Assembly (NCBI RefSeq): GCF_900172225.1
Contig: NZ_FWFO01000001.1
Location: 496,001-560,000 of the forward strand
Reading direction: 5' to 3'
Source: Falsiruegeria litorea R37
GTDB taxonomy: Bacteria > Pseudomonadota > Alphaproteobacteria > Rhodobacterales > Rhodobacteraceae
Length of the DNA stretch: 64,000 bases
Each line of letters opens with the position of its first letter. Within the stretch, counting starts at the first letter, position 1. Below are positions 1 through 64,000 of the stretch, one piece after another. The position numbers were made by a program, and so were the translations under genes. The notes beneath the pieces are model-generated. The model ran no database searches. It had not been told where the DNA came from and saw nothing but the letters and a program-made list of their open reading frames with translations.

Positions 1-1
1 G

Positions 2-826
2 GCTGATGGCCGCGCCGCCATTTTGTCCAAGATCGAAAAGCCTGCGGCGGTCGAGGCGTTCGACGATATCCTTGATGCATCGGACGGGATCATGGTCGCG
101 CGTGGCGATCTGGGGGTCGAACTGCCTGTGGCCGCTGTGCCGCCGATCCAAAAACGTCTGGTGCGCAAATGCCGGGCAGCGGCCAAACCGGTGATCGTGG
201 CGACCCAGATGCTGGAAAGCATGATCGAGAGCCCGATGCCCACCCGGGCCGAGGTTTCAGATGTGGCCACGGCCATCTACGAGGGCACGGATGCCATCAT
301 GCTGAGCGCGGAATCCGCGGCAGGTGGTTATCCGGTCGAGGCCGTTCAAACCATGGACCGTGTCGCGACCGAGGTCGAGGCCGACCCGACCTATGTTCAG
401 ATCATCGCCGCCTCTCGTACCGCCAAGGGGACGACGGTGGCAGACGGCATCGTTGCGGCGGCACGCGAGATCGCCGAGAAAACGGACATCAAGGCGATCT
501 GCTGCTTCACCCAAAGCGGGACAACCGCGCTCAAGACCGCGCGCGAGCGGCCCGGCGTGCCGATTCTGGCGCTGACATCGTTGCGGGGAACGGCGCGGCG
601 CCTGTGTCTGAGCTGGGGCTGCCATTGCGTGATGACGCCCGAGTTGGAGCGGTTCAAAAGCGCCGTGGTCAACGCCGCGCGCGCCGCGCGGGCGGATGGG
701 TTCGCGACTGAAACTGATCAGATCGTTGTGACGGCAGGGGTGCCGTTCAATGTGCCAGGGTCCACGAACATCTTGCGGGTTGCGCCCTGTGATGAACGGC
801 TGATTTACAACACTGATCCGGGCTAA
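2..826 (+). CDS. pyk: Pyruvate kinase, C-terminal part (5' end outside window)
   Basis: Pyruvate kinase transfers phosphate from phosphoenolpyruvate to ADP in the last step of glycolysis. The frame is open from base 2 with no start codon needed, so the gene begins upstream. The visible part contains the SKIEKP stretch with its phosphate-binding lysine, the DGIMVARGDLGVE active-site loop and the TQMLESMI segment. The alpha/beta C-terminal domain follows (FTQSGTTALKTARERP, then VVTAGVPFNVPGSTNIL). The family is usually about 480 residues, so roughly the last 55-60% is present. The stop is TAA at 824-826. A small membrane-protein gene follows 28 bases later. Confidence 0.97.
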   Translation, partial: ADGRAAILSKIEKPAAVEAFDDILDASDGIMVARGDLGVELPVAAVPPIQKRLVRKCRAAAKPVIVATQMLESMIESPMPTRAEVSDVATAIYEGTDAIMLSAESAAGGYPVEAVQTMDRVATEVEADPTYVQIIAASRTAKGTTVADGIVAAAREIAEKTDIKAICCFTQSGTTALKTARERPGVPILALTSLRGTARRLCLSWGCHCVMTPELERFKSAVVNAARAARADGFATETDQIVVTAGVPFNVPGSTNILRVAPCDERLIYNTDPG

Positions 827-854
827 TACGCTCTCTCCAGACGGGGAGCGTGCC

Positions 855-1079
855 ATGGATACCGATCTGATGCTTGTTTTGGGGATGGTCGTAGCCGTCC
901 TGTCGATACCGTCGATGATATCGGCCTACAGTGATGACAGGCCCATTCGTGCCTCGGCGATTGTTCTGTTGATGTCCCTGGGCGCGGTGGTCTATGCCAT
1001 CTTCAGCCATCCGGGCGGTTACACCTTTGAGCAGATACCTGAGGTTTTTTTCGGCGTTGTGGCCCGATTCCTGCCCTGA
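855..1079 (+). CDS. Small hypothetical membrane protein (74 aa)
   Basis: I do not recognise a named family. The protein has two predicted membrane helices, at about residues 3-22 and 33-51, with a short charged loop (SDDRP) between them and a cytoplasmic or periplasmic tail. The ATG at 855 is preceded by GGGGAG at a good spacing, which supports this start. It lies 28 bases after pyk in the same direction and may be co-transcribed with it. Roseobacter genomes often carry such a small membrane protein between pyk and rpmI, but I recall this only loosely. Confidence 0.75.
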   Translation: MDTDLMLVLGMVVAVLSIPSMISAYSDDRPIRASAIVLLMSLGAVVYAIFSHPGGYTFEQIPEVFFGVVARFLP

Positions 1080-1191
1080 CCCTCTTGCCTAAGTGATCCG
1101 ACTTGCGTAAACGGCGCCTCTGACCGCGCGACCGGCTATTTGTGGCATGCCGAGTCGCGTTTGAACCGAACCCGAACTCAAGGAGACGGAA

Positions 1192-1392
1192 ATGCCCAAG
1201 ATGAAGACCAAGTCGAGCGCCAAGAAGCGCTTCAAGGTGACAGCAACCGGTAAGGTCCTGGCGGGCCAGGCCGGCAAGCGCCACGGCATGATCAAGCGGA
1301 CCAAGAAATTTATCCGTGATGCCCGCGGCAACACCACACTTTCTGCCCCCGACGCCAAGATCGTCAAGGGCTACATGCCCTACGATCGCTAA
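1192..1392 (+). CDS. rpmI: 50S ribosomal protein L35
   Basis: Component of the large ribosomal subunit. The 66-residue basic protein has the family signature: start [14 protein letters not shown], core [14 protein letters not shown], end [12 protein letters not shown]. The ATG follows AAGGAGACGGAA, a strong ribosome binding site. rplT follows 15 bases downstream, which is the conserved rpmI-rplT pair; infC is not in the window. The 112-base leader after the preceding gene (1080-1191) probably contains the promoter, but I saw no clear autoregulatory structure there. Confidence 0.98.
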
Positions 1393-1407
1393 GAGGAGAT
1401 CTGAGAT

Positions 1408-1773
1408 ATGTCCCGCGTTAAAGGTGGAACCACGACTCACGCCCGTCACAAGAAGGTCATCAAGGCCGCCAAAGGTTACTATGGCCGCCGCAAGAACACC
1501 TTCAAGGTCGCAACTCAGGCCGTCGACAAGGCGAACCAGTATGCAACTCGCGACCGTAAGCAGCGCAAGCGGAACTTCCGCGCGCTGTGGATCCAGCGCA
1601 TCAACGCCGCCGTCCGTTCGCACGACGAGGCGCTGACATATTCGCGCTTCATCAACGGTCTGAACCTGGCCGGTATCGAAGTGGACCGTAAGGTCCTGGC
1701 CGACCTGGCCGTGCACGAGCCCGACGCGTTCGGTGCCATCGTTGCCAAGGCACAGGCTGCTCTGGCCGCGTAA
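1408..1773 (+). CDS. rplT: 50S ribosomal protein L20
   Basis: Large-subunit protein needed early in 50S assembly; in many bacteria it also represses its own operon by binding mRNA. The 121-residue sequence has the typical MSRVKGG start, the [14 protein letters not shown] helix and the globular end with [20 protein letters not shown]. The start is preceded by GAGGAGATCTGAGAT. It is the second gene of the rpmI-rplT operon and is followed by a rho-independent terminator at 1802-1832. Confidence 0.98.
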
Positions 1774-1801
1774 GACGGTAAACGAGCGACAGTGAAAAAT
1801 A

Positions 1802-1832
1802 GGGTCGATCCAACGCGGATCGGCCCTTTTTT
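1802..1832 (+). terminator. Rho-independent terminator of rpmI-rplT
   Basis: A hairpin with arms GGGTCGATC and GATCGGCCC is followed by six T residues. It starts 28 bases after the rplT stop codon. Confidence 0.9.
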
Positions 1833-1911
1833 GGTTCTTGGCGTGAGAGTATGGGCGAGGCATCCAGTGGCACGGGGTGCTCCCGCGCCCGAGCAGACCT
1901 GACTTTGTCAG

Positions 1912-2037
1912 CCCCGCGAACGGCCTTGGGCCGAGCGCCTCGCCTACCGGCTCGGCGCGGTCCAGCCCGTGGCAAAGGCTACGGGCCTAACCGCATCGGG
2001 TGCGGCGCAGTGCCATCCGCCGCGCGCAGCGCGGCGG
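1912..2037. other. Chain of hairpins in the rplT-MFS intergenic region
   Basis: The space between the convergent rplT and MFS genes is not protein-coding but is full of short inverted repeats in series. Examples are GCCGAGC/GCTCGGC, GCCCGTGGC/GCTACGGGC (one wobble), CCGCA/TGCGG, and the perfect CCGCCGCGC-GCA-GCGCGGCGG at 2017-2037. The last lies just before the 51-nt conserved element. Such a run of stems suggests a structured 3' RNA or an extragenic palindromic cluster. No function is known to me. Confidence 0.55.
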
Positions 2038-2040
2038 CCC

Positions 2041-2091
2041 GGCCCAACGGGAGGAGATTTTTCGTCAGAAAAATTGACGACGGGCGGGAGC
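2041..2091 (+). repeat. 51-nt structured repeat element, copy A
   Basis: The element reads GGCCCAACGGGAGGAGAT, then a variable hairpin (arms TTTTTC and GAAAAA around GTCA, the first T shared with the left block), then TTGACGACGGGCGGGAGC. The same outer blocks, identical in all 36 bases, occur at 55018-55068 around a different but also paired hairpin. An upstream hairpin (2017-2037) is a second shared architectural feature. It ends 28 bases before the stop of the convergent MFS gene. The left block contains a Shine-Dalgarno-like GGAGGAG without a start codon nearby. Confidence 0.8.
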
Positions 2092-2118
2092 TCTACCTAG
2101 TTGGGTGAGACACAAAGA

Positions 2119-3315
2119 CTAGTGAGGCCGTCCTTTGGATGGCGCGAGCGGTTTTTGCGTCACCGCCAAGGCCGCGCCCAACATCAGAAGGGCGGATGCC
2201 GTCAGCAGGCTGTCGCCGATGTCTCCGGTGCTGTCCCCGATCAGTCCCGCGCCGATTGGCCCTACGGTTTGCGACACTGCGAACACCACGGTGAACAGGC
2301 TGATTGTAGCGCCCCAGCTGTCTTGCGGCATGTTCTTGCGGGTGAAATTCGTGATCGCGCCCGGCGCCATAAAGACCGACAATCCAAAGACCACAGCAGA
2401 AATCAGCACCCCTACCGCAGTCGGAAAAAAGATTGGCAGAGCAGAGCCGATCGCGATCCCCGTCAGGATCATGGCCAATGGGACACCATTGGCATACCGC
2501 GCGAAAATGGACCGCCAGACAAAAGGTGACAGGGTTATGCAGGCTCCAAGCAGCACCCAAACGCCTGATATCAGCATGACGCTGTAATCGCGTTCTTTCA
2601 TCCAAAGCGCCAGAAACGTCAGATACACGATGTAGCCCAGACCAAACCCGGCGTAGCCGCAGAACTCCCCCAGCATGCGGCGTGCAGGCACAGGGTGGCG
2701 GGTTTCAGGGCCGGGCGTGGGGACTCGGAGCACCTCGCCTGCCCAGATGCTGAGCGGACAGATCGCAAAACTGATCAGGCCGATTCCGATCCAGCTCCAG
2801 GGCCAGGAGGTGGGGCCCATCCATTCAAGCATCAGGGGGAGCGTTGCGCCGCACAAAATGATGCCAAGACCGCCGCCACCGCCAAAGTAGAAGGCTATCG
2901 ACAACGCGTTGCGCTTTGGGTCGTCCTGAAACAGTGCGGCCGCCAGCGCACCCCCAGCCACAAAGGATCCTGCGCCAAAGACGCCGGCCAGAATACGCCA
3001 CAGGCTTTGCGCCCAAAACGACGGATCAAGCCCGGTGGCAAAGAGACAGATGGCGGTCAGTACAACGCCCGAACTGAAAAGCCGCGAAGCACCGACGCGA
3101 CGGATCAGCAAGGCTGTGAACAGCGACCCAAAGACATATCCCAAAGCGTTTGCGGTGTTGAGCCAACCGGCTTCGGCATAGCTCCACCCCTGTGACGATT
3201 TCATGGCGGGCAGGATCAAGCCATAGGCAAATCGGGCAAATCCATTGGTGACGCACACGCCCAGGGCAAGACCCAAAAGGACCAGCCAAGGCCTTGGCGG
3301 GGTTACGATCTGCAT
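2119..3315 (-). CDS. MFS transporter, YbfB/YjiJ type
   Basis: Inner-membrane secondary transporter of about 398 residues with 12 predicted helices. The start MQIVTPPRPWLVLLGLALG is chosen at 3315, because a longer reading adds a polar stretch without an RBS while AAGGAG lies 12-13 bases before this ATG. The first half carries FARFAYGLILPAM and GWSYAEAGWLNTANALGY, which resemble the YbfB/YjiJ family (MFS_4). The substrate cannot be read from the sequence. It is convergent with rplT across the structured repeat and divergent from the Hint-domain gene. Confidence 0.85.
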   Translation of the reverse strand: MQIVTPPRPWLVLLGLALGVCVTNGFARFAYGLILPAMKSSQGWSYAEAGWLNTANALGYVFGSLFTALLIRRVGASRLFSSGVVLTAICLFATGLDPSFWAQSLWRILAGVFGAGSFVAGGALAAALFQDDPKRNALSIAFYFGGGGGLGIILCGATLPLMLEWMGPTSWPWSWIGIGLISFAICPLSIWAGEVLRVPTPGPETRHPVPARRMLGEFCGYAGFGLGYIVYLTFLALWMKERDYSVMLISGVWVLLGACITLSPFVWRSIFARYANGVPLAMILTGIAIGSALPIFFPTAVGVLISAVVFGLSVFMAPGAITNFTRKNMPQDSWGATISLFTVVFAVSQTVGPIGAGLIGDSTGDIGDSLLTASALLMLGAALAVTQKPLAPSKGRPH

Positions 3316-3481
3316 GTCACACGGCCTCTCCTTACGCGGTTCACGCTGAAACAGGCGTTGATTTGAGGCAAGCGGAACGCTGCGCAACATTGCAAATTTG
3401 ATGCGGGGTTCAAAAATAAACCCTATTTTTGCCAGTTTGCCGAACGATAGTAGGATACAGACGCAATTTTGGTGTGACGCC

Positions 3482-4549
3482 GTGGCCCGTATCAGTGAAC
3501 TTCACTACTCCAACGCTTACGCCCGCTCATCGGGTGTATCTGAATTTCTCGAGGTCTCGCTCAGCCCCAGTGAGAACCCCGCTGATTTCACCGTGTCTTT
3601 TTATCAGGCCAACGGCAACGTCGGGATCGAGGTTCGATTGGATGATCCTTGGGTCCAGGTTTCCGTTGATCCGGATAATGGCGAAATCGTCTATGTAATC
3701 TCGGCTGACTTCTTCAACATCAGGCTGACCGACCCCGATGGGGGTGGATCGAACAATTACGAGGCCTATGCGTTGACCAATACCTCGACCAACGAGGTGG
3801 TCGACTTTTACGACATTGGTGGCGGGACGCAGAACATTACGGCCAATAACGGCGCGGCGGCTGGGGCGACTTCGGACAACTTGCCTGTCCTTGTTGGACC
3901 GAATGCCACCACGACTACACTGCAGTTCAACCAGCCCAACCCAGATGTCTTGACCTATGGTACTGTGAATCCCGGCGACTCGGGATTGGCGTGTTTTGTG
4001 GCGGGAACAATGATCGACACGGCCAGCGGGGAACGCCCGGTCGAGATGATCAAGCCCGGTGATTTGGTCATGACGCGTGACGACGGCTTGCAACCCGTGC
4101 GCTGGATCGGATCTAAGACAGTGCGCGGCCATGGACGATTGGCTCCGGTGCGGATCGCGGCAGGGGCATATGGAACAAACCGAGATATCCTGGTTTCGCC
4201 TCAGCATCGCATCCTGGTTTCAGGTTGGGAGGTGGAGCTTTTGTTTGGTGAACCCGAGGTTCTGGTGCCCGCCAAAAGCTTGATCGACGGGCAGAGTGTC
4301 AGTTGGGCGCCGCAAGATATTGTACGTTTCGTGCACATCTTATTTGATGCGCATCAGATCGTGTCGACAGGTGGTCTGGCCAGTGAAAGCTTTTATCCCG
4401 GTCAGTTGGCCCTGAGCGGATTGGAAGACGAGACGGCGCACGAGCTGTTTGCGCTTTTCCCGGAACTGCGTGACACGCCCGAATGTTACGGCGCGCCTGC
4501 GCGTGCAATCCACAGCGGCCCGCAGGCCACATTGTTGCGTCGCGCTTGA
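3482..4549 (+). CDS. Hint-domain protein with N-terminal beta-rich domain
   Basis: The C-terminal half is a Hint (hedgehog/intein) domain of the Hint_2 type. It begins CFVAGTMIDT at about residue 171, with the presumed nucleophile Cys171, and continues with VEMIKPGDLVMT, PVRWIG and SPQHRILVSG. Hint domains carry out self-cleavage at this cysteine. The N-terminal 165 residues (ISELHYSNAYA..., FLEVSLSP, EAYALTN) are beta-rich and acidic and resemble secreted roseobacter proteins. No classical signal peptide is seen. The start is uncertain: GTG at 3482 fits the conserved ISELHYSNA beginning, but the frame is open back to 3398 (TTG/ATG). Confidence 0.8.
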   Translation: MARISELHYSNAYARSSGVSEFLEVSLSPSENPADFTVSFYQANGNVGIEVRLDDPWVQVSVDPDNGEIVYVISADFFNIRLTDPDGGGSNNYEAYALTNTSTNEVVDFYDIGGGTQNITANNGAAAGATSDNLPVLVGPNATTTTLQFNQPNPDVLTYGTVNPGDSGLACFVAGTMIDTASGERPVEMIKPGDLVMTRDDGLQPVRWIGSKTVRGHGRLAPVRIAAGAYGTNRDILVSPQHRILVSGWEVELLFGEPEVLVPAKSLIDGQSVSWAPQDIVRFVHILFDAHQIVSTGGLASESFYPGQLALSGLEDETAHELFALFPELRDTPECYGAPARAIHSGPQATLLRRA

Positions 4550-4615
4550 CGTCCCGCCCTTGCTTTCAGCGGCTGCTGTGATAGCAGGGCAGCAACATGT
4601 GATCAGGGGACCGTC

Positions 4616-5689
4616 ATGGACGATCTTAAGGCAAAATATCTAGGTCAGATCGCCGATGCGGGCGACGAAGCGGCGCTCGAGGCAATCCGCGTCGCCGCCG
4701 TTGGCAAAAAGGGCGAAGTGGCCCTGAAGATGCGCGAATTGGGTAAGATGACGCCCGAGGAACGCCAGGTGGCAGGCCCCGCGCTCAACGCGCTTAAGGA
4801 TGAAATCAACTCGGCATTGGCCGCCAAAAAGGCTGGTCTGGCCGATGCGGCGCTGGACGAGCGTTTGCGCACTGAATGGCTGGATGTGACCCTGCCCGTG
4901 CGCCCACGTCGCCAGGGAACCCTGCATCCAATCAGCCAAGCCAGCGAAGAGCTGACCGCGATTTTTGCCGAAATGGGCTTTGCTGTCGCCGAAGGGCCGC
5001 GGATCGAGACCGATTGGTACAACTTTGACGCGCTGAACATCCCCGGCCACCACCCCGCGCGGGCCGAGATGGACACGTTCTACATGCACCGCGATGAGGG
5101 GGACAACCGCCCGCCGCATGTGCTGCGCACGCATACGTCTCCGGTGCAGATCCGTTCGATGGAGAAAACCGGCGCGCCGATCCGCGTGATCTGCCCCGGT
5201 GGTGTCTACCGCGCCGATTATGACCAGACGCACACGCCGATGTTCCATCAGGTCGAAGGTCTGGCCATCGACAAGGACATTTCGATGGCGAACCTGAAGT
5301 GGGTGCTCGAAGAGTTCGTGAAGGCGTTCTTCGAGGTTGATGGCGTCGACCTACGCTTCCGCGCCTCGCACTTCCCCTTCACCGAGCCGTCGGCCGAGGT
5401 CGACATCCGCTGTTCGTGGGAGGGCGGCACGCTGAAAATTGGTGAAGGCGATGACTGGCTGGAGATTCTGGGCTCGGGCATGGTTCACCCCAAGGTGATC
5501 GCCGCCGGTGGTATTGATCCTGACGAGTATCAGGGCTTTGCCTTTGGCATGGGGATCGACCGGATCGCGATGCTGAAATACGGCATCCCCGACCTGCGTG
5601 CCTTCTTTGAAAGCGACCTGCGCTGGCTGCGGCACTATGGGTTCGCCGCGCTGGACATGCCGAACCTGCATGGTGGTTTGAGCCGCTAG
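4616..5689 (+). CDS. pheS: Phenylalanine-tRNA ligase alpha subunit
   Basis: Catalytic subunit of the (alpha-beta)2 phenylalanyl-tRNA synthetase, which charges tRNA-Phe with phenylalanine. The 357-residue protein has the N-terminal coiled-coil arm (to about residue 85) and the class II core. Core motifs include [13 protein letters not shown], the motif-2 region with [34 protein letters not shown] and motif 3 [14 protein letters not shown]. pheT is not adjacent: three genes and about 2.7 kb lie between. A 98-aa membrane-protein gene starts on the base after the pheS stop. Confidence 0.98.
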
Positions 5690-5986
5690 ATGTATAGCGT
5701 CAGCCACTACATGGCTGTCGTGTACAATTGGATGTTGCGGCACGCAGAAGCGATGCCGCGTTGGAAAGGTCACGCCGTTATCGGCGTGACTTTTGTTCTT
5801 TCTGTAGTCGTTTTGTTGTTCGCGCCGGTTTGGGTGTTCTTGGCCTATTCCGTTTTTGTATGGGGTCCTGTTTCCGTTTTCGCGCATGCGTTCAATTCGG
5901 TTTGGAAAAAACGAGATCAAATTGCGCGGCATCGAAGCGAAGGCGTCTACCGCACCAAAAAACTATTGAAAAACTTCAGAAAGTAG
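5690..5986 (+). CDS. Small hypothetical membrane protein (98 aa) coupled to pheS
   Basis: The ATG directly follows the pheS TAG, so translation is probably coupled. The protein has two hydrophobic helices (about residues 27-45 and 48-66) and a very basic C-terminus (KKRDQIARHRSEG...KKLLKNFRK), which suggests an inner-membrane protein with a positively charged cytoplasmic tail. I do not recognise the family. Its place inside an otherwise conserved pheS-pheT neighbourhood is its main point of interest. Confidence 0.75.
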   Translation: MYSVSHYMAVVYNWMLRHAEAMPRWKGHAVIGVTFVLSVVVLLFAPVWVFLAYSVFVWGPVSVFAHAFNSVWKKRDQIARHRSEGVYRTKKLLKNFRK

Positions 5987-6020
5987 AACGTTTCGCGGCG
6001 CGGAATCAAGGCCGTAGGCC

Positions 6021-6162
6021 GCCGCGCCATCGCTAGACCGCCCGCAAGGGCTGGCGATTTGGATGCGTCACACTTTCCATCAGAACACAGACGGATTTGG
6101 CGGGGATAAAGTGGCTCACACCTCTGTCGCGTCGTCATCCCGCGGTCTGGCGATGGCGCGGC
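6021..6162. repeat. Long inverted repeat bracketing about 100 nt
   Basis: Left arm 6021-6041 and right arm 6142-6162 are reverse complements over 21 bases with one mismatch; the core is CCGCGCCATCGCTAGACC against GGTCTGGCGATGGCGCGG. The 100-nt interior contains no convincing ORF. The element fills most of the gap between the 98-aa gene and the esterase gene. It could be a MITE-like remnant or a structured untranslated RNA. No target-site duplication was obvious. Confidence 0.6.
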
Positions 6163-6218
6163 TTTCGCCCCACAGAGATGTTAAGTGACATGGCCTGCAG
6201 GGCGGGTACGGTCGGGCC

Positions 6219-7025
6219 ATGATCAAACACGCGCTTGCCTGCCTTCTTCTCTCTGCAACCTCAGCCCTGGCCATGGGGCCGTGGAAATCCGACTGCCATG
6301 GGCAGACCGCCTGTGATCTGGGCGAGCGTTCATATCATGTGCTGGAACCTGATGGTTGGGACGGTGAGACGCCCTTGCCGGTGTTGATGCATTTCCATGG
6401 CTGGTCGCGACAGGGTGATCTGGTGGTTCGGCATCAACGGATCGCAGGGCACACGAAACTGCGCGGTGTCTTGTTGGTGGCTCCGAACGGGCGGCACAAA
6501 AGCTGGGATTTCTGGACCTCGGACACCGATGACGTGGGCTTTGGTGATGATGTGCTGGCGGATGTGGCAAAACACTATCCGATCGACCCCGAGCGCATCT
6601 ATGTTTCAGGCTATTCTTATGGCGGAGCGATGGCCTGGCGCTATGCCTGTCAGTCAAAAACGCCGATCGCGGCGCTCATGGGCATTGCAGGCACCATCCG
6701 GCAGACCGAACATTGCCCCACCGCCCCCGCGGAGGTGCGCCATGTGCATGGGCTGCGCGATACGGTGATGGGTTTTCCCTTTGGCCCGGATGGGGACACA
6801 ACCCACCCCGTTGCCCTGTGGCGGGCGCAATACGACTGCGGCGATGCCACGCCCAAGGGGGATTGGAGCGTCGAGCCGTTCCTGACGCTGAGCCGCGTGG
6901 AGTGGACCAGCTGCCAGCAGGGCAAGGTCACTCTGGACACCCATCCGGGCGGGCATTTCATCCCGCACGGTTGGGTTGGGCGCCAGCTGGACGAGTTGCT
7001 GGGGCGTGCGCCGACTTACCCCTGA
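6219..7025 (+). CDS. Secreted alpha/beta-hydrolase, PHB depolymerase/LpqC-like esterase
   Basis: Predicted exported serine esterase. Residues 1-18 form a signal peptide (MIKHALACLLLSATSALA), so mature enzyme should be periplasmic or extracellular. The nucleophile elbow GYSYGG lies at about residue 130 and a probable catalytic His near the end in HPGGHFIPHGW. LPVLMHFHGW is the oxyanion-hole strand. The pattern fits the polyhydroxybutyrate depolymerase/feruloyl-esterase-like family (LpqC). The substrate is not known. Its last 10 bases overlap the convergent gene at 7016. Confidence 0.8.
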   Translation: MIKHALACLLLSATSALAMGPWKSDCHGQTACDLGERSYHVLEPDGWDGETPLPVLMHFHGWSRQGDLVVRHQRIAGHTKLRGVLLVAPNGRHKSWDFWTSDTDDVGFGDDVLADVAKHYPIDPERIYVSGYSYGGAMAWRYACQSKTPIAALMGIAGTIRQTEHCPTAPAEVRHVHGLRDTVMGFPFGPDGDTTHPVALWRAQYDCGDATPKGDWSVEPFLTLSRVEWTSCQQGKVTLDTHPGGHFIPHGWVGRQLDELLGRAPTYP

Positions 7026-8188
7026 GCGCCGATCAATTCACCCACGTCCTTTGGCCTGTCGGGGGCAAGAGACGCATCCTCGGCCAGCCAGTTGGCGCAA
7101 ATCTCTTTCAGGCGATTGATCCGGTTTTCCTTATCCGGGACGATGATTGATTTGAGCTTTTTCTTGACCATCCCGGTCATCAGCCGCCCCATCAATGTGC
7201 CACCCTTGGGGGTGGCAAAGCGGACCTTGACCATCGTGCCATCGCCAACGGACACCAGCTCGTTGGTTTCATACATCGTCAGGCCCATCGGCAGGTTGTA
7301 GCGGCCGGTGACGTATTCACCGGGGCGCCAGTCGATGATTTCAAACGGAAAGATGTCGTCGCCGTGGTGGCAGTGATACATGGTTCCCGGCTCGATCTTG
7401 CCTTTGTTTGCACCCAGCAAATCAACGGCATCGGCCCCCAGCCATTTGGCGCGCATATCGGGCCGGGTGCAGGCTGTAAACGCCGCCGCTGGCGAGACGG
7501 TGACCGGTATGGCCCACTCCTCCATCAACAGCTCTTCGTCGGGTTTGACAAAAACCTGTTCTGACCCGCGCCTGCGTTCCCACGCCTGTTTGAGATCGCG
7601 GACGACATACTCGATCTCTCCGATGTGCTCGATGTCTTCGGTATAAAACTCGTCCTCCGAGAACAGGTCTTTCATGTCCATCTTGCCCAACGCGTCGCAG
7701 GAGATGAGCATGTAGGCGTCCATGCCCGTGCGTTCCTTGACCGTGTTCTTGAGCAGGCGGAAGGCGGTGATGACATCCGTCCCGGCCAGCTCTTGCCGCC
7801 CGCCGGTTTCCTGCACGACACACTCGCCGTGATGCACCACGATTTTTAGCTCCAGCCCATCCACATTGGCGCAGGCCCCGCATCCGCACGAGGTGTTGAT
7901 CTGCATCTTTTCCTTGCTGCGGGCAAAGGCGCAGTAGATCTGTTCGGCAAAGTCGATGATGAACTGTTTGGTCATCACGTCGCTTTCGAAGGCAAAGGCA
8001 AAGACGGCGTCGCCCTGCAGACCTGAAATCGTCAGTGGAGACCGGATCGCGGGCACCAGCGCGCCGAACAATTGTTCAAGGATTCCCTTGGCGTGTGTGA
8101 TCTCTGTTTCTGACATGAATTTCGTGTAGCCGGAGATGTCTGCAATCACAAAGAAGGCCGACTGCGGTCCGGTGTTTTTAGGTGCCAT
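7016..8188 (-). CDS. DUF2652 cyclase-like domain fused to SRPBCC domain
   Basis: A cytoplasmic protein of about 390 residues. The first 200 residues resemble a class III nucleotide cyclase fold (DUF2652): FFVIADISGYTKF with Asp17 and GLQGDAVFAF with Asp60 match the two metal-binding positions. The usual adenine-selecting Lys before the second Asp is Gln, and the downstream Asn is not conserved, so cyclase activity is doubtful. A cysteine pair sits in SCGCGACAN. Residues from about 225 form a SRPBCC/START-like ligand pocket (VSPAAAFTACTRPDMRAKW). The start at 8188 (MAPKNTG) is chosen over a longer reading by its lower-complexity upstream. It lies between pheS and pheT on the opposite strand. 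Confidence 0.8.
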   Translation of the reverse strand: MAPKNTGPQSAFFVIADISGYTKFMSETEITHAKGILEQLFGALVPAIRSPLTISGLQGDAVFAFAFESDVMTKQFIIDFAEQIYCAFARSKEKMQINTSCGCGACANVDGLELKIVVHHGECVVQETGGRQELAGTDVITAFRLLKNTVKERTGMDAYMLISCDALGKMDMKDLFSEDEFYTEDIEHIGEIEYVVRDLKQAWERRRGSEQVFVKPDEELLMEEWAIPVTVSPAAAFTACTRPDMRAKWLGADAVDLLGANKGKIEPGTMYHCHHGDDIFPFEIIDWRPGEYVTGRYNLPMGLTMYETNELVSVGDGTMVKVRFATPKGGTLMGRLMTGMVKKKLKSIIVPDKENRINRLKEICANWLAEDASLAPDRPKDVGELIGAQG

Positions 8189-8379
8189 ATTGATACTCTC
8201 CCAAAGATCAACATCGACAGCATACATACAATTTCGTGAATAGGTCAAAGAATCCTGATTTAGGCATTCGGCCAACGGATTCAGGCAAATTGCCATTGTA
8301 GGCCCTTGTCCCCTTTCCCCATCCTTGCTGATCCGATAAAGCCTGCAGTAACTTTCTGATCAATCGCGGAAGAGACGCA

Positions 8380-10776
8380 ATGAAATTCACCCTTTCCTGG
8401 TTGAAGGACCACCTCGACACCGACGCATCGGTGAACGAGATCGCCGAGGCCCTGACCGATCTGGGTCTTGAGGTCGAAGAGATCGTTAACCCGGCTGACC
8501 GGCTCAAGGGGTTTACCCTGGGTTATGTGAAGCACGCTGAAAAGCACCCCGACGCTGACAAGCTGCGGGTGTGCAAGGTCGACACCGACGAGGGCGAGAT
8601 GCAGATCATCTGTGGTGCGCCCAATGCCCGCGAAGGTATCACCGTGGTGGTCTGTAAGCCGGGCATGTACATCCCCGGCCTCGACATCACCATTGGCGTC
8701 GGCAAGATCCGCGGCGTCGAAAGCTTTGGCATGATGGCATCCGAGCGCGAGCTGGAGCTGTCGGACGAGCATGATGGCATCATTGAGCTGCCTTCGGGCG
8801 AGGTTGGCGACAGCTTTGTCGATTGGCTGGCTGAAAATGCGCCCGCCAAGGTTGACCCGATGATCGAGATCGCGATCACCCCGAACCGCCCCGATGCGCT
8901 TGGCGTTTATGGTATTGCCCGCGATCTGGCTGCGCGTGGCCTGGGTACGCTCAAGACCCGTGATATCCCGTCGGTCGAGGGGGATTACCCGAACCCGATC
9001 AACGTGACCATTGACGATGACACCCGCGAGGCGTGTCCGGTGTTCTATGGCCGCCTGATCCGCAACGTCAAAAACGGCCCCTCACCACAATGGCTACAAG
9101 ATCGGCTGACCGCGATTGGCTTGCGCCCGATTTCGGCGCTGGTGGATATCACCAACTTCTTCACGTTTGACCGCAACCGTCCTTTGCACGTGTTCGATGC
9201 GGACAAGGTGCAAGGCAATCTGCGCGTGCACCGGTCGAAAGCGGGTGAGACACTCGTGGGGCTGGACGAGAAGGAATACACATTCGGCGACGACATGACC
9301 GTGATCTCGGACGAGAGCGGGATTGAGAGCATTGCCGGTGTCATGGGCGGTCTGCACACCGGTTGTACCCATGAGACAACGAATGTTTATGTCGAGGCGG
9401 CGTTCTTTGACACTGTGCGCACCGCGTTGACGGGGCGTGCGCTCAAGATCAACTCGGACGCGCGCTATCGCAACGAACGTGGGATTGACCCCGAATGGTG
9501 CAAGGACGGGATGGAAGCGGCGACGCAGATGATCCTTGATCTGTGCGGCGGTGAGCCCTCGAATGTGATCATGGCCGGCGCGCAGCCCGACCATAGCCGC
9601 GCCTACAAGCTGGACCCAGAACGCGTGAAATCGCTGGTCGGTATGGACATCCCCGAGAGCGAGCAGCGCCAGACCTTGACGCGTCTTGGCTTCAAGCTGG
9701 AAGGGAATATGGCGCAGGTGCCGTCCTGGCGTCCGGACGTGCAGGGAGAAGCCGATCTGGTCGAAGAAGTGGCGCGGATCGCGTCGCTTACCAAGCTCGA
9801 AGGCAAGCCGCTGCCGCGTTTGACCGATGGTGTCCCCAAAGCGGTGATGACCCCGCAGCAGCGCCGTCAGCAGATGGCACGCCGAACTTGTGCTGCATTG
9901 GGCTATAACGAATGCGTGACGTACTCGTTCATCGACCAGGCTTCGGCGGCGCTGTTTGGTGGCGGGGATGACACGACGATGCTGGCCAACCCGATCAGCT
10001 CGGACATGTCGCACATGCGGCCCGCTCTGTTGCCCGGTCTGCTGCAGGCTGCGGCCCGCAACCAGGCGCGCGGGTACATGGATCTGGCCCTGTTCGAGGT
10101 TGGCCCAGCCTTCCACGGCGGGGAACCGGGTGAGCAACACAACTTGATCTCGGGCCTGTTGGTTGGCCGCACGGGGCCAAAGGATGTGCACGGTGCTTCG
10201 CGTGCGGTTGATGTCTATGACGCCAAAGCTGATGCCGAAGCTGTGCTGGCGGCCATCGGTGCGCCTGCAAAGGTTCAGATCCTGCGTGGTGCGCAGGATT
10301 GGTGGCACCCGGGCCGCCATGGCAAGATCTGTCTGGGTCCGAAAAAGGTGCTGGGCATCTTTGGCGAGCTGCACCCACGCGTCCTGCAGGCGATGGATAT
10401 CAAGGGGGCTGCCGTGGCGTTTACCATCTGGCCCGACGAGGTGCCTATGCCGCGCAAGTCGGGGGCAAGCCGTGGTGCTTTGGAATTGCGCGACCTGCAA
10501 GCGGTCGAGCGCGACTTTGCCTTTGTTGTCGATGAGGGCGTCGAGGCGCTGACGCTGGTGAATGCCGCAAGCGGTGCCGACAAGGCGATGATCGAAGAGG
10601 TTCGTGTCTTTGACGAGTTCATTGGCGGCTCGGTGGGAGAGGGCAAGAAGTCCCTCGCCATCACCGTGCGTCTGCAACCGACTGAAAAGACGCTGAAGGA
10701 AAAAGACATCGAGGCGATCAGTGAGAAGATCGTTGCCAAGGTGACCAAGGCCACAGGCGGCGCGCTGCGCGGCTGA
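8380..10776 (+). CDS. pheT: Phenylalanine-tRNA ligase beta subunit
   Basis: Large subunit of phenylalanyl-tRNA synthetase, 798 residues, full length for the family. Domains in order: N-terminal EMAP-like tRNA-binding domain (about 40-150, VCKVDTDEGEMQIICGAPN), B3/B4 editing region (GLRPISALVDITNF), B5 domain (KLDPERVKSLVG), the catalytic-like core (RPALLPGLLQAAARN) and the C-terminal anticodon-binding FDX-ACB domain (AVERDFAFVVDEG, LKEKDIEAISEKI). It has its own upstream region of about 190 bases after the divergent DUF2652 gene, so it must be transcribed independently of pheS. Confidence 0.98.
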   Translation: MKFTLSWLKDHLDTDASVNEIAEALTDLGLEVEEIVNPADRLKGFTLGYVKHAEKHPDADKLRVCKVDTDEGEMQIICGAPNAREGITVVVCKPGMYIPGLDITIGVGKIRGVESFGMMASERELELSDEHDGIIELPSGEVGDSFVDWLAENAPAKVDPMIEIAITPNRPDALGVYGIARDLAARGLGTLKTRDIPSVEGDYPNPINVTIDDDTREACPVFYGRLIRNVKNGPSPQWLQDRLTAIGLRPISALVDITNFFTFDRNRPLHVFDADKVQGNLRVHRSKAGETLVGLDEKEYTFGDDMTVISDESGIESIAGVMGGLHTGCTHETTNVYVEAAFFDTVRTALTGRALKINSDARYRNERGIDPEWCKDGMEAATQMILDLCGGEPSNVIMAGAQPDHSRAYKLDPERVKSLVGMDIPESEQRQTLTRLGFKLEGNMAQVPSWRPDVQGEADLVEEVARIASLTKLEGKPLPRLTDGVPKAVMTPQQRRQQMARRTCAALGYNECVTYSFIDQASAALFGGGDDTTMLANPISSDMSHMRPALLPGLLQAAARNQARGYMDLALFEVGPAFHGGEPGEQHNLISGLLVGRTGPKDVHGASRAVDVYDAKADAEAVLAAIGAPAKVQILRGAQDWWHPGRHGKICLGPKKVLGIFGELHPRVLQAMDIKGAAVAFTIWPDEVPMPRKSGASRGALELRDLQAVERDFAFVVDEGVEALTLVNAASGADKAMIEEVRVFDEFIGGSVGEGKKSLAITVRLQPTEKTLKEKDIEAISEKIVAKVTKATGGALRG

Positions 10777-10785
10777 TGTCGCGCA

Positions 10786-10810
10786 GGCCCGTATTTGAAA
10801 CGAGAAGAAG
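10786..10810 (+). repeat. GTATTTG repeat, copy 1
   Basis: GGCCCGTATTTGAAACGAGA plus AGAAG lies just after the pheT stop. It matches copies at 51666-51690 (minus strand) and 60876-60900. The shared pattern is roughly CCG-(GG)-RTATTTGRARCRAGRRGAA. Confidence 0.6.
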
Positions 10811-10832
10811 GGGCCGGTTGCGCCCCTTTTTT
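10810..10832 (+). terminator. Rho-independent terminator of pheT
   Basis: GGGGC...GCCCC hairpin followed by six T residues, ending 18 bases before the ytoQ start. Confidence 0.8.
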
Positions 10833-10849
10833 GATGGAGGGAGAGAAAG

Positions 10850-11296
10850 ATGATGAAAGTATATCTGTCCGGTGAAATCCACACCGACTGGCGTGAGCAG
10901 ATCACCCAGGGCGCGGAAGGTCTGGATGTGACATTCAGCAGCCCGGTCACCGATCACGGCGCCAGTGACGACTGTGGTGTCGCCATCCTGGGGGCCGAAC
11001 CAAACAAGTATTGGCATGACCACAAAGGCGCGATGGTCAACGCGATCCGCACCCGCAAGGGGATCGAGGATGCTGACGTTGTCGTGGTGCGTTTTGGCGA
11101 CAAGTACAAGCAGTGGAACGCCGCTTTTGATGCGGGCTATGCCGCTGCTCTTGGCAAGTCGATCATCGTGCTAAACCCACCGGAGCATCAGCACGCCCTG
11201 AAAGAGGTGCATGCCGCGGCTCTGGCTGTCGCAGAAGAACCGCAGCAGGTTGTTGAGATCCTGCGCTACGTGCTGACAGGCAAGCTGCCGGGGTGA
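10850..11296 (+). CDS. ytoQ: YtoQ family protein
   Basis: A 148-residue cytoplasmic protein of the YtoQ family, related in fold to nucleoside 2-deoxyribosyltransferases. Visible features are VYLSGEIHTDWR at the start, DDCGVAILGAEPN, IEDADVVVVRFGDKYKQWNAAFDAGYAAALGK and IIVLNPPEHQHALKEV. The GDKYKQWNAAFDAGYA segment carries the conserved acidic residues. The biochemical role has not been established to my knowledge. GGAGGGAGAGAAAG precedes the ATG at 10850; ATG at 10853 is an equal alternative. Confidence 0.88.
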   Translation: MMKVYLSGEIHTDWREQITQGAEGLDVTFSSPVTDHGASDDCGVAILGAEPNKYWHDHKGAMVNAIRTRKGIEDADVVVVRFGDKYKQWNAAFDAGYAAALGKSIIVLNPPEHQHALKEVHAAALAVAEEPQQVVEILRYVLTGKLPG

Positions 11297-11375
11297 ATGC
11301 AAACAACCCAATCAACACGGGCTTTGGGTGCGGCGGTATCTGTGCTATCCTTTAGGTTGATTGGGTTTATTGCAT
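11297..11375. repeat. 20-bp inverted repeat upstream of the TPR gene
   Basis: ATGCAAACAACCCAATCAAC (11297-11316) and GTTGATTGGGTTTATTGCAT (11356-11375) are reverse complements with two mismatches, separated by 39 bases. The left arm begins on the base after the ytoQ stop and the right arm ends 15 bases before the TPR-protein ATG. It could form a large hairpin in the leader of the TPR gene. Confidence 0.65.
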
Positions 11376-11390
11376 TTAGGTTCCGAGACT

Positions 11391-12902
11391 ATGGCCAACA
11401 TTCCTGACGCTCCGGACGGCTTTGGCGCAGGCTTGAAAGCGTCATTGGACAACGTTCGGGCGATCCTGGTGCAGCTGGTTACGTTGATCGTAATTGTGGC
11501 GTTTGCCTTTGGTTTGGTGCGCGAATTACTGCGCCCTTCGGTCGTCATCGGCGAGATCACAACGCCAAAAGTTCTGCGCGAACGTGGGCTTGATGGTAAT
11601 GCGTTGGGTCGCAAGCTTGCCGACGCGCTAGAAGAAATCCGGCGGGACGCCAACAGTTCAAAAGACGCTCTGTCTTTTCTTCCAGCGGAAAGTACCGCTG
11701 AAATCCAGGTGCCGGGTGCCGAGTTTTCGTTGAATTCCGTGGTTGATGCGCTGCGTCAGATGCTGGGGCTCGCCAGCTATCGGATCACAGGAGAGTTGGT
11801 GTGCGGCGATACAAGCTGTACATTGGAGAACAGCCTATTGACGCTAAGGGTCCGAGACGGCGCGCGTGTGCAAAGTCTGGACGCCGCTAAAGTCGGGGAT
11901 CAGGGCATTGAGGCGGCCATGCTAACGCAGTCAGTTGCGTTGACGGGTTTGGTCGAGCCTTACTTGGCGGCTGCTTACGCCTATTTTCAAGCGGATGCGG
12001 ATCAAGAGAAACTGGAGGTTGCCGAGGCCGCAGCCATGAACATTCTGCGCGAAGGGCATCCCGACAGCGCGTGGGCTGCAAATTTGATCGGCCTGGTCCG
12101 GCACAAACAACAGCGGTTCGCCGAGGCTGTGACGTGGTTCGAGCGTTCCGCGAGATTGTCTTATGAAATGGGGCCGAGCAGTTTTGCGTTGCCGCACTCC
12201 AACCGTGGCAACAGTCTTTTGCACCTGTCTAAACCTGGCGAGGCGCAGCAGGCATTTTATGTGGCGACGTTGCGGAACCCCTATCATGAAACGGCTTATG
12301 CGGGGCAGGGGCGGGCGCTTGCAATGAAGCAAGAGCACGGAATGGCCATTTCCTTTTACAAGCGGCAACTGCGCATGAATCCGCGCGATTTTGGCACGAT
12401 GCTCAATGTTTCTCACAGCCTCAACCAAATGGGGCAGCGGGACGAGGCGTTGACTTATCTCAACACTGCGACCGAATTAGCGCCCAATGATGCCTTGGTT
12501 TACCACCATTGGGGCAACTATTACGCGATGACGTCGACGGCATCCGAGCAGAATCTGCGCGAGGCACTAAGGAACTACGAAAAGGCGATTGAGCTGTCGC
12601 CCGAGTTTACCCCATCCCGGAAAATGCGGGTCTGGCTTCTGATCAGTCTTGGTGAATCTCAGCAGGCATTTGAAACCCTGCATCGAACGTCGGGTGAAGG
12701 GCACACGTGGACGAATGCAGATGTTATGGTGGCCCTGCAAATGGCATCGCGTAATTTGCCGCAGGATCCAAAGACCACTTGTGTACTGCTGCGCCGCGAA
12801 GTCATCCGCTACGATACCCGATTTTCAGATACCGTAGCAGGACAAGCGCCGGAATGGCACAGAGAGGTCGAAGCCTTTTGCATTGCGCAGGGGTTCTTGT
12901 AA
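11391..12902 (+). CDS. Membrane-anchored tetratricopeptide-repeat protein
   Basis: A 503-residue protein with one N-terminal membrane helix (about residues 22-41, ILVQLVTLIVIVAFAFGLV), then a soluble domain and, from about residue 200, TPR-type helical repeats (AWAANLIGLVRHKQQRFAEAVTWFERSARL, shown here as separate motifs AANLIGLVRHKQ and FAEAVTWFERSARL; later YLNTATELAPNDALVYHHWG and NYEKAIELSPEF). TPR arrays bind partner proteins. The partner is unknown. The ATG at 11391 is preferred over TTG codons further upstream. It ends back-to-back with the convergent GST gene, with no base between stops. Confidence 0.82.
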   Translation: MANIPDAPDGFGAGLKASLDNVRAILVQLVTLIVIVAFAFGLVRELLRPSVVIGEITTPKVLRERGLDGNALGRKLADALEEIRRDANSSKDALSFLPAESTAEIQVPGAEFSLNSVVDALRQMLGLASYRITGELVCGDTSCTLENSLLTLRVRDGARVQSLDAAKVGDQGIEAAMLTQSVALTGLVEPYLAAAYAYFQADADQEKLEVAEAAAMNILREGHPDSAWAANLIGLVRHKQQRFAEAVTWFERSARLSYEMGPSSFALPHSNRGNSLLHLSKPGEAQQAFYVATLRNPYHETAYAGQGRALAMKQEHGMAISFYKRQLRMNPRDFGTMLNVSHSLNQMGQRDEALTYLNTATELAPNDALVYHHWGNYYAMTSTASEQNLREALRNYEKAIELSPEFTPSRKMRVWLLISLGESQQAFETLHRTSGEGHTWTNADVMVALQMASRNLPQDPKTTCVLLRREVIRYDTRFSDTVAGQAPEWHREVEAFCIAQGFL

Positions 12903-13601
12903 TCAGTCCCGCGCTGGAATGTTCATGCCTCGCTGCACAGCGGGACGGGCCATGAAGCGGTCAAGATAGGCCAATACGTTCTTGCGGCTGTCCAGCTCGA
13001 CGATTTCGGTCGCGCCATAGAAGTTCAACCCGTTGAGCCAGGGAGCGATTGCGATGTCGGCGATGGAATAATCGCCGGCAATCCAATCGCGGCCTTCAAG
13101 TTGGCCGTCGATCACACCAAGCAGGCGCTTGGCCTCGTTGATGTAGCGTTCGCGGGGGCGGGGATCTTCGATCTCGGCACCCGCGAATTTATAAAAGAAG
13201 CCCAGTTGCCCCAGCATTGGACCCACGCCACCCATCTGGAACATCAGCCATTGGGTGATGTGGTGTTTGTCACTGGCGGTCTGGCCTATGAGTTTGCCCG
13301 TTTTCTCAGCCAGGTAGAGCAGGATCGCACCACTTTCGAACAATCCAATCGGTTCACCGTCCGGTCCGTTTGGATCGATGATCGCAGGGATCTTGTTGTT
13401 GGGGTTCAGGGACAGGAACTCGGGGCTTTTGACGTCAGCATCGGCTAGCGTCACTTTGTGCGCCTCATACTCCAGCCCGGTTTCTTCGAGCATGATCGAA
13501 GCCTTCACACCGTTGGGTGTCGGAAATGAGTAGAGCTGCAGAACCTTGGGGTTTTGGGCGGGCCATTTCCGGGTGATAGGGAAAGCGGACAGGTCGGTCA
13601 T
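12903..13601 (-). CDS. Glutathione S-transferase family protein (YghU/Ure2p-like)
   Basis: A 232-residue soluble GST. The N-terminal thioredoxin-like domain has LYSFPTPNGVKASIMLEETG, NPNNKIPAIIDP with the cis-proline after the IPAI core, and LFESGAILLYLAEKTG, the glutathione gamma-glutamyl site. The C-terminal helical domain follows (LMFQMGGVGPMLGQLGFF, GDYSIADIAIAPWL). TPNGVK resembles the TPNG motif of the Ure2p/YghU subgroup, many of which have disulfide-bond reductase activity. The substrate is not predictable. Confidence 0.9.
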   Translation of the reverse strand: MTDLSAFPITRKWPAQNPKVLQLYSFPTPNGVKASIMLEETGLEYEAHKVTLADADVKSPEFLSLNPNNKIPAIIDPNGPDGEPIGLFESGAILLYLAEKTGKLIGQTASDKHHITQWLMFQMGGVGPMLGQLGFFYKFAGAEIEDPRPRERYINEAKRLLGVIDGQLEGRDWIAGDYSIADIAIAPWLNGLNFYGATEIVELDSRKNVLAYLDRFMARPAVQRGMNIPARD

Positions 13602-13825
13602 GTGGATCTCCGGGTTTTGATGCGCTCCAACTTAAGGACTGCTGTCGATGATAACAGGGGGCAATCTGTGCGCCGTGTTCAGTGTCGCTGTTCGATTGTG
13701 AACATCATGGGGAACTGGGTAGGATCAAAAACCTAGACGGAACATGCATTTTTCCGAATGATGGCTGCCAACCTGCGCGGGAGGGCTCTCAGCGCGGGAT
13801 AATGTGTCATGCAAAGGAGACGCAC

Positions 13826-14632
13826 GTGGAAGAGGTTCTCTCACAAACCGAAGCCTATGGCCCGGTTGTTATCAATGCCGTAAAGGCCCTGATCGTTCTG
13901 ATCGTGGGGTGGATCGCCGCCGGAGCAATCAGCGGGATGGTCCGCCGTCGCATCAATAAGACGCCGCAGATTGATCCGACGCTTGGCAATTTCGTTGCCA
14001 GCATGGTGAAATGGGTGATTCTGGCGATTGTTCTGGTCGCTGTATTGGGCATTTTTGGCATTCAGGCGACCAGTATCGTTGCCATCTTGGGTGCGGCATC
14101 ATTGGCGATTGGTCTTGCTCTGCAAGGGACGCTCAGTGATCTGGCGGCCGGCGTCATGCTGGTTGTGTTCCGTCCGTACAAATTGGGGCAGTATGTCGAC
14201 ATTGGCGGTACTTCGGGTACCGTGAAGGATCTCAATCTATTCACCACCGAGCTCGTGACCCCTGACAACGTACAAATCATCGTGCCCAATGGTCAGTCCT
14301 GGGGGTCGATCATCACCAACTATTCGGCGCATGACACCCGCCGGGTCGATCTGGTGTTTGGCATCGATTATGGCGACAACGCTGACACGGCCATGCAGAT
14401 CATTGAAGAGGTCGCCACAGCCGACGAGCGGGTTCTTTCCGATCCGGCCCCATGGGTGCGTGTAACCAATCTGGGCGACAGCTCGGTCGATCTGACGGCA
14501 CGAATCTGGTGCAATGCGGCCGACTATTGGGAGCTGAAATTCCAGCTCACCAAGGCCGTGAAAGAGGCGTTTGACGCCAAGGGTATTTCGATCCCGTATC
14601 CGCATTCGGTCGAGATTCAGAAAAAGGGCTGA
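13826..14632 (+). CDS. mscS: Small-conductance mechanosensitive channel MscS
   Basis: Inner-membrane tension-gated channel that protects against osmotic downshock. I chose GTG at 13826 because AAAGGAG lies six bases upstream and the protein then has the usual length (268 aa). Three membrane helices are followed by the pore-lining TM3 with ASLAIGLALQGTLSDLAAG, matching the conserved alanine/glycine packing of MscS. The beta domain has FRPYKLGQYVDIGG and the Phe-Asn loop region VIVPNG-like (IIVPNGQSW). A cytoplasmic alpha/beta end follows (ISIPYPHSVEI). Divergent from the GST gene by 224 bases in which I see no clear motif. Confidence 0.93.
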   Translation: MEEVLSQTEAYGPVVINAVKALIVLIVGWIAAGAISGMVRRRINKTPQIDPTLGNFVASMVKWVILAIVLVAVLGIFGIQATSIVAILGAASLAIGLALQGTLSDLAAGVMLVVFRPYKLGQYVDIGGTSGTVKDLNLFTTELVTPDNVQIIVPNGQSWGSIITNYSAHDTRRVDLVFGIDYGDNADTAMQIIEEVATADERVLSDPAPWVRVTNLGDSSVDLTARIWCNAADYWELKFQLTKAVKEAFDAKGISIPYPHSVEIQKKG

Positions 14633-14645
14633 GGCCTGCAAAAAA

Positions 14646-14685
14646 TTGGGCCGGATCATCAGGAAACCGTTTGACACCGGCCCAA
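14646..14685. terminator. Hairpin after mscS
   Basis: TTGGGCCGG and CCGGCCCAA form a perfect 9-bp stem around 22 bases. The T-run lies on the minus-strand side (AAAAAA at 14640-14645), so it may act in either direction between mscS and the tRNA gene. Confidence 0.5.
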
Positions 14686-14715
14686 GCCTTGGGTACTGCA
14701 CCACGCACTGGATAC

Positions 14716-14792
14716 GGCGTGATAGCTCAGTTGGTTAGAGCACAGCACTCATAATGCTGGGGTCGGCGGTTCAAGTCCGCCTCACGCTACCA
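14716..14792 (+). tRNA. tRNA-Met (anticodon CAU), elongator type
   Basis: A 77-nt cloverleaf with encoded CCA. Acceptor GGCGTGA pairs with TCACGCT (one G-T). The D arm is GCTC...GAGC with loop AGTTGGTTA. The anticodon stem is CAGCA/TGCTG with loop CTCATAA, anticodon CAT. The T arm is GGCGG-TTCAAGT-CCGCC. It lacks the initiator features (mismatched first pair, three G-C pairs), so it is elongator tRNA-Met. Isoleucine identity through lysidine modification cannot be excluded from sequence alone but is less likely. Confidence 0.95.
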
Positions 14793-14879
14793 GACCTTCC
14801 CAATGTTTTGGCATAAACAGATGTTTGCAGCAGCAAAGCACACGTTTGCCGGTGAGATCGGAATGCTTGGTTAAAACCC

Positions 14880-14909
14880 AAAAGCCCCGGCGCATTGGCC
14901 GGGGCTTTT
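14880..14909 (-). terminator. Terminator of ald (possibly bidirectional)
   Basis: AAAAGCCCCGGC and GGCCGGGGCTTTT form a strong stem with a short loop and T/A runs on both sides, 20 bases past the ald stop. It may also end transcription from the tRNA side. Confidence 0.85.
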
Positions 14910-14929
14910 GTTTCTTTTCTGGTCTGGCT

Positions 14930-16045
14930 TTATTTGATCACCAGTTGGGGTGACACAACGTCGATGCCCAAAGCTTTGCCGACTGCATAATAGGTCAGTT
15001 GGCCCGCGTGAACGTTCAGGCCGTTCAGCAAGTGTGGATCGTCAGCACAGGCCTGTTTCCAACCTTTGTTGGCCAGGTTCAGCATGAAGGGCAGGGTGGC
15101 GTTTCCAAGCGCCTGGGTCGAGGTGCGGGCCACTGCACCGGGCATGTTCGCCACGCAATAATGCATGATGCCATCAACTTCATAAATCGGGTCGGCATGA
15201 GTAGTCGCCTTGGACGTTTCGAAACAGCCGCCCTGGTCGATGGCCACGTCAACGAGGGCCGCGCCCGGCTTCATCTCACTCAACTGCGCGCGCGACACCA
15301 GTTTCGGAGCTTCGGCACCGGGGATCAGAACCGCGCCGATGACCATGTCGGCCTCACGCACTAACTCGGCGGTCGCACCGGCGGTCGAGTACTGGTTCTT
15401 GAAGTCGCGGCCAAAGACGTCGTCGAGGTACTTCAGGCGGTTCAACGACCGGTCCAGAACGGTGACGTCCGCGCCCATGCCCTCGGCGATCTTGGCTGCG
15501 TGTGTGCCCACGACACCGCCGCCGATGACAACAACCTTGGCCGGGGCCACGCCGGGCACACCACCCATCAGCACGCCACGACCGCCGTTGGCCTTTTGCA
15601 GGGTCCACGCACCGACCTGGGGTGCCAGACGACCGGCGACCTCGGACATTGGCGCCAACAGGGGCAGGCCGCCACGGTCGTCGGTCACGGTTTCATAGGC
15701 GATTGCAGTACAGCCGGACTCCAGCAGGTCGTGCGTCTGATCCGGATCGGGTGCCAGATGCAGATAGGTAAACAGCAGCTGCCCTTCGCGGAGCATCTTG
15801 CGCTCGCCCGCTTGGGGTTCTTTCACCTTTACGATCATGTCGGCGGTGGCAAAGATCTCTTCCGCCGTGTCGATGATCGCAGCACCTGCAGCGACATAGT
15901 CCTCATCCGTGAAGCCGGCGCCAGCGCCCGCGCCTTTCTGGATGATCACCTCGTGACCGTGGTTGACCGCTTCGCGCGCGGCGTCCGGCGTCATGCCGAC
16001 GCGGAATTCCTGGGGTTTGATTTCTGTAGGGCACCCGATTTTCAT
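14930..16045 (-). CDS. ald: Alanine dehydrogenase
   Basis: NAD-dependent oxidative deamination of L-alanine to pyruvate and ammonia, or the reverse. The 371-residue protein has MKIGCPTEIKPQEFRVG at the start with Arg15, catalytic Lys75 (KVKEPQ) and His96 (LHLAPDP) at the family positions, and the Rossmann motif GGGVVGTHAAK at about 175. The start at 16045 follows GGAGG with good spacing. The divergent Lrp-family gene 138 bases away is the likely regulator, as in other ald/aldR pairs. In this organism it would also recycle alanine formed by taurine-pyruvate aminotransferase (gene at 25.2-26.6 kb). Confidence 0.96.
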   Translation of the reverse strand: MKIGCPTEIKPQEFRVGMTPDAAREAVNHGHEVIIQKGAGAGAGFTDEDYVAAGAAIIDTAEEIFATADMIVKVKEPQAGERKMLREGQLLFTYLHLAPDPDQTHDLLESGCTAIAYETVTDDRGGLPLLAPMSEVAGRLAPQVGAWTLQKANGGRGVLMGGVPGVAPAKVVVIGGGVVGTHAAKIAEGMGADVTVLDRSLNRLKYLDDVFGRDFKNQYSTAGATAELVREADMVIGAVLIPGAEAPKLVSRAQLSEMKPGAALVDVAIDQGGCFETSKATTHADPIYEVDGIMHYCVANMPGAVARTSTQALGNATLPFMLNLANKGWKQACADDPHLLNGLNVHAGQLTYYAVGKALGIDVVSPQLVIK

Positions 16046-16119
16046 TGCGATTCCTCCGTTCACAATCTGCCTAAATTATGTGCAGACCTGGGCCGCAATT
16101 TTTCTGAAACCCCCCTCGT

Positions 16120-16131
16120 ATACCGCGGTAT
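16120..16131. promoter_or_regulatory. Candidate Lrp-type operator between ald and its regulator
   Basis: ATACCGCGGTAT is a perfect 12-bp palindrome in the middle of the 138-base divergent intergenic region, 75 bases before the ald start and 53 bases before the regulator start. AT-rich DNA (AATATCGCG, TAAAGTATG) follows. Confidence 0.5.
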
Positions 16132-16183
16132 TTTTGGGATAATATCGCGTAGATGGGATAAAGTATGCAAAGGATGTGCGTCA

Positions 16184-16642
16184 ATGAGCTTGGATGCAAC
16201 GGATCGGCGGATCCTCAGGGCGTTGCAACGCAAGGGGCGGATGTCCAATGCAGAGTTGTCGGAACAGGCCAATCTGTCTCCATCCGCCTGCCATCGGCGC
16301 GTACAGCGGTTGGAAGCAGACGGATACATCCGTGACTACGTTGCCTTGCTGGATTCCCGCAAGCTGGGTGTGCCTACGACGGTGTTTGTCGAGATCACCT
16401 TGCAGGGGCAGGCGGACGAGGTTCTGGATGCGTTTGAAAAGGCGGTTGGGCGGATACCGGACGTTCTGGAATGCCACCTGATGGCGGGCACGGCGGATTA
16501 CATCCTGAAGGTTGTGGCCGAAAACACCGAAGATTTCGCGCGCATTCATCGTCAGCATCTGGCGCGGCTGCCTGGGGTGGCGCAGATGCAAAGCTCGTTT
16601 GCCCTGCGCACCGTGTTCAAAACCACCGCGTTGCCGGTCTAG
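16184..16642 (+). CDS. Lrp/AsnC family transcriptional regulator (probable ald regulator)
   Basis: DNA-binding feast/famine regulator of 152 residues. The N-terminal winged HTH is MSLDATDRRILRALQRKGRM, then NAELSEQANLSPSACHRRV and RLEADGYIRDYVALLD. A C-terminal RAM ligand-binding domain follows (VFVEITLQG, ECHLMAGTADYILKVVAEN). The gene is divergent from ald, which suggests it controls ald in response to alanine. AAAGGA lies nine bases before the ATG at 16184. An open frame runs further upstream through the antisense of ald but has no support. The stop overlaps the convergent CPBP gene by four bases. Confidence 0.92.
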   Translation: MSLDATDRRILRALQRKGRMSNAELSEQANLSPSACHRRVQRLEADGYIRDYVALLDSRKLGVPTTVFVEITLQGQADEVLDAFEKAVGRIPDVLECHLMAGTADYILKVVAENTEDFARIHRQHLARLPGVAQMQSSFALRTVFKTTALPV

Positions 16643-17478
16643 GCGGGCCCAGGGTAGGTAAAGAACAGCAGATGGATCAGGTTAAAGCCAAAGTGGATCC
16701 AGACCGCGTAGCGCAAGCGCCCGCCGTACCAGTGACCCAAGCCGCACGCCGCGCCCAATAGCGTTGCAAAAGCCATCACCGCGGCACCGGCGGGTAAATG
16801 GACCAATCCAAACAGCAGGCTTGCCGAGGCAATGCCACCCGCTGCGCCGATGCGGCCTGTCAGTGCCTTTTGCAGAAATCCACGAAAGAAAGCCTCTTCG
16901 GTCAGGCAAGTCATCAGAAGGTTGACCAGAACAAACAGTCCAATCCAGTCGGGCCAGCTTACCTCTGGCGATAGGGCGCCGGCTACAATGGCCATCGGAA
17001 ACAGCGCAAGGGCAAGCGCTGCGGCCATGATCAGCGGGAAAACGCGGGTGGGGCGGTCCTGGTGCAACAGTGGGTTCCAGGCCAACAAAAGTGCAAAGAA
17101 CACCAGCGGTTTGTCCGCGTTGAGATGCATCGTGAAGGGCCGGCTTTCAGGGCCGGATAGCACACCGTCCAATGCGATGGGATTGTTGAAGCCAGGCAGC
17201 AAGTGCGCGCCCAGGGCGACGGACCACAGAATCAAGATTGTCCAGCCAATCGCTGCAGCCGTGCCAGTCGCGCTGCGCAACCAGGTCGCCAAAGCCAAGC
17301 CGGGCGCGCCGATGGCAAGGGCCACAATCGACAGGACACCCAGATAAACTGCTGCACAGGCCCAAAGACCCAGCAGAACAAGCGCTGCGCGTTTGTACCC
17401 CGACCAGCCGGCACCAAGGGCTGCCATCAGGATCAGCCACGGCCACAGCTCGGTCAGGTGGGACAGCAGATAAATCAT
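16639..17478 (-). CDS. CPBP family intramembrane glutamic protease (CAAX-type)
   Basis: Polytopic membrane protein of 279 residues with about eight hydrophobic segments. The catalytic signature is EEAFFRGFLQ at about residue 195, followed by LFGLVHLPAG and, near the end, WIHFGFNLIHLL. These give the Glu-Glu, His and His/Asn residues of the ABI/CPBP protease family. Bacterial members often process peptides or membrane proteins; the substrate here is unknown. It is divergent from ppk2. A perfect FNR-type box begins 39 bases upstream of the start codon. Confidence 0.88.
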   Translation of the reverse strand: MIYLLSHLTELWPWLILMAALGAGWSGYKRAALVLLGLWACAAVYLGVLSIVALAIGAPGLALATWLRSATGTAAAIGWTILILWSVALGAHLLPGFNNPIALDGVLSGPESRPFTMHLNADKPLVFFALLLAWNPLLHQDRPTRVFPLIMAAALALALFPMAIVAGALSPEVSWPDWIGLFVLVNLLMTCLTEEAFFRGFLQKALTGRIGAAGGIASASLLFGLVHLPAGAAVMAFATLLGAACGLGHWYGGRLRYAVWIHFGFNLIHLLFFTYPGPA

Positions 17479-17516
17479 GCCGTTTCCTGTGAACTTTTAG
17501 TTTTCGTCGCTTCACG

Positions 17517-17530
17517 TTGATCAAAATCAA
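17517..17530. promoter_or_regulatory. FNR/FnrL-type box (TTGAT-CAAA-ATCAA)
   Basis: TTGATCAAAATCAA matches the FNR consensus TTGAT-N4-ATCAA at every defined position. It lies in the 238-base region between the divergent CPBP protease (start 17478) and ppk2 (start 17717). FnrL is the oxygen-sensing regulator of Rhodobacteraceae. Confidence 0.65.
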
Positions 17531-17716
17531 TGCATTGGCAAGCATTTGACTGCAAACAAATTGCGGTTGTGTTGATCTGCCAGCCATATCATCATGTCTT
17601 GTCTCATACCCACCGATCATCGTCGGGGGCGGGGTCGCCGTATTGAAGGCTGACACCAAAGCGTTACCTGATCTGTGTATCGGGTGTTTGTTGAATTGAA
17701 GGAAGGAACCGTTCCA

Positions 17717-18634
17717 GTGACCGAGGAATCTAACACATCTGCAATGGACTGGTTGGAAGCCGAGCTTGAGGACACGCTGGACGAGGATTTTGAAATCGAG
17801 TTCAGCGAACCGATGCTGTCGATGGAAATCCGCAAGATCTATCGCGCGCAGCACCCCGAGATGCTCGACCGCAAAGTGTATTTCCGCAACCTGCTGCGTC
17901 TGCAGGCCGAACTGATCAAGCTACAGGACTGGGTGCAGCACACCGGCCAAAAGGTGGTGATCCTGATGGAGGGCCGCGATTCAGCCGGCAAGGGCGGAGT
18001 GATTAAACGGATCACCCAACGCCTGAACCCGCGTATTGCCCGTGTCGTTGCGCTGCCTGCGCCCTCACGTCGCGAACAAAGCCAATGGTATTTCCAGCGA
18101 TATGTGCCGCATCTGCCGGCGGGTGGTGAAATCGTGCTGTTTGACCGGTCCTGGTACAACCGCGCTGGGGTTGAACGCGTCATGGGCTTTGCGACCGAGG
18201 ACGAGGTCGAGGCGTTTTTCCGCGACGTACCTGAATTTGAAAGGATGCTGGTGCGGTCGGGGATCATTCTGCTGAAGTACTGGTTCTCGATCACCGACGA
18301 AGAACAGCAATTGCGATTCCTGATGCGCATCCACGACCCGATGAAGCAGTGGAAGCTGTCCCCGATGGATCTGGAGAGTCGTATTCGGTGGGAGCAGTAC
18401 ACCAAAGCCAAGGAAGAGATGTTCGAGCGCACCAACATCCCCGAGGCGCCGTGGTACATTGTCGAGGGCAACGACAAGAAACGCGAACGTTTGAACTGCA
18501 TCGAGCACCTGCTGACGCAAATCCCGTATGAGGATGTACCAAGCGAAAAGGTCGATCTGCCGGATCGCAAGTACAACCCGGAGTACGAGCGGCAGTTTTT
18601 GCCTGACGAGCTTTACGTGCCCAAGGTTTATTGA
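17717..18634 (+). CDS. ppk2: Polyphosphate kinase 2
   Basis: PPK2 transfers phosphate between inorganic polyphosphate and nucleotides. With GTG at 17717 (preceded by GGAAGGA) the protein is 305 residues. Walker A is MEGRDSAGKGG at about 84-94, Walker B is VLFDRSWYNR, and the lid has PSRREQSQWYFQRYVPHLP. Arrangement and length fit single-domain class I PPK2, which usually prefers NDP phosphorylation from polyP; the class is inferred. An acidic N-terminal extension of about 35 residues precedes the core. Upstream there is an FNR-type box, so anaerobic control is possible. The last 7 bases overlap the convergent TetR gene. Confidence 0.94.
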   Translation: MTEESNTSAMDWLEAELEDTLDEDFEIEFSEPMLSMEIRKIYRAQHPEMLDRKVYFRNLLRLQAELIKLQDWVQHTGQKVVILMEGRDSAGKGGVIKRITQRLNPRIARVVALPAPSRREQSQWYFQRYVPHLPAGGEIVLFDRSWYNRAGVERVMGFATEDEVEAFFRDVPEFERMLVRSGIILLKYWFSITDEEQQLRFLMRIHDPMKQWKLSPMDLESRIRWEQYTKAKEEMFERTNIPEAPWYIVEGNDKKRERLNCIEHLLTQIPYEDVPSEKVDLPDRKYNPEYERQFLPDELYVPKVY

Positions 18635-19209
18635 TCCGGCGTCAGGATCAGAACCCGGCAGGCACTGTCGATCAAGACCCGCGCATGCGTGCGCGGATCT
18701 TCTGCGTTTCGACCCGATAGCCATGCCCGGCAAAAGACTTGGGCCGGGCCGATCAGCTGCGCAAAGAACATCATCTCGGACATCGGGTGCAAGGCCCCGG
18801 CCTTGGTCAATGGTGCGCGCCAAGTTGCCAGCCTTTCGGCGAGTTTGGCGTTTTCACTGGCTTGTTCCGCGCGGATGCTGTTCAGCCATTCGGGTCGGGC
18901 ATGTTCAAACAGGAACCGTGCCAACGGGCCGGATGTGACCACCCACTCCAGATGCGCAGTGATCAGCGCTGCGATCCCGTCCTGTGCAGTCTCGGGCAGA
19001 TCGGCCACCAGCGCCGCGTGGTAATCCTTAAGCGCCAGCAGATAGATGTCCGCACATAGATCGTCGCGGGTTTTGTAGGCGTGAAAGAAGCTGCCGTTGG
19101 ATATGCCCACTTCTGCCCTGATCTGCGCAATTGAAGTCGCCGCGACGCCCTGCTCATCGAACAAGCGCAGGGCAGCGGCCTGGATCAGCTTCTTGGTCGT
19201 GGGGGACAT
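18628..19209 (-). CDS. TetR family transcriptional regulator
   Basis: A 193-residue repressor. The N-terminal HTH is TTKKLIQAAALRLFDEQGV, then AATSIAQIRAEVGISNGSFFHAYKTRDDL, given here as the two motifs ATSIAQIRAEVGISNG and FFHAYKTRDDL. The C-terminal effector domain is typical in length but not assignable. It is divergent from an amidohydrolase gene, and a duplicated palindrome lies in the 75-base gap, so autoregulation plus control of the amidohydrolase is likely. Start ATG at 19209; an ATG five codons upstream is possible. Confidence 0.9.
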   Translation of the reverse strand: MSPTTKKLIQAAALRLFDEQGVAATSIAQIRAEVGISNGSFFHAYKTRDDLCADIYLLALKDYHAALVADLPETAQDGIAALITAHLEWVVTSGPLARFLFEHARPEWLNSIRAEQASENAKLAERLATWRAPLTKAGALHPMSEMMFFAQLIGPAQVFCRAWLSGRNAEDPRTHARVLIDSACRVLILTPDQ

Positions 19210-19229
19210 GGGTTGTGCTATCACCGATT

Positions 19230-19255
19230 AGAGTTACACTCTAGAGTACTACTCT
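19230..19255. promoter_or_regulatory. Tandem palindromic operator for the TetR regulator
   Basis: Two perfect 13-bp palindromes abut each other: AGAGT-TAC-ACTCT at 19230-19242 and AGAGT-ACT-ACTCT at 19243-19255. The junction creates a third palindrome, ACTCTAGAGT. It lies between the divergent TetR gene (start 19209) and the amidohydrolase (start 19285). Confidence 0.8.
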
Positions 19256-19284
19256 GATTCCGCTTTGTCATCAGGAGATCGCCC

Positions 19285-20097
19285 GTGACCGAAATTATCG
19301 ATGCCTGGGGTCAGCACCCCACGCTGAGGCATTCCCAAGACCCAATGTTCGATTCGCTGCGGCGCTGGACCAAATCCCCGACTCCGACTGAAGATCTTCC
19401 AGTGGCGACCACAGTTGGTCTGATGGATCGGGCCGGGGTCGACCGCATGCTGATCAGCGCCTGGGAAGCCCCGCGCAACACGATGATTTCGAACGACGAG
19501 GTGGCTGGGTTTGTCGCCGAAGCACCTGATCGCTTGGTCGGCGTCGGCTCGGTCAACATCGCCCGCCCGATGGAGGCGGTACGGGAAATCCGCCGCTGTG
19601 TGACCGAGCTGGGTTTCAAGGCGATCCGCGTTCTGCCCTGGCTGTGGGAGGTGCCGCCAACAGACCGTCGGTTCTATCCGGTTTATGCCGCGTGTGTTGA
19701 TCTGGGCGTGCCATTTTGCACTCAGATCGGCCACACCGGCCCGCTGATGCCGTCCGAGGTTGGGCGGCCGCTGTACCTGGATCAGGTGGCGTTGGACTTC
19801 CCCGAGCTGACCATTGTCGGCGGGCACATCGGCTATCCTTGGACCGAAGAGGCGGTGGCCGTCGCGACCAAGCACGAGAATGTCTATATCGACACGTCCG
19901 CCTACACGGTGGGGCGCTACCCGCCTGAACTGGTGCGATTCCTCAAGGGGCACGGCACGGACAAGGTGTTGTTTGGTTCCAATTACCCCATGATGCCGCC
20001 GGAACAGGCGCTGAAAGGGTTCGACACACTCGGCCTGGATGACAGGCAAGCCGAGCATTTTTTGTCTGGCAACGCCAAAAAGGTGTTTGGCCTTTAG
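19285..20097 (+). CDS. Amidohydrolase family protein (amidohydrolase_2)
   Basis: A 270-residue TIM-barrel hydrolase or decarboxylase of the ACMSD/amidohydrolase_2 family. Features are DAWGQHP at the start (in place of the more usual DxHxH), GLMDRAGVDRMLISAW, FKAIRVLPWLWEVPPTDR, TQIGHTGPLMP with a candidate metal His, IVGGHIGYPWTEEAV with the second His, and VLFGSNYPMMPPE with the terminal Ser/Asn instead of the common Asp. The GTG start at 19285 follows CAGGAGATCGCCC. Product of the TetR-controlled unit; the substrate is unknown. Confidence 0.88.
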   Translation: MTEIIDAWGQHPTLRHSQDPMFDSLRRWTKSPTPTEDLPVATTVGLMDRAGVDRMLISAWEAPRNTMISNDEVAGFVAEAPDRLVGVGSVNIARPMEAVREIRRCVTELGFKAIRVLPWLWEVPPTDRRFYPVYAACVDLGVPFCTQIGHTGPLMPSEVGRPLYLDQVALDFPELTIVGGHIGYPWTEEAVAVATKHENVYIDTSAYTVGRYPPELVRFLKGHGTDKVLFGSNYPMMPPEQALKGFDTLGLDDRQAEHFLSGNAKKVFGL

Positions 20098-20143
20098 CGG
20101 GTGACGTCAGCCAGACGCAGGGATGCGCCTGGCCAGGATCGGA

Positions 20144-21034
20144 TCAGAAACAGAAGGTGTCGTAGTCCCACACAGGTTGTGAGATGAACGCGCCAATGTC
20201 GTCAGGGTTGAAACACCACGTTTCTTGGTCATCCGCTGCAGGACGGTCAGATTCCAGATCCAGGCGAACAAAGTCCAGAGGTTGCGTCATTGTGCCGTCG
20301 ATCTGGGCGTCTAGATCCATCGGCGGCCATTCAAAGACAATTTCCTCGCCGCTCCAGCATTCAAGCAGAATGTCGGCAATGGTGCTTGGCGGGTTTGTGG
20401 GCTGCTCGGGCATCTCTACGTCCGCTGGTGCAACGTCTTCGGGTTGCGCGACCACAGGTTGCTCTGTTTCAGGCTGTTCCGTCACAGGCTGCTCTGGTTC
20501 TGTAGTTGGCGTTTCAGGAACCTCAACCTCAACCATCTCTGGGGGATCAATCGGGGTTGTGGGGGTGGTGGTGTCCTGATCCAACTGAACCTCGGCCTGG
20601 GTTCGGGCAAAGTTTTGTGTGACCATCACTGCGTCGTAACCTTGGTAATCGCCGGTTTCGATGCCAATGCCGACAACGGTGACGTCGGGATCCAAGATGT
20701 TTGCGCGATGTCCAGCACTGTTCATCAGGCCATCGTGCAAATCCTCGACATCATCAGCCAAGCCCGGCGCGCCGCGTTCGCTCTGCCAGGCGATATTTTC
20801 AGACCAGGTCCAATCGCCCGAGAATTCGAACCCGGCGTCTTCCATCCGGTCACCGGCGCTCGATCCGTTTTCGCCGGTGTGCGAGAACACGTCCTGTTGC
20901 AGCATCCAGGAACTGTGATCCTCGGATGCATCGTTCAATCTCAGCTCGAGTTGAACGGGGTCCAATCCCCGCGATGTGCGTTCTTCATTAATCAAATCAA
21001 GCATTTGCTGCTCTAATTCATTTGCTTGTGACAT
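20144..21034 (-). CDS. CAP-domain (SCP/PR1) protein with proline-rich linker
   Basis: Residues 1-150 are a CAP/SCP domain: MLDLINEERTSRGLDPVQ, LRLNDASEDHSSWMLQQDVFSH, WSENIA, LMNSAGHRANILDPD and VVGIGIETGDYQGYDAVMVTQNF. A linker of about 60 residues rich in Pro, Glu, Thr and Val follows (TTPTTPIDPPEM, ETPTTEPEQP, repeated E-Q-P-V units), then an acidic C-terminal domain with two Cys residues. CAP proteins are normally secreted, but no Sec signal peptide is present (start MSQANELEQQ). Export through a type I or other route, or a misplaced start, must be considered. No nonapeptide RTX repeats are seen. Confidence 0.85.
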   Translation of the reverse strand: MSQANELEQQMLDLINEERTSRGLDPVQLELRLNDASEDHSSWMLQQDVFSHTGENGSSAGDRMEDAGFEFSGDWTWSENIAWQSERGAPGLADDVEDLHDGLMNSAGHRANILDPDVTVVGIGIETGDYQGYDAVMVTQNFARTQAEVQLDQDTTTPTTPIDPPEMVEVEVPETPTTEPEQPVTEQPETEQPVVAQPEDVAPADVEMPEQPTNPPSTIADILLECWSGEEIVFEWPPMDLDAQIDGTMTQPLDFVRLDLESDRPAADDQETWCFNPDDIGAFISQPVWDYDTFCF

Positions 21035-21294
21035 GGTGTGTTCCCTTGTGTTGAGTGGGCGGGCTAAGCCGCGCCCTTCGCACTAAGAGACGAGGGGGGT
21101 GTCAGAAACAGTCAGTCGCGGGCAGAGCGAATTCACGCAAGGCGCCGCCTTTTCGTCCCAATGGAATGGGCAAGAAGCTGCGGCTCCAAACGCCTGAAAT
21201 CGCCAACGGCAACTTCAAGCTGAGAGTGAGACAGGAAACCGGCAAACATTGTCCAAAGGGACAAAAAGGGGGCAAGGACAGAATCAGGAGCCCC
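21035..21294. other. Gap without a confident gene between the CAP gene and rpsU
   Basis: With the rpsU terminator this is a gap of about 330 bases. A 77-codon reading on the minus strand (21102-21335) and a 94-codon one on the plus strand (21055-21339) are open. The minus one starts inside the rpsU terminator hairpin, and neither has an RBS or a recognisable protein. I see no other feature. The promoter and leader of the CAP gene should lie near 21035-21110. Confidence 0.5.
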
Positions 21295-21328
21295 AAAAAG
21301 ACAAACCCCCGCGGCAGGGCCTCGGGGG
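21295..21328 (-). terminator. Terminator of rpsU
   Basis: Read on the minus strand, CCCCCGAGG...GCGGGGG forms a stem followed by TTTGTCTTTTT. It starts about 35 bases after the rpsU stop. Confidence 0.75.
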
Positions 21329-21363
21329 TCGTCAAATAGCGTCTGAAATAGCCGCTGATCTAC

Positions 21364-21570
21364 TTAGAGCAAACCTTCGCGCTGTGCTTTCTTGCGTGCC
21401 AGTTTGCGGGCACGGCGGATCGCTTCAGCCTTCTCGCGCGCTTTTTTCTCGGACGGCTTTTCGAAATGTTGCTTGAGCTTCATTTCGCGGAAGACGCCTT
21501 CACGCTGCAGCTTTTTCTTCAGGGCACGAAGCGCCTGATCGACATTGTTGTCACGAACACTAACCTGCAT
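21364..21570 (-). CDS. rpsU: 30S ribosomal protein S21
   Basis: Small-subunit protein that helps mRNA base-pair with 16S rRNA. The 68-residue sequence is typical: [41 protein letters not shown], then a basic helix ending [10 protein letters not shown]-like. GAAAGGTGGTGAAAACCAC precedes the ATG. It stands alone, with a terminator at 21295-21328, and is divergent from coq9. Confidence 0.97.
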
Positions 21571-21680
21571 GTGGTTTTCACCACCTTTCTAGATAGAGTT
21601 GCAAGGATTTGCAGGAAGTGGCCGTATAGCAAAGCGACACTAATATGTCTAGTACGTGTGTAACGGTTCGGAGATTGACC

Positions 21681-22370
21681 ATGACCATGCCTTACGAAGA
21701 TCTGCGCGAGACCCTTTTGGACGCCGCCCTTATCCATGTGCCATTTGATGGCTGGACCGAGGCGACCTTTGCTGCTGCTGTATCAGATGCGGATATGGAC
21801 AGGACGCTGGCCCGTGCGGTTTGCCCACGTGGCGCCGTGGATCTGGCGTTGGCTTATCATGCGCGCGGCGATGCGCAGATGGTTGCACGGATGCAGTCCG
21901 AGGACATGAGCGAGCTGCGGTTCAGCGAAAAAGTGGCCGCCGCGGTCCGGTTCCGCCTAGAAGCTTCGGACGACAAAGAGGCGGTGCGCCGGGGTACGAC
22001 GCTTTTTGCTCTGCCTGCCTACGCTGCCGATGGGGCCAAGGCGATTTGGGGAACATGTGACCTGATCTGGGACACGCTTGGTGATACCTCGCAAGACGCC
22101 AATTGGTACACCAAGCGTGCAACGCTGTCGGCGGTCTATTCCTCGACCGTGTTGTTCTGGTTGGGCGATGATTCGTCTGACCATCACGCGACCTGGGAAT
22201 TCTTGGATCGCCGGATCGACAATGTGATGCAGTTCGAAAAGTTCAAAGCGCAGGTCAACAAGAATCCCCTGTTCAAGCCTTTGCTGGCTGGGCCGAACTG
22301 GCTGATGAGCCAGATCAAGGCGCCGGTTCGGATGAAGGATCTGCCGGGGTCGTTGACACCGCGCGGCTGA
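21681..22370 (+). CDS. coq9: COQ9 family protein (ubiquinone biosynthesis)
   Basis: Coq9 is a lipid-binding accessory factor that assists the hydroxylation step of ubiquinone synthesis. The 229-residue protein has the alphaproteobacterial pattern: LLDAALIHVPFDGWTEATF at the start, AVCPRGAVDLALAYHARGD, LRFSEKVAAAVRFRLEA, DGAKAIWGTCDLIWDTLGDTS and DANWYTKRATLSAVYSSTVLFWLGD (quoted as DANWYTKRATLSAVY and SSTVLFWLGD). The start is ATG 21681 or 21687. A quinone oxidoreductase gene follows in the same direction after 38 bases, and the two may form a unit. Confidence 0.92.
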   Translation: MTMPYEDLRETLLDAALIHVPFDGWTEATFAAAVSDADMDRTLARAVCPRGAVDLALAYHARGDAQMVARMQSEDMSELRFSEKVAAAVRFRLEASDDKEAVRRGTTLFALPAYAADGAKAIWGTCDLIWDTLGDTSQDANWYTKRATLSAVYSSTVLFWLGDDSSDHHATWEFLDRRIDNVMQFEKFKAQVNKNPLFKPLLAGPNWLMSQIKAPVRMKDLPGSLTPRG

Positions 22371-22408
22371 TCGCCTGACATGCCCGTCAACATCTAAGGA
22401 GATCGTGG

Positions 22409-23395
22409 ATGACCCAAACAATGCGTGCCGTCGAAATCACCAAACCCGGCGGCCCCGAGGTTCTGCAACTCACCGACCGCCCTGTGCCAACGCCGGGCCA
22501 CGGTCAGGTGGTGCTTAAGGTCGCTTATGCCGGCGTCAACCGCCCCGATGCCTTGCAGCGGGCCGGAGCCTATGATCCGCCCCCCGGTGCCAGCGATCTG
22601 CCGGGGCTGGAATGCTCGGGTGAGGTTGTGGCTTTGGGCGATGGCGTAGATTCTCTGAGCATGGGCGATCAGGTCTGTGCGCTGCTGCCGGGTGGTGGCT
22701 ATGCCGAATATGTGGCCACACCTGCCGCGCATTGTCTGCCGGTCCCGGCAGGCTTGGGTATGAAAGAAGCCGCTTGTCTACCCGAGACCTTTTTTACCGT
22801 CTGGTCCAACGTGTTCACCCGCGGCGGGTTGAAAGCGGGCGAGCGGTTCCTGGTGCATGGTGGTTCCAGCGGGATCGGAACGACTGCGATCCAATTGGCC
22901 AAAGCTTTTGGCGCGCGTGTCTTTGCCACGGCTGGGTCGGACGATAAATGCCAGGCCTGTCTGGACCTCGGAGCTGAGAAGGCGATCAATTACCGGGACG
23001 AGGATTTCGTCAAGGTGATGAAAGCCGAAGGCGGCGCTAACCTGATCCTGGACATGGTGGGCGGTGACTACATTCCCCGTAACGTCAAATGTTTGGCCGA
23101 GGATGGTCGCCTGGTGCAGATCGCGTTTCTGCAGGGGCCAGTGGTCGAGCTGAACTTTGCCATGATGATGGTCAAGCGGTTGACCCTGACCGGCAGTACC
23201 CTGCGTCCGCAAAGCGATCTGGCCAAGGCCCGGATTGCGCAAGATCTGCGCGAGGCGGTCTGGCCGCTGTTGGATGCGGGCACCGTTGCCCCGGTCATGG
23301 ACAGCGAGTTCGACTTTGCCCAAGCGGCCGAGGCGCACGCACGCATGGAAAGCTCTGGCCACATTGGCAAGATCGTCATGAAGGTTGGCGGTTAA
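22409..23395 (+). CDS. NAD(P)H-quinone oxidoreductase (zinc-free MDR, PIG3-like)
   Basis: Medium-chain reductase of 328 residues that reduces quinones with NADPH. The N-terminal GroES-like domain has MRAVEITKPGGPEVLQL, VAYAGVNRPDALQRAGAY and PGLECSGEVVALG. The Rossmann domain has FLVHGGSSGIGTTAIQLAKA, where the nucleotide-binding A/G-x-x-G-x-x-G is visible. The zinc-binding Cys residues of alcohol dehydrogenases are absent. AAGGAGATCGTGG precedes the ATG. Its position after coq9 suggests a link to quinone metabolism, which is inference only. Confidence 0.92.
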   Translation: MTQTMRAVEITKPGGPEVLQLTDRPVPTPGHGQVVLKVAYAGVNRPDALQRAGAYDPPPGASDLPGLECSGEVVALGDGVDSLSMGDQVCALLPGGGYAEYVATPAAHCLPVPAGLGMKEAACLPETFFTVWSNVFTRGGLKAGERFLVHGGSSGIGTTAIQLAKAFGARVFATAGSDDKCQACLDLGAEKAINYRDEDFVKVMKAEGGANLILDMVGGDYIPRNVKCLAEDGRLVQIAFLQGPVVELNFAMMMVKRLTLTGSTLRPQSDLAKARIAQDLREAVWPLLDAGTVAPVMDSEFDFAQAAEAHARMESSGHIGKIVMKVGG

Positions 23396-23404
23396 GCCAC
23401 TTAG

Positions 23405-23433
23405 GCGCAGGCCAATCTCAGGCCTGCGCAATT
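23405..23433. terminator. Bidirectional hairpin between convergent genes
   Basis: GCGCAGGCC and GGCCTGCGC form a perfect 9-bp stem with a 7-base loop, followed by AATTT. It fits between the oxidoreductase stop and the DUF2189 stop. Confidence 0.65.
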
Positions 23434-23435
23434 TC

Positions 23436-24293
23436 TCAAACGATGGCCCGGCGGTACAGGTGCCACGTCGCGTGTCCCAAAATGGGCATGACAAAGATCA
23501 GCCCCAGAAGCATCGGGATCGAGCCGATCACCAGCATCGCAGCGACGATGGCGCCCCATGTCAGAACAACGCGCGGGTTCTGCCGCATGACGCGAACGGA
23601 CGTGACAACCGCGACCGGGACGCCGACCTGACGATCCAGCAGCAAAGGAAAGCTCACGATGCTGATGGCCAGGGCGATCAGCGCAAACAGGAACCCAACC
23701 GCAACGCCTACGATCATCATGGTCCATCCTGCGGCGGTGGTGGTCACCTCCGTCAGGAACGCCATCAAGGATGCGGGCGCTTCGGGACCCAAGGTCTGGG
23801 AATAGATGCTTTGCGCGGTCAGGATCCAGGTTACGAAAAGGGCGGTCAGGTACAGCCCCAAGGCCAGGATTGCCCCAAATGCAGGGGATCGGAAGACGCC
23901 GAACGCGTCCAACCAATGCACCTTTTGCCCCTGTTCACGACGACGGCTGATTTCATAAAGGCCAACGGCGGCCACGGGCCCCAACAGTGCAAAGCCCATC
24001 ACCAGCGGCGCCAAAAGCGGCACCATGTCCATGCGCATGCCCAACCCAAACAACACAAGCCCGGCCAAAGGATAGACCACTGCAATAAAGATCGCGTCGG
24101 CCCGGCTGGCCAGGAAATCATCATAGCCTGCACGCAGAGCATGTCGGATGTCGTCGGTGCTGAGTGTGCGGATTTCAGGCAGGTTTCCGGTGTCTTCACT
24201 GCCAAGTTGGGTGACTGTCTCACCCACATGATCACCAGTTGCGCCCAGGTTTTGGGCTGCCCAGCTGATCGGATTTCCAATTGTTTTTGCCAT
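23436..24293 (-). CDS. DUF2189 domain integral membrane protein
   Basis: A protein of 285 residues with a soluble N-terminus of about 70 residues and six or so membrane helices. The segment RTLSTDDIRHALRAGYDDFLASRADAIFIAV (motifs DDIRHALRAGYDDF and ADAIFIAVVYPLAG) marks the start of the DUF2189 domain, and LPLLLDRQVG-like (FPLLLDRQVGVPVAVVTS) and ILGHATWHLYRRAI lie near the end. Function is unknown. The start MAKTIGNP at 24293 follows AAGGGGAAAGAT; a longer frame lacks an RBS. Confidence 0.85.
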   Translation of the reverse strand: MAKTIGNPISWAAQNLGATGDHVGETVTQLGSEDTGNLPEIRTLSTDDIRHALRAGYDDFLASRADAIFIAVVYPLAGLVLFGLGMRMDMVPLLAPLVMGFALLGPVAAVGLYEISRRREQGQKVHWLDAFGVFRSPAFGAILALGLYLTALFVTWILTAQSIYSQTLGPEAPASLMAFLTEVTTTAAGWTMMIVGVAVGFLFALIALAISIVSFPLLLDRQVGVPVAVVTSVRVMRQNPRVVLTWGAIVAAMLVIGSIPMLLGLIFVMPILGHATWHLYRRAIV

Positions 24294-24432
24294 ATCTTTC
24301 CCCTTCCAAAAGCGCGGATCGCCATGAAAAGGGCCTGACACATCGTTGCGCCCGGCCCGGCCGATCTGCAACGCATGGGAGCAGTATAGCACAATCTGAT
24401 TTTGCGCGCTTTCACAGCTGCGAGACCGCGGG

Positions 24433-25023
24433 TCAGCTGCGCGGTTTCTCCATCTGCCACATCAGGTTTGCGCGCACCGCAGGCCATTCTCCGGCGATGA
24501 TGGAATAGACGGCCGTATCGCGCAGGGTTCCGTTGGCCATCACCATATGCGAGCGCAAAACGCCGTCCAGTTTGGCCCCCAACCGTTCGATCGCACGGCG
24601 GCTTTGATGGTTGAGCGCATGGGTGCGAAACTCGACCGCGATCGCGTCGAGTGTTTCAAAGGCATGACGCAACAGCATCAACTTGCATTCGGTATTCAGC
24701 GGCCCCCGTTGGGCCGAGCGGGCATACCAGGTCGAGCCGATCTCCATCCGTTTCGCGCTGTGGTCGATATTCATAAAGGTCGTCATGCCAACAGCACGGC
24801 CCGACGCATCAAGTACTGCAAAGGGCACCATGCTGCCGTCTTCTTGCAGGGACAGGCGGCGGGTGATTTCTTCACCGACCTGATCGGGAGCAGGGATCCA
24901 TGTGTACCACAACCGATGCAGCTCACCGTCGGCACTGGCAGCGGCCAAGTCGTCGGCATGTACCATGTCCAATGGGACAAGGCTGGCGTGTTCGCCGCGC
25001 AAAGTGACTGGGGTGGCCCACAT
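24433..25023 (-). CDS. GNAT family N-acetyltransferase (RimJ/RimL-like)
   Basis: A 196-residue acetyltransferase. The start is MWATPVTLRGEHASLVPL. Strand beta4 and motif A are GSTWYARSAQRGPLNTECKL, and NHQSRRAIERLGAKLDGVLR is the motif B region that binds acetyl-CoA and shapes the substrate site. This pattern is common in RimJ/RimL-type N-terminal acetyltransferases and in GNATs acting on small molecules; the substrate cannot be inferred. CAGGAGCTTCAAG precedes the ATG at 25023. Confidence 0.88.
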   Translation of the reverse strand: MWATPVTLRGEHASLVPLDMVHADDLAAASADGELHRLWYTWIPAPDQVGEEITRRLSLQEDGSMVPFAVLDASGRAVGMTTFMNIDHSAKRMEIGSTWYARSAQRGPLNTECKLMLLRHAFETLDAIAVEFRTHALNHQSRRAIERLGAKLDGVLRSHMVMANGTLRDTAVYSIIAGEWPAVRANLMWQMEKPRS

Positions 25024-25129
25024 CTTGAAGCTCCTGAAGTTCAACCGAATTTCACAGGATGTGCCGCAAAACCGGAGTGTGAAGAAGTTCCAAATGTTGA
25101 AAAGGTGAGCAGACCAATTCACGCGAGCC

Positions 25130-25162
25130 AAAAAAAACCGGCGCGGAGGACGCGCCGGTTTT
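25130..25162 (-). terminator. Terminator of tpa
   Basis: On the minus strand AAAACCGGCGCG and CGCGCCGGTTTT form a 12-bp stem with a five-base loop, followed by a run of T residues. It begins 47 bases after the tpa stop. Confidence 0.88.
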
Positions 25163-25208
25163 CAGTTTGCACCCCCAAAACGGGGAGAGAGGGGAGCGCA
25201 AATGTCAG

Positions 25209-26606
25209 TTAGCCAAAGACCCGACCCAGGGCGCCGTCAACGGCGTCGGTAATCTGATCGATGTCGTCTGCCGTTGCGATCAGCGCGGGCGAGAAACACA
25301 GGGTGTTGTTACGACCCGGCAGCGAACGGTTGGTCGCGCCGATGATCACGCCCTGGTTCATACAGTCGGCCACAACGGCCTGAACCAGCTTCTCTTCGAC
25401 GGGGTCCTTGGTTGCACGGTCGGTGACCAGCTCGGCACCCAGGAACAGGCCCTTGCCGCGCACGTCGCCGATGATTTTGTGCTTTTCCATCAGTTCTTGC
25501 AGGTTGTTCAACATGCGGTCGCCCATGTCGATACAGTTGCCCAACAGGTTCTCGTCTTCGATGATGCGCATGTTCTCGATCGCAGCAGCCGGACCAGCGG
25601 TGCAGCCACCAAAGGTCGAGATGTCGCGGAAATACCCCATCGGATCGGCCGCGTCATCCTTGAACATGTCAAAGACTTCTTCGGTGGTAACCATGCAGGC
25701 AATCGCCGCGTAACCCGAGGCGACACCTTTCGCCATGGTCACGAAGTCGGGCTTGATGCCGTACTGCTGATAGCCGAACCAGGTACCGGTGCGGCCAACA
25801 CCGCAGACAACCTCGTCGATATGGAGCAGCACGTCGTATTTTTTGCAGATCTCCTGCACGCGCTCCCAATAGCCTTCGGGTGCTTCGATTACACCGCCGC
25901 CTGCGGTCACCGGCTCCAGGCACAGCGCGCCAACGGTTTCCGGACCTTCGCGCAGGATCACCTCTTCGATGGCGTCTGCTGCGGCCTTGCCGAATGCTTC
26001 GCCCGACAGATCCTCATGGCCCAGTTCGTGCTTGCGGTATTCCATACAGTGCGGAACGCGGACAAAGTCAGGCGCAAAGGGGCCGTACTGCGCGTTGCGC
26101 TCGTCCTGACCGCCGGCCGACATCGTCGCCAGGGTCGAGCCGTGATAGTCGCGGTCGCGGTACAGAATCTTGGTCTTCTTGCCGCCATAGCGCTTGTGCG
26201 CGATCTGACGGACCATCTTGAAGGCCTTCTCGTTCGCCTCGGAGCCCGAGTTGGTGTAGTAGACGCGGCTCATGCCGGGCATCTTGTCGATCAGCTTTTC
26301 AGCAAAGATCGCGCCGGGAATCGAGCCCGCGGTGTTGGCGAAGTAGCACAGCTTCATCAGCTGGTCGTAAACCGCCTTACAGATGGATTCGCGGCCATAG
26401 CCTACGTTGACGGTCCAAACACCGCCAGAAACAGCATCCAGATGCTCTTTGCCTTTTTGGTCCCAGACACGCATGCCTTTGCCTTCGACAATGATGCGGG
26501 GGTCATTGGTTTCAAAGGGTTTATGCTGGATCAGGTGATGCCAGATGTGGGCGCGGTCGGCTTCGACCACGTGCGAAAGATCGTTCTCGTTGAACGTGCC
26601 GTCCAT
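25209..26606 (-). CDS. tpa: Taurine-pyruvate aminotransferase
   Basis: PLP-dependent class III aminotransferase of 465 residues. The assignment as Tpa (taurine + pyruvate to sulfoacetaldehyde + alanine) rests on sequence pattern and on the divergent tauABC genes. Visible features are FVEG-type start MDGTFNENDLSHVVEADRAH, YYTNSGSEANEKAFKM (phosphate cup), YHGSTLATMSAGG, IDEVVCGVGRTGTWFG, and the Schiff-base lysine in VTMAKGVASGYAAI. Sulfoacetaldehyde would be cleaved by Xsc, which is not in the window. Alanine would be recycled by Ald (14.9-16.0 kb). AAAGGACATGTC precedes the ATG at 26606. Confidence 0.93.
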   Translation of the reverse strand: MDGTFNENDLSHVVEADRAHIWHHLIQHKPFETNDPRIIVEGKGMRVWDQKGKEHLDAVSGGVWTVNVGYGRESICKAVYDQLMKLCYFANTAGSIPGAIFAEKLIDKMPGMSRVYYTNSGSEANEKAFKMVRQIAHKRYGGKKTKILYRDRDYHGSTLATMSAGGQDERNAQYGPFAPDFVRVPHCMEYRKHELGHEDLSGEAFGKAAADAIEEVILREGPETVGALCLEPVTAGGGVIEAPEGYWERVQEICKKYDVLLHIDEVVCGVGRTGTWFGYQQYGIKPDFVTMAKGVASGYAAIACMVTTEEVFDMFKDDAADPMGYFRDISTFGGCTAGPAAAIENMRIIEDENLLGNCIDMGDRMLNNLQELMEKHKIIGDVRGKGLFLGAELVTDRATKDPVEEKLVQAVVADCMNQGVIIGATNRSLPGRNNTLCFSPALIATADDIDQITDAVDGALGRVFG

Positions 26607-27016
26607 GACATGTCCTTTCAAAATTCTGCCAGATATCGACTCTATCTTTCGTGAAGAAATCAGAGCCGTCTTCAAGACTCCAGAGACTTTAAAAAACAGG
26701 CACGCGGATAGGGCCAGATGCTGCGGTGCGGTAAGTCCAGTATTGAAATCATGCCGAAATTTCGCTTGCCTGTTACATCAATATTTGTCTGAAAAACCAC
26801 GGAAATCTGCGGTTTCACAAATTGAAAGCCCCAATTTCATCTTCTCTCTTTTTGGTGAACCCTCATAAAAGGCATTGATTGCGCGGGGATTTTCGGCTCG
26901 GATCAATGTACGGGCCCCATAAAACCTCCTGGGGTACCGTCCTGAACACTCATAGAGGCGGAATACCGCCCAAGATATCCGACCTGCCATTTCGGCAGGC
27001 AACAGGGAGACGACGT
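26607..27016. promoter_or_regulatory. Divergent tpa-tauA control region
   Basis: A 410-base region with no gene. It is AT-rich in its middle (26740-26870), where promoters for both directions probably lie. Short hairpins precede tauA: GGCGG-AATA-CCGCC and CCTGCC-ATTTC-GGCAGG. At 26731-26740 GTAAGTCCAG is the complement of CTGGACTTAC, close to the CTGGACYTAA half-site that I recall for the MocR-type activator TauR. A second clear half-site was not found, so this is tentative. Confidence 0.45.
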
Positions 27017-28006
27017 ATGACTTTCAAATCCAAGTTGATGGGCGCAGTGGCAAGCGTGGCCATGTTGGCAGGTGCTGCACCTGCAATGGCCGAAGACCTG
27101 ACCGTGGCATACTTCCTCGAGTGGCCGATGCCATTCCAGTTTGCCAAGGAAACCGGCATGTATGACGAGGCACTGGGCACCAAGATCAACTGGGTCAGCT
27201 TTGACACCGGCACCGCGATGTCCGCGGCGATGGCGTCGGGTGACGTGCAACTGTCGGTCAGCCAGGGCATCCCACCCTTCGTGGTCGCGGCCTCGGCCGG
27301 TCAGGACCTTCAGGTCGTTGACGTTGCTGTGTCCTATGCTGACAACGACAACTGCGTGGTGCGTGCCGATCACGAGATCGACAAGGACAGCGCAAGCGAA
27401 CTGGCAGGCAAGAAGGTTGCCGTTCCGCTGGGGACCGCCGCGCACTATGGTTTCCTCAAGCAGATGGAGCATTTCAACGTTTCGCTCGACAGCCTGGAAA
27501 TCGTCGACATGGCTCCGGCCGAAGGCGAAGCCGCACTCAGCCAGGGCGCCGTTGACATGGCCTGTGGTTGGGGTGGTGCGCTGCGCCGCATGCTGGAATC
27601 GGGCAACGTTTTGCTGACCGGTGCCGAAAAGACCGAGCTGGGTATCCTGGTGTTTGACGCCACCACAGCGCCGACATCGTATGTGGCGCAGAACGGCGAC
27701 ATGGTCGCCAAGTTCCTGGCTGTGACCGCCGAAGCCAACGCGATGTGGGCGGACGAGGCCAACCAAGCCAAGATGCTGCCGGTGATCGCAAAAGACGCAG
27801 GTATGAGCGAAGATGATGCTGCGGCGACGCTGAACACTTTTGTCTTCCCGACCGTCGACGAGCAACTGAGCCAGGCATGGCTGGGCGGCAACGCGGCGAC
27901 CTTCATGAAGGGTGTGGCGGACGTGTTTGTGGCCTCGGGTTCGATCGACGCAGCCAAAGCTTCTTACGAGGACAACGTGAACGCAGGTCCTCTGGGCGGC
28001 AACTAA
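27017..28006 (+). CDS. tauA: Taurine ABC transporter, substrate-binding protein
   Basis: Periplasmic taurine-binding protein of 329 residues with a signal peptide ending APAMA-EDL at about residue 23. The mature start DLTVAYFLEWPMPFQFAKE, then SFDTGTAMSAAMASGDVQLS and VPLGTAAHYGFLKQM, match the TauA/SsuA-like (NMT1) fold. AACAGGGAGACGACGT precedes the ATG. It is the first gene of tauABC, and a hairpin at 28023-28057 separates it from tauB. Confidence 0.94.
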   Translation: MTFKSKLMGAVASVAMLAGAAPAMAEDLTVAYFLEWPMPFQFAKETGMYDEALGTKINWVSFDTGTAMSAAMASGDVQLSVSQGIPPFVVAASAGQDLQVVDVAVSYADNDNCVVRADHEIDKDSASELAGKKVAVPLGTAAHYGFLKQMEHFNVSLDSLEIVDMAPAEGEAALSQGAVDMACGWGGALRRMLESGNVLLTGAEKTELGILVFDATTAPTSYVAQNGDMVAKFLAVTAEANAMWADEANQAKMLPVIAKDAGMSEDDAAATLNTFVFPTVDEQLSQAWLGGNAATFMKGVADVFVASGSIDAAKASYEDNVNAGPLGGN

Positions 28007-28022
28007 GCGTTATTCGTGAAGC

Positions 28023-28057
28023 GGGGTGGGTGTTTGACAAAACACCCACCCCTTTTT
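28023..28057 (+). terminator. Intercistronic hairpin between tauA and tauB
   Basis: GGGGTGGGTGTTT and AAACACCCACCCC form a perfect 13-bp stem with a four-base loop, followed by five T residues. It probably ends part of the transcription so that the binding protein is made in excess, or protects the tauA mRNA end. Confidence 0.85.
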
Positions 28058-28103
28058 CGCTTTACGTGTAAGGCGATCCCACCTTGGAAAGAAGGGGATC
28101 CAG

Positions 28104-28910
28104 GTGTCTGGACTTCTCATAAATGATATCTCGATGCGTTTTGACCTGCCCAACGGCGGGCATGTCCAAGCGCTGAAGAACGTGTCGCTGGACATCAAGT
28201 CTGGCGAACTGATGAGCGTGTTGGGCCCGTCGGGCTGTGGCAAGACAACGCTTTTGAACATCGTTGCGGGCTTCTTGGCCCCGACCGAAGGGACAATCGA
28301 ACTGAATGGGCATGTCGAAACTGGCCCCAGCCCGGAACGTGGAATGGTCTTTCAGCAAGGCGCGCTGTTCGAATGGATGAACGTGCGCGACAACGTCAGC
28401 TTTGGTCCCGACATGAAAGGTGTCAGCCGGGCGGAAAGCAAAGAGAAGGTTGAACATCTTCTCGAAGTTGTTGGCCTGCAGGACTTCAAGGAAAAGGCCA
28501 TCTATGAGCTGTCGGGCGGTATGCAGCAGCGCGTGGCACTCGCACGTTGTCTGGCCAATGACCCGGACGTCATCTTGATGGACGAACCGCTTGGCGCCTT
28601 GGACGCGCTGACGCGTGAAAAGATGCAGTCGCTGGTTCTGGACCTGTGGAAGGACACCGGCAAGACCATCATCCTGATCACCCACTCGGTCGAAGAGGCA
28701 TTGCTGCTTGGCGAACGCCTGCTGGTGATGGCGCCGCGCCCGGGTCGCGTGCACAAGGAATATCGCCTGCCGTTTGCGGACCTAGGCGTCGGCAACGACC
28801 TGCGGGAAGTGAAGAAACACAAGGACTACGCCGGGACGCGCGAAGAGATCCTTGAGATGATCTGGAACATGGAAGAAGAAATCATGGGCCGGACGGAGGA
28901 AAGCGCATGA
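28104..28910 (+). CDS. tauB: Taurine ABC transporter, ATP-binding protein
   Basis: Cytoplasmic ATPase of the taurine importer, 268 residues. Walker A is LGPSGCGKTTLLNIVAG, the Q-loop is MVFQQGALFEWMNV, the signature is LSGGMQQRVALARCLANDPD and Walker B is VILMDEPLGALDALT, with the switch His in ITHSVEEALLLG. GTG at 28104 follows AAGGGGATCCAG. Its last four bases overlap the tauC start. Confidence 0.95.
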   Translation: MSGLLINDISMRFDLPNGGHVQALKNVSLDIKSGELMSVLGPSGCGKTTLLNIVAGFLAPTEGTIELNGHVETGPSPERGMVFQQGALFEWMNVRDNVSFGPDMKGVSRAESKEKVEHLLEVVGLQDFKEKAIYELSGGMQQRVALARCLANDPDVILMDEPLGALDALTREKMQSLVLDLWKDTGKTIILITHSVEEALLLGERLLVMAPRPGRVHKEYRLPFADLGVGNDLREVKKHKDYAGTREEILEMIWNMEEEIMGRTEESA

Positions 28911-30217
28911 CCGGTTTGCTCGTACTCGTCCTCTACATAGGCGCGTTCTTTGGGTCGTTTTTCATCGCAAAGCGTGTTTTCAAAAGCGCGTTTGAGAAAA
29001 AGGGCTTCAACCGACTGAAAACCGTGACATTCGGCGATGAAAGCGCGATTACGGCGAACCGCGTCGCCTCGGTCATTTCGGTCATCACGGTGTTCTGGCT
29101 TTGGGTGGCCTTTACCAACTCGGTGATCCCTCTGCCCAAGATGCCCGGTCCTTTCTCGGGTGACACAAGCTTTACCTACACGGTGCAGCTCGAAGACGGC
29201 ACTACGGACGAAGCGACCGTTTCGGTCCGGGTTTACCGCGAAGATATCCAGCAGACCATTGATGAGAATGGCGAGCCTGGCCGCGAGCCTGATCCGATCG
29301 CGGTTGAGCCCGGTGATGGTTTCGCCAAGAACGACACGCTGACCGTGGCGCGCTATGCGTTCAAGGTCGTGAACGTCTGGAAAAACGATGAGGTCAGCAA
29401 GAAGGAAGGGTCGAAGATCATCACGATCAATGGCCAATCCATCGAACCTGGTGGAGAGATCAAGACCGATGATGGCACGATCCGCCTGACCGACAAGGGC
29501 ACGCCGACGTTTGAGCCGGCCAAGGGCCTGCGCATGGCGCGTCTGTATTTGCCTGCACCCGAGGTTGTGTTGCAGCGCTTCTTCTGGCTGAACAAGGAAG
29601 GCTATCAGGGCTACACCCTGTTCGAGCACACGCGGTATTCGCTGCAGCGGGTTCTGCTTGGCTTCTTCTTTGGTGCTTTGATCGGGATCCCGATTGGCTA
29701 TGCCATGGGTCTGACAGGCTGGGCGCGCGGTTGGTTCGACCCGATCGTCGAATTCATGCGTCCGATCCCACCCCTGGCCTTGATCCCGCTGGTGATCATC
29801 TGGTTCGGGATCGGTGAGCTTGGCAAGGTCGTGCTGCTGTTCTTGGCGGCGCTATGGATCATGATCATTGCGGCCCGATCAGGGGTGTCCGGTGTTGCGA
29901 TTGCCAAGGTGCACGCGGCCTATTCGCTGGGGGCATCCAAGTGGCAGATCCTCAGCAAGGTCATCGTTCCGAACTCGCTGCCTGACATTTTCACCGGTGC
30001 TCGTGTCGCCATGGGTGTTTGTTGGGGTACGGTTGTTGCGGCCGAACTGGTTGCAGCAAACGTGGGTCTCGGCAAGATGATCGTGACCGCGTCCAAGTTC
30101 CAGCTGACCGACATCATCATCGTCGGCATCATCGTGATCGGCGTCATTGGCTTTGCCATCGAGGTCGGCATGCGCAAGCTGGAAAGCTGGCTGATCCCGT
30201 GGAAAGGCAAAGTCTGA
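28907..30217 (+). CDS. tauC: Taurine ABC transporter permease with large extra N-terminal domain
   Basis: Inner-membrane permease. At 436 residues it is about 160 longer than typical TauC. After an N-terminal helix (3-22) and a second (53-75) there is an insert of about 135 residues (roughly 79-213), rich in Asp, Glu, Thr and Lys and predicted beta-type, probably periplasmic. The normal permease resumes at LYLPAPEVVLQRF, with later helices and the EAA loop HAAYSLGASKWQILSKVIVP contacting TauB. It overlaps tauB by ATGA. I recall similar long TauC proteins in roseobacters but know no function for the insert. Confidence 0.92.
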   Translation: MTGLLVLVLYIGAFFGSFFIAKRVFKSAFEKKGFNRLKTVTFGDESAITANRVASVISVITVFWLWVAFTNSVIPLPKMPGPFSGDTSFTYTVQLEDGTTDEATVSVRVYREDIQQTIDENGEPGREPDPIAVEPGDGFAKNDTLTVARYAFKVVNVWKNDEVSKKEGSKIITINGQSIEPGGEIKTDDGTIRLTDKGTPTFEPAKGLRMARLYLPAPEVVLQRFFWLNKEGYQGYTLFEHTRYSLQRVLLGFFFGALIGIPIGYAMGLTGWARGWFDPIVEFMRPIPPLALIPLVIIWFGIGELGKVVLLFLAALWIMIIAARSGVSGVAIAKVHAAYSLGASKWQILSKVIVPNSLPDIFTGARVAMGVCWGTVVAAELVAANVGLGKMIVTASKFQLTDIIIVGIIVIGVIGFAIEVGMRKLESWLIPWKGKV

Positions 30218-30239
30218 TCCACGCTTGATCTGAACATGA

Positions 30240-30275
30240 ACCGGGGCGCGCTTGATGGCGGGCCCCGGTTTCTTT
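30240..30275 (+). terminator. Terminator of tauABC
   Basis: CCGGGGC and GCCCCGG with flanking A/T pairs form a stem around a 14-base loop, followed by TTTCTTTTT. Confidence 0.85.
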
Positions 30276-30339
30276 TTGGCATCTGAGATGAGACACTTTG
30301 CCGGTTGTGAGTGGCCGAAAATTGAACCAGCGTTCCCCT

Positions 30340-30792
30340 ATGGCCGATGACACTCTCCCCTTGTGCCTCTCTGATCTAGTCGAAGATATCATGACGCGTC
30401 CGGCCGTGACGGTCATGGACGCGCATTGTGCGCTTTGCGCGCGTGGCGCGGCGTGGATCGCCCGCAATGACCACACTCAAGAATTCCTGATCATTCCGAT
30501 GCAAACCGAGCTTGGTCGGTCCTTGTTGGTGCAGCATGGGCTGGACCCGGATGATCCGACCTCTTGGCTGTTTCTGGAACAGGGGCAGGCCTATACGTCG
30601 TCGGACGCCATCATCCGTGCGGGGCAAATGCTGGGCGGCAGATGGCGACTTCTGACTGTGTTTCGGATCATTCCAAGGCCCGTTCGGGATGCGCTCTATC
30701 GAATGGTCGCGCGCAATCGCTATCGCTGGTTCGGGCAGGGCGACATGTGCTCGATGCCCGATCCGGATGTGCAGCGGCGGCTGTTCAAATGA
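30340..30792 (+). CDS. DCC family thiol-disulfide oxidoreductase (DUF393)
   Basis: A 150-residue protein with the thioredoxin-like DCC pattern. The usual DGxCxxC motif is here TVMDAHCALCARGAAWI, with the CxxC pair in HCALC. It continues with FLIIPMQTELGRSLL, DPTSWLFLEQGQAYTSSDA and a C-terminal half with RNRYRWFG. The cellular role of DCC proteins is unclear; the CxxC suggests disulfide chemistry. The gene overlaps the next (DUF4166) by ATGA. The two probably form a small operon after the tau terminator. Confidence 0.85.
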   Translation: MADDTLPLCLSDLVEDIMTRPAVTVMDAHCALCARGAAWIARNDHTQEFLIIPMQTELGRSLLVQHGLDPDDPTSWLFLEQGQAYTSSDAIIRAGQMLGGRWRLLTVFRIIPRPVRDALYRMVARNRYRWFGQGDMCSMPDPDVQRRLFK

Positions 30793-31328
30793 CTGTTCTT
30801 TACCGTCGGGTTCTGGGCGCAGCCCTTGATGATATGCCGCCGCAATTGCAGGTTTTGCACGGCAGCGCCGATCCCCGAACCTGGTCAGGTCAGGCCAAGG
30901 TCTTGCGCGGGGCGGGCATGCTGTCTCGGCTGATTGGCTGGGTGATGCGTTTGCCGCCGCAGGGGGACGCGGTACCGGTTTCGGTCAGTTTCATTCCACG
31001 AGACGGAGGCGAAGTGTGGCAGCGCGACTTCGCCGGTCACACGTTCACCTCCTACCAGTATCAGGCACCAAACGCGCAGCCGGGCATCGTACAAGAGCGG
31101 TTTGGTATGATTGACGTGACCGTTGCTTTGCAGAACGACGGGGATCGTTTGGCTCTTGAGCCGATGGCATGGGCCATCGGGCCTTTGCCTTTACCCAGAT
31201 CCCTTCTGCCCGCCGGGCAGAGTTTCGAGATGCAGATAGAGGATCGCTTTGTGTTCGACGTCGAAATCGCGATGCCATGGGTGGGCCGTATCGCCGCTTA
31301 CCGCGGCTGGTTGTTGCCAGTCGAATGA
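30789..31328 (+). CDS. DUF4166 domain protein
   Basis: A 179-residue soluble protein of the DUF4166 family, start MTVLYRRVLGAALDDMPPQL, then HGSADPRTWSGQAKVLRG, LIGWVMRLP, VSFIPRDGGEVWQRDFAG and a C-terminal part with PWVGRIAAYRGWL. These are the usual family landmarks. It begins by ATGA overlap with the DCC gene. In other genomes DUF4166 is often found fused to or beside DCC or saccharopine-dehydrogenase-like genes, but no function is known. Confidence 0.85.
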   Translation: MTVLYRRVLGAALDDMPPQLQVLHGSADPRTWSGQAKVLRGAGMLSRLIGWVMRLPPQGDAVPVSVSFIPRDGGEVWQRDFAGHTFTSYQYQAPNAQPGIVQERFGMIDVTVALQNDGDRLALEPMAWAIGPLPLPRSLLPAGQSFEMQIEDRFVFDVEIAMPWVGRIAAYRGWLLPVE

Positions 31329-31350
31329 ACCCCAAATGGACAAAAGAAAA

Positions 31351-31443
31351 CCGGGCCCGGTGAGCGCCGGACCCGGTCTTTCCGCCAAATCCCTCAATGG
31401 CGGAGGTGTGATGCAAGCTTGAGAGGAGAGAAAAGCTTGCATC
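31351..31443. other. Three consecutive hairpins after the DUF4166 gene
   Basis: First stem 31351-31376: CCGGG.CCGG against CCGG.CCCGG, a probable terminator followed by TCTTTCC. Second stem 31381-31404: TCCGCC/GGCGGA with loop AAATCCCTCAAT. Third stem 31410-31443: GATGCAAGCTT/AAGCTTGCATC with loop GAGAGGAGAGAA. The second and third loops share a CCTC/GAGG complement. They form a compact structured region that might be a small RNA or an mRNA 3' end. The rest of the gap up to 31569 shows nothing clear. Confidence 0.5.
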
Positions 31444-31569
31444 AGTTGGTTGGTGTGCCGTGACAAACAGTCTTTGCGGCGCGGGTACAGCATGTGGTGT
31501 GCAGCGGTCGTCCGGTCGTCGAATCCGCGATGCCATTCCCGCGCCTCAAGGCGCCTGCTCGGGGAGAGG

Positions 31570-33198
31570 TCAGGCGGCCTTTTGAGCCCCCGATCGTCGG
31601 TCCTGCAAGATCATGTCGCTGGCCTTTTCGCCGATCATAATGGCGGGCGCGTTGGTGTTGCCACTGACAATTGCAGGCATGATTGACGCGTCGGCGATGC
31701 GAAGCCCGCCAATGCCATGTACCCGCAACCTGTCATCGACAACCGCTTGGTCGTCATGACCCATCCGGCAGGTCGAGGTCGGATGATAGATAGTCTGAGC
31801 GATGTTGCGCGCGGCCTCAAGGTGTTGTTCGTCTGTTTCGACCGGACCCACGGGAACGTGTTCACGCACGATAAACGGCGACAGCGCTTTGGTTTTGGTC
31901 ATTGCGCGCGCAAACTTGACTGCGCGGATGGCACAAAGCTGGTCGGCGGTGGCCGAAAGGTAGTTTGGCACGATCAGGGGGTGATCTTCGGACCGCGGAC
32001 TGTTGATGTGTATGTGTCCGCGGCTTTCGGGGCGCAGTTGACAAACGGAAGAGGTGAAGCCCGAGAAGGGATGCATCTCGATCCCCGGTTTGTCCGCTGA
32101 CAGGGGTTGGAAATGGAACTGAATGTCGGGGGTTTCCAGCCCCTCCATCGACTTGGCAAAGATGGCGACCTGGCTTGCGCCAAGGCTCATCGGGCCGGTG
32201 CGTTTGAGCGCATATTCCAGGCCAATCCCCATGCGATGAACGAACGAATTGATAGCGTCGTTCAAGGTTGCAACGTTCACCTCATAGACCAGTCGGATCT
32301 GCAAGTGATCCTGCAAACACTCGCCTACGCCTGGAAGTTCGTGCCTTACGCCGATCCCGGCATTTTGCAAAACCTGACCTTGGCCAATCCCCGATAGTTC
32401 CAGGATCTGCGGCGAGCCAATGGCGCCTGCAGACAGGATGACTTCACCACCCGGGCGCAGCCGCGCCGTCTTGGGGGCATGCTGATGGATGAAGTTCACA
32501 CCCACGACCTGTTTGGGCGCGTCACTGGCAAAGGCCAAGCCGGTGGTGTGGGCATGCGTCAGAACGGTCAGGTTGTCTCGCTTGCCCTTGATCGGGGTCA
32601 GGAATGCCTTGGCCGACGAACAGCGGAATCCACTCTTGGCGGTCTGGTGGAAGTATCCTGCGCCTTCCTGGTTCTCGCCGTTGTAATCGTCAGTCCGGGG
32701 GACGCCCATCTCGACGGCGGCGTCAATGAACGCTTCCGAAATCTCGGACTTGGCGCGGATCAGCGATACGGAAAGCTCTCCGTCCTGACCATGCAGGTCG
32801 GTATCGCCGCCTTCGTGGGTTTCCGAACGTTTGAAGAGCGGTAGCACATCGTCGTAAGACCAGCCCCGATTTCCCAGCTGTGCCCAGTGGTTGTAGTCTT
32901 CCTTTTGGCCGCGCACATAGAGCAACCCGTTGATCGAGGACGAGCCGCCAAGCGTCTTGCCGCGCGGCCAATCCAGGCTACGGCCATTCAGGCCCGGATC
33001 AGGCTCGGCCTTGTAGCACCAGTCGGTGTTTGGGTTGTGCAGCGTCTTGAAGTAACCAACCGGGATGTGGATCCACGGGTTGTTGTCCTTGCCGCCCGCC
33101 TCGAGCAGCAGAACCTTGATCGACGGGTCCTTGGACAGGCGGTTGGCCAGTACGCAACCGGCTGAACCGGCCCCCACGATGATGTAGTCATAGTCCAT
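31570..33198 (-). CDS. GMC family oxidoreductase (choline/alcohol dehydrogenase type)
   Basis: FAD-dependent alcohol oxidoreductase of 542 residues. The FAD-binding start is DYIIVGAGSAGCVLANRLS, followed by GMC signature 1 (RGKTLGGSSSINGLLYVRG), signature 2 (GAIGSPQILELSGIG) and the catalytic His in HPTSTCRMG, ending with SGNTNAPAIMIGEKASDMI. It resembles BetA-like and other alcohol dehydrogenases. Three bases separate it from the sulfatase gene, so it probably oxidises the alcohol that the sulfatase releases. That could be choline, but the substrate is not proven. Confidence 0.9.
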   Translation of the reverse strand: MDYDYIIVGAGSAGCVLANRLSKDPSIKVLLLEAGGKDNNPWIHIPVGYFKTLHNPNTDWCYKAEPDPGLNGRSLDWPRGKTLGGSSSINGLLYVRGQKEDYNHWAQLGNRGWSYDDVLPLFKRSETHEGGDTDLHGQDGELSVSLIRAKSEISEAFIDAAVEMGVPRTDDYNGENQEGAGYFHQTAKSGFRCSSAKAFLTPIKGKRDNLTVLTHAHTTGLAFASDAPKQVVGVNFIHQHAPKTARLRPGGEVILSAGAIGSPQILELSGIGQGQVLQNAGIGVRHELPGVGECLQDHLQIRLVYEVNVATLNDAINSFVHRMGIGLEYALKRTGPMSLGASQVAIFAKSMEGLETPDIQFHFQPLSADKPGIEMHPFSGFTSSVCQLRPESRGHIHINSPRSEDHPLIVPNYLSATADQLCAIRAVKFARAMTKTKALSPFIVREHVPVGPVETDEQHLEAARNIAQTIYHPTSTCRMGHDDQAVVDDRLRVHGIGGLRIADASIMPAIVSGNTNAPAIMIGEKASDMILQDRRSGAQKAA

Positions 33199-33201
33199 TG
33201 T

Positions 33202-34740
33202 TCACGCGACCTTGTCGGGTTTTGCCGGGGCCACATACGGCAACCGGGCTTTGGCCTTGGTGTCAGCCGCACCCGCGTTGCGGATGTAGCGGCGATCGTC
33301 ATCCTCGCGCACGAGGTTGACGTATGAGGGTTCGCCCCCCGTGATCTTGTGGATGGCCAGACGGCGTTCCTGGCTGGCGCGGATCTGCACCCGCAGGGTG
33401 TCCGGGTCCCAACCATCGAACAGGATCGCCTCCAGCTCGGCCCGCAGGTCGGCATTGGCAGGATCGTCGGCCAGGTTGTTGACCTCGTTCGGATCGTCGT
33501 CGGTGTTGTAGAGCAGGGTATCCACCCCCTCGAGCCACATCAGTTTCCATGGTCCACGCTTGACCATACGACTGGGGCCGGTGGAGCCGTCGGCGGCAAA
33601 CTCGCCAATGCACAGGTCATTCATTGCGTCAGTGTTGCCGTTCAGAGCAGGAACCAGCGAATGCCCATCAATGGGGGCGGCGTAACCATCCCATGCCTCA
33701 CCTGCCGCCATGTCCATCAGTGTCGGCATCAGGTCCACGAGCGAGCAGTTTTTTTTCACGCGGGCAGCGGAATAGCGGTTCGGGGCATGCACGATGAACG
33801 GCACTTTTGAGGCCCATTCAAAGAAATGCTGTTTGAACCACATCCCCCGCTCGCCCATCATCTCGCCATGATCGGCGGTGATGATGACGATGGTGTTTTC
33901 GCTTAGCCCGGTTTTTTCCAGCACATCCATCATCTGGCCGATCTTCTCGTCGATATAGGAAATCATGCCGTAATACCCGTGCCGGGCCATGCGGCGGTGC
34001 TCATCCGTGACGGTGAATTCATGCCGCGATTGGCAATAGTGCAGATTGCGGCTCAGGTGATCCATGGTGTTTTCTTCGAGCGGCGGAACGGCGGGACTTT
34101 CGATATCGTCGTGATCGTAAAGGTCCCAGTACTCCTGTCCGATCACGAATGGCGAATGCGGAGAGGTAAAGGAAACCGTCAGCATGAAGGGGCGGCCATC
34201 GTCCTTGCGCGCCAGGTCATAGAGCGCCTGGGTGCCGTGATAGGCGACCTCGTCATCGTAATCCATTTGCAGTGTGCGCACGGCAGGGCCGCTTTCGATG
34301 ATCGGGGCCATGGTTAGGTTGGTGGGCTTGTATTCGCGACCCTTCGACCAATCGACCGTCCAGGCAAAGTTCGCGGGATAGATCTCGGTCGTATGGCGTT
34401 TTTCATAGCCGTGCATCTGGTCGGGGCCGACAAAGTGCATCTTGCCCGACATCTCGACGCGGTAATCCAACCCGCGCAAGTAATGGGCAAAGGTCGGGAT
34501 GTCGGCGTGAAATTCATTGGCGTTGTCGTACATCTCGATGGCGAACGGCAGGCGTCCGGCATGCATCGAGGCGCGCGAAGGCCCGCACATGGGCAGATTG
34601 CAATAGCAGTTTTCGAAAACGACCCCTTCGTCCGCCAGCCGGTCGATGTTCGGCGCCTTGACGGTCTTGTTGCCATAGGGCGCAAGGGCGTTGGCAGCGA
34701 GTTGGTCGGCCTGAATGAATAGGATGTTGGGACGGGTCAT
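33202..34740 (-). CDS. betC: Sulfatase, choline-sulfatase-like
   Basis: A type I sulfatase of 512 residues. Cys52 in MCGPSRASMHAGR is the CxPSR cysteine converted to formylglycine. Asp12 in IQADQLA and the later TADHGEMMGERGMWFK supply metal ligands. The last 60 residues (GWDPDTLRVQIRASQERR) match the short C-terminal domain of choline sulfatases, and overall length is the same, so the betC symbol is used by similarity. No betB or betI is nearby, so another sulfate ester is possible. It lies between the TTT binding protein and the GMC gene, in one leftward operon. Start at 34740 (MTRPNILFIQ). Confidence 0.85.
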   Translation of the reverse strand: MTRPNILFIQADQLAANALAPYGNKTVKAPNIDRLADEGVVFENCYCNLPMCGPSRASMHAGRLPFAIEMYDNANEFHADIPTFAHYLRGLDYRVEMSGKMHFVGPDQMHGYEKRHTTEIYPANFAWTVDWSKGREYKPTNLTMAPIIESGPAVRTLQMDYDDEVAYHGTQALYDLARKDDGRPFMLTVSFTSPHSPFVIGQEYWDLYDHDDIESPAVPPLEENTMDHLSRNLHYCQSRHEFTVTDEHRRMARHGYYGMISYIDEKIGQMMDVLEKTGLSENTIVIITADHGEMMGERGMWFKQHFFEWASKVPFIVHAPNRYSAARVKKNCSLVDLMPTLMDMAAGEAWDGYAAPIDGHSLVPALNGNTDAMNDLCIGEFAADGSTGPSRMVKRGPWKLMWLEGVDTLLYNTDDDPNEVNNLADDPANADLRAELEAILFDGWDPDTLRVQIRASQERRLAIHKITGGEPSYVNLVREDDDRRYIRNAGAADTKAKARLPYVAPAKPDKVA

Positions 34741-34766
34741 CGTGTTAAATCCGATTGATTGTTTCA

Positions 34767-34793
34767 GGTGGGCGGCGTGGTGGGCACGCCACC
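34767..34793 (-). terminator. Intercistronic hairpin after the TTT binding-protein gene
   Basis: GGCGTG/CACGCC with flanking GGG/CCC forms a stem between the binding-protein stop and the sulfatase start. As with tauA, it may raise the binding-protein level relative to the genes downstream. Confidence 0.45.
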
Positions 34794-34816
34794 CAAAGGT
34801 CTCTCGTGAGTGGTGA

Positions 34817-35797
34817 TCAGCGAATGGTGAGACCCAGTTTGTCCAGCGCCGAGTCAAAGACTTTGTACTGCGCTTCGACAAAGGCCTTGGTTTCTTCGGG
34901 GCTGCGAATGTCGACAACGTTGCCCAACTGCGTGGTCATGCGGTTCCAGGCTTTGTCGTCTTTCAGCTTTTGCAGGGTGTCGGTCCAAGCGGCGACAACA
35001 TCTTCGGGCAGATCGGGCGGGCCGTAGATGGCGCTCCAACCGATGATCTGTTCCATGTCGGGGTACCCCAATTCGCTTACAGTGGGGATGTCACCTACGG
35101 CTTCGAACCGCTCGGGCGTGGTGATGGCCAGCGCTTTGAGCTGTCCGCCCTCAATGGCGTTGATCACACCCGACAGGTTCTGCCACATGAAATCGACCTG
35201 ACCGCCAATAATCGCGGCGCGCGCCTTTCCGCCGCCTTTGTAAGGGACGTGAATCAGGTTGTCGGCGTTGGCCCCCATGGTATCGGCCATAACAGCGGTT
35301 GCGATGTGCAGTAGCGTGCCAACCCCGGCCGAGCCGTAGGTCATTTCGGTGCCGTCTTTGATGGCTGCCTCAAACTCGGCAAAGCTGTTGATCGGGCTGT
35401 CACCGGCCACCACCAGAACAAAAGGATTGGTTTCAATCAGGCCCAGCATGGTGAAGTCGTCCCACTCATACGGGATCGTCTTGTTCATCGCCGGCACGCC
35501 CATTTGCGAGCCCACACGCGCGGACAACAGAGTATAGCCGTCCGCCTTGGAGTTGATGACGAAGTTCGAGCCCACAACGCCGGCCGCGCCGGTGCGGTTC
35601 ACGGCCAGGATCGGCTGTCCCAGATAGCTGGGCGCGGTGCCCGAAATCAGACGTGCGGACAGGTCAGCGGCACCGCCAGGACCGTATGGGATGACCATGG
35701 TGATCGGGCGATCAGGATAGCCTTCGGCTTGGGCCGAGGTCAGCGATGCAACCGCAATCGCGGCGCCCGCTGCCAGTGATTTGATGAGTGTTTTCAT
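34817..35797 (-). CDS. Tripartite tricarboxylate transporter substrate-binding protein (TctC/BUG)
   Basis: Periplasmic binding protein of 326 residues with signal peptide MKTLIKSLAAGAAIAVASLT...AQA. The mature part has YPDRPITMVIPYGPGGAADLSAR, quoted here as YPDRPITMVIPYGPGG, which is the family start, then NRTGAAGVVGSNFV, TYGSAGVGTLLHIA and HVPYKGGGKARAAIIGGQVD. TTT systems usually carry carboxylates, but this one is the first gene of the sulfatase-GMC operon. Its membrane partners tctB and tctA lie on the divergent side. GGGAGGAACTC precedes the ATG. Confidence 0.92.
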   Translation of the reverse strand: MKTLIKSLAAGAAIAVASLTSAQAEGYPDRPITMVIPYGPGGAADLSARLISGTAPSYLGQPILAVNRTGAAGVVGSNFVINSKADGYTLLSARVGSQMGVPAMNKTIPYEWDDFTMLGLIETNPFVLVVAGDSPINSFAEFEAAIKDGTEMTYGSAGVGTLLHIATAVMADTMGANADNLIHVPYKGGGKARAAIIGGQVDFMWQNLSGVINAIEGGQLKALAITTPERFEAVGDIPTVSELGYPDMEQIIGWSAIYGPPDLPEDVVAAWTDTLQKLKDDKAWNRMTTQLGNVVDIRSPEETKAFVEAQYKVFDSALDKLGLTIR

Positions 35798-35872
35798 GAG
35801 TTCCTCCCAGAGAGATTCGGCCTGTTTTTCCTTGGCCGTGTAAGGTTTTGGTTGACTTCGGCCCTTTCTCAG

Positions 35873-35889
35873 GACAGTTTGTTACTGTC
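35873..35889. promoter_or_regulatory. Candidate operator for the ROK repressor
   Basis: GACAGT-TTGTT-ACTGTC is a perfect 6-bp inverted repeat with a 5-base spacer. It lies in the 118-base divergent gap, 26 bases before the ROK gene start and downstream of a TTGACT (35852-35857) that may be a -35 element. Confidence 0.55.
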
Positions 35890-35915
35890 TGTAATTAACT
35901 CGGAACCGAAAACAA

Positions 35916-37121
35916 ATGCAAGACACTTTGCCAAACACACTTTCCACGGCAGGCATTCGGCGCGCCAATCGAGAGGAGATTTTGCGCACGGTTTTCTTGC
36001 AAGGCGGGACAACCCGTTTGCAGCTGGTCAAGCACACCGGGTTGACCGGGGCGGCGGTCTCGCGCATCACCCGCGAGCTGATTGAGGCCGGGCTGCTGGT
36101 CGAAGGCGAGCGTGTTCAATCCAAAGGGAAAACTGGTCGCAAAGAGGTCACGCTGAGCATGGCTCAGAGCACGGCATTTGTTCTTGGGTTCACGGTCACG
36201 GCCAACCGCCTTTCGGTGGGTGTTTCGGATGTTTCAGGCACTGAGATCGAGACGCGCCAATTGCACATCAGCCGTACTCGCGCCGAAGAGGTTTTGCGCG
36301 CTTTGTGCGAAACCGCGCATGCCATGATTGCCGAACTGGGTCTTGAGTCGAATCGCATCATTGGCGTCGGTGTGATGGTTGCGGCGGCCAGTCGAAACTG
36401 TGTCGACGGGGTGGTAACATCCGCGCCATTGGGGTGGACCAGCGTACCCGTGGGGCAGCTGATCGAAGAAAACATGTGTTTGCCCGTCAGTGTCGAAGTG
36501 CGCGCCGTATCGCTGCTGCAGGTTGAAATGGCTCGCGGGCAAGGAGCTGGGCAGAGCGATCTGGTTCTGGTCAACAACAGTCTTGGTGTCGGGGCCGCTG
36601 CGGTGTTGGGCGGTGTTCAACTGGCCGGGGCTTCTTGTGATATCGCGCATCTTGCCTTTGCAGGAGACAGTCGTCCGTGTGCTTGCGGTCGTAAAGGGTG
36701 CCTGGAAAGCACAGCGTCAGGATTTGCCGTCGTCGACCAACTGATTGCGGCCGGTAAACTGGAACCGGCACGCGATAGCAGCCGCAAGGCGGCAGCTTTG
36801 GCCCGCGCACTGCAAATGGCCGAAGACGGGGATGGAGAGGTCAAGCGTGCGTTTTTTGAGGCAGGTCAGCGCATGGCGCTTGGACTGGATGCCGTAGCTG
36901 CGCTTTTGGGGCCTTCGAGCATCATCCTGGCCGGGGAAACTGGTCGTCAGCCAGATTTTGTCGAAGGTGCGCGCAATCATTTGCGGTCGTTGCGGGTCAC
37001 AGAACCTGACTTTGAACTGCTGGTCAGTCAAGTCACCTCGAACACTGCTGTCATCAACTATGCGCTGGAGCGGTTCTTGTTCTCCAGCGAATTGGATTTG
37101 GATCGCCTGCAGGCGGACTAA
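35916..37121 (+). CDS. ROK family transcriptional repressor
   Basis: A 401-residue regulator with an N-terminal winged HTH (IRRANREEILRTVFLQGG, then TRLQLVKHTGLTGAAVSRITREL) and a ROK sugar-kinase-like domain. The zinc motif CACGRKGCLES is present. The ATP-binding and catalytic DGD-type residues of true kinases are not evident, so it is a ligand-sensing repressor rather than a kinase. It stands between the two arms of the sulfatase/TTT island and probably controls both. NagC/Mlc-type ligands are sugars or sugar phosphates, which hints that the inducer could be sugar-like. Confidence 0.9.
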   Translation: MQDTLPNTLSTAGIRRANREEILRTVFLQGGTTRLQLVKHTGLTGAAVSRITRELIEAGLLVEGERVQSKGKTGRKEVTLSMAQSTAFVLGFTVTANRLSVGVSDVSGTEIETRQLHISRTRAEEVLRALCETAHAMIAELGLESNRIIGVGVMVAAASRNCVDGVVTSAPLGWTSVPVGQLIEENMCLPVSVEVRAVSLLQVEMARGQGAGQSDLVLVNNSLGVGAAAVLGGVQLAGASCDIAHLAFAGDSRPCACGRKGCLESTASGFAVVDQLIAAGKLEPARDSSRKAAALARALQMAEDGDGEVKRAFFEAGQRMALGLDAVAALLGPSSIILAGETGRQPDFVEGARNHLRSLRVTEPDFELLVSQVTSNTAVINYALERFLFSSELDLDRLQAD

Positions 37122-37141
37122 AGGAACCGAAGGGAGGAAAC

Positions 37142-37624
37142 ATGTCAAAATCTTCGGACATCATAGCAGGGGCGGTCTTTCTGACGCTCGGGTTGCTGTT
37201 GATTTTTGTGTTGATACCGGTGGGTGTCGACGAGCCACGGAAGGTGCCCTTCGCAGCAGCCTCTCCATCGTATTATCCAAAGCTGATCGGCTATGTGATC
37301 GCGCTTATCGGTGCGGCCATTTTGGTTCTGGGCGTGCGGCGTTCGTCAGACGATGCGCCGTCTGTCGGGCTTGCACCCTATGCCAAGGTGCCCGTCGCAA
37401 TGGGGATCATGGCGGTGTTCTATCTGTTGCTTCCCGTTCTGGGCTTTATCGTGGGTGCAATGCTGTCGCTTTGTGCGCTGATGATGCTGGCGGGGGAGCG
37501 CTCTCCCAAGGTGCTGGTGCTGGTTTCGATCCTGTTGCCGCTTGGCCTGTACCTCTTCTTTGCCAAGGTCGCGGGGATCCCGATCCCGTCGGGCCCCTTG
37601 GAACCCTATCTGATAAGGATCTGA
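37142..37624 (+). CDS. tctB: Tripartite tricarboxylate transporter small permease (TctB)
   Basis: Inner-membrane protein of 160 residues with four helices (about 8-28, 42-60, 80-110 split in two, and 125-150). FAAASPSYYPKLIGYVIALIG-like beginning (motif SYYPKLIGYVIALIG) is the usual TctB landmark. It follows the ROK gene by 20 bases with GGAGGAAAC before the ATG, and is followed by tctA after four bases. With TctA it forms the membrane part of the TTT importer served by the binding protein on the divergent strand. Confidence 0.9.
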   Translation: MSKSSDIIAGAVFLTLGLLLIFVLIPVGVDEPRKVPFAAASPSYYPKLIGYVIALIGAAILVLGVRRSSDDAPSVGLAPYAKVPVAMGIMAVFYLLLPVLGFIVGAMLSLCALMMLAGERSPKVLVLVSILLPLGLYLFFAKVAGIPIPSGPLEPYLIRI

Positions 37625-37628
37625 ACCG

Positions 37629-39119
37629 ATGCTGGATACACTGGCCAATGCCTTTGCCCTGTTTGCGTCGATCGACAATGTCATCGTGCTGTTCATCGGC
37701 GTGGTCGTCGGAACGGTCGTGGGCGCGATCCCCGGCATGACAACCCCGATGGCGGTGGCGCTGACGCTGCCGTTCACCTTTTCCATGCCACCCGTCACCG
37801 GCATCTTGCTGCTTTTGGGAGTCTACAAGGGCGGGATCTATGGCGGTTCGATCACCGCGATCCTGATCAACGCGCCAGGTACCCCTGCCGCGTCATGCAC
37901 CGTGCTCGACGGCTATCCACTGGCGCGCAAGGGGCAGGCACGTCGCGCCCTCGATATCGCGCTATATGCATCCTGCGTCGCGGACTTCATCTCGAACATT
38001 TCGCTGATCCTGTTTGCTGGGGTTCTGGCGAGCTTCGCGCTTAAGTTCCAGTCGCCCGAAGTCTTCACGCTGGTTGTCTTCTCGTTGACCATCATCGCGG
38101 GCGTGTCTGGGGATCAACTGCTCAAAGGGCTGGGCGCCGCTGGTCTGGGCCTGCTCTTGGCTACTGTGGGTCTGGATCTGCTCTACGGCACCAACCGGTT
38201 CGTTTTTGGTGACGTCAACCTGATGAGCGGCTTGAACTTCATCCCCGTTCTGATCGGCCTGTTCGCGGTGCCCGAAATCATCAACTACTTCGTCAAGAAG
38301 GATGTTGAGCTGGAACAATCCAAACTCGCCGGCATCGGGGCAAGCTGGACGGATTTCAAAAGCTGTCTGAAATCGATCATTCGCGGCTCGTTCATCGGGG
38401 TTATTCTGGGCGCGGTTCCGGGTATCGGCGGGGCGCCGTCGGCCTTTCTGTCCTATTCCGAGGCGCGCCGGACATCCAAGAACAAGGCAAACTTCGGCAA
38501 GGGTGAGATCGAAGGCGTCGCCGCAGCAGAAGCTGGCAACAACGGCGTGGCTGGTGCGACGATGATCCCGCTTCTGGCACTCGGCATTCCGGGTGACATC
38601 ATCACCGCGATCATCCTGGGGGCCTTCATGATCCACGGGCTGCGGCCGGGGCCGCTGATGTTCCAGCAGAACATCGACCTGATCTATGCCATCTTCATCG
38701 GTATCATGCTCAGCTCGTTCTACCTGCTGATCGTGGGCAAGGCGTCGATCCGGATCATTTCCAAGATTGCGGACATCCCGCAGCGGGTGCTGTTCCCGAT
38801 CGTGCTGATCCTGTGTGTCTTTGGCGCCTATGCCGTCAACAACTCGACCTATGATGTCGGCGTCATGCTGGTGATGGGGCTGGTGGGTTATGCGATGCTC
38901 AAGATGGCGATCCCTGCGGCGCCGTTCCTAATTGCCTTCATCCTTGGGCCGCTGTTAGAGGACAACTTCCGCCAGTCTCTGACGATCTCGAGGGGGGATT
39001 ACAGTATCTTCTTTAGCTCGACGATTTGCTGGGTATTCTGGGGGCTGACCGCGTTGACCATCGGGCTGCTGATCTGGCAGCGCGTGGGCGGCGTCAAAAC
39101 CGAGGTGCCACTGTCTTGA
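37629..39119 (+). CDS. tctA: Tripartite tricarboxylate transporter large permease (TctA)
   Basis: Large permease, 496 residues, about 12 membrane segments. The conserved motif GAIPGMTTPMAVALTLPFTF and its repeat GAVPGIGGAPSAFLSYSEA carry the two GxxPGxGG-like signatures of TctA, and GGIYGGSITAILINAPGTPA and PLLALGIPGDIITAIILGA are also family marks. The metallophosphoesterase start overlaps its stop. Confidence 0.95.
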   Translation: MLDTLANAFALFASIDNVIVLFIGVVVGTVVGAIPGMTTPMAVALTLPFTFSMPPVTGILLLLGVYKGGIYGGSITAILINAPGTPAASCTVLDGYPLARKGQARRALDIALYASCVADFISNISLILFAGVLASFALKFQSPEVFTLVVFSLTIIAGVSGDQLLKGLGAAGLGLLLATVGLDLLYGTNRFVFGDVNLMSGLNFIPVLIGLFAVPEIINYFVKKDVELEQSKLAGIGASWTDFKSCLKSIIRGSFIGVILGAVPGIGGAPSAFLSYSEARRTSKNKANFGKGEIEGVAAAEAGNNGVAGATMIPLLALGIPGDIITAIILGAFMIHGLRPGPLMFQQNIDLIYAIFIGIMLSSFYLLIVGKASIRIISKIADIPQRVLFPIVLILCVFGAYAVNNSTYDVGVMLVMGLVGYAMLKMAIPAAPFLIAFILGPLLEDNFRQSLTISRGDYSIFFSSTICWVFWGLTALTIGLLIWQRVGGVKTEVPLS

Positions 39120-40846
39120 CCGATCCGCTGTTCACGTTTGCCGTCTTCACCGACACACACATCCGCGCGCCCGAAGGCGACCTGTCGTCTCCCTATGCGG
39201 TGAACAACAAGGCCAACGCGCGGGCCGAGGTGGCGGCGGCACTTGTGGCAGCGCAGGAACCGGCTTTGACCATTCACCTGGGTGACATGGTGCACCCCTT
39301 GCCGCATATGTCGGCCTATGAACCGGCGTGTCAGGAGGCGCGCCGGGTCTTTGCCTGTCTCGAACCCAACCTGCACTTTGTTCCGGGCAACCATGATATT
39401 GGCGACAAACCGCATGATGCCTCTCCTGCTGGAGCAGTGACACCAGAGGCAGTTACCGCGTATTCCGGCCAGTTCGGCGAGCAGTGGTCTTGCGTAGATC
39501 ACGGCGATTGTCGTTTCGTTCTGATCAACTCGTCCATCGTTGGCAGCGGGCTGGAGACCGAGCAGGAACAGTTCGATTGGCTTGAAGAAGTGCTGGCCAC
39601 CGACAAGCGCACCTTTCTGTTCTCGCACTATCCGCTCTTCATCGATGCGGTGGATGAGGACGAGCACTATGACAACTATGGGCTCGAGGGTCGCGCGCGG
39701 CTGCTCGAGGTGATCAAACGGCACGGGGTCGAGGCGGTGTTGTCTGGCCATGTGCATCAGTTCTTCTTCAATCGCGTTGGTGAGACAAAGTTCTACTGCT
39801 TGCCTGCCACCAGTTTTACCCGCCAGGATTTTGCCGAGCTCTACAACGCAGGCCCCGAGGCCGAGTTTGGCCGCAATGACCGTGGCAAGTTCGGGATTAT
39901 GCTGGTCGATGTTCTAGCCGATGGGCACCGGCTTCGATTTGTTCCCACAGGCGGTGCCGAATCCGATGCCGTCGTGGATATGAGCCAGCGCAAACCGCCC
40001 GCGAAATCCGGACTTGTGCCGTTCATGCGCCACGCTTGGTATCAGAGCCGCGATCTGCCTTACACCGGCGCGATGGAGGAGTTCTCACGCAAGCGGGCAC
40101 GCAATGACTACCCGTTGTTGCGCTTGTGGCAGATGGGGATCGAAACAGTCCGCACGCCGCTGGCCGACCTGGCGCGCCCCGAAAGCCTGCGCCGGGTTCA
40201 GGACTTTGCGGCGACCGGTCTTCGCTTCCACATGTTCACAACTTCGATGCCCAATGATGCCATGTTGGCGCTGATCGCGGAAAATCGCGATGCACTCGCC
40301 GGGCTTGAGATCGTGCAGGTCGAACCGGATCTGGTACGGGTAAAAGAGATTGCAAAGGCGCTGATGAAAGTGGCGAATGTGCCTCTTTACGTCAGCCGAG
40401 CCGCAACTTCGGCCGACAACGCAGTCGAAGGGCAGATCTATGCTCACAACGTCTGGACCGGGTATCGTTACGCGCGTCGGGCCGAAATTTTGGACGCCCT
40501 GGCCGACACCGGCTTGCCCTTGCGCCCGGTCTTCGCCGTAGGTTGGCGAGCCGATTGGCTGGGCAAGATTGGTGGCCTTCAGGACGCGTTTGAACATCGC
40601 GGGATCGAGGGGGCCGTGGCAGTTCAACTGATGACTGGCAGCCCTGCAACCGCCAACTTCGATGATGATTACATTGTCGAAAGCGTGGCCGAGCTGGTGC
40701 GTGGCCGGACGCGGCACCCGCGCGTCACCGTGATGCTGGATACGTTCGAGACCCTCGACCGCGGTTACAACCCACGCCATGGGCTGATCGACCGCCTGGG
40801 TAATCTGACCCCTGCGGGTCGGTCATTGACCTTGTCTCGCGATTGA
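39116..40846 (+). CDS. Metallophosphoesterase with unknown C-terminal domain
   Basis: Two-domain protein of about 576 residues. Residues 1-290 are a calcineurin-like phosphoesterase: FTDTHIRAPEG (Asp13, His15), HLGDMVHP (Asp57), PGNHD (91-94), FSHYPLF (His171) and LSGHVHQFF (His212, His214), a full metal-ligand set like CpdA/GpdQ phosphodiesterases. Residues about 300-576 are alpha/beta repeats resembling a TIM-barrel-like fold (LLRLWQMGIETVRTPLADL, NVPLYVSRAATSADN, VTVMLDTFETLDRGYNPRHG) that I do not recognise. The TTG start at 39116 overlaps the tctA stop (TTGA); no ATG is available. Confidence 0.82.
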   Translation: MTDPLFTFAVFTDTHIRAPEGDLSSPYAVNNKANARAEVAAALVAAQEPALTIHLGDMVHPLPHMSAYEPACQEARRVFACLEPNLHFVPGNHDIGDKPHDASPAGAVTPEAVTAYSGQFGEQWSCVDHGDCRFVLINSSIVGSGLETEQEQFDWLEEVLATDKRTFLFSHYPLFIDAVDEDEHYDNYGLEGRARLLEVIKRHGVEAVLSGHVHQFFFNRVGETKFYCLPATSFTRQDFAELYNAGPEAEFGRNDRGKFGIMLVDVLADGHRLRFVPTGGAESDAVVDMSQRKPPAKSGLVPFMRHAWYQSRDLPYTGAMEEFSRKRARNDYPLLRLWQMGIETVRTPLADLARPESLRRVQDFAATGLRFHMFTTSMPNDAMLALIAENRDALAGLEIVQVEPDLVRVKEIAKALMKVANVPLYVSRAATSADNAVEGQIYAHNVWTGYRYARRAEILDALADTGLPLRPVFAVGWRADWLGKIGGLQDAFEHRGIEGAVAVQLMTGSPATANFDDDYIVESVAELVRGRTRHPRVTVMLDTFETLDRGYNPRHGLIDRLGNLTPAGRSLTLSRD

Positions 40847-40883
40847 GCACCTGTGACTTCGGGTCGCAAACGACCTGCGGTCT

Positions 40884-40905
40884 GACGCCAACTTGAGGTT
40901 GGCGT
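40884..40905 (+). terminator. Hairpin after the metallophosphoesterase gene
   Basis: ACGCCAAC and GTTGGCGT form an 8-bp stem followed by TGCGCCTTTCC. A weak terminator that marks the end of the sulfatase/TTT island. Confidence 0.5.
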
Positions 40906-40968
40906 TGCGCCTTTCCTGTGATCATTATCTTTGCACCTGCAAAAACGCGGTCTTGAAGGGGAGAGGTC

Positions 40969-42597
40969 ATGGCGCAGCCAAACATCTACGAGCAACATCT
41001 GGATCAGACCCGGGCCAATCATACGGCCTTGTCCCCGCTCAGCTATCTTGAGCGCACCGCGCTGATCTATCCGGACTATCCCGCGTTGGTATATGGGTAT
41101 CGGCGTCAGAATTGGCTTGAGACCTATGATCGCTGTCGACAACTGGCGAGTGCTCTGCACCAGCGTGGGATCGGCAAGGGCGATACCGTGTCGATCATCG
41201 CCGCAAATATCCCCGAGATGTATGAAGCGCATTTTGGTATCCCTATGACGGGGGCTGTGCTGAATGCGATCAACACTCGTTTGGATGCACCGATCGTGGC
41301 TTTTATCTTGCAGCACGCCGAAGCCAAGGTGCTGATGGTTGATCCCGAGTCTTCTGGCGTTGTCAAAGAGGCGCTGACGCAGTTCGACAGTTCAAATCTG
41401 TTGGTGATCGACATCGAAGACGACAGCTTCGATGGGGGTGAGAAGCTGGGGTCACTGACTTATGACGTGCTGCTGGCCGAGGGCGATCCGGCGTTTGATT
41501 GGTCCTTGCCCGCGGATGAATGGGACGCGATCACGCTGAATTATACCTCGGGCACAACCGGCAACCCCAAAGGTGTGGTCTATCACCATCGAGGGGCGGC
41601 GTTGAACGCGACATCGAACATCCTGACTTGGGGGATGCCGCAGCATTCCGTGTATCTGTGGACCCTGCCGATGTTCCACTGCAACGGCTGGTGCTTTCCT
41701 TGGACCATGGCGGCCAATGCCGGAGTATCCGTCTGCCTGCGCGCCGTGCGGGACGAGCCGATCTATCGGGCCTTCCGCGAAGAGAAGGTCACCCATTTCT
41801 GCGGCGCGCCCATCGTACTGAATATGCTCGCCAACGCACCGGATGAGATGAAGGTTTTTGACCACCAGATCAAAGTGATGACGGCAGGTGCTCCACCGCC
41901 GGCCGCCGTGATCGCGAATATGGAAGGCATGGGGGTCGAGGTCACCCATGTCTATGGCTTAACCGAAACCTATGGTCCGTCTGTCGTCTGCGCCTGGAAG
42001 GACGAGTGGAACGAGCATCCGGCAGAGGACCGTGCAGCGCTCAAGGTACGGCAAGGGGTAAAATACCTCGCACTCTCGGGTCTGATGGTGGCCGATCCCG
42101 AAACGTTGGAACCCGTTCCGGCCGATGGCGAGACGATGGGCGAGATTTTCATGCAAGGGAACATCGTCATGAAAGGCTATCTCAAGAACCCCGAGGCGAC
42201 TGACAAGGCGTTCAAGGGTGGTTGGTTTGCAAGTGGCGATTTGGGGGTGATGCACCCCGATGGTTATGTCGCGCTGAAAGATCGCTCCAAGGACATCATC
42301 ATTTCAGGGGGCGAGAACATCTCGTCTGTCGAGGTCGAGGATATTCTGTACAAGCATCCCGCCGTGATGGAGGCAGCCGTGGTCGCGCGCCCAGATGACA
42401 AATGGGGTGAGACACCTTGCGCCTTTGTCGAACTGAAGCCCGGGAAAGAGGCGACCGACGACGAAATCATCGCCTTCTGCCGCGATCACATGGCCCATTT
42501 CAAGGCGCCAAAGACAGTTGTGTTTGGCAGCTTGCCCAAGACCTCAACCGGAAAGATCCAAAAGTTCGTTCTGCGCGATCAGGCACGGGCGCTTTAG
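40969..42597 (+). CDS. Acyl-CoA synthetase (AMP-binding)
   Basis: Adenylate-forming ligase of 542 residues that activates a carboxylic acid with CoA. The P-loop-like motif is LNYTSGTTGNPKGVVYHHRG, A5 is VYGLTETYGP, and the C-terminal hinge and lid have FASGDLGVMHPDGYVALKD, SKDIIISGGENISSVEVE and the catalytic Lys in PKTSTGKIQKFVLR. The overall pattern resembles fatty-acyl or aryl-type acyl-activating enzymes for medium or short substrates. It is not clearly the methylmercaptopropionate ligase DmdB. It has its own leader of 122 bases with GGGGAGAGGTC before the ATG. Confidence 0.93.
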   Translation: MAQPNIYEQHLDQTRANHTALSPLSYLERTALIYPDYPALVYGYRRQNWLETYDRCRQLASALHQRGIGKGDTVSIIAANIPEMYEAHFGIPMTGAVLNAINTRLDAPIVAFILQHAEAKVLMVDPESSGVVKEALTQFDSSNLLVIDIEDDSFDGGEKLGSLTYDVLLAEGDPAFDWSLPADEWDAITLNYTSGTTGNPKGVVYHHRGAALNATSNILTWGMPQHSVYLWTLPMFHCNGWCFPWTMAANAGVSVCLRAVRDEPIYRAFREEKVTHFCGAPIVLNMLANAPDEMKVFDHQIKVMTAGAPPPAAVIANMEGMGVEVTHVYGLTETYGPSVVCAWKDEWNEHPAEDRAALKVRQGVKYLALSGLMVADPETLEPVPADGETMGEIFMQGNIVMKGYLKNPEATDKAFKGGWFASGDLGVMHPDGYVALKDRSKDIIISGGENISSVEVEDILYKHPAVMEAAVVARPDDKWGETPCAFVELKPGKEATDDEIIAFCRDHMAHFKAPKTVVFGSLPKTSTGKIQKFVLRDQARAL

Positions 42598-42923
42598 TCG
42601 AAAATCGACAGATCGAGCTCTAGCAACTCGCCCATCCAAACCGCCCGATCCCGGTGATCCTTTAGGTGTTCGCCGGTGTCGGGATGGGTAAAGATGGTCA
42701 GCCCTTGCCGGTTCAACATTAGCCACGGCAACACTTGGTCCAGCACCTTGGGCCCAAATCCCAACTGGCAGCTCCAGCGCGGGTGGGGGCCCACATTGCG
42801 TTCGTGCATGCGCCCCATCTGAACATCGAAAAGCCGGGCCGCTTCTTCACAAACTGCGCGGGCGGTGCTCACGGTGTCTGCGTCAAAGTAGACGTGGGCA
42901 TGATAACCTTTGATCTCGGGCAT
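42594..42923 (-). CDS. DOPA 4,5-dioxygenase family protein
   Basis: A 109-residue ferredoxin-like fold protein of the DOPA-dioxygenase-like family. Metal-binding motifs are GYHAHVYFDA near the start, GPHPRWSCQLGF, and LTIFTHPDTGEHLKDH with His residues in the usual spacing. Members cleave or bind catechols such as DOPA, and many bacterial ones have unknown substrates. The start MPEIKGYH at 42923 gives the family's usual length. It overlaps the convergent acyl-CoA synthetase by four bases. Confidence 0.85.
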   Translation of the reverse strand: MPEIKGYHAHVYFDADTVSTARAVCEEAARLFDVQMGRMHERNVGPHPRWSCQLGFGPKVLDQVLPWLMLNRQGLTIFTHPDTGEHLKDHRDRAVWMGELLELDLSIFD

Positions 42924-43047
42924 GTCGGCTCCTGCTTTTATCGTGTGATCTGACAGGTCCGCACCTTGCAACGTCAAGTCACGAATTGAGGAGGCCTTAG
43001 CAACACCGCTCTATGCAAGTGTGGCACAGATAGAACTTGGAGATCAG

Positions 43048-43992
43048 ATGTCGGCCAATCAGGTACTGCAAAAGACGCGATCGTTGGTCAAGAAAGGGGC
43101 GCCGGATCAGGCAGTTGCACTATGCGACGCGTTCCTAAAAAATACCCAAAGAATACCTCGGTCCGTAAACGCTTGGATGCGCTTGTGCAGCAGCAAGAGA
43201 TACCGCAGCAGAACCATGCCAAATTGATCCACGCGTTTGCCCAAGGGCGTTATGCTGATTTGCATGCGCAGCTACTGCAGTTGATCGAGAGTTTTCCGCA
43301 GGCCTATTCGCTTTGGCTTTTGTTGGGCAATACGCTGTTGAAATTGAAAGGCTATCCCAAGGCAGAGTTGGCTTTTGGTCAAGCGCGCAAGCTTGATCCG
43401 TCGGCAAGTGCGCGGTTGACTGGATTGGGAGACGCGCAGCGCTGGCAGGGTCACGACGAGGCGGCGCTGGGGTTGTACGACGAAGCACTTGAACAGAATC
43501 CGCGCGATCTTACCGCGTTGAAAAATTGCGGGAATTTGCTTGCCGATTTCGGTCGGTTCGCTGCGGCCATCGGGTATTTTGAAAGGGCCCGCGTCCTGGC
43601 GCCGGCTGGCCGACCTGTGCCTGGACACATTTGTGGTCAATGCCCACACGACGGCCAGTAATGCATTGTGGGCCGGGGTGCCGATGATCACCCGACCGGG
43701 GCAGCAGTTTGCTGCGCGCGTCGGTGCCAGCCTGGTGCAAGCGGCAGGCGTGCCCCAGCTGGTCGCGGACAGCGATGCCGCCTACGAGGCGCTCGCCCTG
43801 CGCTTGGCAACCGAGCCAGAGCAGCTAAAGGCGCTCCAGGCCAAGCTGCACACCGCGCGCCAAAGCTGCTCGCTCTTCGATGCCGGCCGCTATGTCCGGA
43901 ATTTAGAGACGGCTTTTCGTCAGGCGACTGATCGTTGGCGAGCCGGTCTGCCACCGCAGGATTTTGCCGTCATGGATCACACGTCGCGATGA
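43048..43992 (+). pseudogene. Decayed TPR/GT41 (O-GlcNAc-transferase-like) gene
   Basis: Three pieces of one ancestral reading frame are seen. (1) From ATG 43048 (RBS TTGGAGATC): NQVLQKTRSLVKKGAPDQAV up to ALCDAFLK. (2) A shift at the A-run 43137-43142 moves it to another frame with KKYPKNTSVRKRLDALVQQQ-like TPR sequence (YPKNTSVRKRLDAL, HAFAQGRYADLHAQLLQLIE) to about 43595. (3) In a third frame, RLADLCLDTFVVNAHTTASN, ALWAGVPMITRPG and ARVGASLVQAAGVPQL match the C-terminal end of GT41 catalytic domains. Intermediate TPRs and most of the catalytic domain are missing at the (2)/(3) junction near 43590-43610. It ends inside the convergent agmatinase gene. Confidence 0.85.
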
Positions 43993-44936
43993 TGCAGGAT
44001 GCGTCCAATAGAATTCATCAAGAGCTGCGCCGCCAGGATCGAAGTGCTGCCCGTTGGGTCATAATCCGGTGCAACCTCGACCAGATCCATACCCACGATC
44101 TCACCCCGCTGTGCCAATCCATCGATCAGTTCCAGCACCTCATAGTACATGAAACCACCATGGCTGGGTGTGCCGGTGCCGGGTGCGATCGATGGATCAA
44201 AGGCGTCAATGTCGACCGTCAGGTAGTACCGTGCGCCTTCGGGGATGCGCTTTAGCATCGCCTCGATCCCCATCTTGCGGACATGGCGGACCGATTGAAT
44301 GTCCGACCCCATCGACCGCGCATCCTCGTACCCGTCTTTGGCGGTCGACGATACATTGCGAATGCCGATTTGGCTCAGGCCAGTGACATAAGGCTTTTCG
44401 GCGGCACGGCGCATGGGGTTGCCATGGCCATAGCGCACGCCATGACGCTCGTCGACAAAGTCCAAGTGTGCGTCGATCTGCACCACATGGATCGGCTCCT
44501 GATCGTCAAAGGCATTGATGCAGGGGATGTTGATCGAATGGTCGCCGCCCAGGACCACCGGCAAAGCGCCCGCCTGCAGCATCTTGCGGACGCCGTGTTC
44601 AATGTTGGCATGGCTTTGAATGGTGTCGGTGTGGACGATGTCGGCATCGCCAATATCGACGATGGTGACCTTGGCCGGATCCAGATAGGTTACGTCATCC
44701 TCAAAGTCGTAGGCCCCGGCGTGGCCAAAAGAAAACAAGGTGGACGCCTCGCGGATCGCGCGTGGCCCCATGCGCGTACCGGATCGCCATTGTGTGCCGA
44801 AATCGAACGGAGCGCCCATCACGGCGACATCCGCGTCGATTTGATCCCAGTCCTCAATGTAAGGGTATTTCCCAAAGGTGCAGATGCCCACAAAAGGCAG
44901 GTTCAACCGTCCGCTGTCGTAACCGTGTTTGGCCAT
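43977..44936 (-). CDS. speB: Agmatinase/ureohydrolase family protein
   Basis: Mn-dependent ureohydrolase of 319 residues. The metal ligands lie in VVLGGDHSINIP, QIDAHLDFVDERHG and LTVDIDAFDPSIAPGTGTPS, the three family signatures. The family includes agmatinase (agmatine to putrescine and urea), guanidinobutyrase, guanidinopropionase and others, and closely related marine genes often act on other guanidino compounds. The speB symbol is used loosely. AACGGGGACCAAGAT precedes the ATG. Its 3' end overlaps the pseudogene by 16 bases. Confidence 0.85.
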   Translation of the reverse strand: MAKHGYDSGRLNLPFVGICTFGKYPYIEDWDQIDADVAVMGAPFDFGTQWRSGTRMGPRAIREASTLFSFGHAGAYDFEDDVTYLDPAKVTIVDIGDADIVHTDTIQSHANIEHGVRKMLQAGALPVVLGGDHSINIPCINAFDDQEPIHVVQIDAHLDFVDERHGVRYGHGNPMRRAAEKPYVTGLSQIGIRNVSSTAKDGYEDARSMGSDIQSVRHVRKMGIEAMLKRIPEGARYYLTVDIDAFDPSIAPGTGTPSHGGFMYYEVLELIDGLAQRGEIVGMDLVEVAPDYDPTGSTSILAAQLLMNSIGRILHHRDV

Positions 44937-45051
44937 ATCTTGGTCCCCGTTGTTTTTACGCAGCCTAGACTGCTGAACTGGGGCAAGAACAGTTCGAAAG
45001 CGTCAAAATGCGTCGGAGGCCGGGTAAAATGCAGCCCCCGACGGTTGATAT

Positions 45052-45996
45052 TCAGTACAACGCGACCGGGTTGATAATCATCTGGACGGTACCGCGAATG
45101 CGGGCCTGACCCAGAACGAACATGAACTCGTTGACACCGTCGGCCAGCACCGGGCCGGTGTTCATGGTTTCCAGGATGTAGATGCCGTGGTCTTTGAGCA
45201 GGATTACGTGACCGTAGAATGCTCCGTCACCCGGCGCTGGTGGTACGGGTTCGATGCCCCATGTATCGGCCCCTACGGCCATCACGTCGAGCGAGGCCAG
45301 ATAGCGCGAACCGCTGACATTGATGCCGGGTTCGCCCGATACCCAGGCGGTTGGGTCGGCTTCAAGCGTGTTCTCGGTCCAGCCGGTGTGGAAAAGAACG
45401 ATGTCACCTTTGCCGATACTGACGCCTTGTGCCTCGGCGGCGGCTTTGATCTCTTCTTCACCAAAGTGCTCGCCTGCGGTCAGGTATTCCTTCCCGGCAT
45501 GCTTCGCCATGTCCAGAATGACGGCGCGACCAACCAATGGCGGGATATTGTGGACACCCAGTTTGGTGAGGCCAGTGATGGCTGAAATCTCTTTCTCGTC
45601 GGCGCAGTTGTAATAGAATCCTCCCTCGCCCAGATGGCCCAGCCCATCGATCTGGCTGCCGATGCCGACCCAGGTCTGCAGAAGGTCATCGTTGTAGTTG
45701 CCAGGATAGCCAAAGGCGTTCAGCTTTTGGCCGCCCTGTTGGTTGGGTTGCACCACTTGCAGGCTGAGCGAGCGCGGCGGAAAAGCGGGTGTATTGGAAT
45801 CGATCACGATGCCAAGCGGCGTTGATTTACCCTGTTTGATCAGCGCGGCGGCCTTGAGCGTGTTTTCCGGGCTCACCAGATTAGCTGAACCCAATTCGTC
45901 GCCTTCACCCCATTTCGACGGGGTGCAATCGGCGGCCCAGGTGCTGGTTGCAAGGCTGATGGCGCAGGCAAATCCTGCGAATATAGATGTCTTCAA
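45052..45996 (-). CDS. Secreted cyclase family protein (kynurenine-formamidase-like)
   Basis: A 314-residue protein of the cyclase family (PF04199). TTG at 45996 is chosen because GGGAGGA lies six bases upstream and the reading gives a clean signal peptide (KTSIFAGFACAISLATSTWA, cut before ADCTP); longer starts would bury it. Motifs include GSQIDGLGHLGEGGFYYN, with the His-x-Gly metal region, HNIPPLVGRAVILDMAKH and GKGDIVLFHTGW. Cytoplasmic relatives hydrolyse formylkynurenine or isatin; this one would be periplasmic, substrate unknown. Confidence 0.83.
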   Translation of the reverse strand: MKTSIFAGFACAISLATSTWAADCTPSKWGEGDELGSANLVSPENTLKAAALIKQGKSTPLGIVIDSNTPAFPPRSLSLQVVQPNQQGGQKLNAFGYPGNYNDDLLQTWVGIGSQIDGLGHLGEGGFYYNCADEKEISAITGLTKLGVHNIPPLVGRAVILDMAKHAGKEYLTAGEHFGEEEIKAAAEAQGVSIGKGDIVLFHTGWTENTLEADPTAWVSGEPGINVSGSRYLASLDVMAVGADTWGIEPVPPAPGDGAFYGHVILLKDHGIYILETMNTGPVLADGVNEFMFVLGQARIRGTVQMIINPVALY

Positions 45997-46113
45997 AGGT
46001 CTTCCTCCCAATTGGTTCGGGAAAACTCCGAACCAGAAAACCTTAGCATGGCTTCGCGGTTCACAAAGGGAAGGGGTTTGGGAAACCATCGTATAGGTGG
46101 AATTGCCCTAACG

Positions 46114-46758
46114 TCACGTTTCGGTAGGTGCCCAGCGATCAGGGTGGGCCGCAGCAAATGAGGGATGTGCGTTGCAAGCTGCCTCCACGCCCAAAAGCCG
46201 GGGCATATCGCTGACATCGGCCCCCCAGCGGCGGGCGTTATAGAGTTGTGGCATCAGGCAGATGTCCGCCAAGCTTGGGGTGGCACCAGTGCAAAACGGC
46301 TTCTGATCATAAGCCTGCAGCAAGGTCTCGAACGCGTGCAAACCCGGGCGAATGAAATGGGTCATCCACTCGCCGGGCATGTCGTCGGTGCCGCCACTGA
46401 GAGCTGTAGCATGTTTTGCCACTTGCAGGTTGCACACCGGGTGGATGTCGACAGCGATGGAATGCGCCAAGGCCTGCGATTGCACGCGGGCACCCGGATC
46501 TTTGGGCAACAGGCCCAGATCGCGGGTCTGATCCAGGTAGTCCAGGATCGCCAAGGATTGTGTCAGGCGTAAACCGTCGATCTCGAGCACGGGTACAAAG
46601 CCTTGGGGATTACGCGCAAGATGCTCAGCCGATCTGTGCTCGCCTTTTACCAGATCAACCGAGACCGCCTCATAAGCGATGCCGGCCAAGTTTAGCGCAA
46701 TGCGCACCCGGTAACTGGCCGATGATCTCCAGTAGTCGAAAAGGACGGTTTCACTCAT
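46114..46758 (-). CDS. maiA: Maleylacetoacetate isomerase (zeta-class GST)
   Basis: Glutathione-dependent isomerisation of maleylacetoacetate to fumarylacetoacetate in tyrosine/homogentisate degradation. The 214-residue protein has the zeta signature YWRSSASYRVRIALNLAG (usually SSCSWRVRIAL), NPQGFVPVLEIDG, LTQSLAILDYLDQT and HSIAVDIHPVCNLQV in the C-terminal helical domain. Start at 46758 with GGGAAACAGC upstream. It is the last gene of the hmgA operon, separated from the VOC gene by the three-way-junction repeat at 46789-46856. Confidence 0.93.
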   Translation of the reverse strand: MSETVLFDYWRSSASYRVRIALNLAGIAYEAVSVDLVKGEHRSAEHLARNPQGFVPVLEIDGLRLTQSLAILDYLDQTRDLGLLPKDPGARVQSQALAHSIAVDIHPVCNLQVAKHATALSGGTDDMPGEWMTHFIRPGLHAFETLLQAYDQKPFCTGATPSLADICLMPQLYNARRWGADVSDMPRLLGVEAACNAHPSFAAAHPDRWAPTET

Positions 46759-46788
46759 GCTGTTTCCCTTGCCTTGACGCGTGTCATT

Positions 46789-46856
46789 TGCGGCAAGCGG
46801 CGGAATTTTTGAAAAATTCCGTACCATTTTCTTTCAAAGAAAATGCGCCTGCCGCA
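46789..46856. repeat. Nested inverted repeats predicting a three-way junction
   Basis: An outer stem TGCGGCAAGCG (46789-46799) / CGCCTGCCGCA (46846-46856, one mismatch) encloses two perfect inverted repeats. They are a 10-bp one around a single G at 46801-46821 (arms CGGAATTTTT and AAAAATTCCG) and a 10-bp one around a single C at 46825-46845 (arms CATTTTCTTT and AAAGAAAATG). It lies between the VOC gene and maiA. Confidence 0.8.
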
Positions 46857-46905
46857 GATCATAGAAAACGGCCACCGGCGTATGGGCAAGTGGCTGATGG
46901 GGTGG

Positions 46906-47448
46906 TCAGACTTTGTCCAACTCCTTGGCGTGTAGCCAGTCGGCGTGTTTGGGCGCCTTTTTGGTCACGGACCATTCGTTGAGCATGTCCCACTTTACCT
47001 CGTCCATGCGCTTGAGCATGGCCTCTTCTTCGGGATCCGGGCAGGCCAGTTCAACACGGTGACCATTGGGATCAAAGAAATAGATCGAGTGAAAGATCGA
47101 GTGATCGGTGACACCCAGAACATCGACGCCGTTGGCCTCAAGGTGCTCCTTGAACTCGATCAGGGTCTCGCGGTCCTTGACCTTGAACGCGATGTGCTGA
47201 ACCCAGATCGGTGTGTTCGGATCGCGGCCCATTTCCGGTTTGGTAGGCAATTCAAAGAACGCCAGCACGTTGCCGTCCCCCGCATCCAGGAACAGGTGCA
47301 TGTAGGGATCGGGTTCGTGGGTGGACGGCACGTGATCCTCGGCAATCGCCAGGATGAAATCCATGTTCAGCATTTTGCCGTACCATTCCACCGTCTCTTT
47401 CGCGTCCTTGCAGCGATAGGCGACGTGGTGAATCTTTTCGACTTTCAT
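46906..47448 (-). CDS. VOC (glyoxalase/dioxygenase superfamily) protein
   Basis: A 180-residue metal-binding protein with the VOC beta-alpha-beta-beta-beta fold. Candidate ligands are His7 or His8 in KIHHVAYRC, a second His in PIWVQHIAFKVKD and Glu in GHRVELACPDPE. It is too short to be 4-hydroxyphenylpyruvate dioxygenase (about 350 residues), which is otherwise expected in a homogentisate cluster. Its place between DUF2783 and maiA suggests a step in the same aromatic pathway. GTATG-like start with AGAAGAGGTTTGATAC upstream; three bases separate it from DUF2783. Confidence 0.85.
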   Translation of the reverse strand: MKVEKIHHVAYRCKDAKETVEWYGKMLNMDFILAIAEDHVPSTHEPDPYMHLFLDAGDGNVLAFFELPTKPEMGRDPNTPIWVQHIAFKVKDRETLIEFKEHLEANGVDVLGVTDHSIFHSIYFFDPNGHRVELACPDPEEEAMLKRMDEVKWDMLNEWSVTKKAPKHADWLHAKELDKV

Positions 47449-47451
47449 GTA

Positions 47452-47652
47452 TCAAACCTCTTCTTTTAGCGCGGCAGCCGCCAGCGCTTGGGTCAGGATC
47501 GCGCGGTTTCCAATGTGGTTGGCCAGCACCAGCACCAGCCGCGCGTTCAGCGCGTCGCTGTCGGCCTTGTCCAGGCCCTCGTGGGTTGCCAGCAGCTCGG
47601 CGTAGAAATCATCTGCGCCGTCGATGTTCGGGGTCAGGATCAGGTCATCCAT
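47452..47652 (-). CDS. DUF2783 domain protein (66 aa)
   Basis: A 66-residue acidic, helical protein of the DUF2783 family: NIDGADDFYAELLATHEGLD, then SDALNARLVLVLANHIGNRA and ILTQALAAA. Small DUF2783 proteins are found next to flavin monooxygenases in proteobacterial aromatic-degradation clusters, so a partner or stabiliser of the upstream FAD enzyme is conceivable (inference). Five bases separate it from that gene; GGAGTAACCCAG precedes the ATG. Confidence 0.85.
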   Translation of the reverse strand: MDDLILTPNIDGADDFYAELLATHEGLDKADSDALNARLVLVLANHIGNRAILTQALAAAALKEEV

Positions 47653-47657
47653 CTGGG

Positions 47658-49268
47658 TTACTCCTTGCCTGTGGCGCGACGGATCGCGGCGCGGATTTGC
47701 GGTTCGTCAAAGCTGGGTCGGCGGGCGGCCACATGCTGATCCGGGCGGATCAGGTAAACACCACTGTCGTTGTCGCCGAGGTAGCGTTCCTTGAGCGCCA
47801 AGGTCGCGTCATCCTTGATCGACAGCGCCAGGCGGGTGACTTCGACGCCGTCTTCTTCGATCAGATCAGGTGCGTCCGCGTCGATGGTCAGCAGGGTGAA
47901 CTTGTCCGCCAGCTTGGGCAGCAGGAACTCATCCCCCAGCGGCGCATCGGGGCAGGGCGATCCGGGCCGTGTACGGGCCGGGCCATCGAGTGCGTCGGCC
48001 GAGTTCAACGGCGAGCCATCATAGGTGCAGGGTACCGACAGGCGGCCCGAGTTCACCAGCGGGCGCGCAAATTCGTGGTGTTCGCTCAGGTCCAGCACGG
48101 CGTCGCGCAGTATGCGGCTCATTTCGGATTTGGGCGTGATGAAGTCGGTCGAACGCGACGAATTCAGGATGTTCTCGTCCGCGCCATGGACCCGCTCCAT
48201 GTCATAGCTGTCGAGCAGGCTTTCGGGCGCTTTGCCCTCCATCACCAGTTTCAGCTTCCAGATCAGGTTGTCGGTGTCTTGCAGGCCAGAGTTGGCACCG
48301 CGCGCGCCAAAGGGTGAAACCTGATGCGCTGCATCCCCGGCAAAGATCACGCGGCCGTGGCGGAACTGTTCCATCCGGCGGCATTGGAAGGTGTAGATGC
48401 TGACCCACTCCAGCTCGAACTGGACTTCCTCACCCAGCATAGCCTTCAGTCGCGGGATCACATTCTCGGGACGCTTTTCGCGCTCCTTGTCGATATCCCA
48501 ACCCAGCTGCAGGTCGATGCGCCAGACCCCATCGGGCTGTTTGTGCAAGAGCGCCGACTGTCCCTTGTTGAAGGGCGGATCGAACCAGAACCAGCGCTCG
48601 GTCGGGAAATCGGCGTCCATGATCACATCAGCGATCAAGAAGTTGTCTTCGAATACACGGCCAACAAAGTCCTTACCCAGCATCCGGCGCGTGGGCGATC
48701 CGGCGCCGTCACAGGCGATCAGCCAATCGGCCTCGAGTGTGTAAGACCCTTCGGGCGTCTCGACCTCCAGCTTTACATGGTCGGGGTGGGTGCCGATCGC
48801 TTCGACCTTGTTGCGGCCCCGGATCTCAATCGGCGCGCCTTGCTCCTGCAATTCGCGGACCCGGTTCACCATGTATTCTTCGAAGTAATACTGTTGCAGG
48901 TTGATGAAGGCCGGGCGGGCGTGGCCCTCTTCGGGCAGCAGATTGAAGTCATAGACCTGGCGGTCATCAAAGAACACCTTGCCCAGGTTCCACTGAACCC
49001 CTTTGTCGACCATCGGCTGGCCACACCCCAAACGGTCGAGGATCTCCAGCGGGCGTTTGGCGAAACAGATGGCGCGGCTGCCAAAGCTGACCTTGTCGTT
49101 GTCGTCCAACACGACAACCTCGATCCCTTGCTGAGCCAGGTCAATTGCTGCGGCCAGGCCAACAGGGCCGGCGCCGATCACCGCGACCTTGTGCCGAACC
49201 GGCGCGGGCGCGTCCTGATCCGGGCTGCGGTCGTAGGCATAGAGTGGAACTTCGAAAATCTTGTTCAT
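47658..49268 (-). CDS. FAD-dependent aromatic monooxygenase (PHBH/MhpA family)
   Basis: A flavin hydroxylase of 536 residues. The dinucleotide motif is VAVIGAGPVGLAAAIDLAQQ (34-53), the DG motif is IACDGAGSPTRRMLG and the GD motif is VIFAGDAAHQVSPFGARGAN, followed by a thioredoxin-like C-terminal region as in MhpA/phenol hydroxylase. It may hydroxylate a phenolic acid to feed homogentisate, for example 3-hydroxyphenylacetate, because no hppD is nearby; this is inference. Start at 49268 (MNKIFEV) after GGGGGGAGAGCCC. It belongs to the hmgA operon. Confidence 0.88.
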   Translation of the reverse strand: MNKIFEVPLYAYDRSPDQDAPAPVRHKVAVIGAGPVGLAAAIDLAQQGIEVVVLDDNDKVSFGSRAICFAKRPLEILDRLGCGQPMVDKGVQWNLGKVFFDDRQVYDFNLLPEEGHARPAFINLQQYYFEEYMVNRVRELQEQGAPIEIRGRNKVEAIGTHPDHVKLEVETPEGSYTLEADWLIACDGAGSPTRRMLGKDFVGRVFEDNFLIADVIMDADFPTERWFWFDPPFNKGQSALLHKQPDGVWRIDLQLGWDIDKEREKRPENVIPRLKAMLGEEVQFELEWVSIYTFQCRRMEQFRHGRVIFAGDAAHQVSPFGARGANSGLQDTDNLIWKLKLVMEGKAPESLLDSYDMERVHGADENILNSSRSTDFITPKSEMSRILRDAVLDLSEHHEFARPLVNSGRLSVPCTYDGSPLNSADALDGPARTRPGSPCPDAPLGDEFLLPKLADKFTLLTIDADAPDLIEEDGVEVTRLALSIKDDATLALKERYLGDNDSGVYLIRPDQHVAARRPSFDEPQIRAAIRRATGKE

Positions 49269-49406
49269 GGGCTCTCCCCCCTCAAACAGTGCGCGAGGCA
49301 CAAGTTTCCTGGGTCCCGGCAGCGACCCGCCGGGAGTGATGGTTCATGGTCTTACGTTTCGGTCCGGGGCGACACGATCTGGATCAAAGACGCCCCGGCA
49401 GGTGCC

Positions 49407-50357
49407 TCAGCCTTGCAGCTCGGCCCACATTTCCAGATCGCGCTTGTCGGTCCAGATACGCGGGTGTGCGATGCCACGGGCCTCGTCATAGGCACGGGCA
49501 ACGTTGAAGGGCAGACAGTGTTCGTAGATGGCGTAGTCTGCAAATTTCGGATCACACTCGGCGCGCACCGCGTCCCATGCCTCTTTCAGCGAGCCGCCGC
49601 GAGCGGCGATGCGCTGAACCGGGCGATAGGTGCTTTCGACAAAATCGCGGGTGTTTTCGATGGCGGCGTTCACCATCTCTTTGCCCACCAGAGCGTCGCC
49701 GCGACCCGGCGCGATGGCGTCCACGTCGTACGCCTTGATGTTGTCGAGCGTTTGGCCCCAATCGGCAAAATGCCCGTCTCCGCAATAGCAGGCCGAGTGG
49801 TATTCGACGATGTCGCCGGTGAACATGACGTTCTGATCCGGCACGTGGATCACCGCGTCACCGGCGGTATGAGCACGGCCGATCTGTTTGATGTCGACCC
49901 GGCGCTTGCCCAGGAAAACAGTCATCTGATCGGTGAATGTGGTGGTCGGATAGGTCAGGCCGGGGATGCTTTCGTGACCTTCGAACAGGCGGGGGAAGCG
50001 TTGGAATTCGCTGTCCCAATCCTCTTGCCCGCGCTCCAGCACCATGTTGTAGGCGGTGTTCGACATGATGATCTGCTGCGCGTTGAAGGCGCTCGCCCCC
50101 AGTACCCGCACCGCGTGATAGTGCGTCAGCACCACATGGGTGATCGGTTTGTCCGTCACAGAACGCACGCATTCGATCACCTTGTTTGCCAGGCGCGGGG
50201 TGGCCTGCGCCTCGACGATCATTACACTGTCGTCGCCGATGATCACGCCCGAGTTCGGGTCGCCCTCGGCCGTAAAGGCGTACAGCCCTTCGCCGATCTC
50301 ATCAAAGGTTATCTTTTTTTCGGACATGTCCCCTTGGGACGCGAAAGCTTTTGCCAT
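49407..50357 (-). CDS. Metallo-beta-lactamase-fold protein with altered metal site
   Basis: A 316-residue MBL-fold protein. The HxHxDH motif is THYHAVRVLG here (His79, His81, then Val83 and Arg84 where Asp and His are usual). The third ligand His163 (GRAHTAGD) and bridging Asp182 (MFTGDIVEY) are present, while the final His is Arg219 (APGRGDA instead of PGHG). One metal site may persist; the second should be absent. It lies between fahA and the FAD monooxygenase genes, so it may act on an aromatic-pathway ester or thioester, or be non-enzymatic. AAGGAAACTGACCC precedes the ATG at 50357. Confidence 0.85.
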   Translation of the reverse strand: MAKAFASQGDMSEKKITFDEIGEGLYAFTAEGDPNSGVIIGDDSVMIVEAQATPRLANKVIECVRSVTDKPITHVVLTHYHAVRVLGASAFNAQQIIMSNTAYNMVLERGQEDWDSEFQRFPRLFEGHESIPGLTYPTTTFTDQMTVFLGKRRVDIKQIGRAHTAGDAVIHVPDQNVMFTGDIVEYHSACYCGDGHFADWGQTLDNIKAYDVDAIAPGRGDALVGKEMVNAAIENTRDFVESTYRPVQRIAARGGSLKEAWDAVRAECDPKFADYAIYEHCLPFNVARAYDEARGIAHPRIWTDKRDLEMWAELQG

Positions 50358-50369
50358 GGGTCAGTTTCC

Positions 50370-51620
50370 TTATTCTGCGGGCCAGTTGACGGCGGGCAGG
50401 ATTTGTCCGGTGCAGTCGCCAAAGCCAATGGTGAACCCGTCGCCACGGGCGTTGCCGCGCAGGGTCAGTGTGTCGCCGTCTTCGATGAAACCGCGGGTTT
50501 CACCGGTTTCCAGCGCGAAGGGTTCGCGCCCGGCCCAGCTGAGCTCCATCAGCGAGCCGTATTCCTCGCGCTCAGGACCGGAGATTGTGCCGGAACCCAG
50601 CAGGTCGCCTGCGTTCATCTCGCACCCGCCGATGGCGTGGTGGCACAGCTGCTCGGCGGCCGAGTAATACATGCGGCTGTAATTGGTTTTTGCGATGACG
50701 GACGCTGTTTCTGCGCCTTCGGGCTGCATCAGCACCTCAAGCTCGATGTCATACAGGCCATCCTTGCTGCCGTTCAGATAGGGCAGCAGTTCCTTGTCAC
50801 GCGGCGGGGTCGGCGTGCGGAAGCTTTCCAGCGCCGCCGCTGTCACGATCCAAGGCGAGATCGAGGTGCCAAACGCCTTGCCCTGGAACGGACCCAGTGG
50901 TTGGTATTCCCAGCCCTGGATGTCACGCGCCGACCAGTCGTTGAGCAGGACATAGCCAAAGATCATGGCGTCGGCCTGATCGACGGTGATTGGCTGACCA
51001 AAGTCCGAACCGGTGCCGACGATGGCACCCATTTCCAACTCGATGTCCAACCGCTTGGAGGGGCCAAAAGACGGCATATCCGCATCCGGCGCCTTGGTCT
51101 GACCATTGGGGCGGTGGATGGGCGTGCCCGAAACCACAACGGACGAGGCGCGACCGTTATAGCCGATCGGGATGTGCAGCCAGTTGGCGGGCAGGTCGGG
51201 CGAGCCGCGCAGGATCGCACCCATGTTTTGTGCGTGCTGCTTGCCGGCGTAGAAATCGGTGTATTCGCTGACGGCAAACGGCATGTGCAGATCGGCTTCA
51301 GCAGCGGCAATCAGCAGCGGCTCCACTTTGTCCTGCTCATCAGATCCTTCGGCCAGCAGAGAGGTCAGACGCTCACGGAACGCGGCCCAGACGGCGGGGC
51401 CTTCTTCCATCAGAACGTTCCAGAACGGCAGGTCGAACAGCGGCTCGTCCGACAGAGAGATCAACCCCTCGGCTTCGGCTGCTGTGACGTCCAGGATCAT
51501 ATCCCCGATTGCCACGCCGCAGCGGGGATCGGAACCTTCGGTTGAAAACACGCCATATGGCAGGTTGTTCAGCGGAAACGGGTGGTTGGCGTCGTTGGCC
51601 GAGCTCACCCAGGTTGTCAT
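50370..51620 (-). CDS. fahA: Fumarylacetoacetase
   Basis: Hydrolyses fumarylacetoacetate to fumarate and acetoacetate, the last step of homogentisate degradation. The 416-residue protein has an N-terminal SH3-like part (HPFPLNNLPYGVFS) and the catalytic domain: FAVSEYTDFYAGKQHAQNMG, PIGYNGRASSVVVSGTP, LDIELEMGAIVGTGSDFG, LLNDWSARDIQGWEYQPLGP and GNARGDGFTIGFGDCTG. The metal-binding Asp/Glu residues are in these stretches. ATG 51620 is used, but a TTG three codons upstream has a better-spaced RBS (AAAGGAC). Confidence 0.95.
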   Translation of the reverse strand: MTTWVSSANDANHPFPLNNLPYGVFSTEGSDPRCGVAIGDMILDVTAAEAEGLISLSDEPLFDLPFWNVLMEEGPAVWAAFRERLTSLLAEGSDEQDKVEPLLIAAAEADLHMPFAVSEYTDFYAGKQHAQNMGAILRGSPDLPANWLHIPIGYNGRASSVVVSGTPIHRPNGQTKAPDADMPSFGPSKRLDIELEMGAIVGTGSDFGQPITVDQADAMIFGYVLLNDWSARDIQGWEYQPLGPFQGKAFGTSISPWIVTAAALESFRTPTPPRDKELLPYLNGSKDGLYDIELEVLMQPEGAETASVIAKTNYSRMYYSAAEQLCHHAIGGCEMNAGDLLGSGTISGPEREEYGSLMELSWAGREPFALETGETRGFIEDGDTLTLRGNARGDGFTIGFGDCTGQILPAVNWPAE

Positions 51621-51665
51621 CAAAGGCAATGTCTTGTCCTTTCGGTGCGGGGGAGCGTCCCCCAT

Positions 51666-51690
51666 GTTTCTTCTTGTTCCAAATACGGCG
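51666..51690 (-). repeat. GTATTTG repeat, copy 2
   Basis: On the minus strand CGCCGTATTTGGAACAAGAA plus GAAAC. It sits in the gap between hmgA and fahA. Next to it are two hairpins: CTTGCCCC-ATC-GGGGCAAG (51697-51715) and GGGGGC-AGC-GCCCCC (51718-51732). Confidence 0.6.
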
Positions 51691-51740
51691 GGGGAACTTG
51701 CCCCATCGGGGCAAGAGGGGGGCAGCGCCCCCTGTCACCT

Positions 51741-53096
51741 TCACTTCTTCCCGGGCGTACCGTCAAATTTCTTTTCGATGTCTTCCCAGCAGTCGATGTA
51801 GTCATCCTGCAATGGTGCCTCGGTGGCGGCAAATCCAGTCAGGTGCTGAGGGAAGCGGGTTTCGAACATGAAAGACATGGTGTTGTCCAGCTTCTCGGGG
51901 CCCAGGTTCGAGTTTGACGCGCCCTCAAACGCGTTTTTGTCGGGACCATGTGGCAGCATCATGTTGTGCAGGCTCATGCCGCCGGGAACAAAGCCCTGCG
52001 GCTTGGCGTCGTACTGACCGTAGATGTTGCCCATCAGCTCGGACATGATGTTCTTGTGGTACCACGGCGGGCGAAAGGTGTTTTCCGCCACCATCCAACG
52101 TTCGCGGAACAGCACAAAGTCGATGTTGGCCGTTCCCGGCTGGCCTGACGGTGCGGTCAGCACGGTAAAGATCGACGGGTCCGGGTGGTCAAACAGGATT
52201 GCGCCAACCGGGCAGTATGTGCGCAGGTCGTATTTGTACGGCACATAGTTGCCGTGCCAGGCCACCACATCCAACGGCGAATGCCCGATTTTGGTGGTGT
52301 GAAACTGACCGCACCATTTGACGGTGACGGTGGATGGCGCGTCGCGGTCTTCAAACGCTGCAATCGGTGCCTTAAAATCACGCGGGTTCGCCATGCAGTT
52401 GGCACCGATCGGTCCACGACCGGGCAGCTCGAACTTTTGACCGTAGTTTTCGCAGACAAAGCCGCGACAGGGCCCTTCGAGCACCTCGACCCGGTACACC
52501 AGGCCACGCGGCAGGATGGCGATTTCCTTGGGCTCGACGTCGATGATGCCCAACTCGGTTGCAAAGCGCAGGCGTCCCTCTTGGGGGACAACCAGCATCT
52601 CGCTGTCGGCCGAGAAGAAATAGTCATCCTCCATCGACTGGGTCACCAGATAGATGTGCGTGGCCATGCCGACCTGAGTGTTCACATCGCCGGCCGTGGT
52701 CATGGTGCGCATGCCTGTCAGCCAGGTCAGCCCCTCGTCGGAATGCGGTACTGCATCCCAGCGGTATTGGCCCAGGCTGATGACATCGGGGTCAACGCAA
52801 GGGGCCGATTTCCAATACGACAGGTCGATCTTTTCATAGCGGTGCGAATGCTTGACTGACGGGCGGATGCGATAGCACCAGGTCCGTTCCGGCGGGTTGG
52901 CGGTAAAGGCCGTGCCGCTCAGCTGTTCTCCATACAAGCCATAGTTACATTTCTGCGGGCTGTTCATGCCCTGGGGCAGCGCACCGGGCAGGGCTTCGGT
53001 TTCAAAGTCGTTTCCAAAGCCTGGCATGTAGCCTTCCGTCGTGCCCGTGGCCGATGTGGCCTGAACAAAATTATGTGTGTCGGTTGGACGATTCAT
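51741..53096 (-). CDS. hmgA: Homogentisate 1,2-dioxygenase
   Basis: Fe(II) ring-cleaving dioxygenase converting homogentisate to maleylacetoacetate. The 451-residue protein starts [11 protein letters not shown] and shows [34 protein letters not shown]-type segment ([19 protein letters not shown]), [15 protein letters not shown], and near the end the iron ligands in [20 protein letters not shown] and [24 protein letters not shown] precedes the ATG at 53096. First gene of the operon, divergent from a MarR regulator. Confidence 0.97.
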
Positions 53097-53128
53097 CGCG
53101 CGTTCCTCCGTTCTGACTTGTCGAATAA

Positions 53129-53146
53129 TAGTTGATTTTGTAACTA
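53129..53146. promoter_or_regulatory. Candidate operator of the MarR-type hmg regulator
   Basis: TAGTT-GATTTTGT-AACTA is an inverted repeat in the 71-base gap between hmgA and the MarR gene, in AT-rich DNA suitable for both promoters. Confidence 0.6.
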
Positions 53147-53167
53147 ACAAGAAGAAGGAGAGTGAAA

Positions 53168-53605
53168 ATGACTGAAAAAGACGACTTTGATTTGCGGAAT
53201 TTCATGCCGTTTCTGCTGAATTTGGCCGCAGAACAGAGTTCCTTGGGGTTTCAGCGCACCTACAAGAATCGCTATGGGATGCTGCGGACCGAATGGCGGG
53301 TCCTGTTCCATCTGGGCAACTATGGCGAGATGACCGCCAAGGACATAGGCGAGCGTGCTGTCATGCATAAGACCAAGATCAGCCGCGCCGTAGCCAAGTT
53401 GAGCCAGCGTCGATACCTTACACGTACACGTGATGAGAACGACCGCAGATCTGAGCGTTTGACGTTGACGCCCGCCGGTCTGGCCGTCTATCGCGAGTTG
53501 CGCCAAGAGGCCGAGGCCTATGAAGCGCAACTTGGCAAACAATTCACCACCGGAGAGGTGGCCTTGATGCGTATGATGCTCAGACGGCTGGCCGGATTGG
53601 ATTGA
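53168..53605 (+). CDS. MarR family transcriptional regulator of the homogentisate operon
   Basis: A 145-residue winged-helix regulator. The DNA-binding part is [20 protein letters not shown], then [20 protein letters not shown] and the wing [16 protein letters not shown]; helices at both ends make the dimer. It is divergent from hmgA, and a likely role is repression of the operon until homogentisate or a precursor binds. AAGGAG at 53155-53160 gives a 7-base spacing to ATG 53168; a GTG at 53162 is too close to it. Confidence 0.92.
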
Positions 53606-53684
53606 ACCCGCGGCGCGGGGCTGTCCAAACGCGATGTGAATGCACATATCGCAGGAGACAAAAAGAAGCGGACAGGAGATCCCA

Positions 53685-54932
53685 ATGACCGATGTCGGGC
53701 AACGACACGCACCTGTTGGTGCATCAGCTGAGGTTCTGAAGTCATGGCTGTTGCAGCGCGGGCTCGAGGGGGCAACGCAGGAAGATGTCCTGCATGGCTA
53801 TTGCTCGCAGTTGGTGGATCTGGGCATTCCGCTTTATCGTTTGCACGTCGCACAAAGTGCCTTTCATCCGCAATACGGCGGAATCGGCTTCGATTGGCTA
53901 CGAGAAGAGGGGATGAGTAGCGAGGAATACAGCTACTCGGAAACTCCACGCGCCGAATGGCTGCGAAGCCCGCTCTACCATCTGCTCAAAAACGATCTTT
54001 CAGAGTTCCGAGAACGGCTTGTCGACAGCAATGAGGCAAGTCAGTTTCCCATTTTGAACGACTTGCGCGAGCAAGGCGCCACCGATTACTTTGCAGCCGG
54101 TGTCGTACTCGAGGCGCGGGAACAGTCCCAGCCGCTGGATCCGGCGAATGCGCCCGAGGGGGTGCTGCTGTCATGGACCAGCGATGGCGTGGATGGTTTT
54201 CACGACAGCGATCTGGCGGTGATCCGGGCCGCGCAGCCCTATTTGGCCTTGGCGCTGAAAGCAGCGGCCAACCGGCGCGTGGCGGCAGATCTGTTGCAGG
54301 TCTATCTGGGGCGCGACGCGGGGAGGCGGGTGTTATCGGGGGAAATCCAACGTGGCTCGTTGCAGCAGATTGATGCGGTTTTGTGCTATTTCGACTTAAA
54401 GGACTTCACCAGCCTGACCGAACGCACGCCTGGGCCTGAGCTGATCGCGATGCTCAACGATTACTTCGGCCTGGCGGTTGGGGTGATCCAGGGTCACGGC
54501 GGGAACATCCTGAAGTTCATGGGCGACGGTATCCTTGCGATGTTCAACTTGCAAAGCCTGCAAGCCTCGGTCACGGCGGGTTTGGACGCGATGTCCGAGT
54601 TGAGAGACAAGATGGGTGAGAAAAACGCGGACCGTAGCGCGCGTGGAGAAACCACAACCGGTGTCACCTTGGCGATGCACGCCGGTGAGATCCTTTATGG
54701 CAACATCGGAGCCGAAAACCGATTGGATTTCACGGTGATTGGACCGGCGGTGAACCTGACAGTTCGGCTGTCGGGGATGCACCGTTCGGTTGGGCAAAGC
54801 GTTATCCTGTCCGAGCCGATTGTCCATGCCGCAGGAGAAACCGGGCACGATCTGGTCAGCGTCGGGCGTTATATGCTGAGGGGGGTTTCAGAGCCTCAGG
54901 AACTCTACACTATTTACGCTGGCCCGAGCTGA
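53685..54932 (+). CDS. Class III adenylate cyclase
   Basis: Makes cAMP from ATP. The 415-residue soluble protein has an N-terminal sensory-like region (1-200; not identified, perhaps GAF/PAS-like), a linker, and a catalytic domain from about 225. All key residues are present: metal-binding Asp237 (CYFDLKDF) and Asp281 (KFMGDG), adenine-selecting Lys277 and Asp348 (LDFTVIG), and transition-state Asn357 and Arg361 (VNLTVRLSG). It should therefore be active. The N-terminal domain would sense an unknown signal. CAGGAGATCCCA precedes the ATG at 53685. It is convergent with mipZ across copy B of the structured repeat. Confidence 0.92.
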   Translation: MTDVGQRHAPVGASAEVLKSWLLQRGLEGATQEDVLHGYCSQLVDLGIPLYRLHVAQSAFHPQYGGIGFDWLREEGMSSEEYSYSETPRAEWLRSPLYHLLKNDLSEFRERLVDSNEASQFPILNDLREQGATDYFAAGVVLEAREQSQPLDPANAPEGVLLSWTSDGVDGFHDSDLAVIRAAQPYLALALKAAANRRVAADLLQVYLGRDAGRRVLSGEIQRGSLQQIDAVLCYFDLKDFTSLTERTPGPELIAMLNDYFGLAVGVIQGHGGNILKFMGDGILAMFNLQSLQASVTAGLDAMSELRDKMGEKNADRSARGETTTGVTLAMHAGEILYGNIGAENRLDFTVIGPAVNLTVRLSGMHRSVGQSVILSEPIVHAAGETGHDLVSVGRYMLRGVSEPQELYTIYAGPS

Positions 54933-54984
54933 AACCTGGTATCTGCGCGACCTTGCGGTCTTGCGTCCTGCGGACGGCAGGGGG

Positions 54985-55068
54985 CCAGGCTCACGCGGGC
55001 AAAGCCCGCGTGAGCCTGGCCCAACGGGAGGAGATGTCCCGCAAGGGGCATTGACGACGGGCGGGAGC
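54985..55068 (+). repeat. Structured repeat element, copy B with upstream hairpin
   Basis: A perfect 16-bp hairpin (CCAGGCTCACGCGGGC / GCCCGCGTGAGCCTGG, loop AAA, 54985-55019) runs into the 51-nt element at 55018-55068. The outer blocks GGCCCAACGGGAGGAGAT and TTGACGACGGGCGGGAGC are identical to copy A at 2041-2091. The central hairpin is TGTCCC-GCAA-GGGGCA, a different sequence that still pairs at six positions (one G-T). It fills the gap between the convergent cyclase and mipZ genes, 13 bases from the mipZ stop. Confidence 0.8.
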
Positions 55069-55081
55069 GCCCCGGGATTTA

Positions 55082-55891
55082 TCAGAAATCGATTTCGACG
55101 CCGGGCAGGTTGAGCGCCTTCATCATGTCGCGCAATTCCTGACGCGCCGCGATGTTCGAGATGTTGAGTTGTTTGACGCCGATGTCTTTCAGGTCCAGCA
55201 AGGTCAAGCCGCGCGGGAACAGCTCGCGGAAAATGACCCGTTCGGAAAAACCCGGTGCAATGCGGAACCCGATGCGGTTTGACAGCATCTCGATCGCGCG
55301 TTGCATCTTTTCCTTGTTGACCATGCGCTGCGTACCAACGCGATTGCGCACGACAACCCAGTCGATGGGTTTCAAACCCGCCTGCGCGCGCAATTGCCGC
55401 GCGTTCCAGACCATTTCCGAATAGACCGACGGACCCAGGATCTTTTCGCCTTGCGGGTCGATCCGCGCCAGAAGGTCAAAGTCGACAAAGCTGTCGTTGA
55501 GCGGGGTGATCAGCGTATCCGCGAGCGAATGCGCCACCTGGCTCAGTCGAGTGTGCGAACCGGGGCAGTCAATCAGGATGAAATCGCTGTCCGCCTCAAG
55601 TTGCGACACAGCCGCCGAGAGACGGTGGTCATAGATGTTTTCGCCCGGCTTCAGCGAGGCAGGGTCGATCTCGGGGAGGTCGTGGGTGTGCGGGGTCGGC
55701 AGCTCAAGGCCCGCCTTGCTCAGGAAGCTGGTGCGGTTCTCGGAATACCGACCCAGGCTACGTTGGCGCAGGTCCAGGTCCAGCGTGTTGACCTTGAACC
55801 CCATCCGCGCCAGCGCGGTCGCCACATGCATCGAGACAGTGGATTTCCCCGCACCGCCCTTTTCGTTTCCGACGACAATGATATGCGCCAT
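55082..55891 (-). CDS. mipZ: Division-plane positioning ATPase MipZ (ParA family)
   Basis: A 269-residue ParA-type ATPase. The deviant Walker A is NEKGGAGKSTVSMHVA near the N-terminus, and DSDFILIDCPGSHTRLSQVAH is the Walker B region. Later motifs include FVDFDLLARIDPQG and the C-terminal REL-FPRGLTLLDL. The pattern is typical of alphaproteobacterial MipZ, which forms a gradient from the poles and keeps FtsZ at mid-cell. Start MAHIIVVG at 55891. A stand-alone gene here with 136 bases to the helicase gene upstream. Confidence 0.92.
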   Translation of the reverse strand: MAHIIVVGNEKGGAGKSTVSMHVATALARMGFKVNTLDLDLRQRSLGRYSENRTSFLSKAGLELPTPHTHDLPEIDPASLKPGENIYDHRLSAAVSQLEADSDFILIDCPGSHTRLSQVAHSLADTLITPLNDSFVDFDLLARIDPQGEKILGPSVYSEMVWNARQLRAQAGLKPIDWVVVRNRVGTQRMVNKEKMQRAIEMLSNRIGFRIAPGFSERVIFRELFPRGLTLLDLKDIGVKQLNISNIAARQELRDMMKALNLPGVEIDF

Positions 55892-56027
55892 CTGCCCCAA
55901 GTCCTTTGTTTCGCCCAAGCCGTCTTGCGCGATTTGTTGCCACTATATGTTGAGACGCACACCATGAAAAGTGTTCTTGGGTGTTGCCTACTCAATCTAT
56001 GGGAGGATCGAGCAGGCTTTCGAGGTG

Positions 56028-58136
56028 TCAACCCTTGCGCGGTCTGCGTGGCGCCGCTTCGCCGCCCTTGTTGGGGTTGTAGCGCTTGCTGGCATCCGTT
56101 GCGCGGGCTTTGTTCTTCTTGCTGCTGGGTTTGCCTTTGGGCGGAGGCGGGCCTTTGGGCTTGTCACCACGCGGCTTGCCGGGCGCCTTTCCCGCATAGG
56201 GTTTTGCGCCCGGTTTGGCACCGGGTTTTCCGGCGGGTTTGGGGCCACGTTTCTTGGCCGGTTCGGCCACAATGTCAGGGCGGTGACCCTCGGTCTGCGC
56301 CGGTTTCTTCTTGAACCCGCCATCTGATTTGCGGGCAGCGTCGGGTTTTGGCTTCTTGCGGCGTGGTTCCGGTGCGTCGTTCCAGTCGACCGGCGGGGTC
56401 GAACGTGCGGGTTTGTCAGTCTTGGCATGACGCGGCTTGCGGTCGCCGTCTTCGCGTTTGGCCCAGGGTTTGCGCACGTCGTCCCGATCCTTGCGATGCG
56501 GGCGGTCACCGTATTCAGGGCGCGGTTTGCCTTTGAACTTCGGGCGCGGGGAATGCGAAATCTCCGGGGCCGAGGCCAGCTGTTTGAGCACCGCTCCGGG
56601 CTCGAGTTCCGTCTTGCCATCCAGATTGGCCAAGAAGCCTGCAACGGCCTCTTGTTTCAATTCAACAAAAGTCTCGCTCTGTTGTACGCGGATTGCACCG
56701 ATGTCGTCCTTGGTCAGGTCGCCTGCCTTGCAGATCATCGGCAGATAGGTCCGGGGTTCAGCACCAGCATCATGTCCACCGGAGATCGAGAACCAGACAC
56801 TTGGGCCAAAGGCAGCACGTGGCTTTTGCTGTTTGCCCGCGTCAACGGCGTTCAGCTCTTCAGGGGCGGAATGGCGTTGGTGATACAGGCGCAGATAGGC
56901 GGCCGCGATTTGCTCGGGACTGAACTGATCCATCAGCTTCTGAACGGGTGCCTGCTCGTTTTCGGAAATGGCATCCTGCCAGGCGGAATCCGCCAGCATC
57001 CGCTCTTCATCGCGTAGCTTTACCTCGTCCGCCGAGGGGGCATTGCACATCTCGGCGGTCAGCTTGGCAAAGCGCAGAATGCGCTGCGCCTTGGAGCGGG
57101 CCTTGGGGGGCACGATCAGCGCGCTGACGCCTTTGCGACCGGCGCGGCCTGTCCGGCCCGAGCGGTGCAGCAGGGTCTCGTGGTTGTTGGGCAGTTCGGC
57201 GTGGATCACCAGGTCAAGCCCCGGCAGGTCGATGCCGCGCGCGGCGACGTCAGTGGCGACACAAACACGCGCCCGGCCATCGCGCATGGATTGCAGCGCG
57301 TTGGTGCGTTCCGACTGGGTCAACTCACCGGACAGGGCCACCACCGGGAAACCCCGGTTTGACAGGCGCGCTGTCAGGCGAGCAACCATGGCACGGGTGT
57401 TGGCAAAGATGATCGCGTTGGGGGCTTCGTAATATCGCAGCACGTTGATGATGGCATTTTCTGCGTCCTGCGGGGCCACGGACATCATCCGATATTCGAT
57501 GTCGGAATGCTGCTTGGTCTCGGCAACGGTTGTCACGCGTTCGGCGTTGTTTTGATAGTTCTCGGCCAGTTTGGCGATACCGCGCGGCACGGTGGCAGAA
57601 AACATCAGGGTCCGGCGCTCTTCGGGGCATTCGCCCAGAATGAACTCCAGATCCTCGGCAAAGCCCAGATCCAGCATTTCGTCTGCTTCATCCAGCACCA
57701 CGCCGCGCACATGGCTCAGGTCGATCGAGCCGCGCATGATGTGGTCGCGCAGGCGGCCAGGTGTGGCGACAACGATATGCGCGCCACGGGCCAAGGCGCG
57801 GCGTTCGTCGCGCATGTCCATACCGCCAACGCAGGAGGCCAGAAACGCGCCCGCGCCCTTGTACAGCCACGTCAGCTCGCGTTTCACCTGCAAGGCCAGC
57901 TCGCGGGTGGGGGCGATGATCAGGGCCAGCGGCGCGGCGGCTTGGTCAAAGGCTTCCCCGTCGCCCAGCAGAGTGGGGCCAAGCGCCAGGCCAAAGCCCA
58001 CTGTCTTGCCCGAGCCGGTCTGTGCGGACACCAGCAGGTCACGCTCATAGAGTTCAGGCTGCGTCACGGCCTCCTGCACTTGGGTCAGGGTTTCGTAACC
58101 GCGCTCTTTCAGCGCATCGGCAAGAACTTGTTTCAC
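56028..58136 (-). CDS. deaD: DEAD-box RNA helicase (DeaD/DbpA type)
   Basis: ATP-dependent RNA helicase of about 702 residues used in ribosome assembly or cold adaptation. Motifs in order: VSAQTGSGKTVGFGLA (I), PTRELALQV (Ia), VLDEADEMLDLGF (II), FSATVPRGI (III), VATDVAARGIDLPGLD (V) and HRSGRTGRAGRKG (VI). A DbpA-like RNA-binding domain follows (AGDLTKDDIGAIRVQQSETF), then a basic tail of about 180 residues rich in Lys, Pro, Gly and Arg (KKRGPKPAGKPGAKPG), which probably binds RNA. Start GTG at 58136 (VKQVLADALKERGYETLTQVQ) by homology; the frame continues upstream into rpmE and rplS without support. Confidence 0.9.
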   Translation of the reverse strand: MKQVLADALKERGYETLTQVQEAVTQPELYERDLLVSAQTGSGKTVGFGLALGPTLLGDGEAFDQAAAPLALIIAPTRELALQVKRELTWLYKGAGAFLASCVGGMDMRDERRALARGAHIVVATPGRLRDHIMRGSIDLSHVRGVVLDEADEMLDLGFAEDLEFILGECPEERRTLMFSATVPRGIAKLAENYQNNAERVTTVAETKQHSDIEYRMMSVAPQDAENAIINVLRYYEAPNAIIFANTRAMVARLTARLSNRGFPVVALSGELTQSERTNALQSMRDGRARVCVATDVAARGIDLPGLDLVIHAELPNNHETLLHRSGRTGRAGRKGVSALIVPPKARSKAQRILRFAKLTAEMCNAPSADEVKLRDEERMLADSAWQDAISENEQAPVQKLMDQFSPEQIAAAYLRLYHQRHSAPEELNAVDAGKQQKPRAAFGPSVWFSISGGHDAGAEPRTYLPMICKAGDLTKDDIGAIRVQQSETFVELKQEAVAGFLANLDGKTELEPGAVLKQLASAPEISHSPRPKFKGKPRPEYGDRPHRKDRDDVRKPWAKREDGDRKPRHAKTDKPARSTPPVDWNDAPEPRRKKPKPDAARKSDGGFKKKPAQTEGHRPDIVAEPAKKRGPKPAGKPGAKPGAKPYAGKAPGKPRGDKPKGPPPPKGKPSSKKNKARATDASKRYNPNKGGEAAPRRPRKG

Positions 58137-58191
58137 GGGGGCGGCTTTCTCGCGGGCAGACCCCGCGCGGAGGGGAGGATGGGAGGGAATG

Positions 58192-58224
58192 AAAAAAGGC
58201 TGCCTTAGGCAAAAGGCAGCCTTT
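58192..58224 (-). terminator. Terminator of rplS-rpmE
   Basis: On the minus strand AAAGGCTGCC and GGCAGCCTTT form a perfect 10-bp stem with a 10-base loop, then T residues. It starts 26 bases after the rpmE stop. Confidence 0.9.
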
Positions 58225-58249
58225 GGGGTCAAGTGAGGGTCGAGATGGC

Positions 58250-58471
58250 TTAGAAGCCCAGACCTTCGTATTTCTTCTTGAACTTCGACACGCGGCCACC
58301 GGCGTCCAGCAGGCGGGTGTTGCCGCCGGTCCATGCGGGGTGAACCGAGGGGTCGATGTCCAGAGCCAGCTGGTCGCCTTCGGCGCCCCAGGTGGATTTC
58401 ATCTGAACGACGGTGCCATCGGTCATCTTGACGTTGATGATGTGGTACTCGGGATGTGTATCTTTTTTCAT
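58250..58471 (-). CDS. rpmE: 50S ribosomal protein L31
   Basis: A 73-residue ribosomal protein, start [20 protein letters not shown], then [20 protein letters not shown] and [21 protein letters not shown]. It lacks the CxxC zinc pairs, so it is the zinc-free form. Located 11 bases after rplS in one unit, ended by a strong terminator. Confidence 0.96.
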
Positions 58472-58482
58472 GAGACCGATCC

Positions 58483-58866
58483 TTACGCCTGAGCGCCTGA
58501 CTTGGGCTTGTAGTTGGAATCTTCTGCGATACGTGCGGACTTACCACGGCGCGAACGCAGGTAGTACAGCTTGGCGCGACGGACGCGGCCACGGCGGACA
58601 ACGGTGATGCTGTCGATGTTGGTCGAGTGCAGCGGGAACACACGCTCCACGCCTTCGCCGAACGAGATTTTGCGAACGGTGAAAGAACCGGCAATGCCCG
58701 AACCGTTTTTGCGGCTGATGCAGACGCCTTCGTAGTTCTGAACACGGCTACGCGAGCCTTCGGTCACTTTATAGCCGACGCGGATGGTGTCACCGGCTTT
58801 GAAATCGGGGATGTCTTTCCCCAGGGCGGCAACTTGTTCCGCCTCGAGTTGTGCGATCAGGTCCAT
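58483..58866 (-). CDS. rplS: 50S ribosomal protein L19
   Basis: A 127-residue protein at the 30S-50S interface. The sequence is typical: [73 protein letters not shown] and [33 protein letters not shown] precedes the ATG at 58866. A leader of about 230 bases separates it from a promoter candidate at 59095-59123. Confidence 0.97.
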
Positions 58867-59136
58867 CGCAAGTCTCCTAAACTGCTCGTGGTTGGTCCAC
58901 GAAGATTGGGCGCCGCCAGAGAGCTCTTGGTCTTCATCGGGTTCCGCAAATGCAGCCCGCCAGAGATCAGGTCGTCTGTTCCTTGAAATTGGCCATTTGG
59001 CTGCCGGTCCCATCGGTCGAAGAAGACGGTCAGGGCGCTGTGGCGCAAACAACCAAAAGCCCGGAGCGCACGGGGGCGATTCCAGACTTGGCGTCGTCTA
59101 CGCCTTTTGCAGGCAGGGATCAACCCCCATTGGCGT
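58867..59136. promoter_or_regulatory. Leader region of rplS-rpmE with candidate promoter
   Basis: A 270-base gap. On the minus strand TTGATC (59118-59123) and TAGACG (59095-59100) are spaced by 17 bases and could be a sigma-70 promoter. The long leader downstream has several short stems (GCCC/GGGC near 59055-59075) but no structure I can assign to known L19 control. Confidence 0.4.
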
Positions 59137-59892
59137 TTAGTGCTTGATCACCAGCCCCTGACCGGTGGGCAGCTCCAGCACGTTGTGACCGCGTTCTGCC
59201 ATGAACGCATTTTCCGCGTGACGCTGCGCGGCGTATCCGGTCCAGCCATAGTCGTCAAACACGATCATGCCGCCGGGCACCACCTTGTCGAACAGTACCT
59301 CAAGCGCTGCGATTTCCGAAGCAGCCGAGTTCATGTCGATGTGCAAAAGTGCGACTTGGTTGGGGCAGGTCTGGGCAAAGCTGTCTGGCACCATGCCGCG
59401 TACAATGCGGGTGTTGGGGACATCGGCGAACCGCTTTTGAACCACTTTGAGGATGGCGTCGGGATCATCTTTGACGTCCCTTTCGTAGGCTTGGTTCGAA
59501 CGGCGCTCGGAGTTCATTTCGTCAGGGATGCCCTCGTAAGTGTCATAAAGGTAGAGGGTCTTGTCGATGCTCTGGAACTGCAGATAGTCGGTGATGAAGG
59601 CAAAGCAGAAGCCTTTCCAGACCCCGCATTCGACAAAGTCCCCTGGCAGGTGCAGAGTGTTCTGCGCAGCCCACAACAGGGTGTGCAGACGCCAGGCCAG
59701 CGACAGTTCCTGTTTGGTTTCAGCGTTACGCTTGAGAGTTTCGACGAACTTCTGATCTTCGCGGAACCCGGCGGCGCGTTGCAGCCCGATCAGGTTGTCC
59801 GACGCAAACATCGGCCCGCAGAGCTCTTGCAGCGTTTTCAGGGCGTCGCGAAAGCGCTCGCCATCTTGTCCCTTGAGGCGTCCGTAAAACAC
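59137..59892 (-). CDS. TylF/MycF-type O-methyltransferase family protein
   Basis: A class I SAM-dependent methyltransferase-like protein of 251 residues related to macrocin O-methyltransferase (TylF). Motifs are VECGVWKGFCFAFIT (SAM-binding region with an acidic Glu at position 2), LYDTYEGIPDEMN, LLHIDMNSAASEIAALE and GGMIVFDDYGWTGYAAQR, with the metal-binding Asp residues. Bacterial homologues often lie in polysaccharide or secondary-metabolite loci; here it is isolated inside the trmD-rplS neighbourhood. Its product is unknown. Confidence 0.87.
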   Translation of the reverse strand: MFYGRLKGQDGERFRDALKTLQELCGPMFASDNLIGLQRAAGFREDQKFVETLKRNAETKQELSLAWRLHTLLWAAQNTLHLPGDFVECGVWKGFCFAFITDYLQFQSIDKTLYLYDTYEGIPDEMNSERRSNQAYERDVKDDPDAILKVVQKRFADVPNTRIVRGMVPDSFAQTCPNQVALLHIDMNSAASEIAALEVLFDKVVPGGMIVFDDYGWTGYAAQRHAENAFMAERGHNVLELPTGQGLVIKH

Positions 59893-59960
59893 GCGGCTCT
59901 CCCTTGTTCAGCCCTTAGGGGTCAGTTCGACAGGGTCAAGCCGTAGGTGTCAAGCAGGGC

Positions 59961-60761
59961 TTAGTCCTTGTTTGACTTTTGGTGAGCATCCCACAGATCG
60001 GGTCGGCGGATGCGGGTCAACTCTTCGCTCTGGTCCTGCCGCCACTGGGCGACCTTGCCGTGATGACCGGACATCAGGACGTCAGGGATCGGGCGACCTT
60101 TCCATTCAGCGGGGCGGGTGTATTGGGGATGTTCCAGAAGGCCCGAGGAAAAGCTTTCTTCCTCGGTCGAGGCAGCGTTGCCCAGGACGTTGGGGATCAG
60201 ACGCACAGTGGCGTCGATAAGGGCTTGAGCCGCGATCTCTCCGCCGGTCATGACGAAGTCACCCAACGAGACCTCTTGGATGCCATAGTGCTCCAGCACG
60301 CGCTCATCGACGCCCTCAAAACGACCACACAGCAGAGTAACACCGTCCGCGCGTGCGAGGTCGCGCATCATAGGCTGGTCCATGCGCTTGCCGCGTGGGG
60401 ATAGGTAGAGGATCGGCCAATTGCCTCGAACGCCTTCCATCGCGTGTTCAATGGCGTTGCCCAGAACATCGGCGCGCAGCACCATGCCTGCGCCGCCGCC
60501 CGCGGGGGTGTCGTCGACATTGCGGTGTTTGCCGACGCCGAACTGACGCAGATCGATGGTTTCCAATTGCCACAGACCGTCCTGCAGGGCTTTCCCGGTC
60601 AGGCTTTCACCCAGGACACCAGGAAAGGCGGTGGGGAAGAGGGTCAGAATCTTGGCCTTCCACACCCCGTGCAGGTCCGGGGTCGCGGTCATCAACTCGC
60701 GCGGCTTGAACGTTGGGCGGATCGCCTTGCGGCCATGGGATTTGTTGGGTGCATCGGTCAT
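59961..60761 (-). CDS. trmD: tRNA (guanine-N1)-methyltransferase
   Basis: Methylates G37 of tRNAs with a SAM-binding deep trefoil knot and prevents frameshifting. With the start MTDAPNKSHGRKAIRP at 60761 it has 266 residues; the conserved core begins KILTLFPTAFPGVLGESLTG. Knot and catalytic motifs are present: PAGGGAGMVLRADVLGNAIE, ILYLSPRGKRMDQPM, LLCGRFEGVDERVLEH, EVSLGDFVMTGGEIAAQALI and the C-terminal YTRPAEWKG. A later start (60692, MTATPDLHG) is possible. A 142-base gap with a GTATTTG repeat lies before it. Confidence 0.95.
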   Translation of the reverse strand: MTDAPNKSHGRKAIRPTFKPRELMTATPDLHGVWKAKILTLFPTAFPGVLGESLTGKALQDGLWQLETIDLRQFGVGKHRNVDDTPAGGGAGMVLRADVLGNAIEHAMEGVRGNWPILYLSPRGKRMDQPMMRDLARADGVTLLCGRFEGVDERVLEHYGIQEVSLGDFVMTGGEIAAQALIDATVRLIPNVLGNAASTEEESFSSGLLEHPQYTRPAEWKGRPIPDVLMSGHHGKVAQWRQDQSEELTRIRRPDLWDAHQKSNKD

Positions 60762-60855
60762 GGGGCTGTCATACGGGAACGAGGCGGGCCGGGAAAGCCT
60801 ACGTAATTCAAATGAGTGCCTTTGGCACGCTCGATAAGCGCCTGCGGCGCGGTGT

Positions 60856-60900
60856 GCGAGGCTCTGCCTCGCGCTCCGGGATATTTGAAGCAAGGGGAAG
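60856..60900 (+). repeat. GTATTTG repeat, copy 3, with hairpin
   Basis: GCGAGGC-TCT-GCCTCGC (60856-60872) is followed by GCTCCGGGATATTTGAAGCA (60873-60892) and AGGGGAAG. It lies in the rimM-trmD gap, on the plus strand relative to copy 2's minus strand. Confidence 0.6.
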
Positions 60901-60903
60901 CAG

Positions 60904-61422
60904 TCAGAGCAAGCCTTCGGGTGGGTCAACGATGATGCGGCCACTGGCCAGATCGACGGTGGGAACGGCGGCCAGGGTAAAGGGGAGAAGGGCCGTGCCC
61001 TTGATGCCCGGCCCTTCGATTTCGAGCAAGTCCGAGGCGCCGTGGTTCTGTACGGATTTGACCTTGCCCAGTTGAGTACCGCCGGTGTCAAAGACTGCCA
61101 AACCCATCAGGTCGGCGTGGTAGTATTCGTCATCCGGCAAGGATGGGAGTTGGTCGCGGCGCGCAAACAGTCGGGTGCCGCGCAGGGCGTCGCCCTGTTC
61201 CTTGGTTTCGACATCGCTGAGATGGGCGGCAAAGCCATTCTTGATTGTGCGGGTCAGCAAGATGGTGAAGCTCTTGGTGCCAGCTTCATCCGTCAGCGGA
61301 GAATAGGCCTCGATGTCTTCGGGGATGGCGCAGTAGGATTTGATCCGCACTTCGCCGCGCACCCCGTAAGAGCCGGCAATGGCGCCGACACAGACCAGGT
61401 CGTTGTCGTTGGTATCGGTCAT
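60904..61422 (-). CDS. rimM: Ribosome maturation factor RimM
   Basis: Assists 30S assembly near S19. The 172-residue protein has the N-terminal beta barrel ([20 protein letters not shown]), [20 protein letters not shown] and the PRC-barrel C-terminal domain ([57 protein letters not shown]). It stands between bluB and trmD in the leftward operon; 6 bases separate it from bluB. Confidence 0.96.
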
Positions 61423-61428
61423 ATGGCC

Positions 61429-62064
61429 TCAGCGGGTTTCGATGGGCAGTTGTGCGTGACGCTGTTCCCAGCCCTCGCGCTGCAATTCGGGTGTATCAGA
61501 TATTCGTTCGGGCCAGCCAATACAAAAATAACCGATCAGGCGCCAATTCGGGTCCGCATTCAGGTCGATGGCCAGTTGCTTGGGGTCCAGCACAGACACC
61601 CAGCCCAATCCCAGCCCTTCGGCGCGCAGGCGCAGCCAGAAGAGGGTGGTGGCGGCCACGACAGAATAGCGGCGCATTTCGGGCATGGTGCGCGCACCCA
61701 GGCCGTGGCCTTTGGGGGTGGCGTCATCGCAGTAGATGGCAAGCTGCACCGGGGCCTCTTGCATGCCTGAAAGTTTGAGCTTGCTGTAGCTTTCGGCCTG
61801 TGCGCCGGAATAGCCTGACAGGGCCTCGGTGTTGGCGGTGCGGAAATTCTCCAAAGCGGCGGCGCGGGCGGCCTCGCTTTTGATGCGCAGGATGCGCCAG
61901 GGTTCCGACAACCCCACCGAGGGGGCCATGGAAAAGGCGTCGAGGCACCGCGCCAGCGCCGCCTCGTCCACCGGGTCGATGCGGAACCGGCGCACGTCGC
62001 GCCGGAGCCGCATCAACAGGTCAAGCTGCGTGCGGAATTCGTCTGTGAAAGGCTGATCCTGCAC
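61429..62064 (-). CDS. bluB: 5,6-dimethylbenzimidazole synthase
   Basis: BluB cannibalises FMN with oxygen to make the lower ligand of vitamin B12. The 211-residue nitroreductase-fold protein has the BluB marks RRDVRRFRIDPVDEAAL, the conserved PSVGLSEPWRILRI with its catalytic Asp/Ser neighbourhood, and GLGLGWVSVLDPKQLA. The usual Asp for FMN cleavage (in the SxGxxxD loop) cannot be placed with certainty. It is unusual to find it between rpsP and rimM; no other cobalamin gene is in the window. Confidence 0.9.
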   Translation of the reverse strand: MQDQPFTDEFRTQLDLLMRLRRDVRRFRIDPVDEAALARCLDAFSMAPSVGLSEPWRILRIKSEAARAAALENFRTANTEALSGYSGAQAESYSKLKLSGMQEAPVQLAIYCDDATPKGHGLGARTMPEMRRYSVVAATTLFWLRLRAEGLGLGWVSVLDPKQLAIDLNADPNWRLIGYFCIGWPERISDTPELQREGWEQRHAQLPIETR

Positions 62065-62078
62065 GCAGATTATCCCTA

Positions 62079-62438
62079 TTATTCAGTCGCTTCAGCGGCT
62101 TCTGCTGCCTTGGCGGCTTTCTCTTCTGCGCGCTCTTGGGCTTTCTTGCCGGGGGCGCCTTTCTTGGGGTTGCTGCGCTCGGCCTTTTCGCGGACGCCAG
62201 CAGCTTCGAGCATACGAGCGATACGGTCGGTGGGCTGAGCGCCCTGGTCCAGCCAGTACTGCACGCGCTCCATGTTCATTTTCACGCGCTCTTCGCTGTC
62301 TTTGGGCAGCAGCGGGTTGTAGGTGCCCAGCTTTTCGATGAAGCGACCATCGCGCGGCATGCGGCTGTCAGCAGCCACGATGCGGTAGAAGGGACGCTTT
62401 TTCGAGCCGCCGCGGGCGAGACGAATTTTCATAGCCAT
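62079..62438 (-). CDS. rpsP: 30S ribosomal protein S16
   Basis: A 119-residue S16 with core [40 protein letters not shown] and [20 protein letters not shown], then a family-typical but alphaproteobacteria-length tail rich in Ala, Glu and Lys ([18 protein letters not shown]). AAAGGAGATAACCCC precedes the ATG. First ribosomal gene of the rpsP-rimM-trmD-rplS neighbourhood. Confidence 0.97.
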
Positions 62439-62479
62439 GGGGTTATCTCCTTTAGATGGCGTTAGCAGGCAAGAGCCTG

Positions 62480-62776
62480 TTATTCTTGATGTTTCTTGTG
62501 GTGTCGGATGACTTCCTGAATGATGAAGTTCAGGAAAGCCTTGGCAAAATCGGGGTCCAGATCGGCCTTTTTCGCCAGGTCTTCGAGCCGCTCGATCTGC
62601 GTCGCTTCGCGGGCCGGATCGGACGGGGGAAGGTCGTGAGTTGCTTTCAGTTGCCCCACCGCCTGGGTGTGCTTGAACCGCTCGCCCAGGGTATAGACAA
62701 GGATCGCATCAAGGCGGTCGATGCTGTCGCGGTGGTCTTTCAGCAGCTCGGCTGCGCGTGTCACGGGATCAGTCAT
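62480..62776 (-). CDS. Chorismate mutase (AroQ type)
   Basis: A 98-residue all-helical chorismate mutase converting chorismate to prephenate for Phe/Tyr synthesis. It carries [20 protein letters not shown] (first helix with Arg and the Asp-Leu-hydrophobic pattern) and, later, [20 protein letters not shown] and [17 protein letters not shown] with the catalytic Gln/Glu and Arg positions. Start at 62776 ([12 protein letters not shown]), with AGAGGACCTC upstream. It lies just upstream of rpsP, an arrangement known in Rhodobacterales. Confidence 0.92.
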
Positions 62777-62902
62777 GAGGTCCTCTGAGTTGCAGCAATT
62801 TGGGTGAAATTCGGGATGCACAATGCGTGCACCAAGCGTGCACTACCCGTGCACCGCCCAGACACAGCATCGGAACCGGCGAACCGGGGGAAAAGATGTG
62901 CC

Positions 62903-63505
62903 TTAGTCAAGCGCCCATCCTTTCGGTTTGAACAGCGGATCGGCATAGTGGCCGATCTCCATCTCGATGCCATGTGCCAACTGCGAGCCATCGAGCTGCG
63001 CGGGCGAGGGGTGGCGATATACCGCGTCGTTGCCGTCGATGGTCTGCGCGCTCTTGTCCTTGACCGCGCCCAAACGCTCGGCCAGGCGGATCGAGTCCAG
63101 GTTCTTGGGGTCGATGTAGCTGACGGCGCCGTCCCATCCGAGCTGGCTGTAGAAATAGCGGCGCGCGGCATCGACGGCCTCAAGCGCATAACCCTTACCA
63201 GCGGCATCGGGCCAGATCACCCAGGCCAGTTCCTGCTCGGGCCATTTTGCGGGCTTCCAGCCGCCGGCCATGCCATAGGTCTCATCCGTGGCTTTGTCGT
63301 GGATCATCCACATGCCGTAACCACGGATCTGCCAGTGGCCGATTTCGGCGGCATAGAGCATCCACGATTCATATGCATTCAGTGGCCCGCCCATGAAACG
63401 GGCACGGTAGCTGGTGAAGGTCGCCTTGAAGTCCGGGTAATCATCCGGTTCCGGGCCGCGCAGGATCAGGCGTTTGGTTTCCAAGGTGGGGATCGAAACG
63501 GTCAT
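62903..63505 (-). CDS. GNAT family N-acetyltransferase
   Basis: A 200-residue GNAT of the RimL-like group: TVSIPTLETKRLILRGPEPD, YGMWMIHDKATDETYGMAGG, ELAWVIWPDAAGKGYALEAV (motif A) and IDPKNLDSIRLAERLGAVKD (motif B). Its start overlaps the stop of the next GNAT gene (ATGA), and the two are paralogues, so a tandem duplication is likely. Substrates are unknown. Confidence 0.9.
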   Translation of the reverse strand: MTVSIPTLETKRLILRGPEPDDYPDFKATFTSYRARFMGGPLNAYESWMLYAAEIGHWQIRGYGMWMIHDKATDETYGMAGGWKPAKWPEQELAWVIWPDAAGKGYALEAVDAARRYFYSQLGWDGAVSYIDPKNLDSIRLAERLGAVKDKSAQTIDGNDAVYRHPSPAQLDGSQLAHGIEMEIGHYADPLFKPKGWALD

Positions 63506-64000
63506 TGATCGCCTCCAACCTTGGGGTGACGCCAGACCTGGCATTGCTTGCCCAGCAGTTCGCCGTCACGTTCGAATGTGGCGCCAAGACGGGTTGCGAG
63601 CGTCATGGAGCGGTCGTTGGCGTGGGCGATGTAGCTCATAACGCCATCCAGGCCCTGGTGGCGGGCGGCAAAGTCGCGGGCGGCATGAGCAGCCTCGAAG
63701 GCGTAGCCCTTGCCCTCGGCCTCTTCCATCACGGTCCAACCCAGTTCGGGTTCGTCCCAGCCGGGGGCAAAGATCATGCCGGTCCAGCCGACAAAAGTGT
63801 CTGTTGCCTTGTCGGTCAGGTGCCACAGACCAAAGCCGTTCAGCGTCCAGTGGCCCAGACGTTTCACCAGCGATTCCCAGCTTTCGGCCGCGGTCTTGGG
63901 CCCGCCGACCATGTGGCTGCGCGCGGTTTCGAAAAACGCGGTCATGCGCGGCAGGTCGTCTGCGTGGGGGGCACGCAGGATCAGACGCTGTGTTTCGATG
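63502..64000 (-). CDS. GNAT family N-acetyltransferase, 5' end outside window
   Basis: Second tandem GNAT. The frame is open to the window edge, where ETQRLILRAPHADDLPRMTA reads as the usual family start, so only a few residues are missing. It then has GLWHLTDKATDTFVGWTGMI, ELGWTVMEEAEGKGYAFEAA (motif A) and IAHANDRSMTLATRLGATFE (motif B). About 166 residues are visible. It overlaps the downstream GNAT by ATGA and is probably co-transcribed with it. Confidence 0.9.
   Translation of the reverse strand, partial: IETQRLILRAPHADDLPRMTAFFETARSHMVGGPKTAAESWESLVKRLGHWTLNGFGLWHLTDKATDTFVGWTGMIFAPGWDEPELGWTVMEEAEGKGYAFEAAHAARDFAARHQGLDGVMSYIAHANDRSMTLATRLGATFERDGELLGKQCQVWRHPKVGGDQ

Follow-up and report, generated by a model that had tools for sequence, protein, structure and literature searches.

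A candidate new roseobacter family of structured intergenic repeats that may act at mRNA 3' ends

Two copies of the repeat and their neighbours

The window analysed was a stretch of 64,000 nt from the genome of Falsiruegeria litorea R37 (G000, 4.69 Mb; C1:496001-560000), in which two copies of a repeat, A and B, lie beside the genes listed below. All positions are those of the window.

1408..1773, + strand: rplT, the gene upstream of copy A; a terminator-like site of its own lies at 1801-1827
1880..2091, + strand: copy A, full-length and of type I, running from CTCCCG to GGGAGC, with 5' CTCCCGC..CCC facing 3' GGGC..GGGAG and closed in an unconstrained ViennaRNA fold
1880..1890, + strand: 5' strand of the predicted closing helix P0, CTCCCGCGCCC (ViennaRNA fold; counts of the 5' partner against a control)
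1899..1911, + strand: 5' hairpin Pa, CTGAC-TTT-GTCAG (fold; recurrent at orthologous and paralogous copies)
1926..1932, + strand: 5' strand of the outer P1 stem, TTGGGCC, predicted partner of 2041-2047 (fold)
2017..2037, + strand: 9-bp hairpin, the 3'-most branch of P1 (sequence and fold)
2041..2047, + strand: GGCCCAA, predicted 3' strand of P1 and first part of block 1 (copy comparison, fold)
2050..2055, + strand: GGAGGA, 5' strand of the double tandem-G.A extension of P2 (covariation of the 2053/2078 position across genera)
2056..2075, + strand: P2 hairpin, 8 bp with a 4-base G..A loop (covariation test)
2076..2081, + strand: GACGAC, 3' strand of the double tandem-G.A extension (covariation)
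2082..2090, + strand: GGGCGGGAG, 3' strand of the predicted closing helix P0 (copy comparison, fold)
2119..3390, - strand: MFS transporter gene, with 28 nt between its stop codon and copy A
53640..54932, + strand: adenylate/guanylate cyclase-domain gene, ending before copy B
54950..55068, + strand: copy B, a type II element with an approximate 5' limit, a different 5' domain and no 5' CTCCCG (comparison, fold)
54982..55022, + strand: P1 of copy B, 19 bp with an AAA loop (fold)
55018..55068, + strand: core of copy B, comprising block 1, P2 and block 2 (sequence, covariance model)
55082..55918, - strand: mipZ-like gene, ending 14 nt after copy B

A sequence-only reading of this DNA had described a 51-nt unit at 2041-2091 and 55018-55068, and both positions were borne out. 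The same is true of the central 6-bp helices with 4-base loops (2058-2063/2068-2073 and 55035-55040/55045-55050, the latter with one T.G pair) and of the hairpins said to precede the units: that of copy A (2017-2037) has 9 bp, and that of copy B has at least 16, the predicted fold giving it 19 bp (54982-55022). With up to three mismatches allowed, block 1 and block 2 each matched twice in the window, against shuffle means of 0.06 and 0.04. A covariance-model search of the window returned the same two copies and otherwise chance-level matches; a third match of a loose pattern, at position 7282, was spurious on reading and was discarded, having no support in the model search.

Copy A is homologous to other copies across about 220 nt. 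The P1 domain of several type I copies in this genome contains a large multi-branched insert (1933-2040 in the window), which is missing from the orthologous copies of the same-genus genome G073. No intrinsic terminator, searched for as a G+C-rich hairpin followed by a T run, was found within either window element, and a simple scan found no promoter-like site at either copy. Two terminator-like sites, one per strand, overlap at 1801-1827 beside rplT, and none was found around copy B.

Copy number and spread

The search of the genome and of the Rhodobacteraceae that the sequence-only reading had proposed revealed a high-copy family. Across the whole own genome, block 1 (up to three mismatches) gave 120 matches against five for the reversed pattern, and a covariance model built from 70 copies (R1) found 125 places at E up to 0.001; the same model found 127 places in G073. 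The element was recognised by pattern at 120 of the 121 own-genome loci examined. With a further model (R2), 40 of 295 sampled family genomes matched, the own genome included. In a class-wide sample of 289 genomes, at least four of which belong to the family (kinship is listed for all but 268), the own genome was the sole match. As the filters were strict and about 20 candidates were scored per genome, these counts of spread are minimum values; in 30 selected family genomes that were counted more fully, copies ranged from 0 to 127. Carriers among the exact-pattern matches listed were Tropicibacter, Falsiruegeria, Ruegeria, Leisingera, Tropicimonas, Tritonibacter and Shimia, and two plasmid records of Tritonibacter mobilis hold a relative of the element. 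Viral contigs contained no exact match to the element, and no relative of the MFS protein encoded beside copy A was found in them.

Covariation of P2 and its tandem-G.A extension

The core is laid out as the 3' end of P1, GGCCCAACGGGAGGAG, P2 and GACGACGGGCGGGAG, and the 51-nt unit corresponds to the 3' third of the repeat. P2 is an 8-bp helix in which, among 55 distinct own-genome sequences, 95.4% of cells pair and two-sided changes occur at six of the eight pairs. When P2 and a proposed GCCC/GGGC helix were tested together on these sequences, 71 two-sided cells were counted (shuffle mean 26.7) and the covariation score was 0.391 (shuffles 0.229), both values exceeding every one of 500 shuffles. 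Pairs with a two-sided change numbered six, against 4.3 in shuffles; this lay above 475 of the 500, so that the excess is not clear. A second alignment (A2), a random draw of 120 of the 202 distinct sequences from other records (19 rows being Tropicibacter-named), gave 202 two-sided cells against 47.0 in shuffles and a score of 0.584 against 0.209, which was reached by none of 500 shuffles and compares with at most 0.215 for slid versions; here the number of changed pairs (6 of 7, shuffles 5.6) showed no excess. The earlier claim of a selected, compensated structure is therefore upheld by the two-sided cells and the covariation score, but not by the count of changed pairs, which is not clearly above shuffles.

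Copies with a non-pairing centre, which had been named as evidence that would count against that claim, did not appear: all 70 own-genome copies read can form the central helix, with eight or nine uninterrupted pairs in 58 of them and only four in L009, L013, L039 and L065. The suggestion that GCCC and GGGC close the unit had to be abandoned, as three of the four pairs are broken (eight cells in total) with no two-sided change among the 55 distinct sequences, leaving the broken cells uncompensated. Nor are the two blocks the free linkers they had been taken for; instead, the tandem-G.A extension of P2 runs through them, and in folded copies they also supply strands of P1 and the closing helix. 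Positions G1, G2, C3, C5, A6 and A7 of block 1 are invariant in the 70 own-genome copies.

In the extension, GGAGGAG lies opposite GACGAC in the series G-C, G.A, A.G, N-N', G.A, A.G. This was followed in 321 parsed copies, comprising 70 from the own genome, 31 from the sister genome G073 and 220 from other records, the last including 46 Tropicibacter-named copies of which 21 are probably from the same strain as G073. Among the 202 distinct other-record sequences, one of which (from L093) is likely a spurious parse and is included in the counts, the N-N' position (2053/2078 in copy A) was G-C in 171, U-A in 15, A-U in eight, C-G in one, G-U in two, U-G in one and unpaired in four. It thus pairs in 198 of 202, and in 164 of 168 once Tropicibacter-named records are removed, all 24 two-sided changes remaining. 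The outer G.A tandem is conserved in 210 of the 220 other-record copies; the inner is looser (G.A in 153 and A.G in 137 of 202), with G-C or G-U at one position in 35. P2 and its tandem-G.A extension are shown by covariation.

In L035, L038, L088, L089 and similar copies, A15 is changed to C together with G39 to A (numbering of alignment A1), and this joint change may put a non-canonical pair in place of the sheared A.G. Two other readings of block 1 were set aside. Its G tracts vary (for example GGGATGAG) and are compensated in block 2, so that pairing explains them better than a G-quadruplex; a coding reading, from the ATG after GGAGGAG, fails because the inner lengths differ by single bases and no reading frame is maintained.

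The full-length element

Comparison of orthologous intergenic regions and of paralogs revealed that many copies are longer than the 51-nt unit. Of the 311 copies whose flank was long enough, 123 had a 5' CTCCCG..CC partner of the 3' GGGAG, whereas a control stretch further upstream gave 11 of 304. The partner lay 90 to 318 nt from the 3' end of the element, with peaks at 128, about 185 and 205-240 nt. In the predicted fold of full-length copies, GGGCGGGAG stands opposite 5' CTCCCGC..CCC and GGCCC pairs upstream to form P1. Unconstrained ViennaRNA minimum-free-energy folds of the + strand of copy A, L243 and L246 gave the same four-way junction, its arms being P0, Pa, P1 (with TTGGGCC/GGCCCAA as its closing stem) and P2, in which the G.A spacing was reproduced. 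The fold of copy B is without P0, and type II elements are without the 5' repeat.

For the outer extension of P0, 495 pairs were counted; permutation gave a mean of 473 and reached 506, so that no covariation is claimed there. Of 319 copies, 148 had a simple P1 hairpin ending in GGCCC, compared with 48 when unrelated upstream sequence was used. Given the permutation result for P0 and the presence of the P1 hairpin in only those 148 copies, P0, the outer P1 stem and the four-way junction are presented as predictions. The sequence upstream of the element in L098 contains long homopolymer runs of C and of G that probably arose in assembly.

The folding strand and the gene context

Within P2, G.T outnumbered A.C by 94 to 2 in the own genome, 30 to 0 in G073 and 143 to 28 in other records. 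For inner pairs, with outer pairs and duplicates removed, the ratios were 12:0, 7:0 and 38:5, the last becoming 27:4 without Tropicibacter-named records. This excess identifies the folding strand of P2 as the one originally read. P1, however, showed no strand bias (9 G.T, 17 A.C). In 13 copies with both neighbouring genes on the opposite strand, 16 G.T and no A.C were counted and the G.A tandem was present in all 13; as the + fold is equally kept there, local transcription alone is insufficient as an explanation, which is awkward for a pure mRNA role. Flanking GC skew showed no bias in replication orientation, although a runs test on contig C1 detected some clustering of element orientation (p = 0.012). 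The statement that the unit is an RNA structure and not a simple repeat stood in part: it is structured, but it is also a high-copy interspersed repeat, and the folded strand may be RNA or single-stranded DNA.

Gene context was read from an in-house, simple codon-based caller and is approximate. The 70 own-genome copies comprised 43 between convergent genes, 13 in -E- and nine in +E+ contexts, one divergent and four overlapping a gene call, which are read as over-extended starts; the baseline of neighbour pairs in the window was 12 convergent, 36 tandem and 11 divergent. Block 2 ended at most 60 nt from the stop codon of the opposite-strand gene in 45 of the 56 copies of class +E- or -E-. The elements are therefore located at gene 3' ends, mostly of convergent pairs. 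Depletion of intrinsic terminators next to them was not clear, either in convergent regions (5 of 42 and 10 of 42 beside elements, against 6 of 26 without an element) or in tandem regions (2 of 9 and 3 of 14, against 16 of 51).

Evolution at fixed sites

When the 54 parsed G073 matches were compared with the element sites of the own genome, 43 were found at such a site in the same orientation and two in the opposite one; two fell at sites first classed as empty, two matched by one flank and five were unmatched. On checking the two 'empty' sites, one (L354) was found to hold a copy with a degenerate block and the other query was spurious. At orthologous sites the blocks are nearly intact and the flanks about 70-87% identical. 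Among 17 clean ortholog pairs, no P2 pair was identical, L224/L012 being one base apart and L235/L030 two, and 13 of the 17 G073 elements were nearer to a paralog in the same genome than to their G000 ortholog, the other four being mostly type II loci. These comparisons show a rewriting of elements at mostly inherited positions, for which gene conversion or re-copying would be the mechanism.

Beyond the two genomes, 148 other-record copies yielded 55 element pairs with both flanks common to own or G073 sites; 31 of these pairs involve Tropicibacter-named records, and 18 copies outside them share both flanks. Among 72 copies from ten other genera, five shared both flanks and six shared one with the sites then compared, so that flank sharing declines with distance.

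L239 and L236 (element near position 2000), two copies of G073 for which G000 has no counterpart, lie at synteny breaks, the flanks of L239 mapping to different G000 contigs. Because synteny with G000 was broken at both, these two tested copies provided no clean empty site. L237 is also absent from the G000 sites, but both of its flanks are common to a Falsiruegeria copy and it need not be new. Opposite element orientations were seen between the same gene pair in L207 (Aliiruegeria haliotis) versus L058/L251 and in L173 (a Rhodobacteraceae MAG) versus L041/L246, which suggests recurrent insertion or inversion at preferred sites.

Interpretation

There is good support for regarding these sequences as one family of high-copy intergenic repeats with a structure under selection. 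The preferred interpretation, tentatively held and given somewhat less than an even chance, is of a new roseobacter family whose members are co-transcribed 3'-end structures. The + strand would fold into P1 and into a P2 extended through the two tandem G.A motifs, full-length copies adding P0 and Pa to give the four-way junction. Co-transcribed elements might then shield mRNA 3' ends, set their limits or serve as a binding site for a partner, while sequence exchange or re-copying among copies within a genome would leave most elements homogenised by lineage with the fold constant. Counting against a 3'-end role are the orientation-independent + fold, the unbiased P1, the lack of clear terminator depletion and the restriction to 40 of 295 genomes.

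A non-autonomous mobile repeat of the MITE, BOX or REP-like kind is a close competitor, at slightly lower odds. Its folded single strand, DNA or RNA, would be the substrate of a mobilising enzyme, with copies surviving best at gene 3' ends and re-copying into or over older ones. One-strand folding of P2 regardless of gene orientation, the patchy spread (1 to 127 copies per carrier genome) and the terminal inverted repeat of types I/III are all in keeping with mobility, as are the 13 of 17 G073 elements closer to a same-genome paralog and the copies without a counterpart at the G000 sites examined, the two that were checked lying at synteny breaks. However, 43 of 54 parsed G073 matches occupy G000 element sites in the same orientation with blocks hardly decayed, and the flanks of L237 are both shared with the Falsiruegeria copy. 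Furthermore, a search confined to the Y1 transposase family found no member in G000, G073 or G200, no target-site duplication was detected, and type II lacks the 5' repeat. A 3'-end structure accounts for position and conservation; a mobile single-stranded intermediate accounts better for orientation-independent folding and patchiness. The 3'-end interpretation is placed slightly ahead, since the blocks persist at orthologous sites, and inert insertions would be expected to have decayed there.

An element acting at the DNA level between convergent genes, such as a cruciform or a site for a nucleoid protein or gyrase, in the manner of a BIME, is improbable. The preference for convergent genes and the long palindromic P1 without strand bias would suit it, but the G.T bias of P2 and the tandem-G.A covariation indicate a single folded strand, and the flanking GC skew is unbiased despite the clustering in the runs test on C1 (p = 0.012). 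Still less credit is given to a Rho-dependent or bidirectional terminator, in which the opposite strand would present C-rich stretches soon after the stop codon. The short distance to the right-hand stop codon and the absence of a terminator-like site at copy B are compatible with such a role. A rut site, however, needs less than the base-exact conservation and + strand pairing found here; elements also occur in +E+ contexts, and at copy A the neighbouring rplT is already provided with a terminator-like site. A trans-acting small RNA encoded by dispersed genes and carrying Shine-Dalgarno-like GGGAGGAG, a motif that does lie within block 1, is the least probable of the alternatives, given that the simple scan found no promoter-like site at either window copy, that 5' flanks differ among copies and that GGGAGGAG is part of a helix.

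Small bacterial repeats are often dismissed as parasitic for lack of a test. With about 125 copies per genome, mostly at fixed positions in two species, and a fast, compensated turnover of hairpins, selection on structure can here be separated from copying, and the element offers a concrete motif for a binding-partner search. If 3'-end structures they are, the repeats would constitute a genome-wide 3'-end module without a family in the Rfam searches made. A bolder proposal starts from a new RNA fold, a four-way junction with a covarying pair flanked by two tandem G.A motifs in its P2 arm. This fold would act as a common 3'-end module at more than 100 loci of a single bacterium, its hairpins rewritten per species by inter-locus copying while the fold stays fixed; as it stands, the proposal is rather unlikely.

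Comparison with known systems

The impression that no named motif fits was sustained, as no Rfam (release 15) family reached its gathering cut-off over the element in the window or at five loci. With E up to 5, at eight loci, only sub-threshold matches covered elements, including several microRNA models and SorX, on the minus strand of L020 (22.2 bits against a cut-off of 46.6). The loci searched also contain a cobalamin riboswitch above its gathering score (L249:3625-3837, -) and a sub-threshold match to the Caulobacter sRNA CC2171 (L019:677-873, +; 38.2 bits, cut-off 75).

Cuckoo RNAs have two CCUCCUCCC loops and a terminator. The likeness to the Cuckoo/CcsR RNAs of Rhodobacteraceae consists of CTCCTCCC on the opposite strand of the element; unlike them, the element folds on the GGGAGGAG strand and has about 125 dispersed copies. 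A resemblance of GCCCAAC/GTTGGGC to integron attC sites was rejected by reading alone, since the boxes come in the reverse order. In the literature searched, the two blocks were not found in print in any of five spellings, the one 15-mer match coming from an unrelated virus paper, and the relevant passages of PMC8632094 and PMC4809877 do not describe the element.

The element shows pair covariation beyond column composition (a score reached by none of 500 shuffles), as a structured RNA would. For terminal inverted repeats of the MITE kind, the relevant counts are those of the 5' partner (123 of 311 copies, 11 of 304 controls), which type II lacks; the longest direct repeat between flanks averaged 3.96, the same as with swapped flanks (122 copies; element ends approximate), giving no sign of target-site duplication. 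REP/BIME sequences with a RAYT (Y1) transposase are high-copy extragenic palindromes, according to the parts of PMC2817692 that deal with them. Y1 matches were obtained in three of 13 genomes searched and not in G000, G073 or G200, and identity with a RAYT-REP system was therefore rejected; unlike REP/BIME with RAYT, the own genome has no Y1 transposase by this search. In the corresponding passages of PMC2573895, the RIME and AB/C palindromes of Sinorhizobium belong to dozens of intergenic rhizobial repeats of unknown function with a common sequence and secondary structure. Set against these by description and not by sequence, the roseobacter element was confined to its own genome among the 289 class genomes.

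With many short, structured, intergenic copies, the element resembles the small interspersed repeats of the BOX, RIME and ERIC kind. BOX of Streptococcus pneumoniae (with RUP and SPRITE) is presented in the relevant sections of PMC3049150 as small, with extensive secondary structure and slow transposition, and is judged there to be parasitic yet likely to affect co-transcribed genes. Like BOX, the roseobacter element is a small interspersed structured repeat; unlike BOX, as far as that description allows comparison, it belongs to a different lineage and has a preference for gene 3' ends, a double tandem-G.A helix and lineage-wise rewriting at positions that stay fixed.
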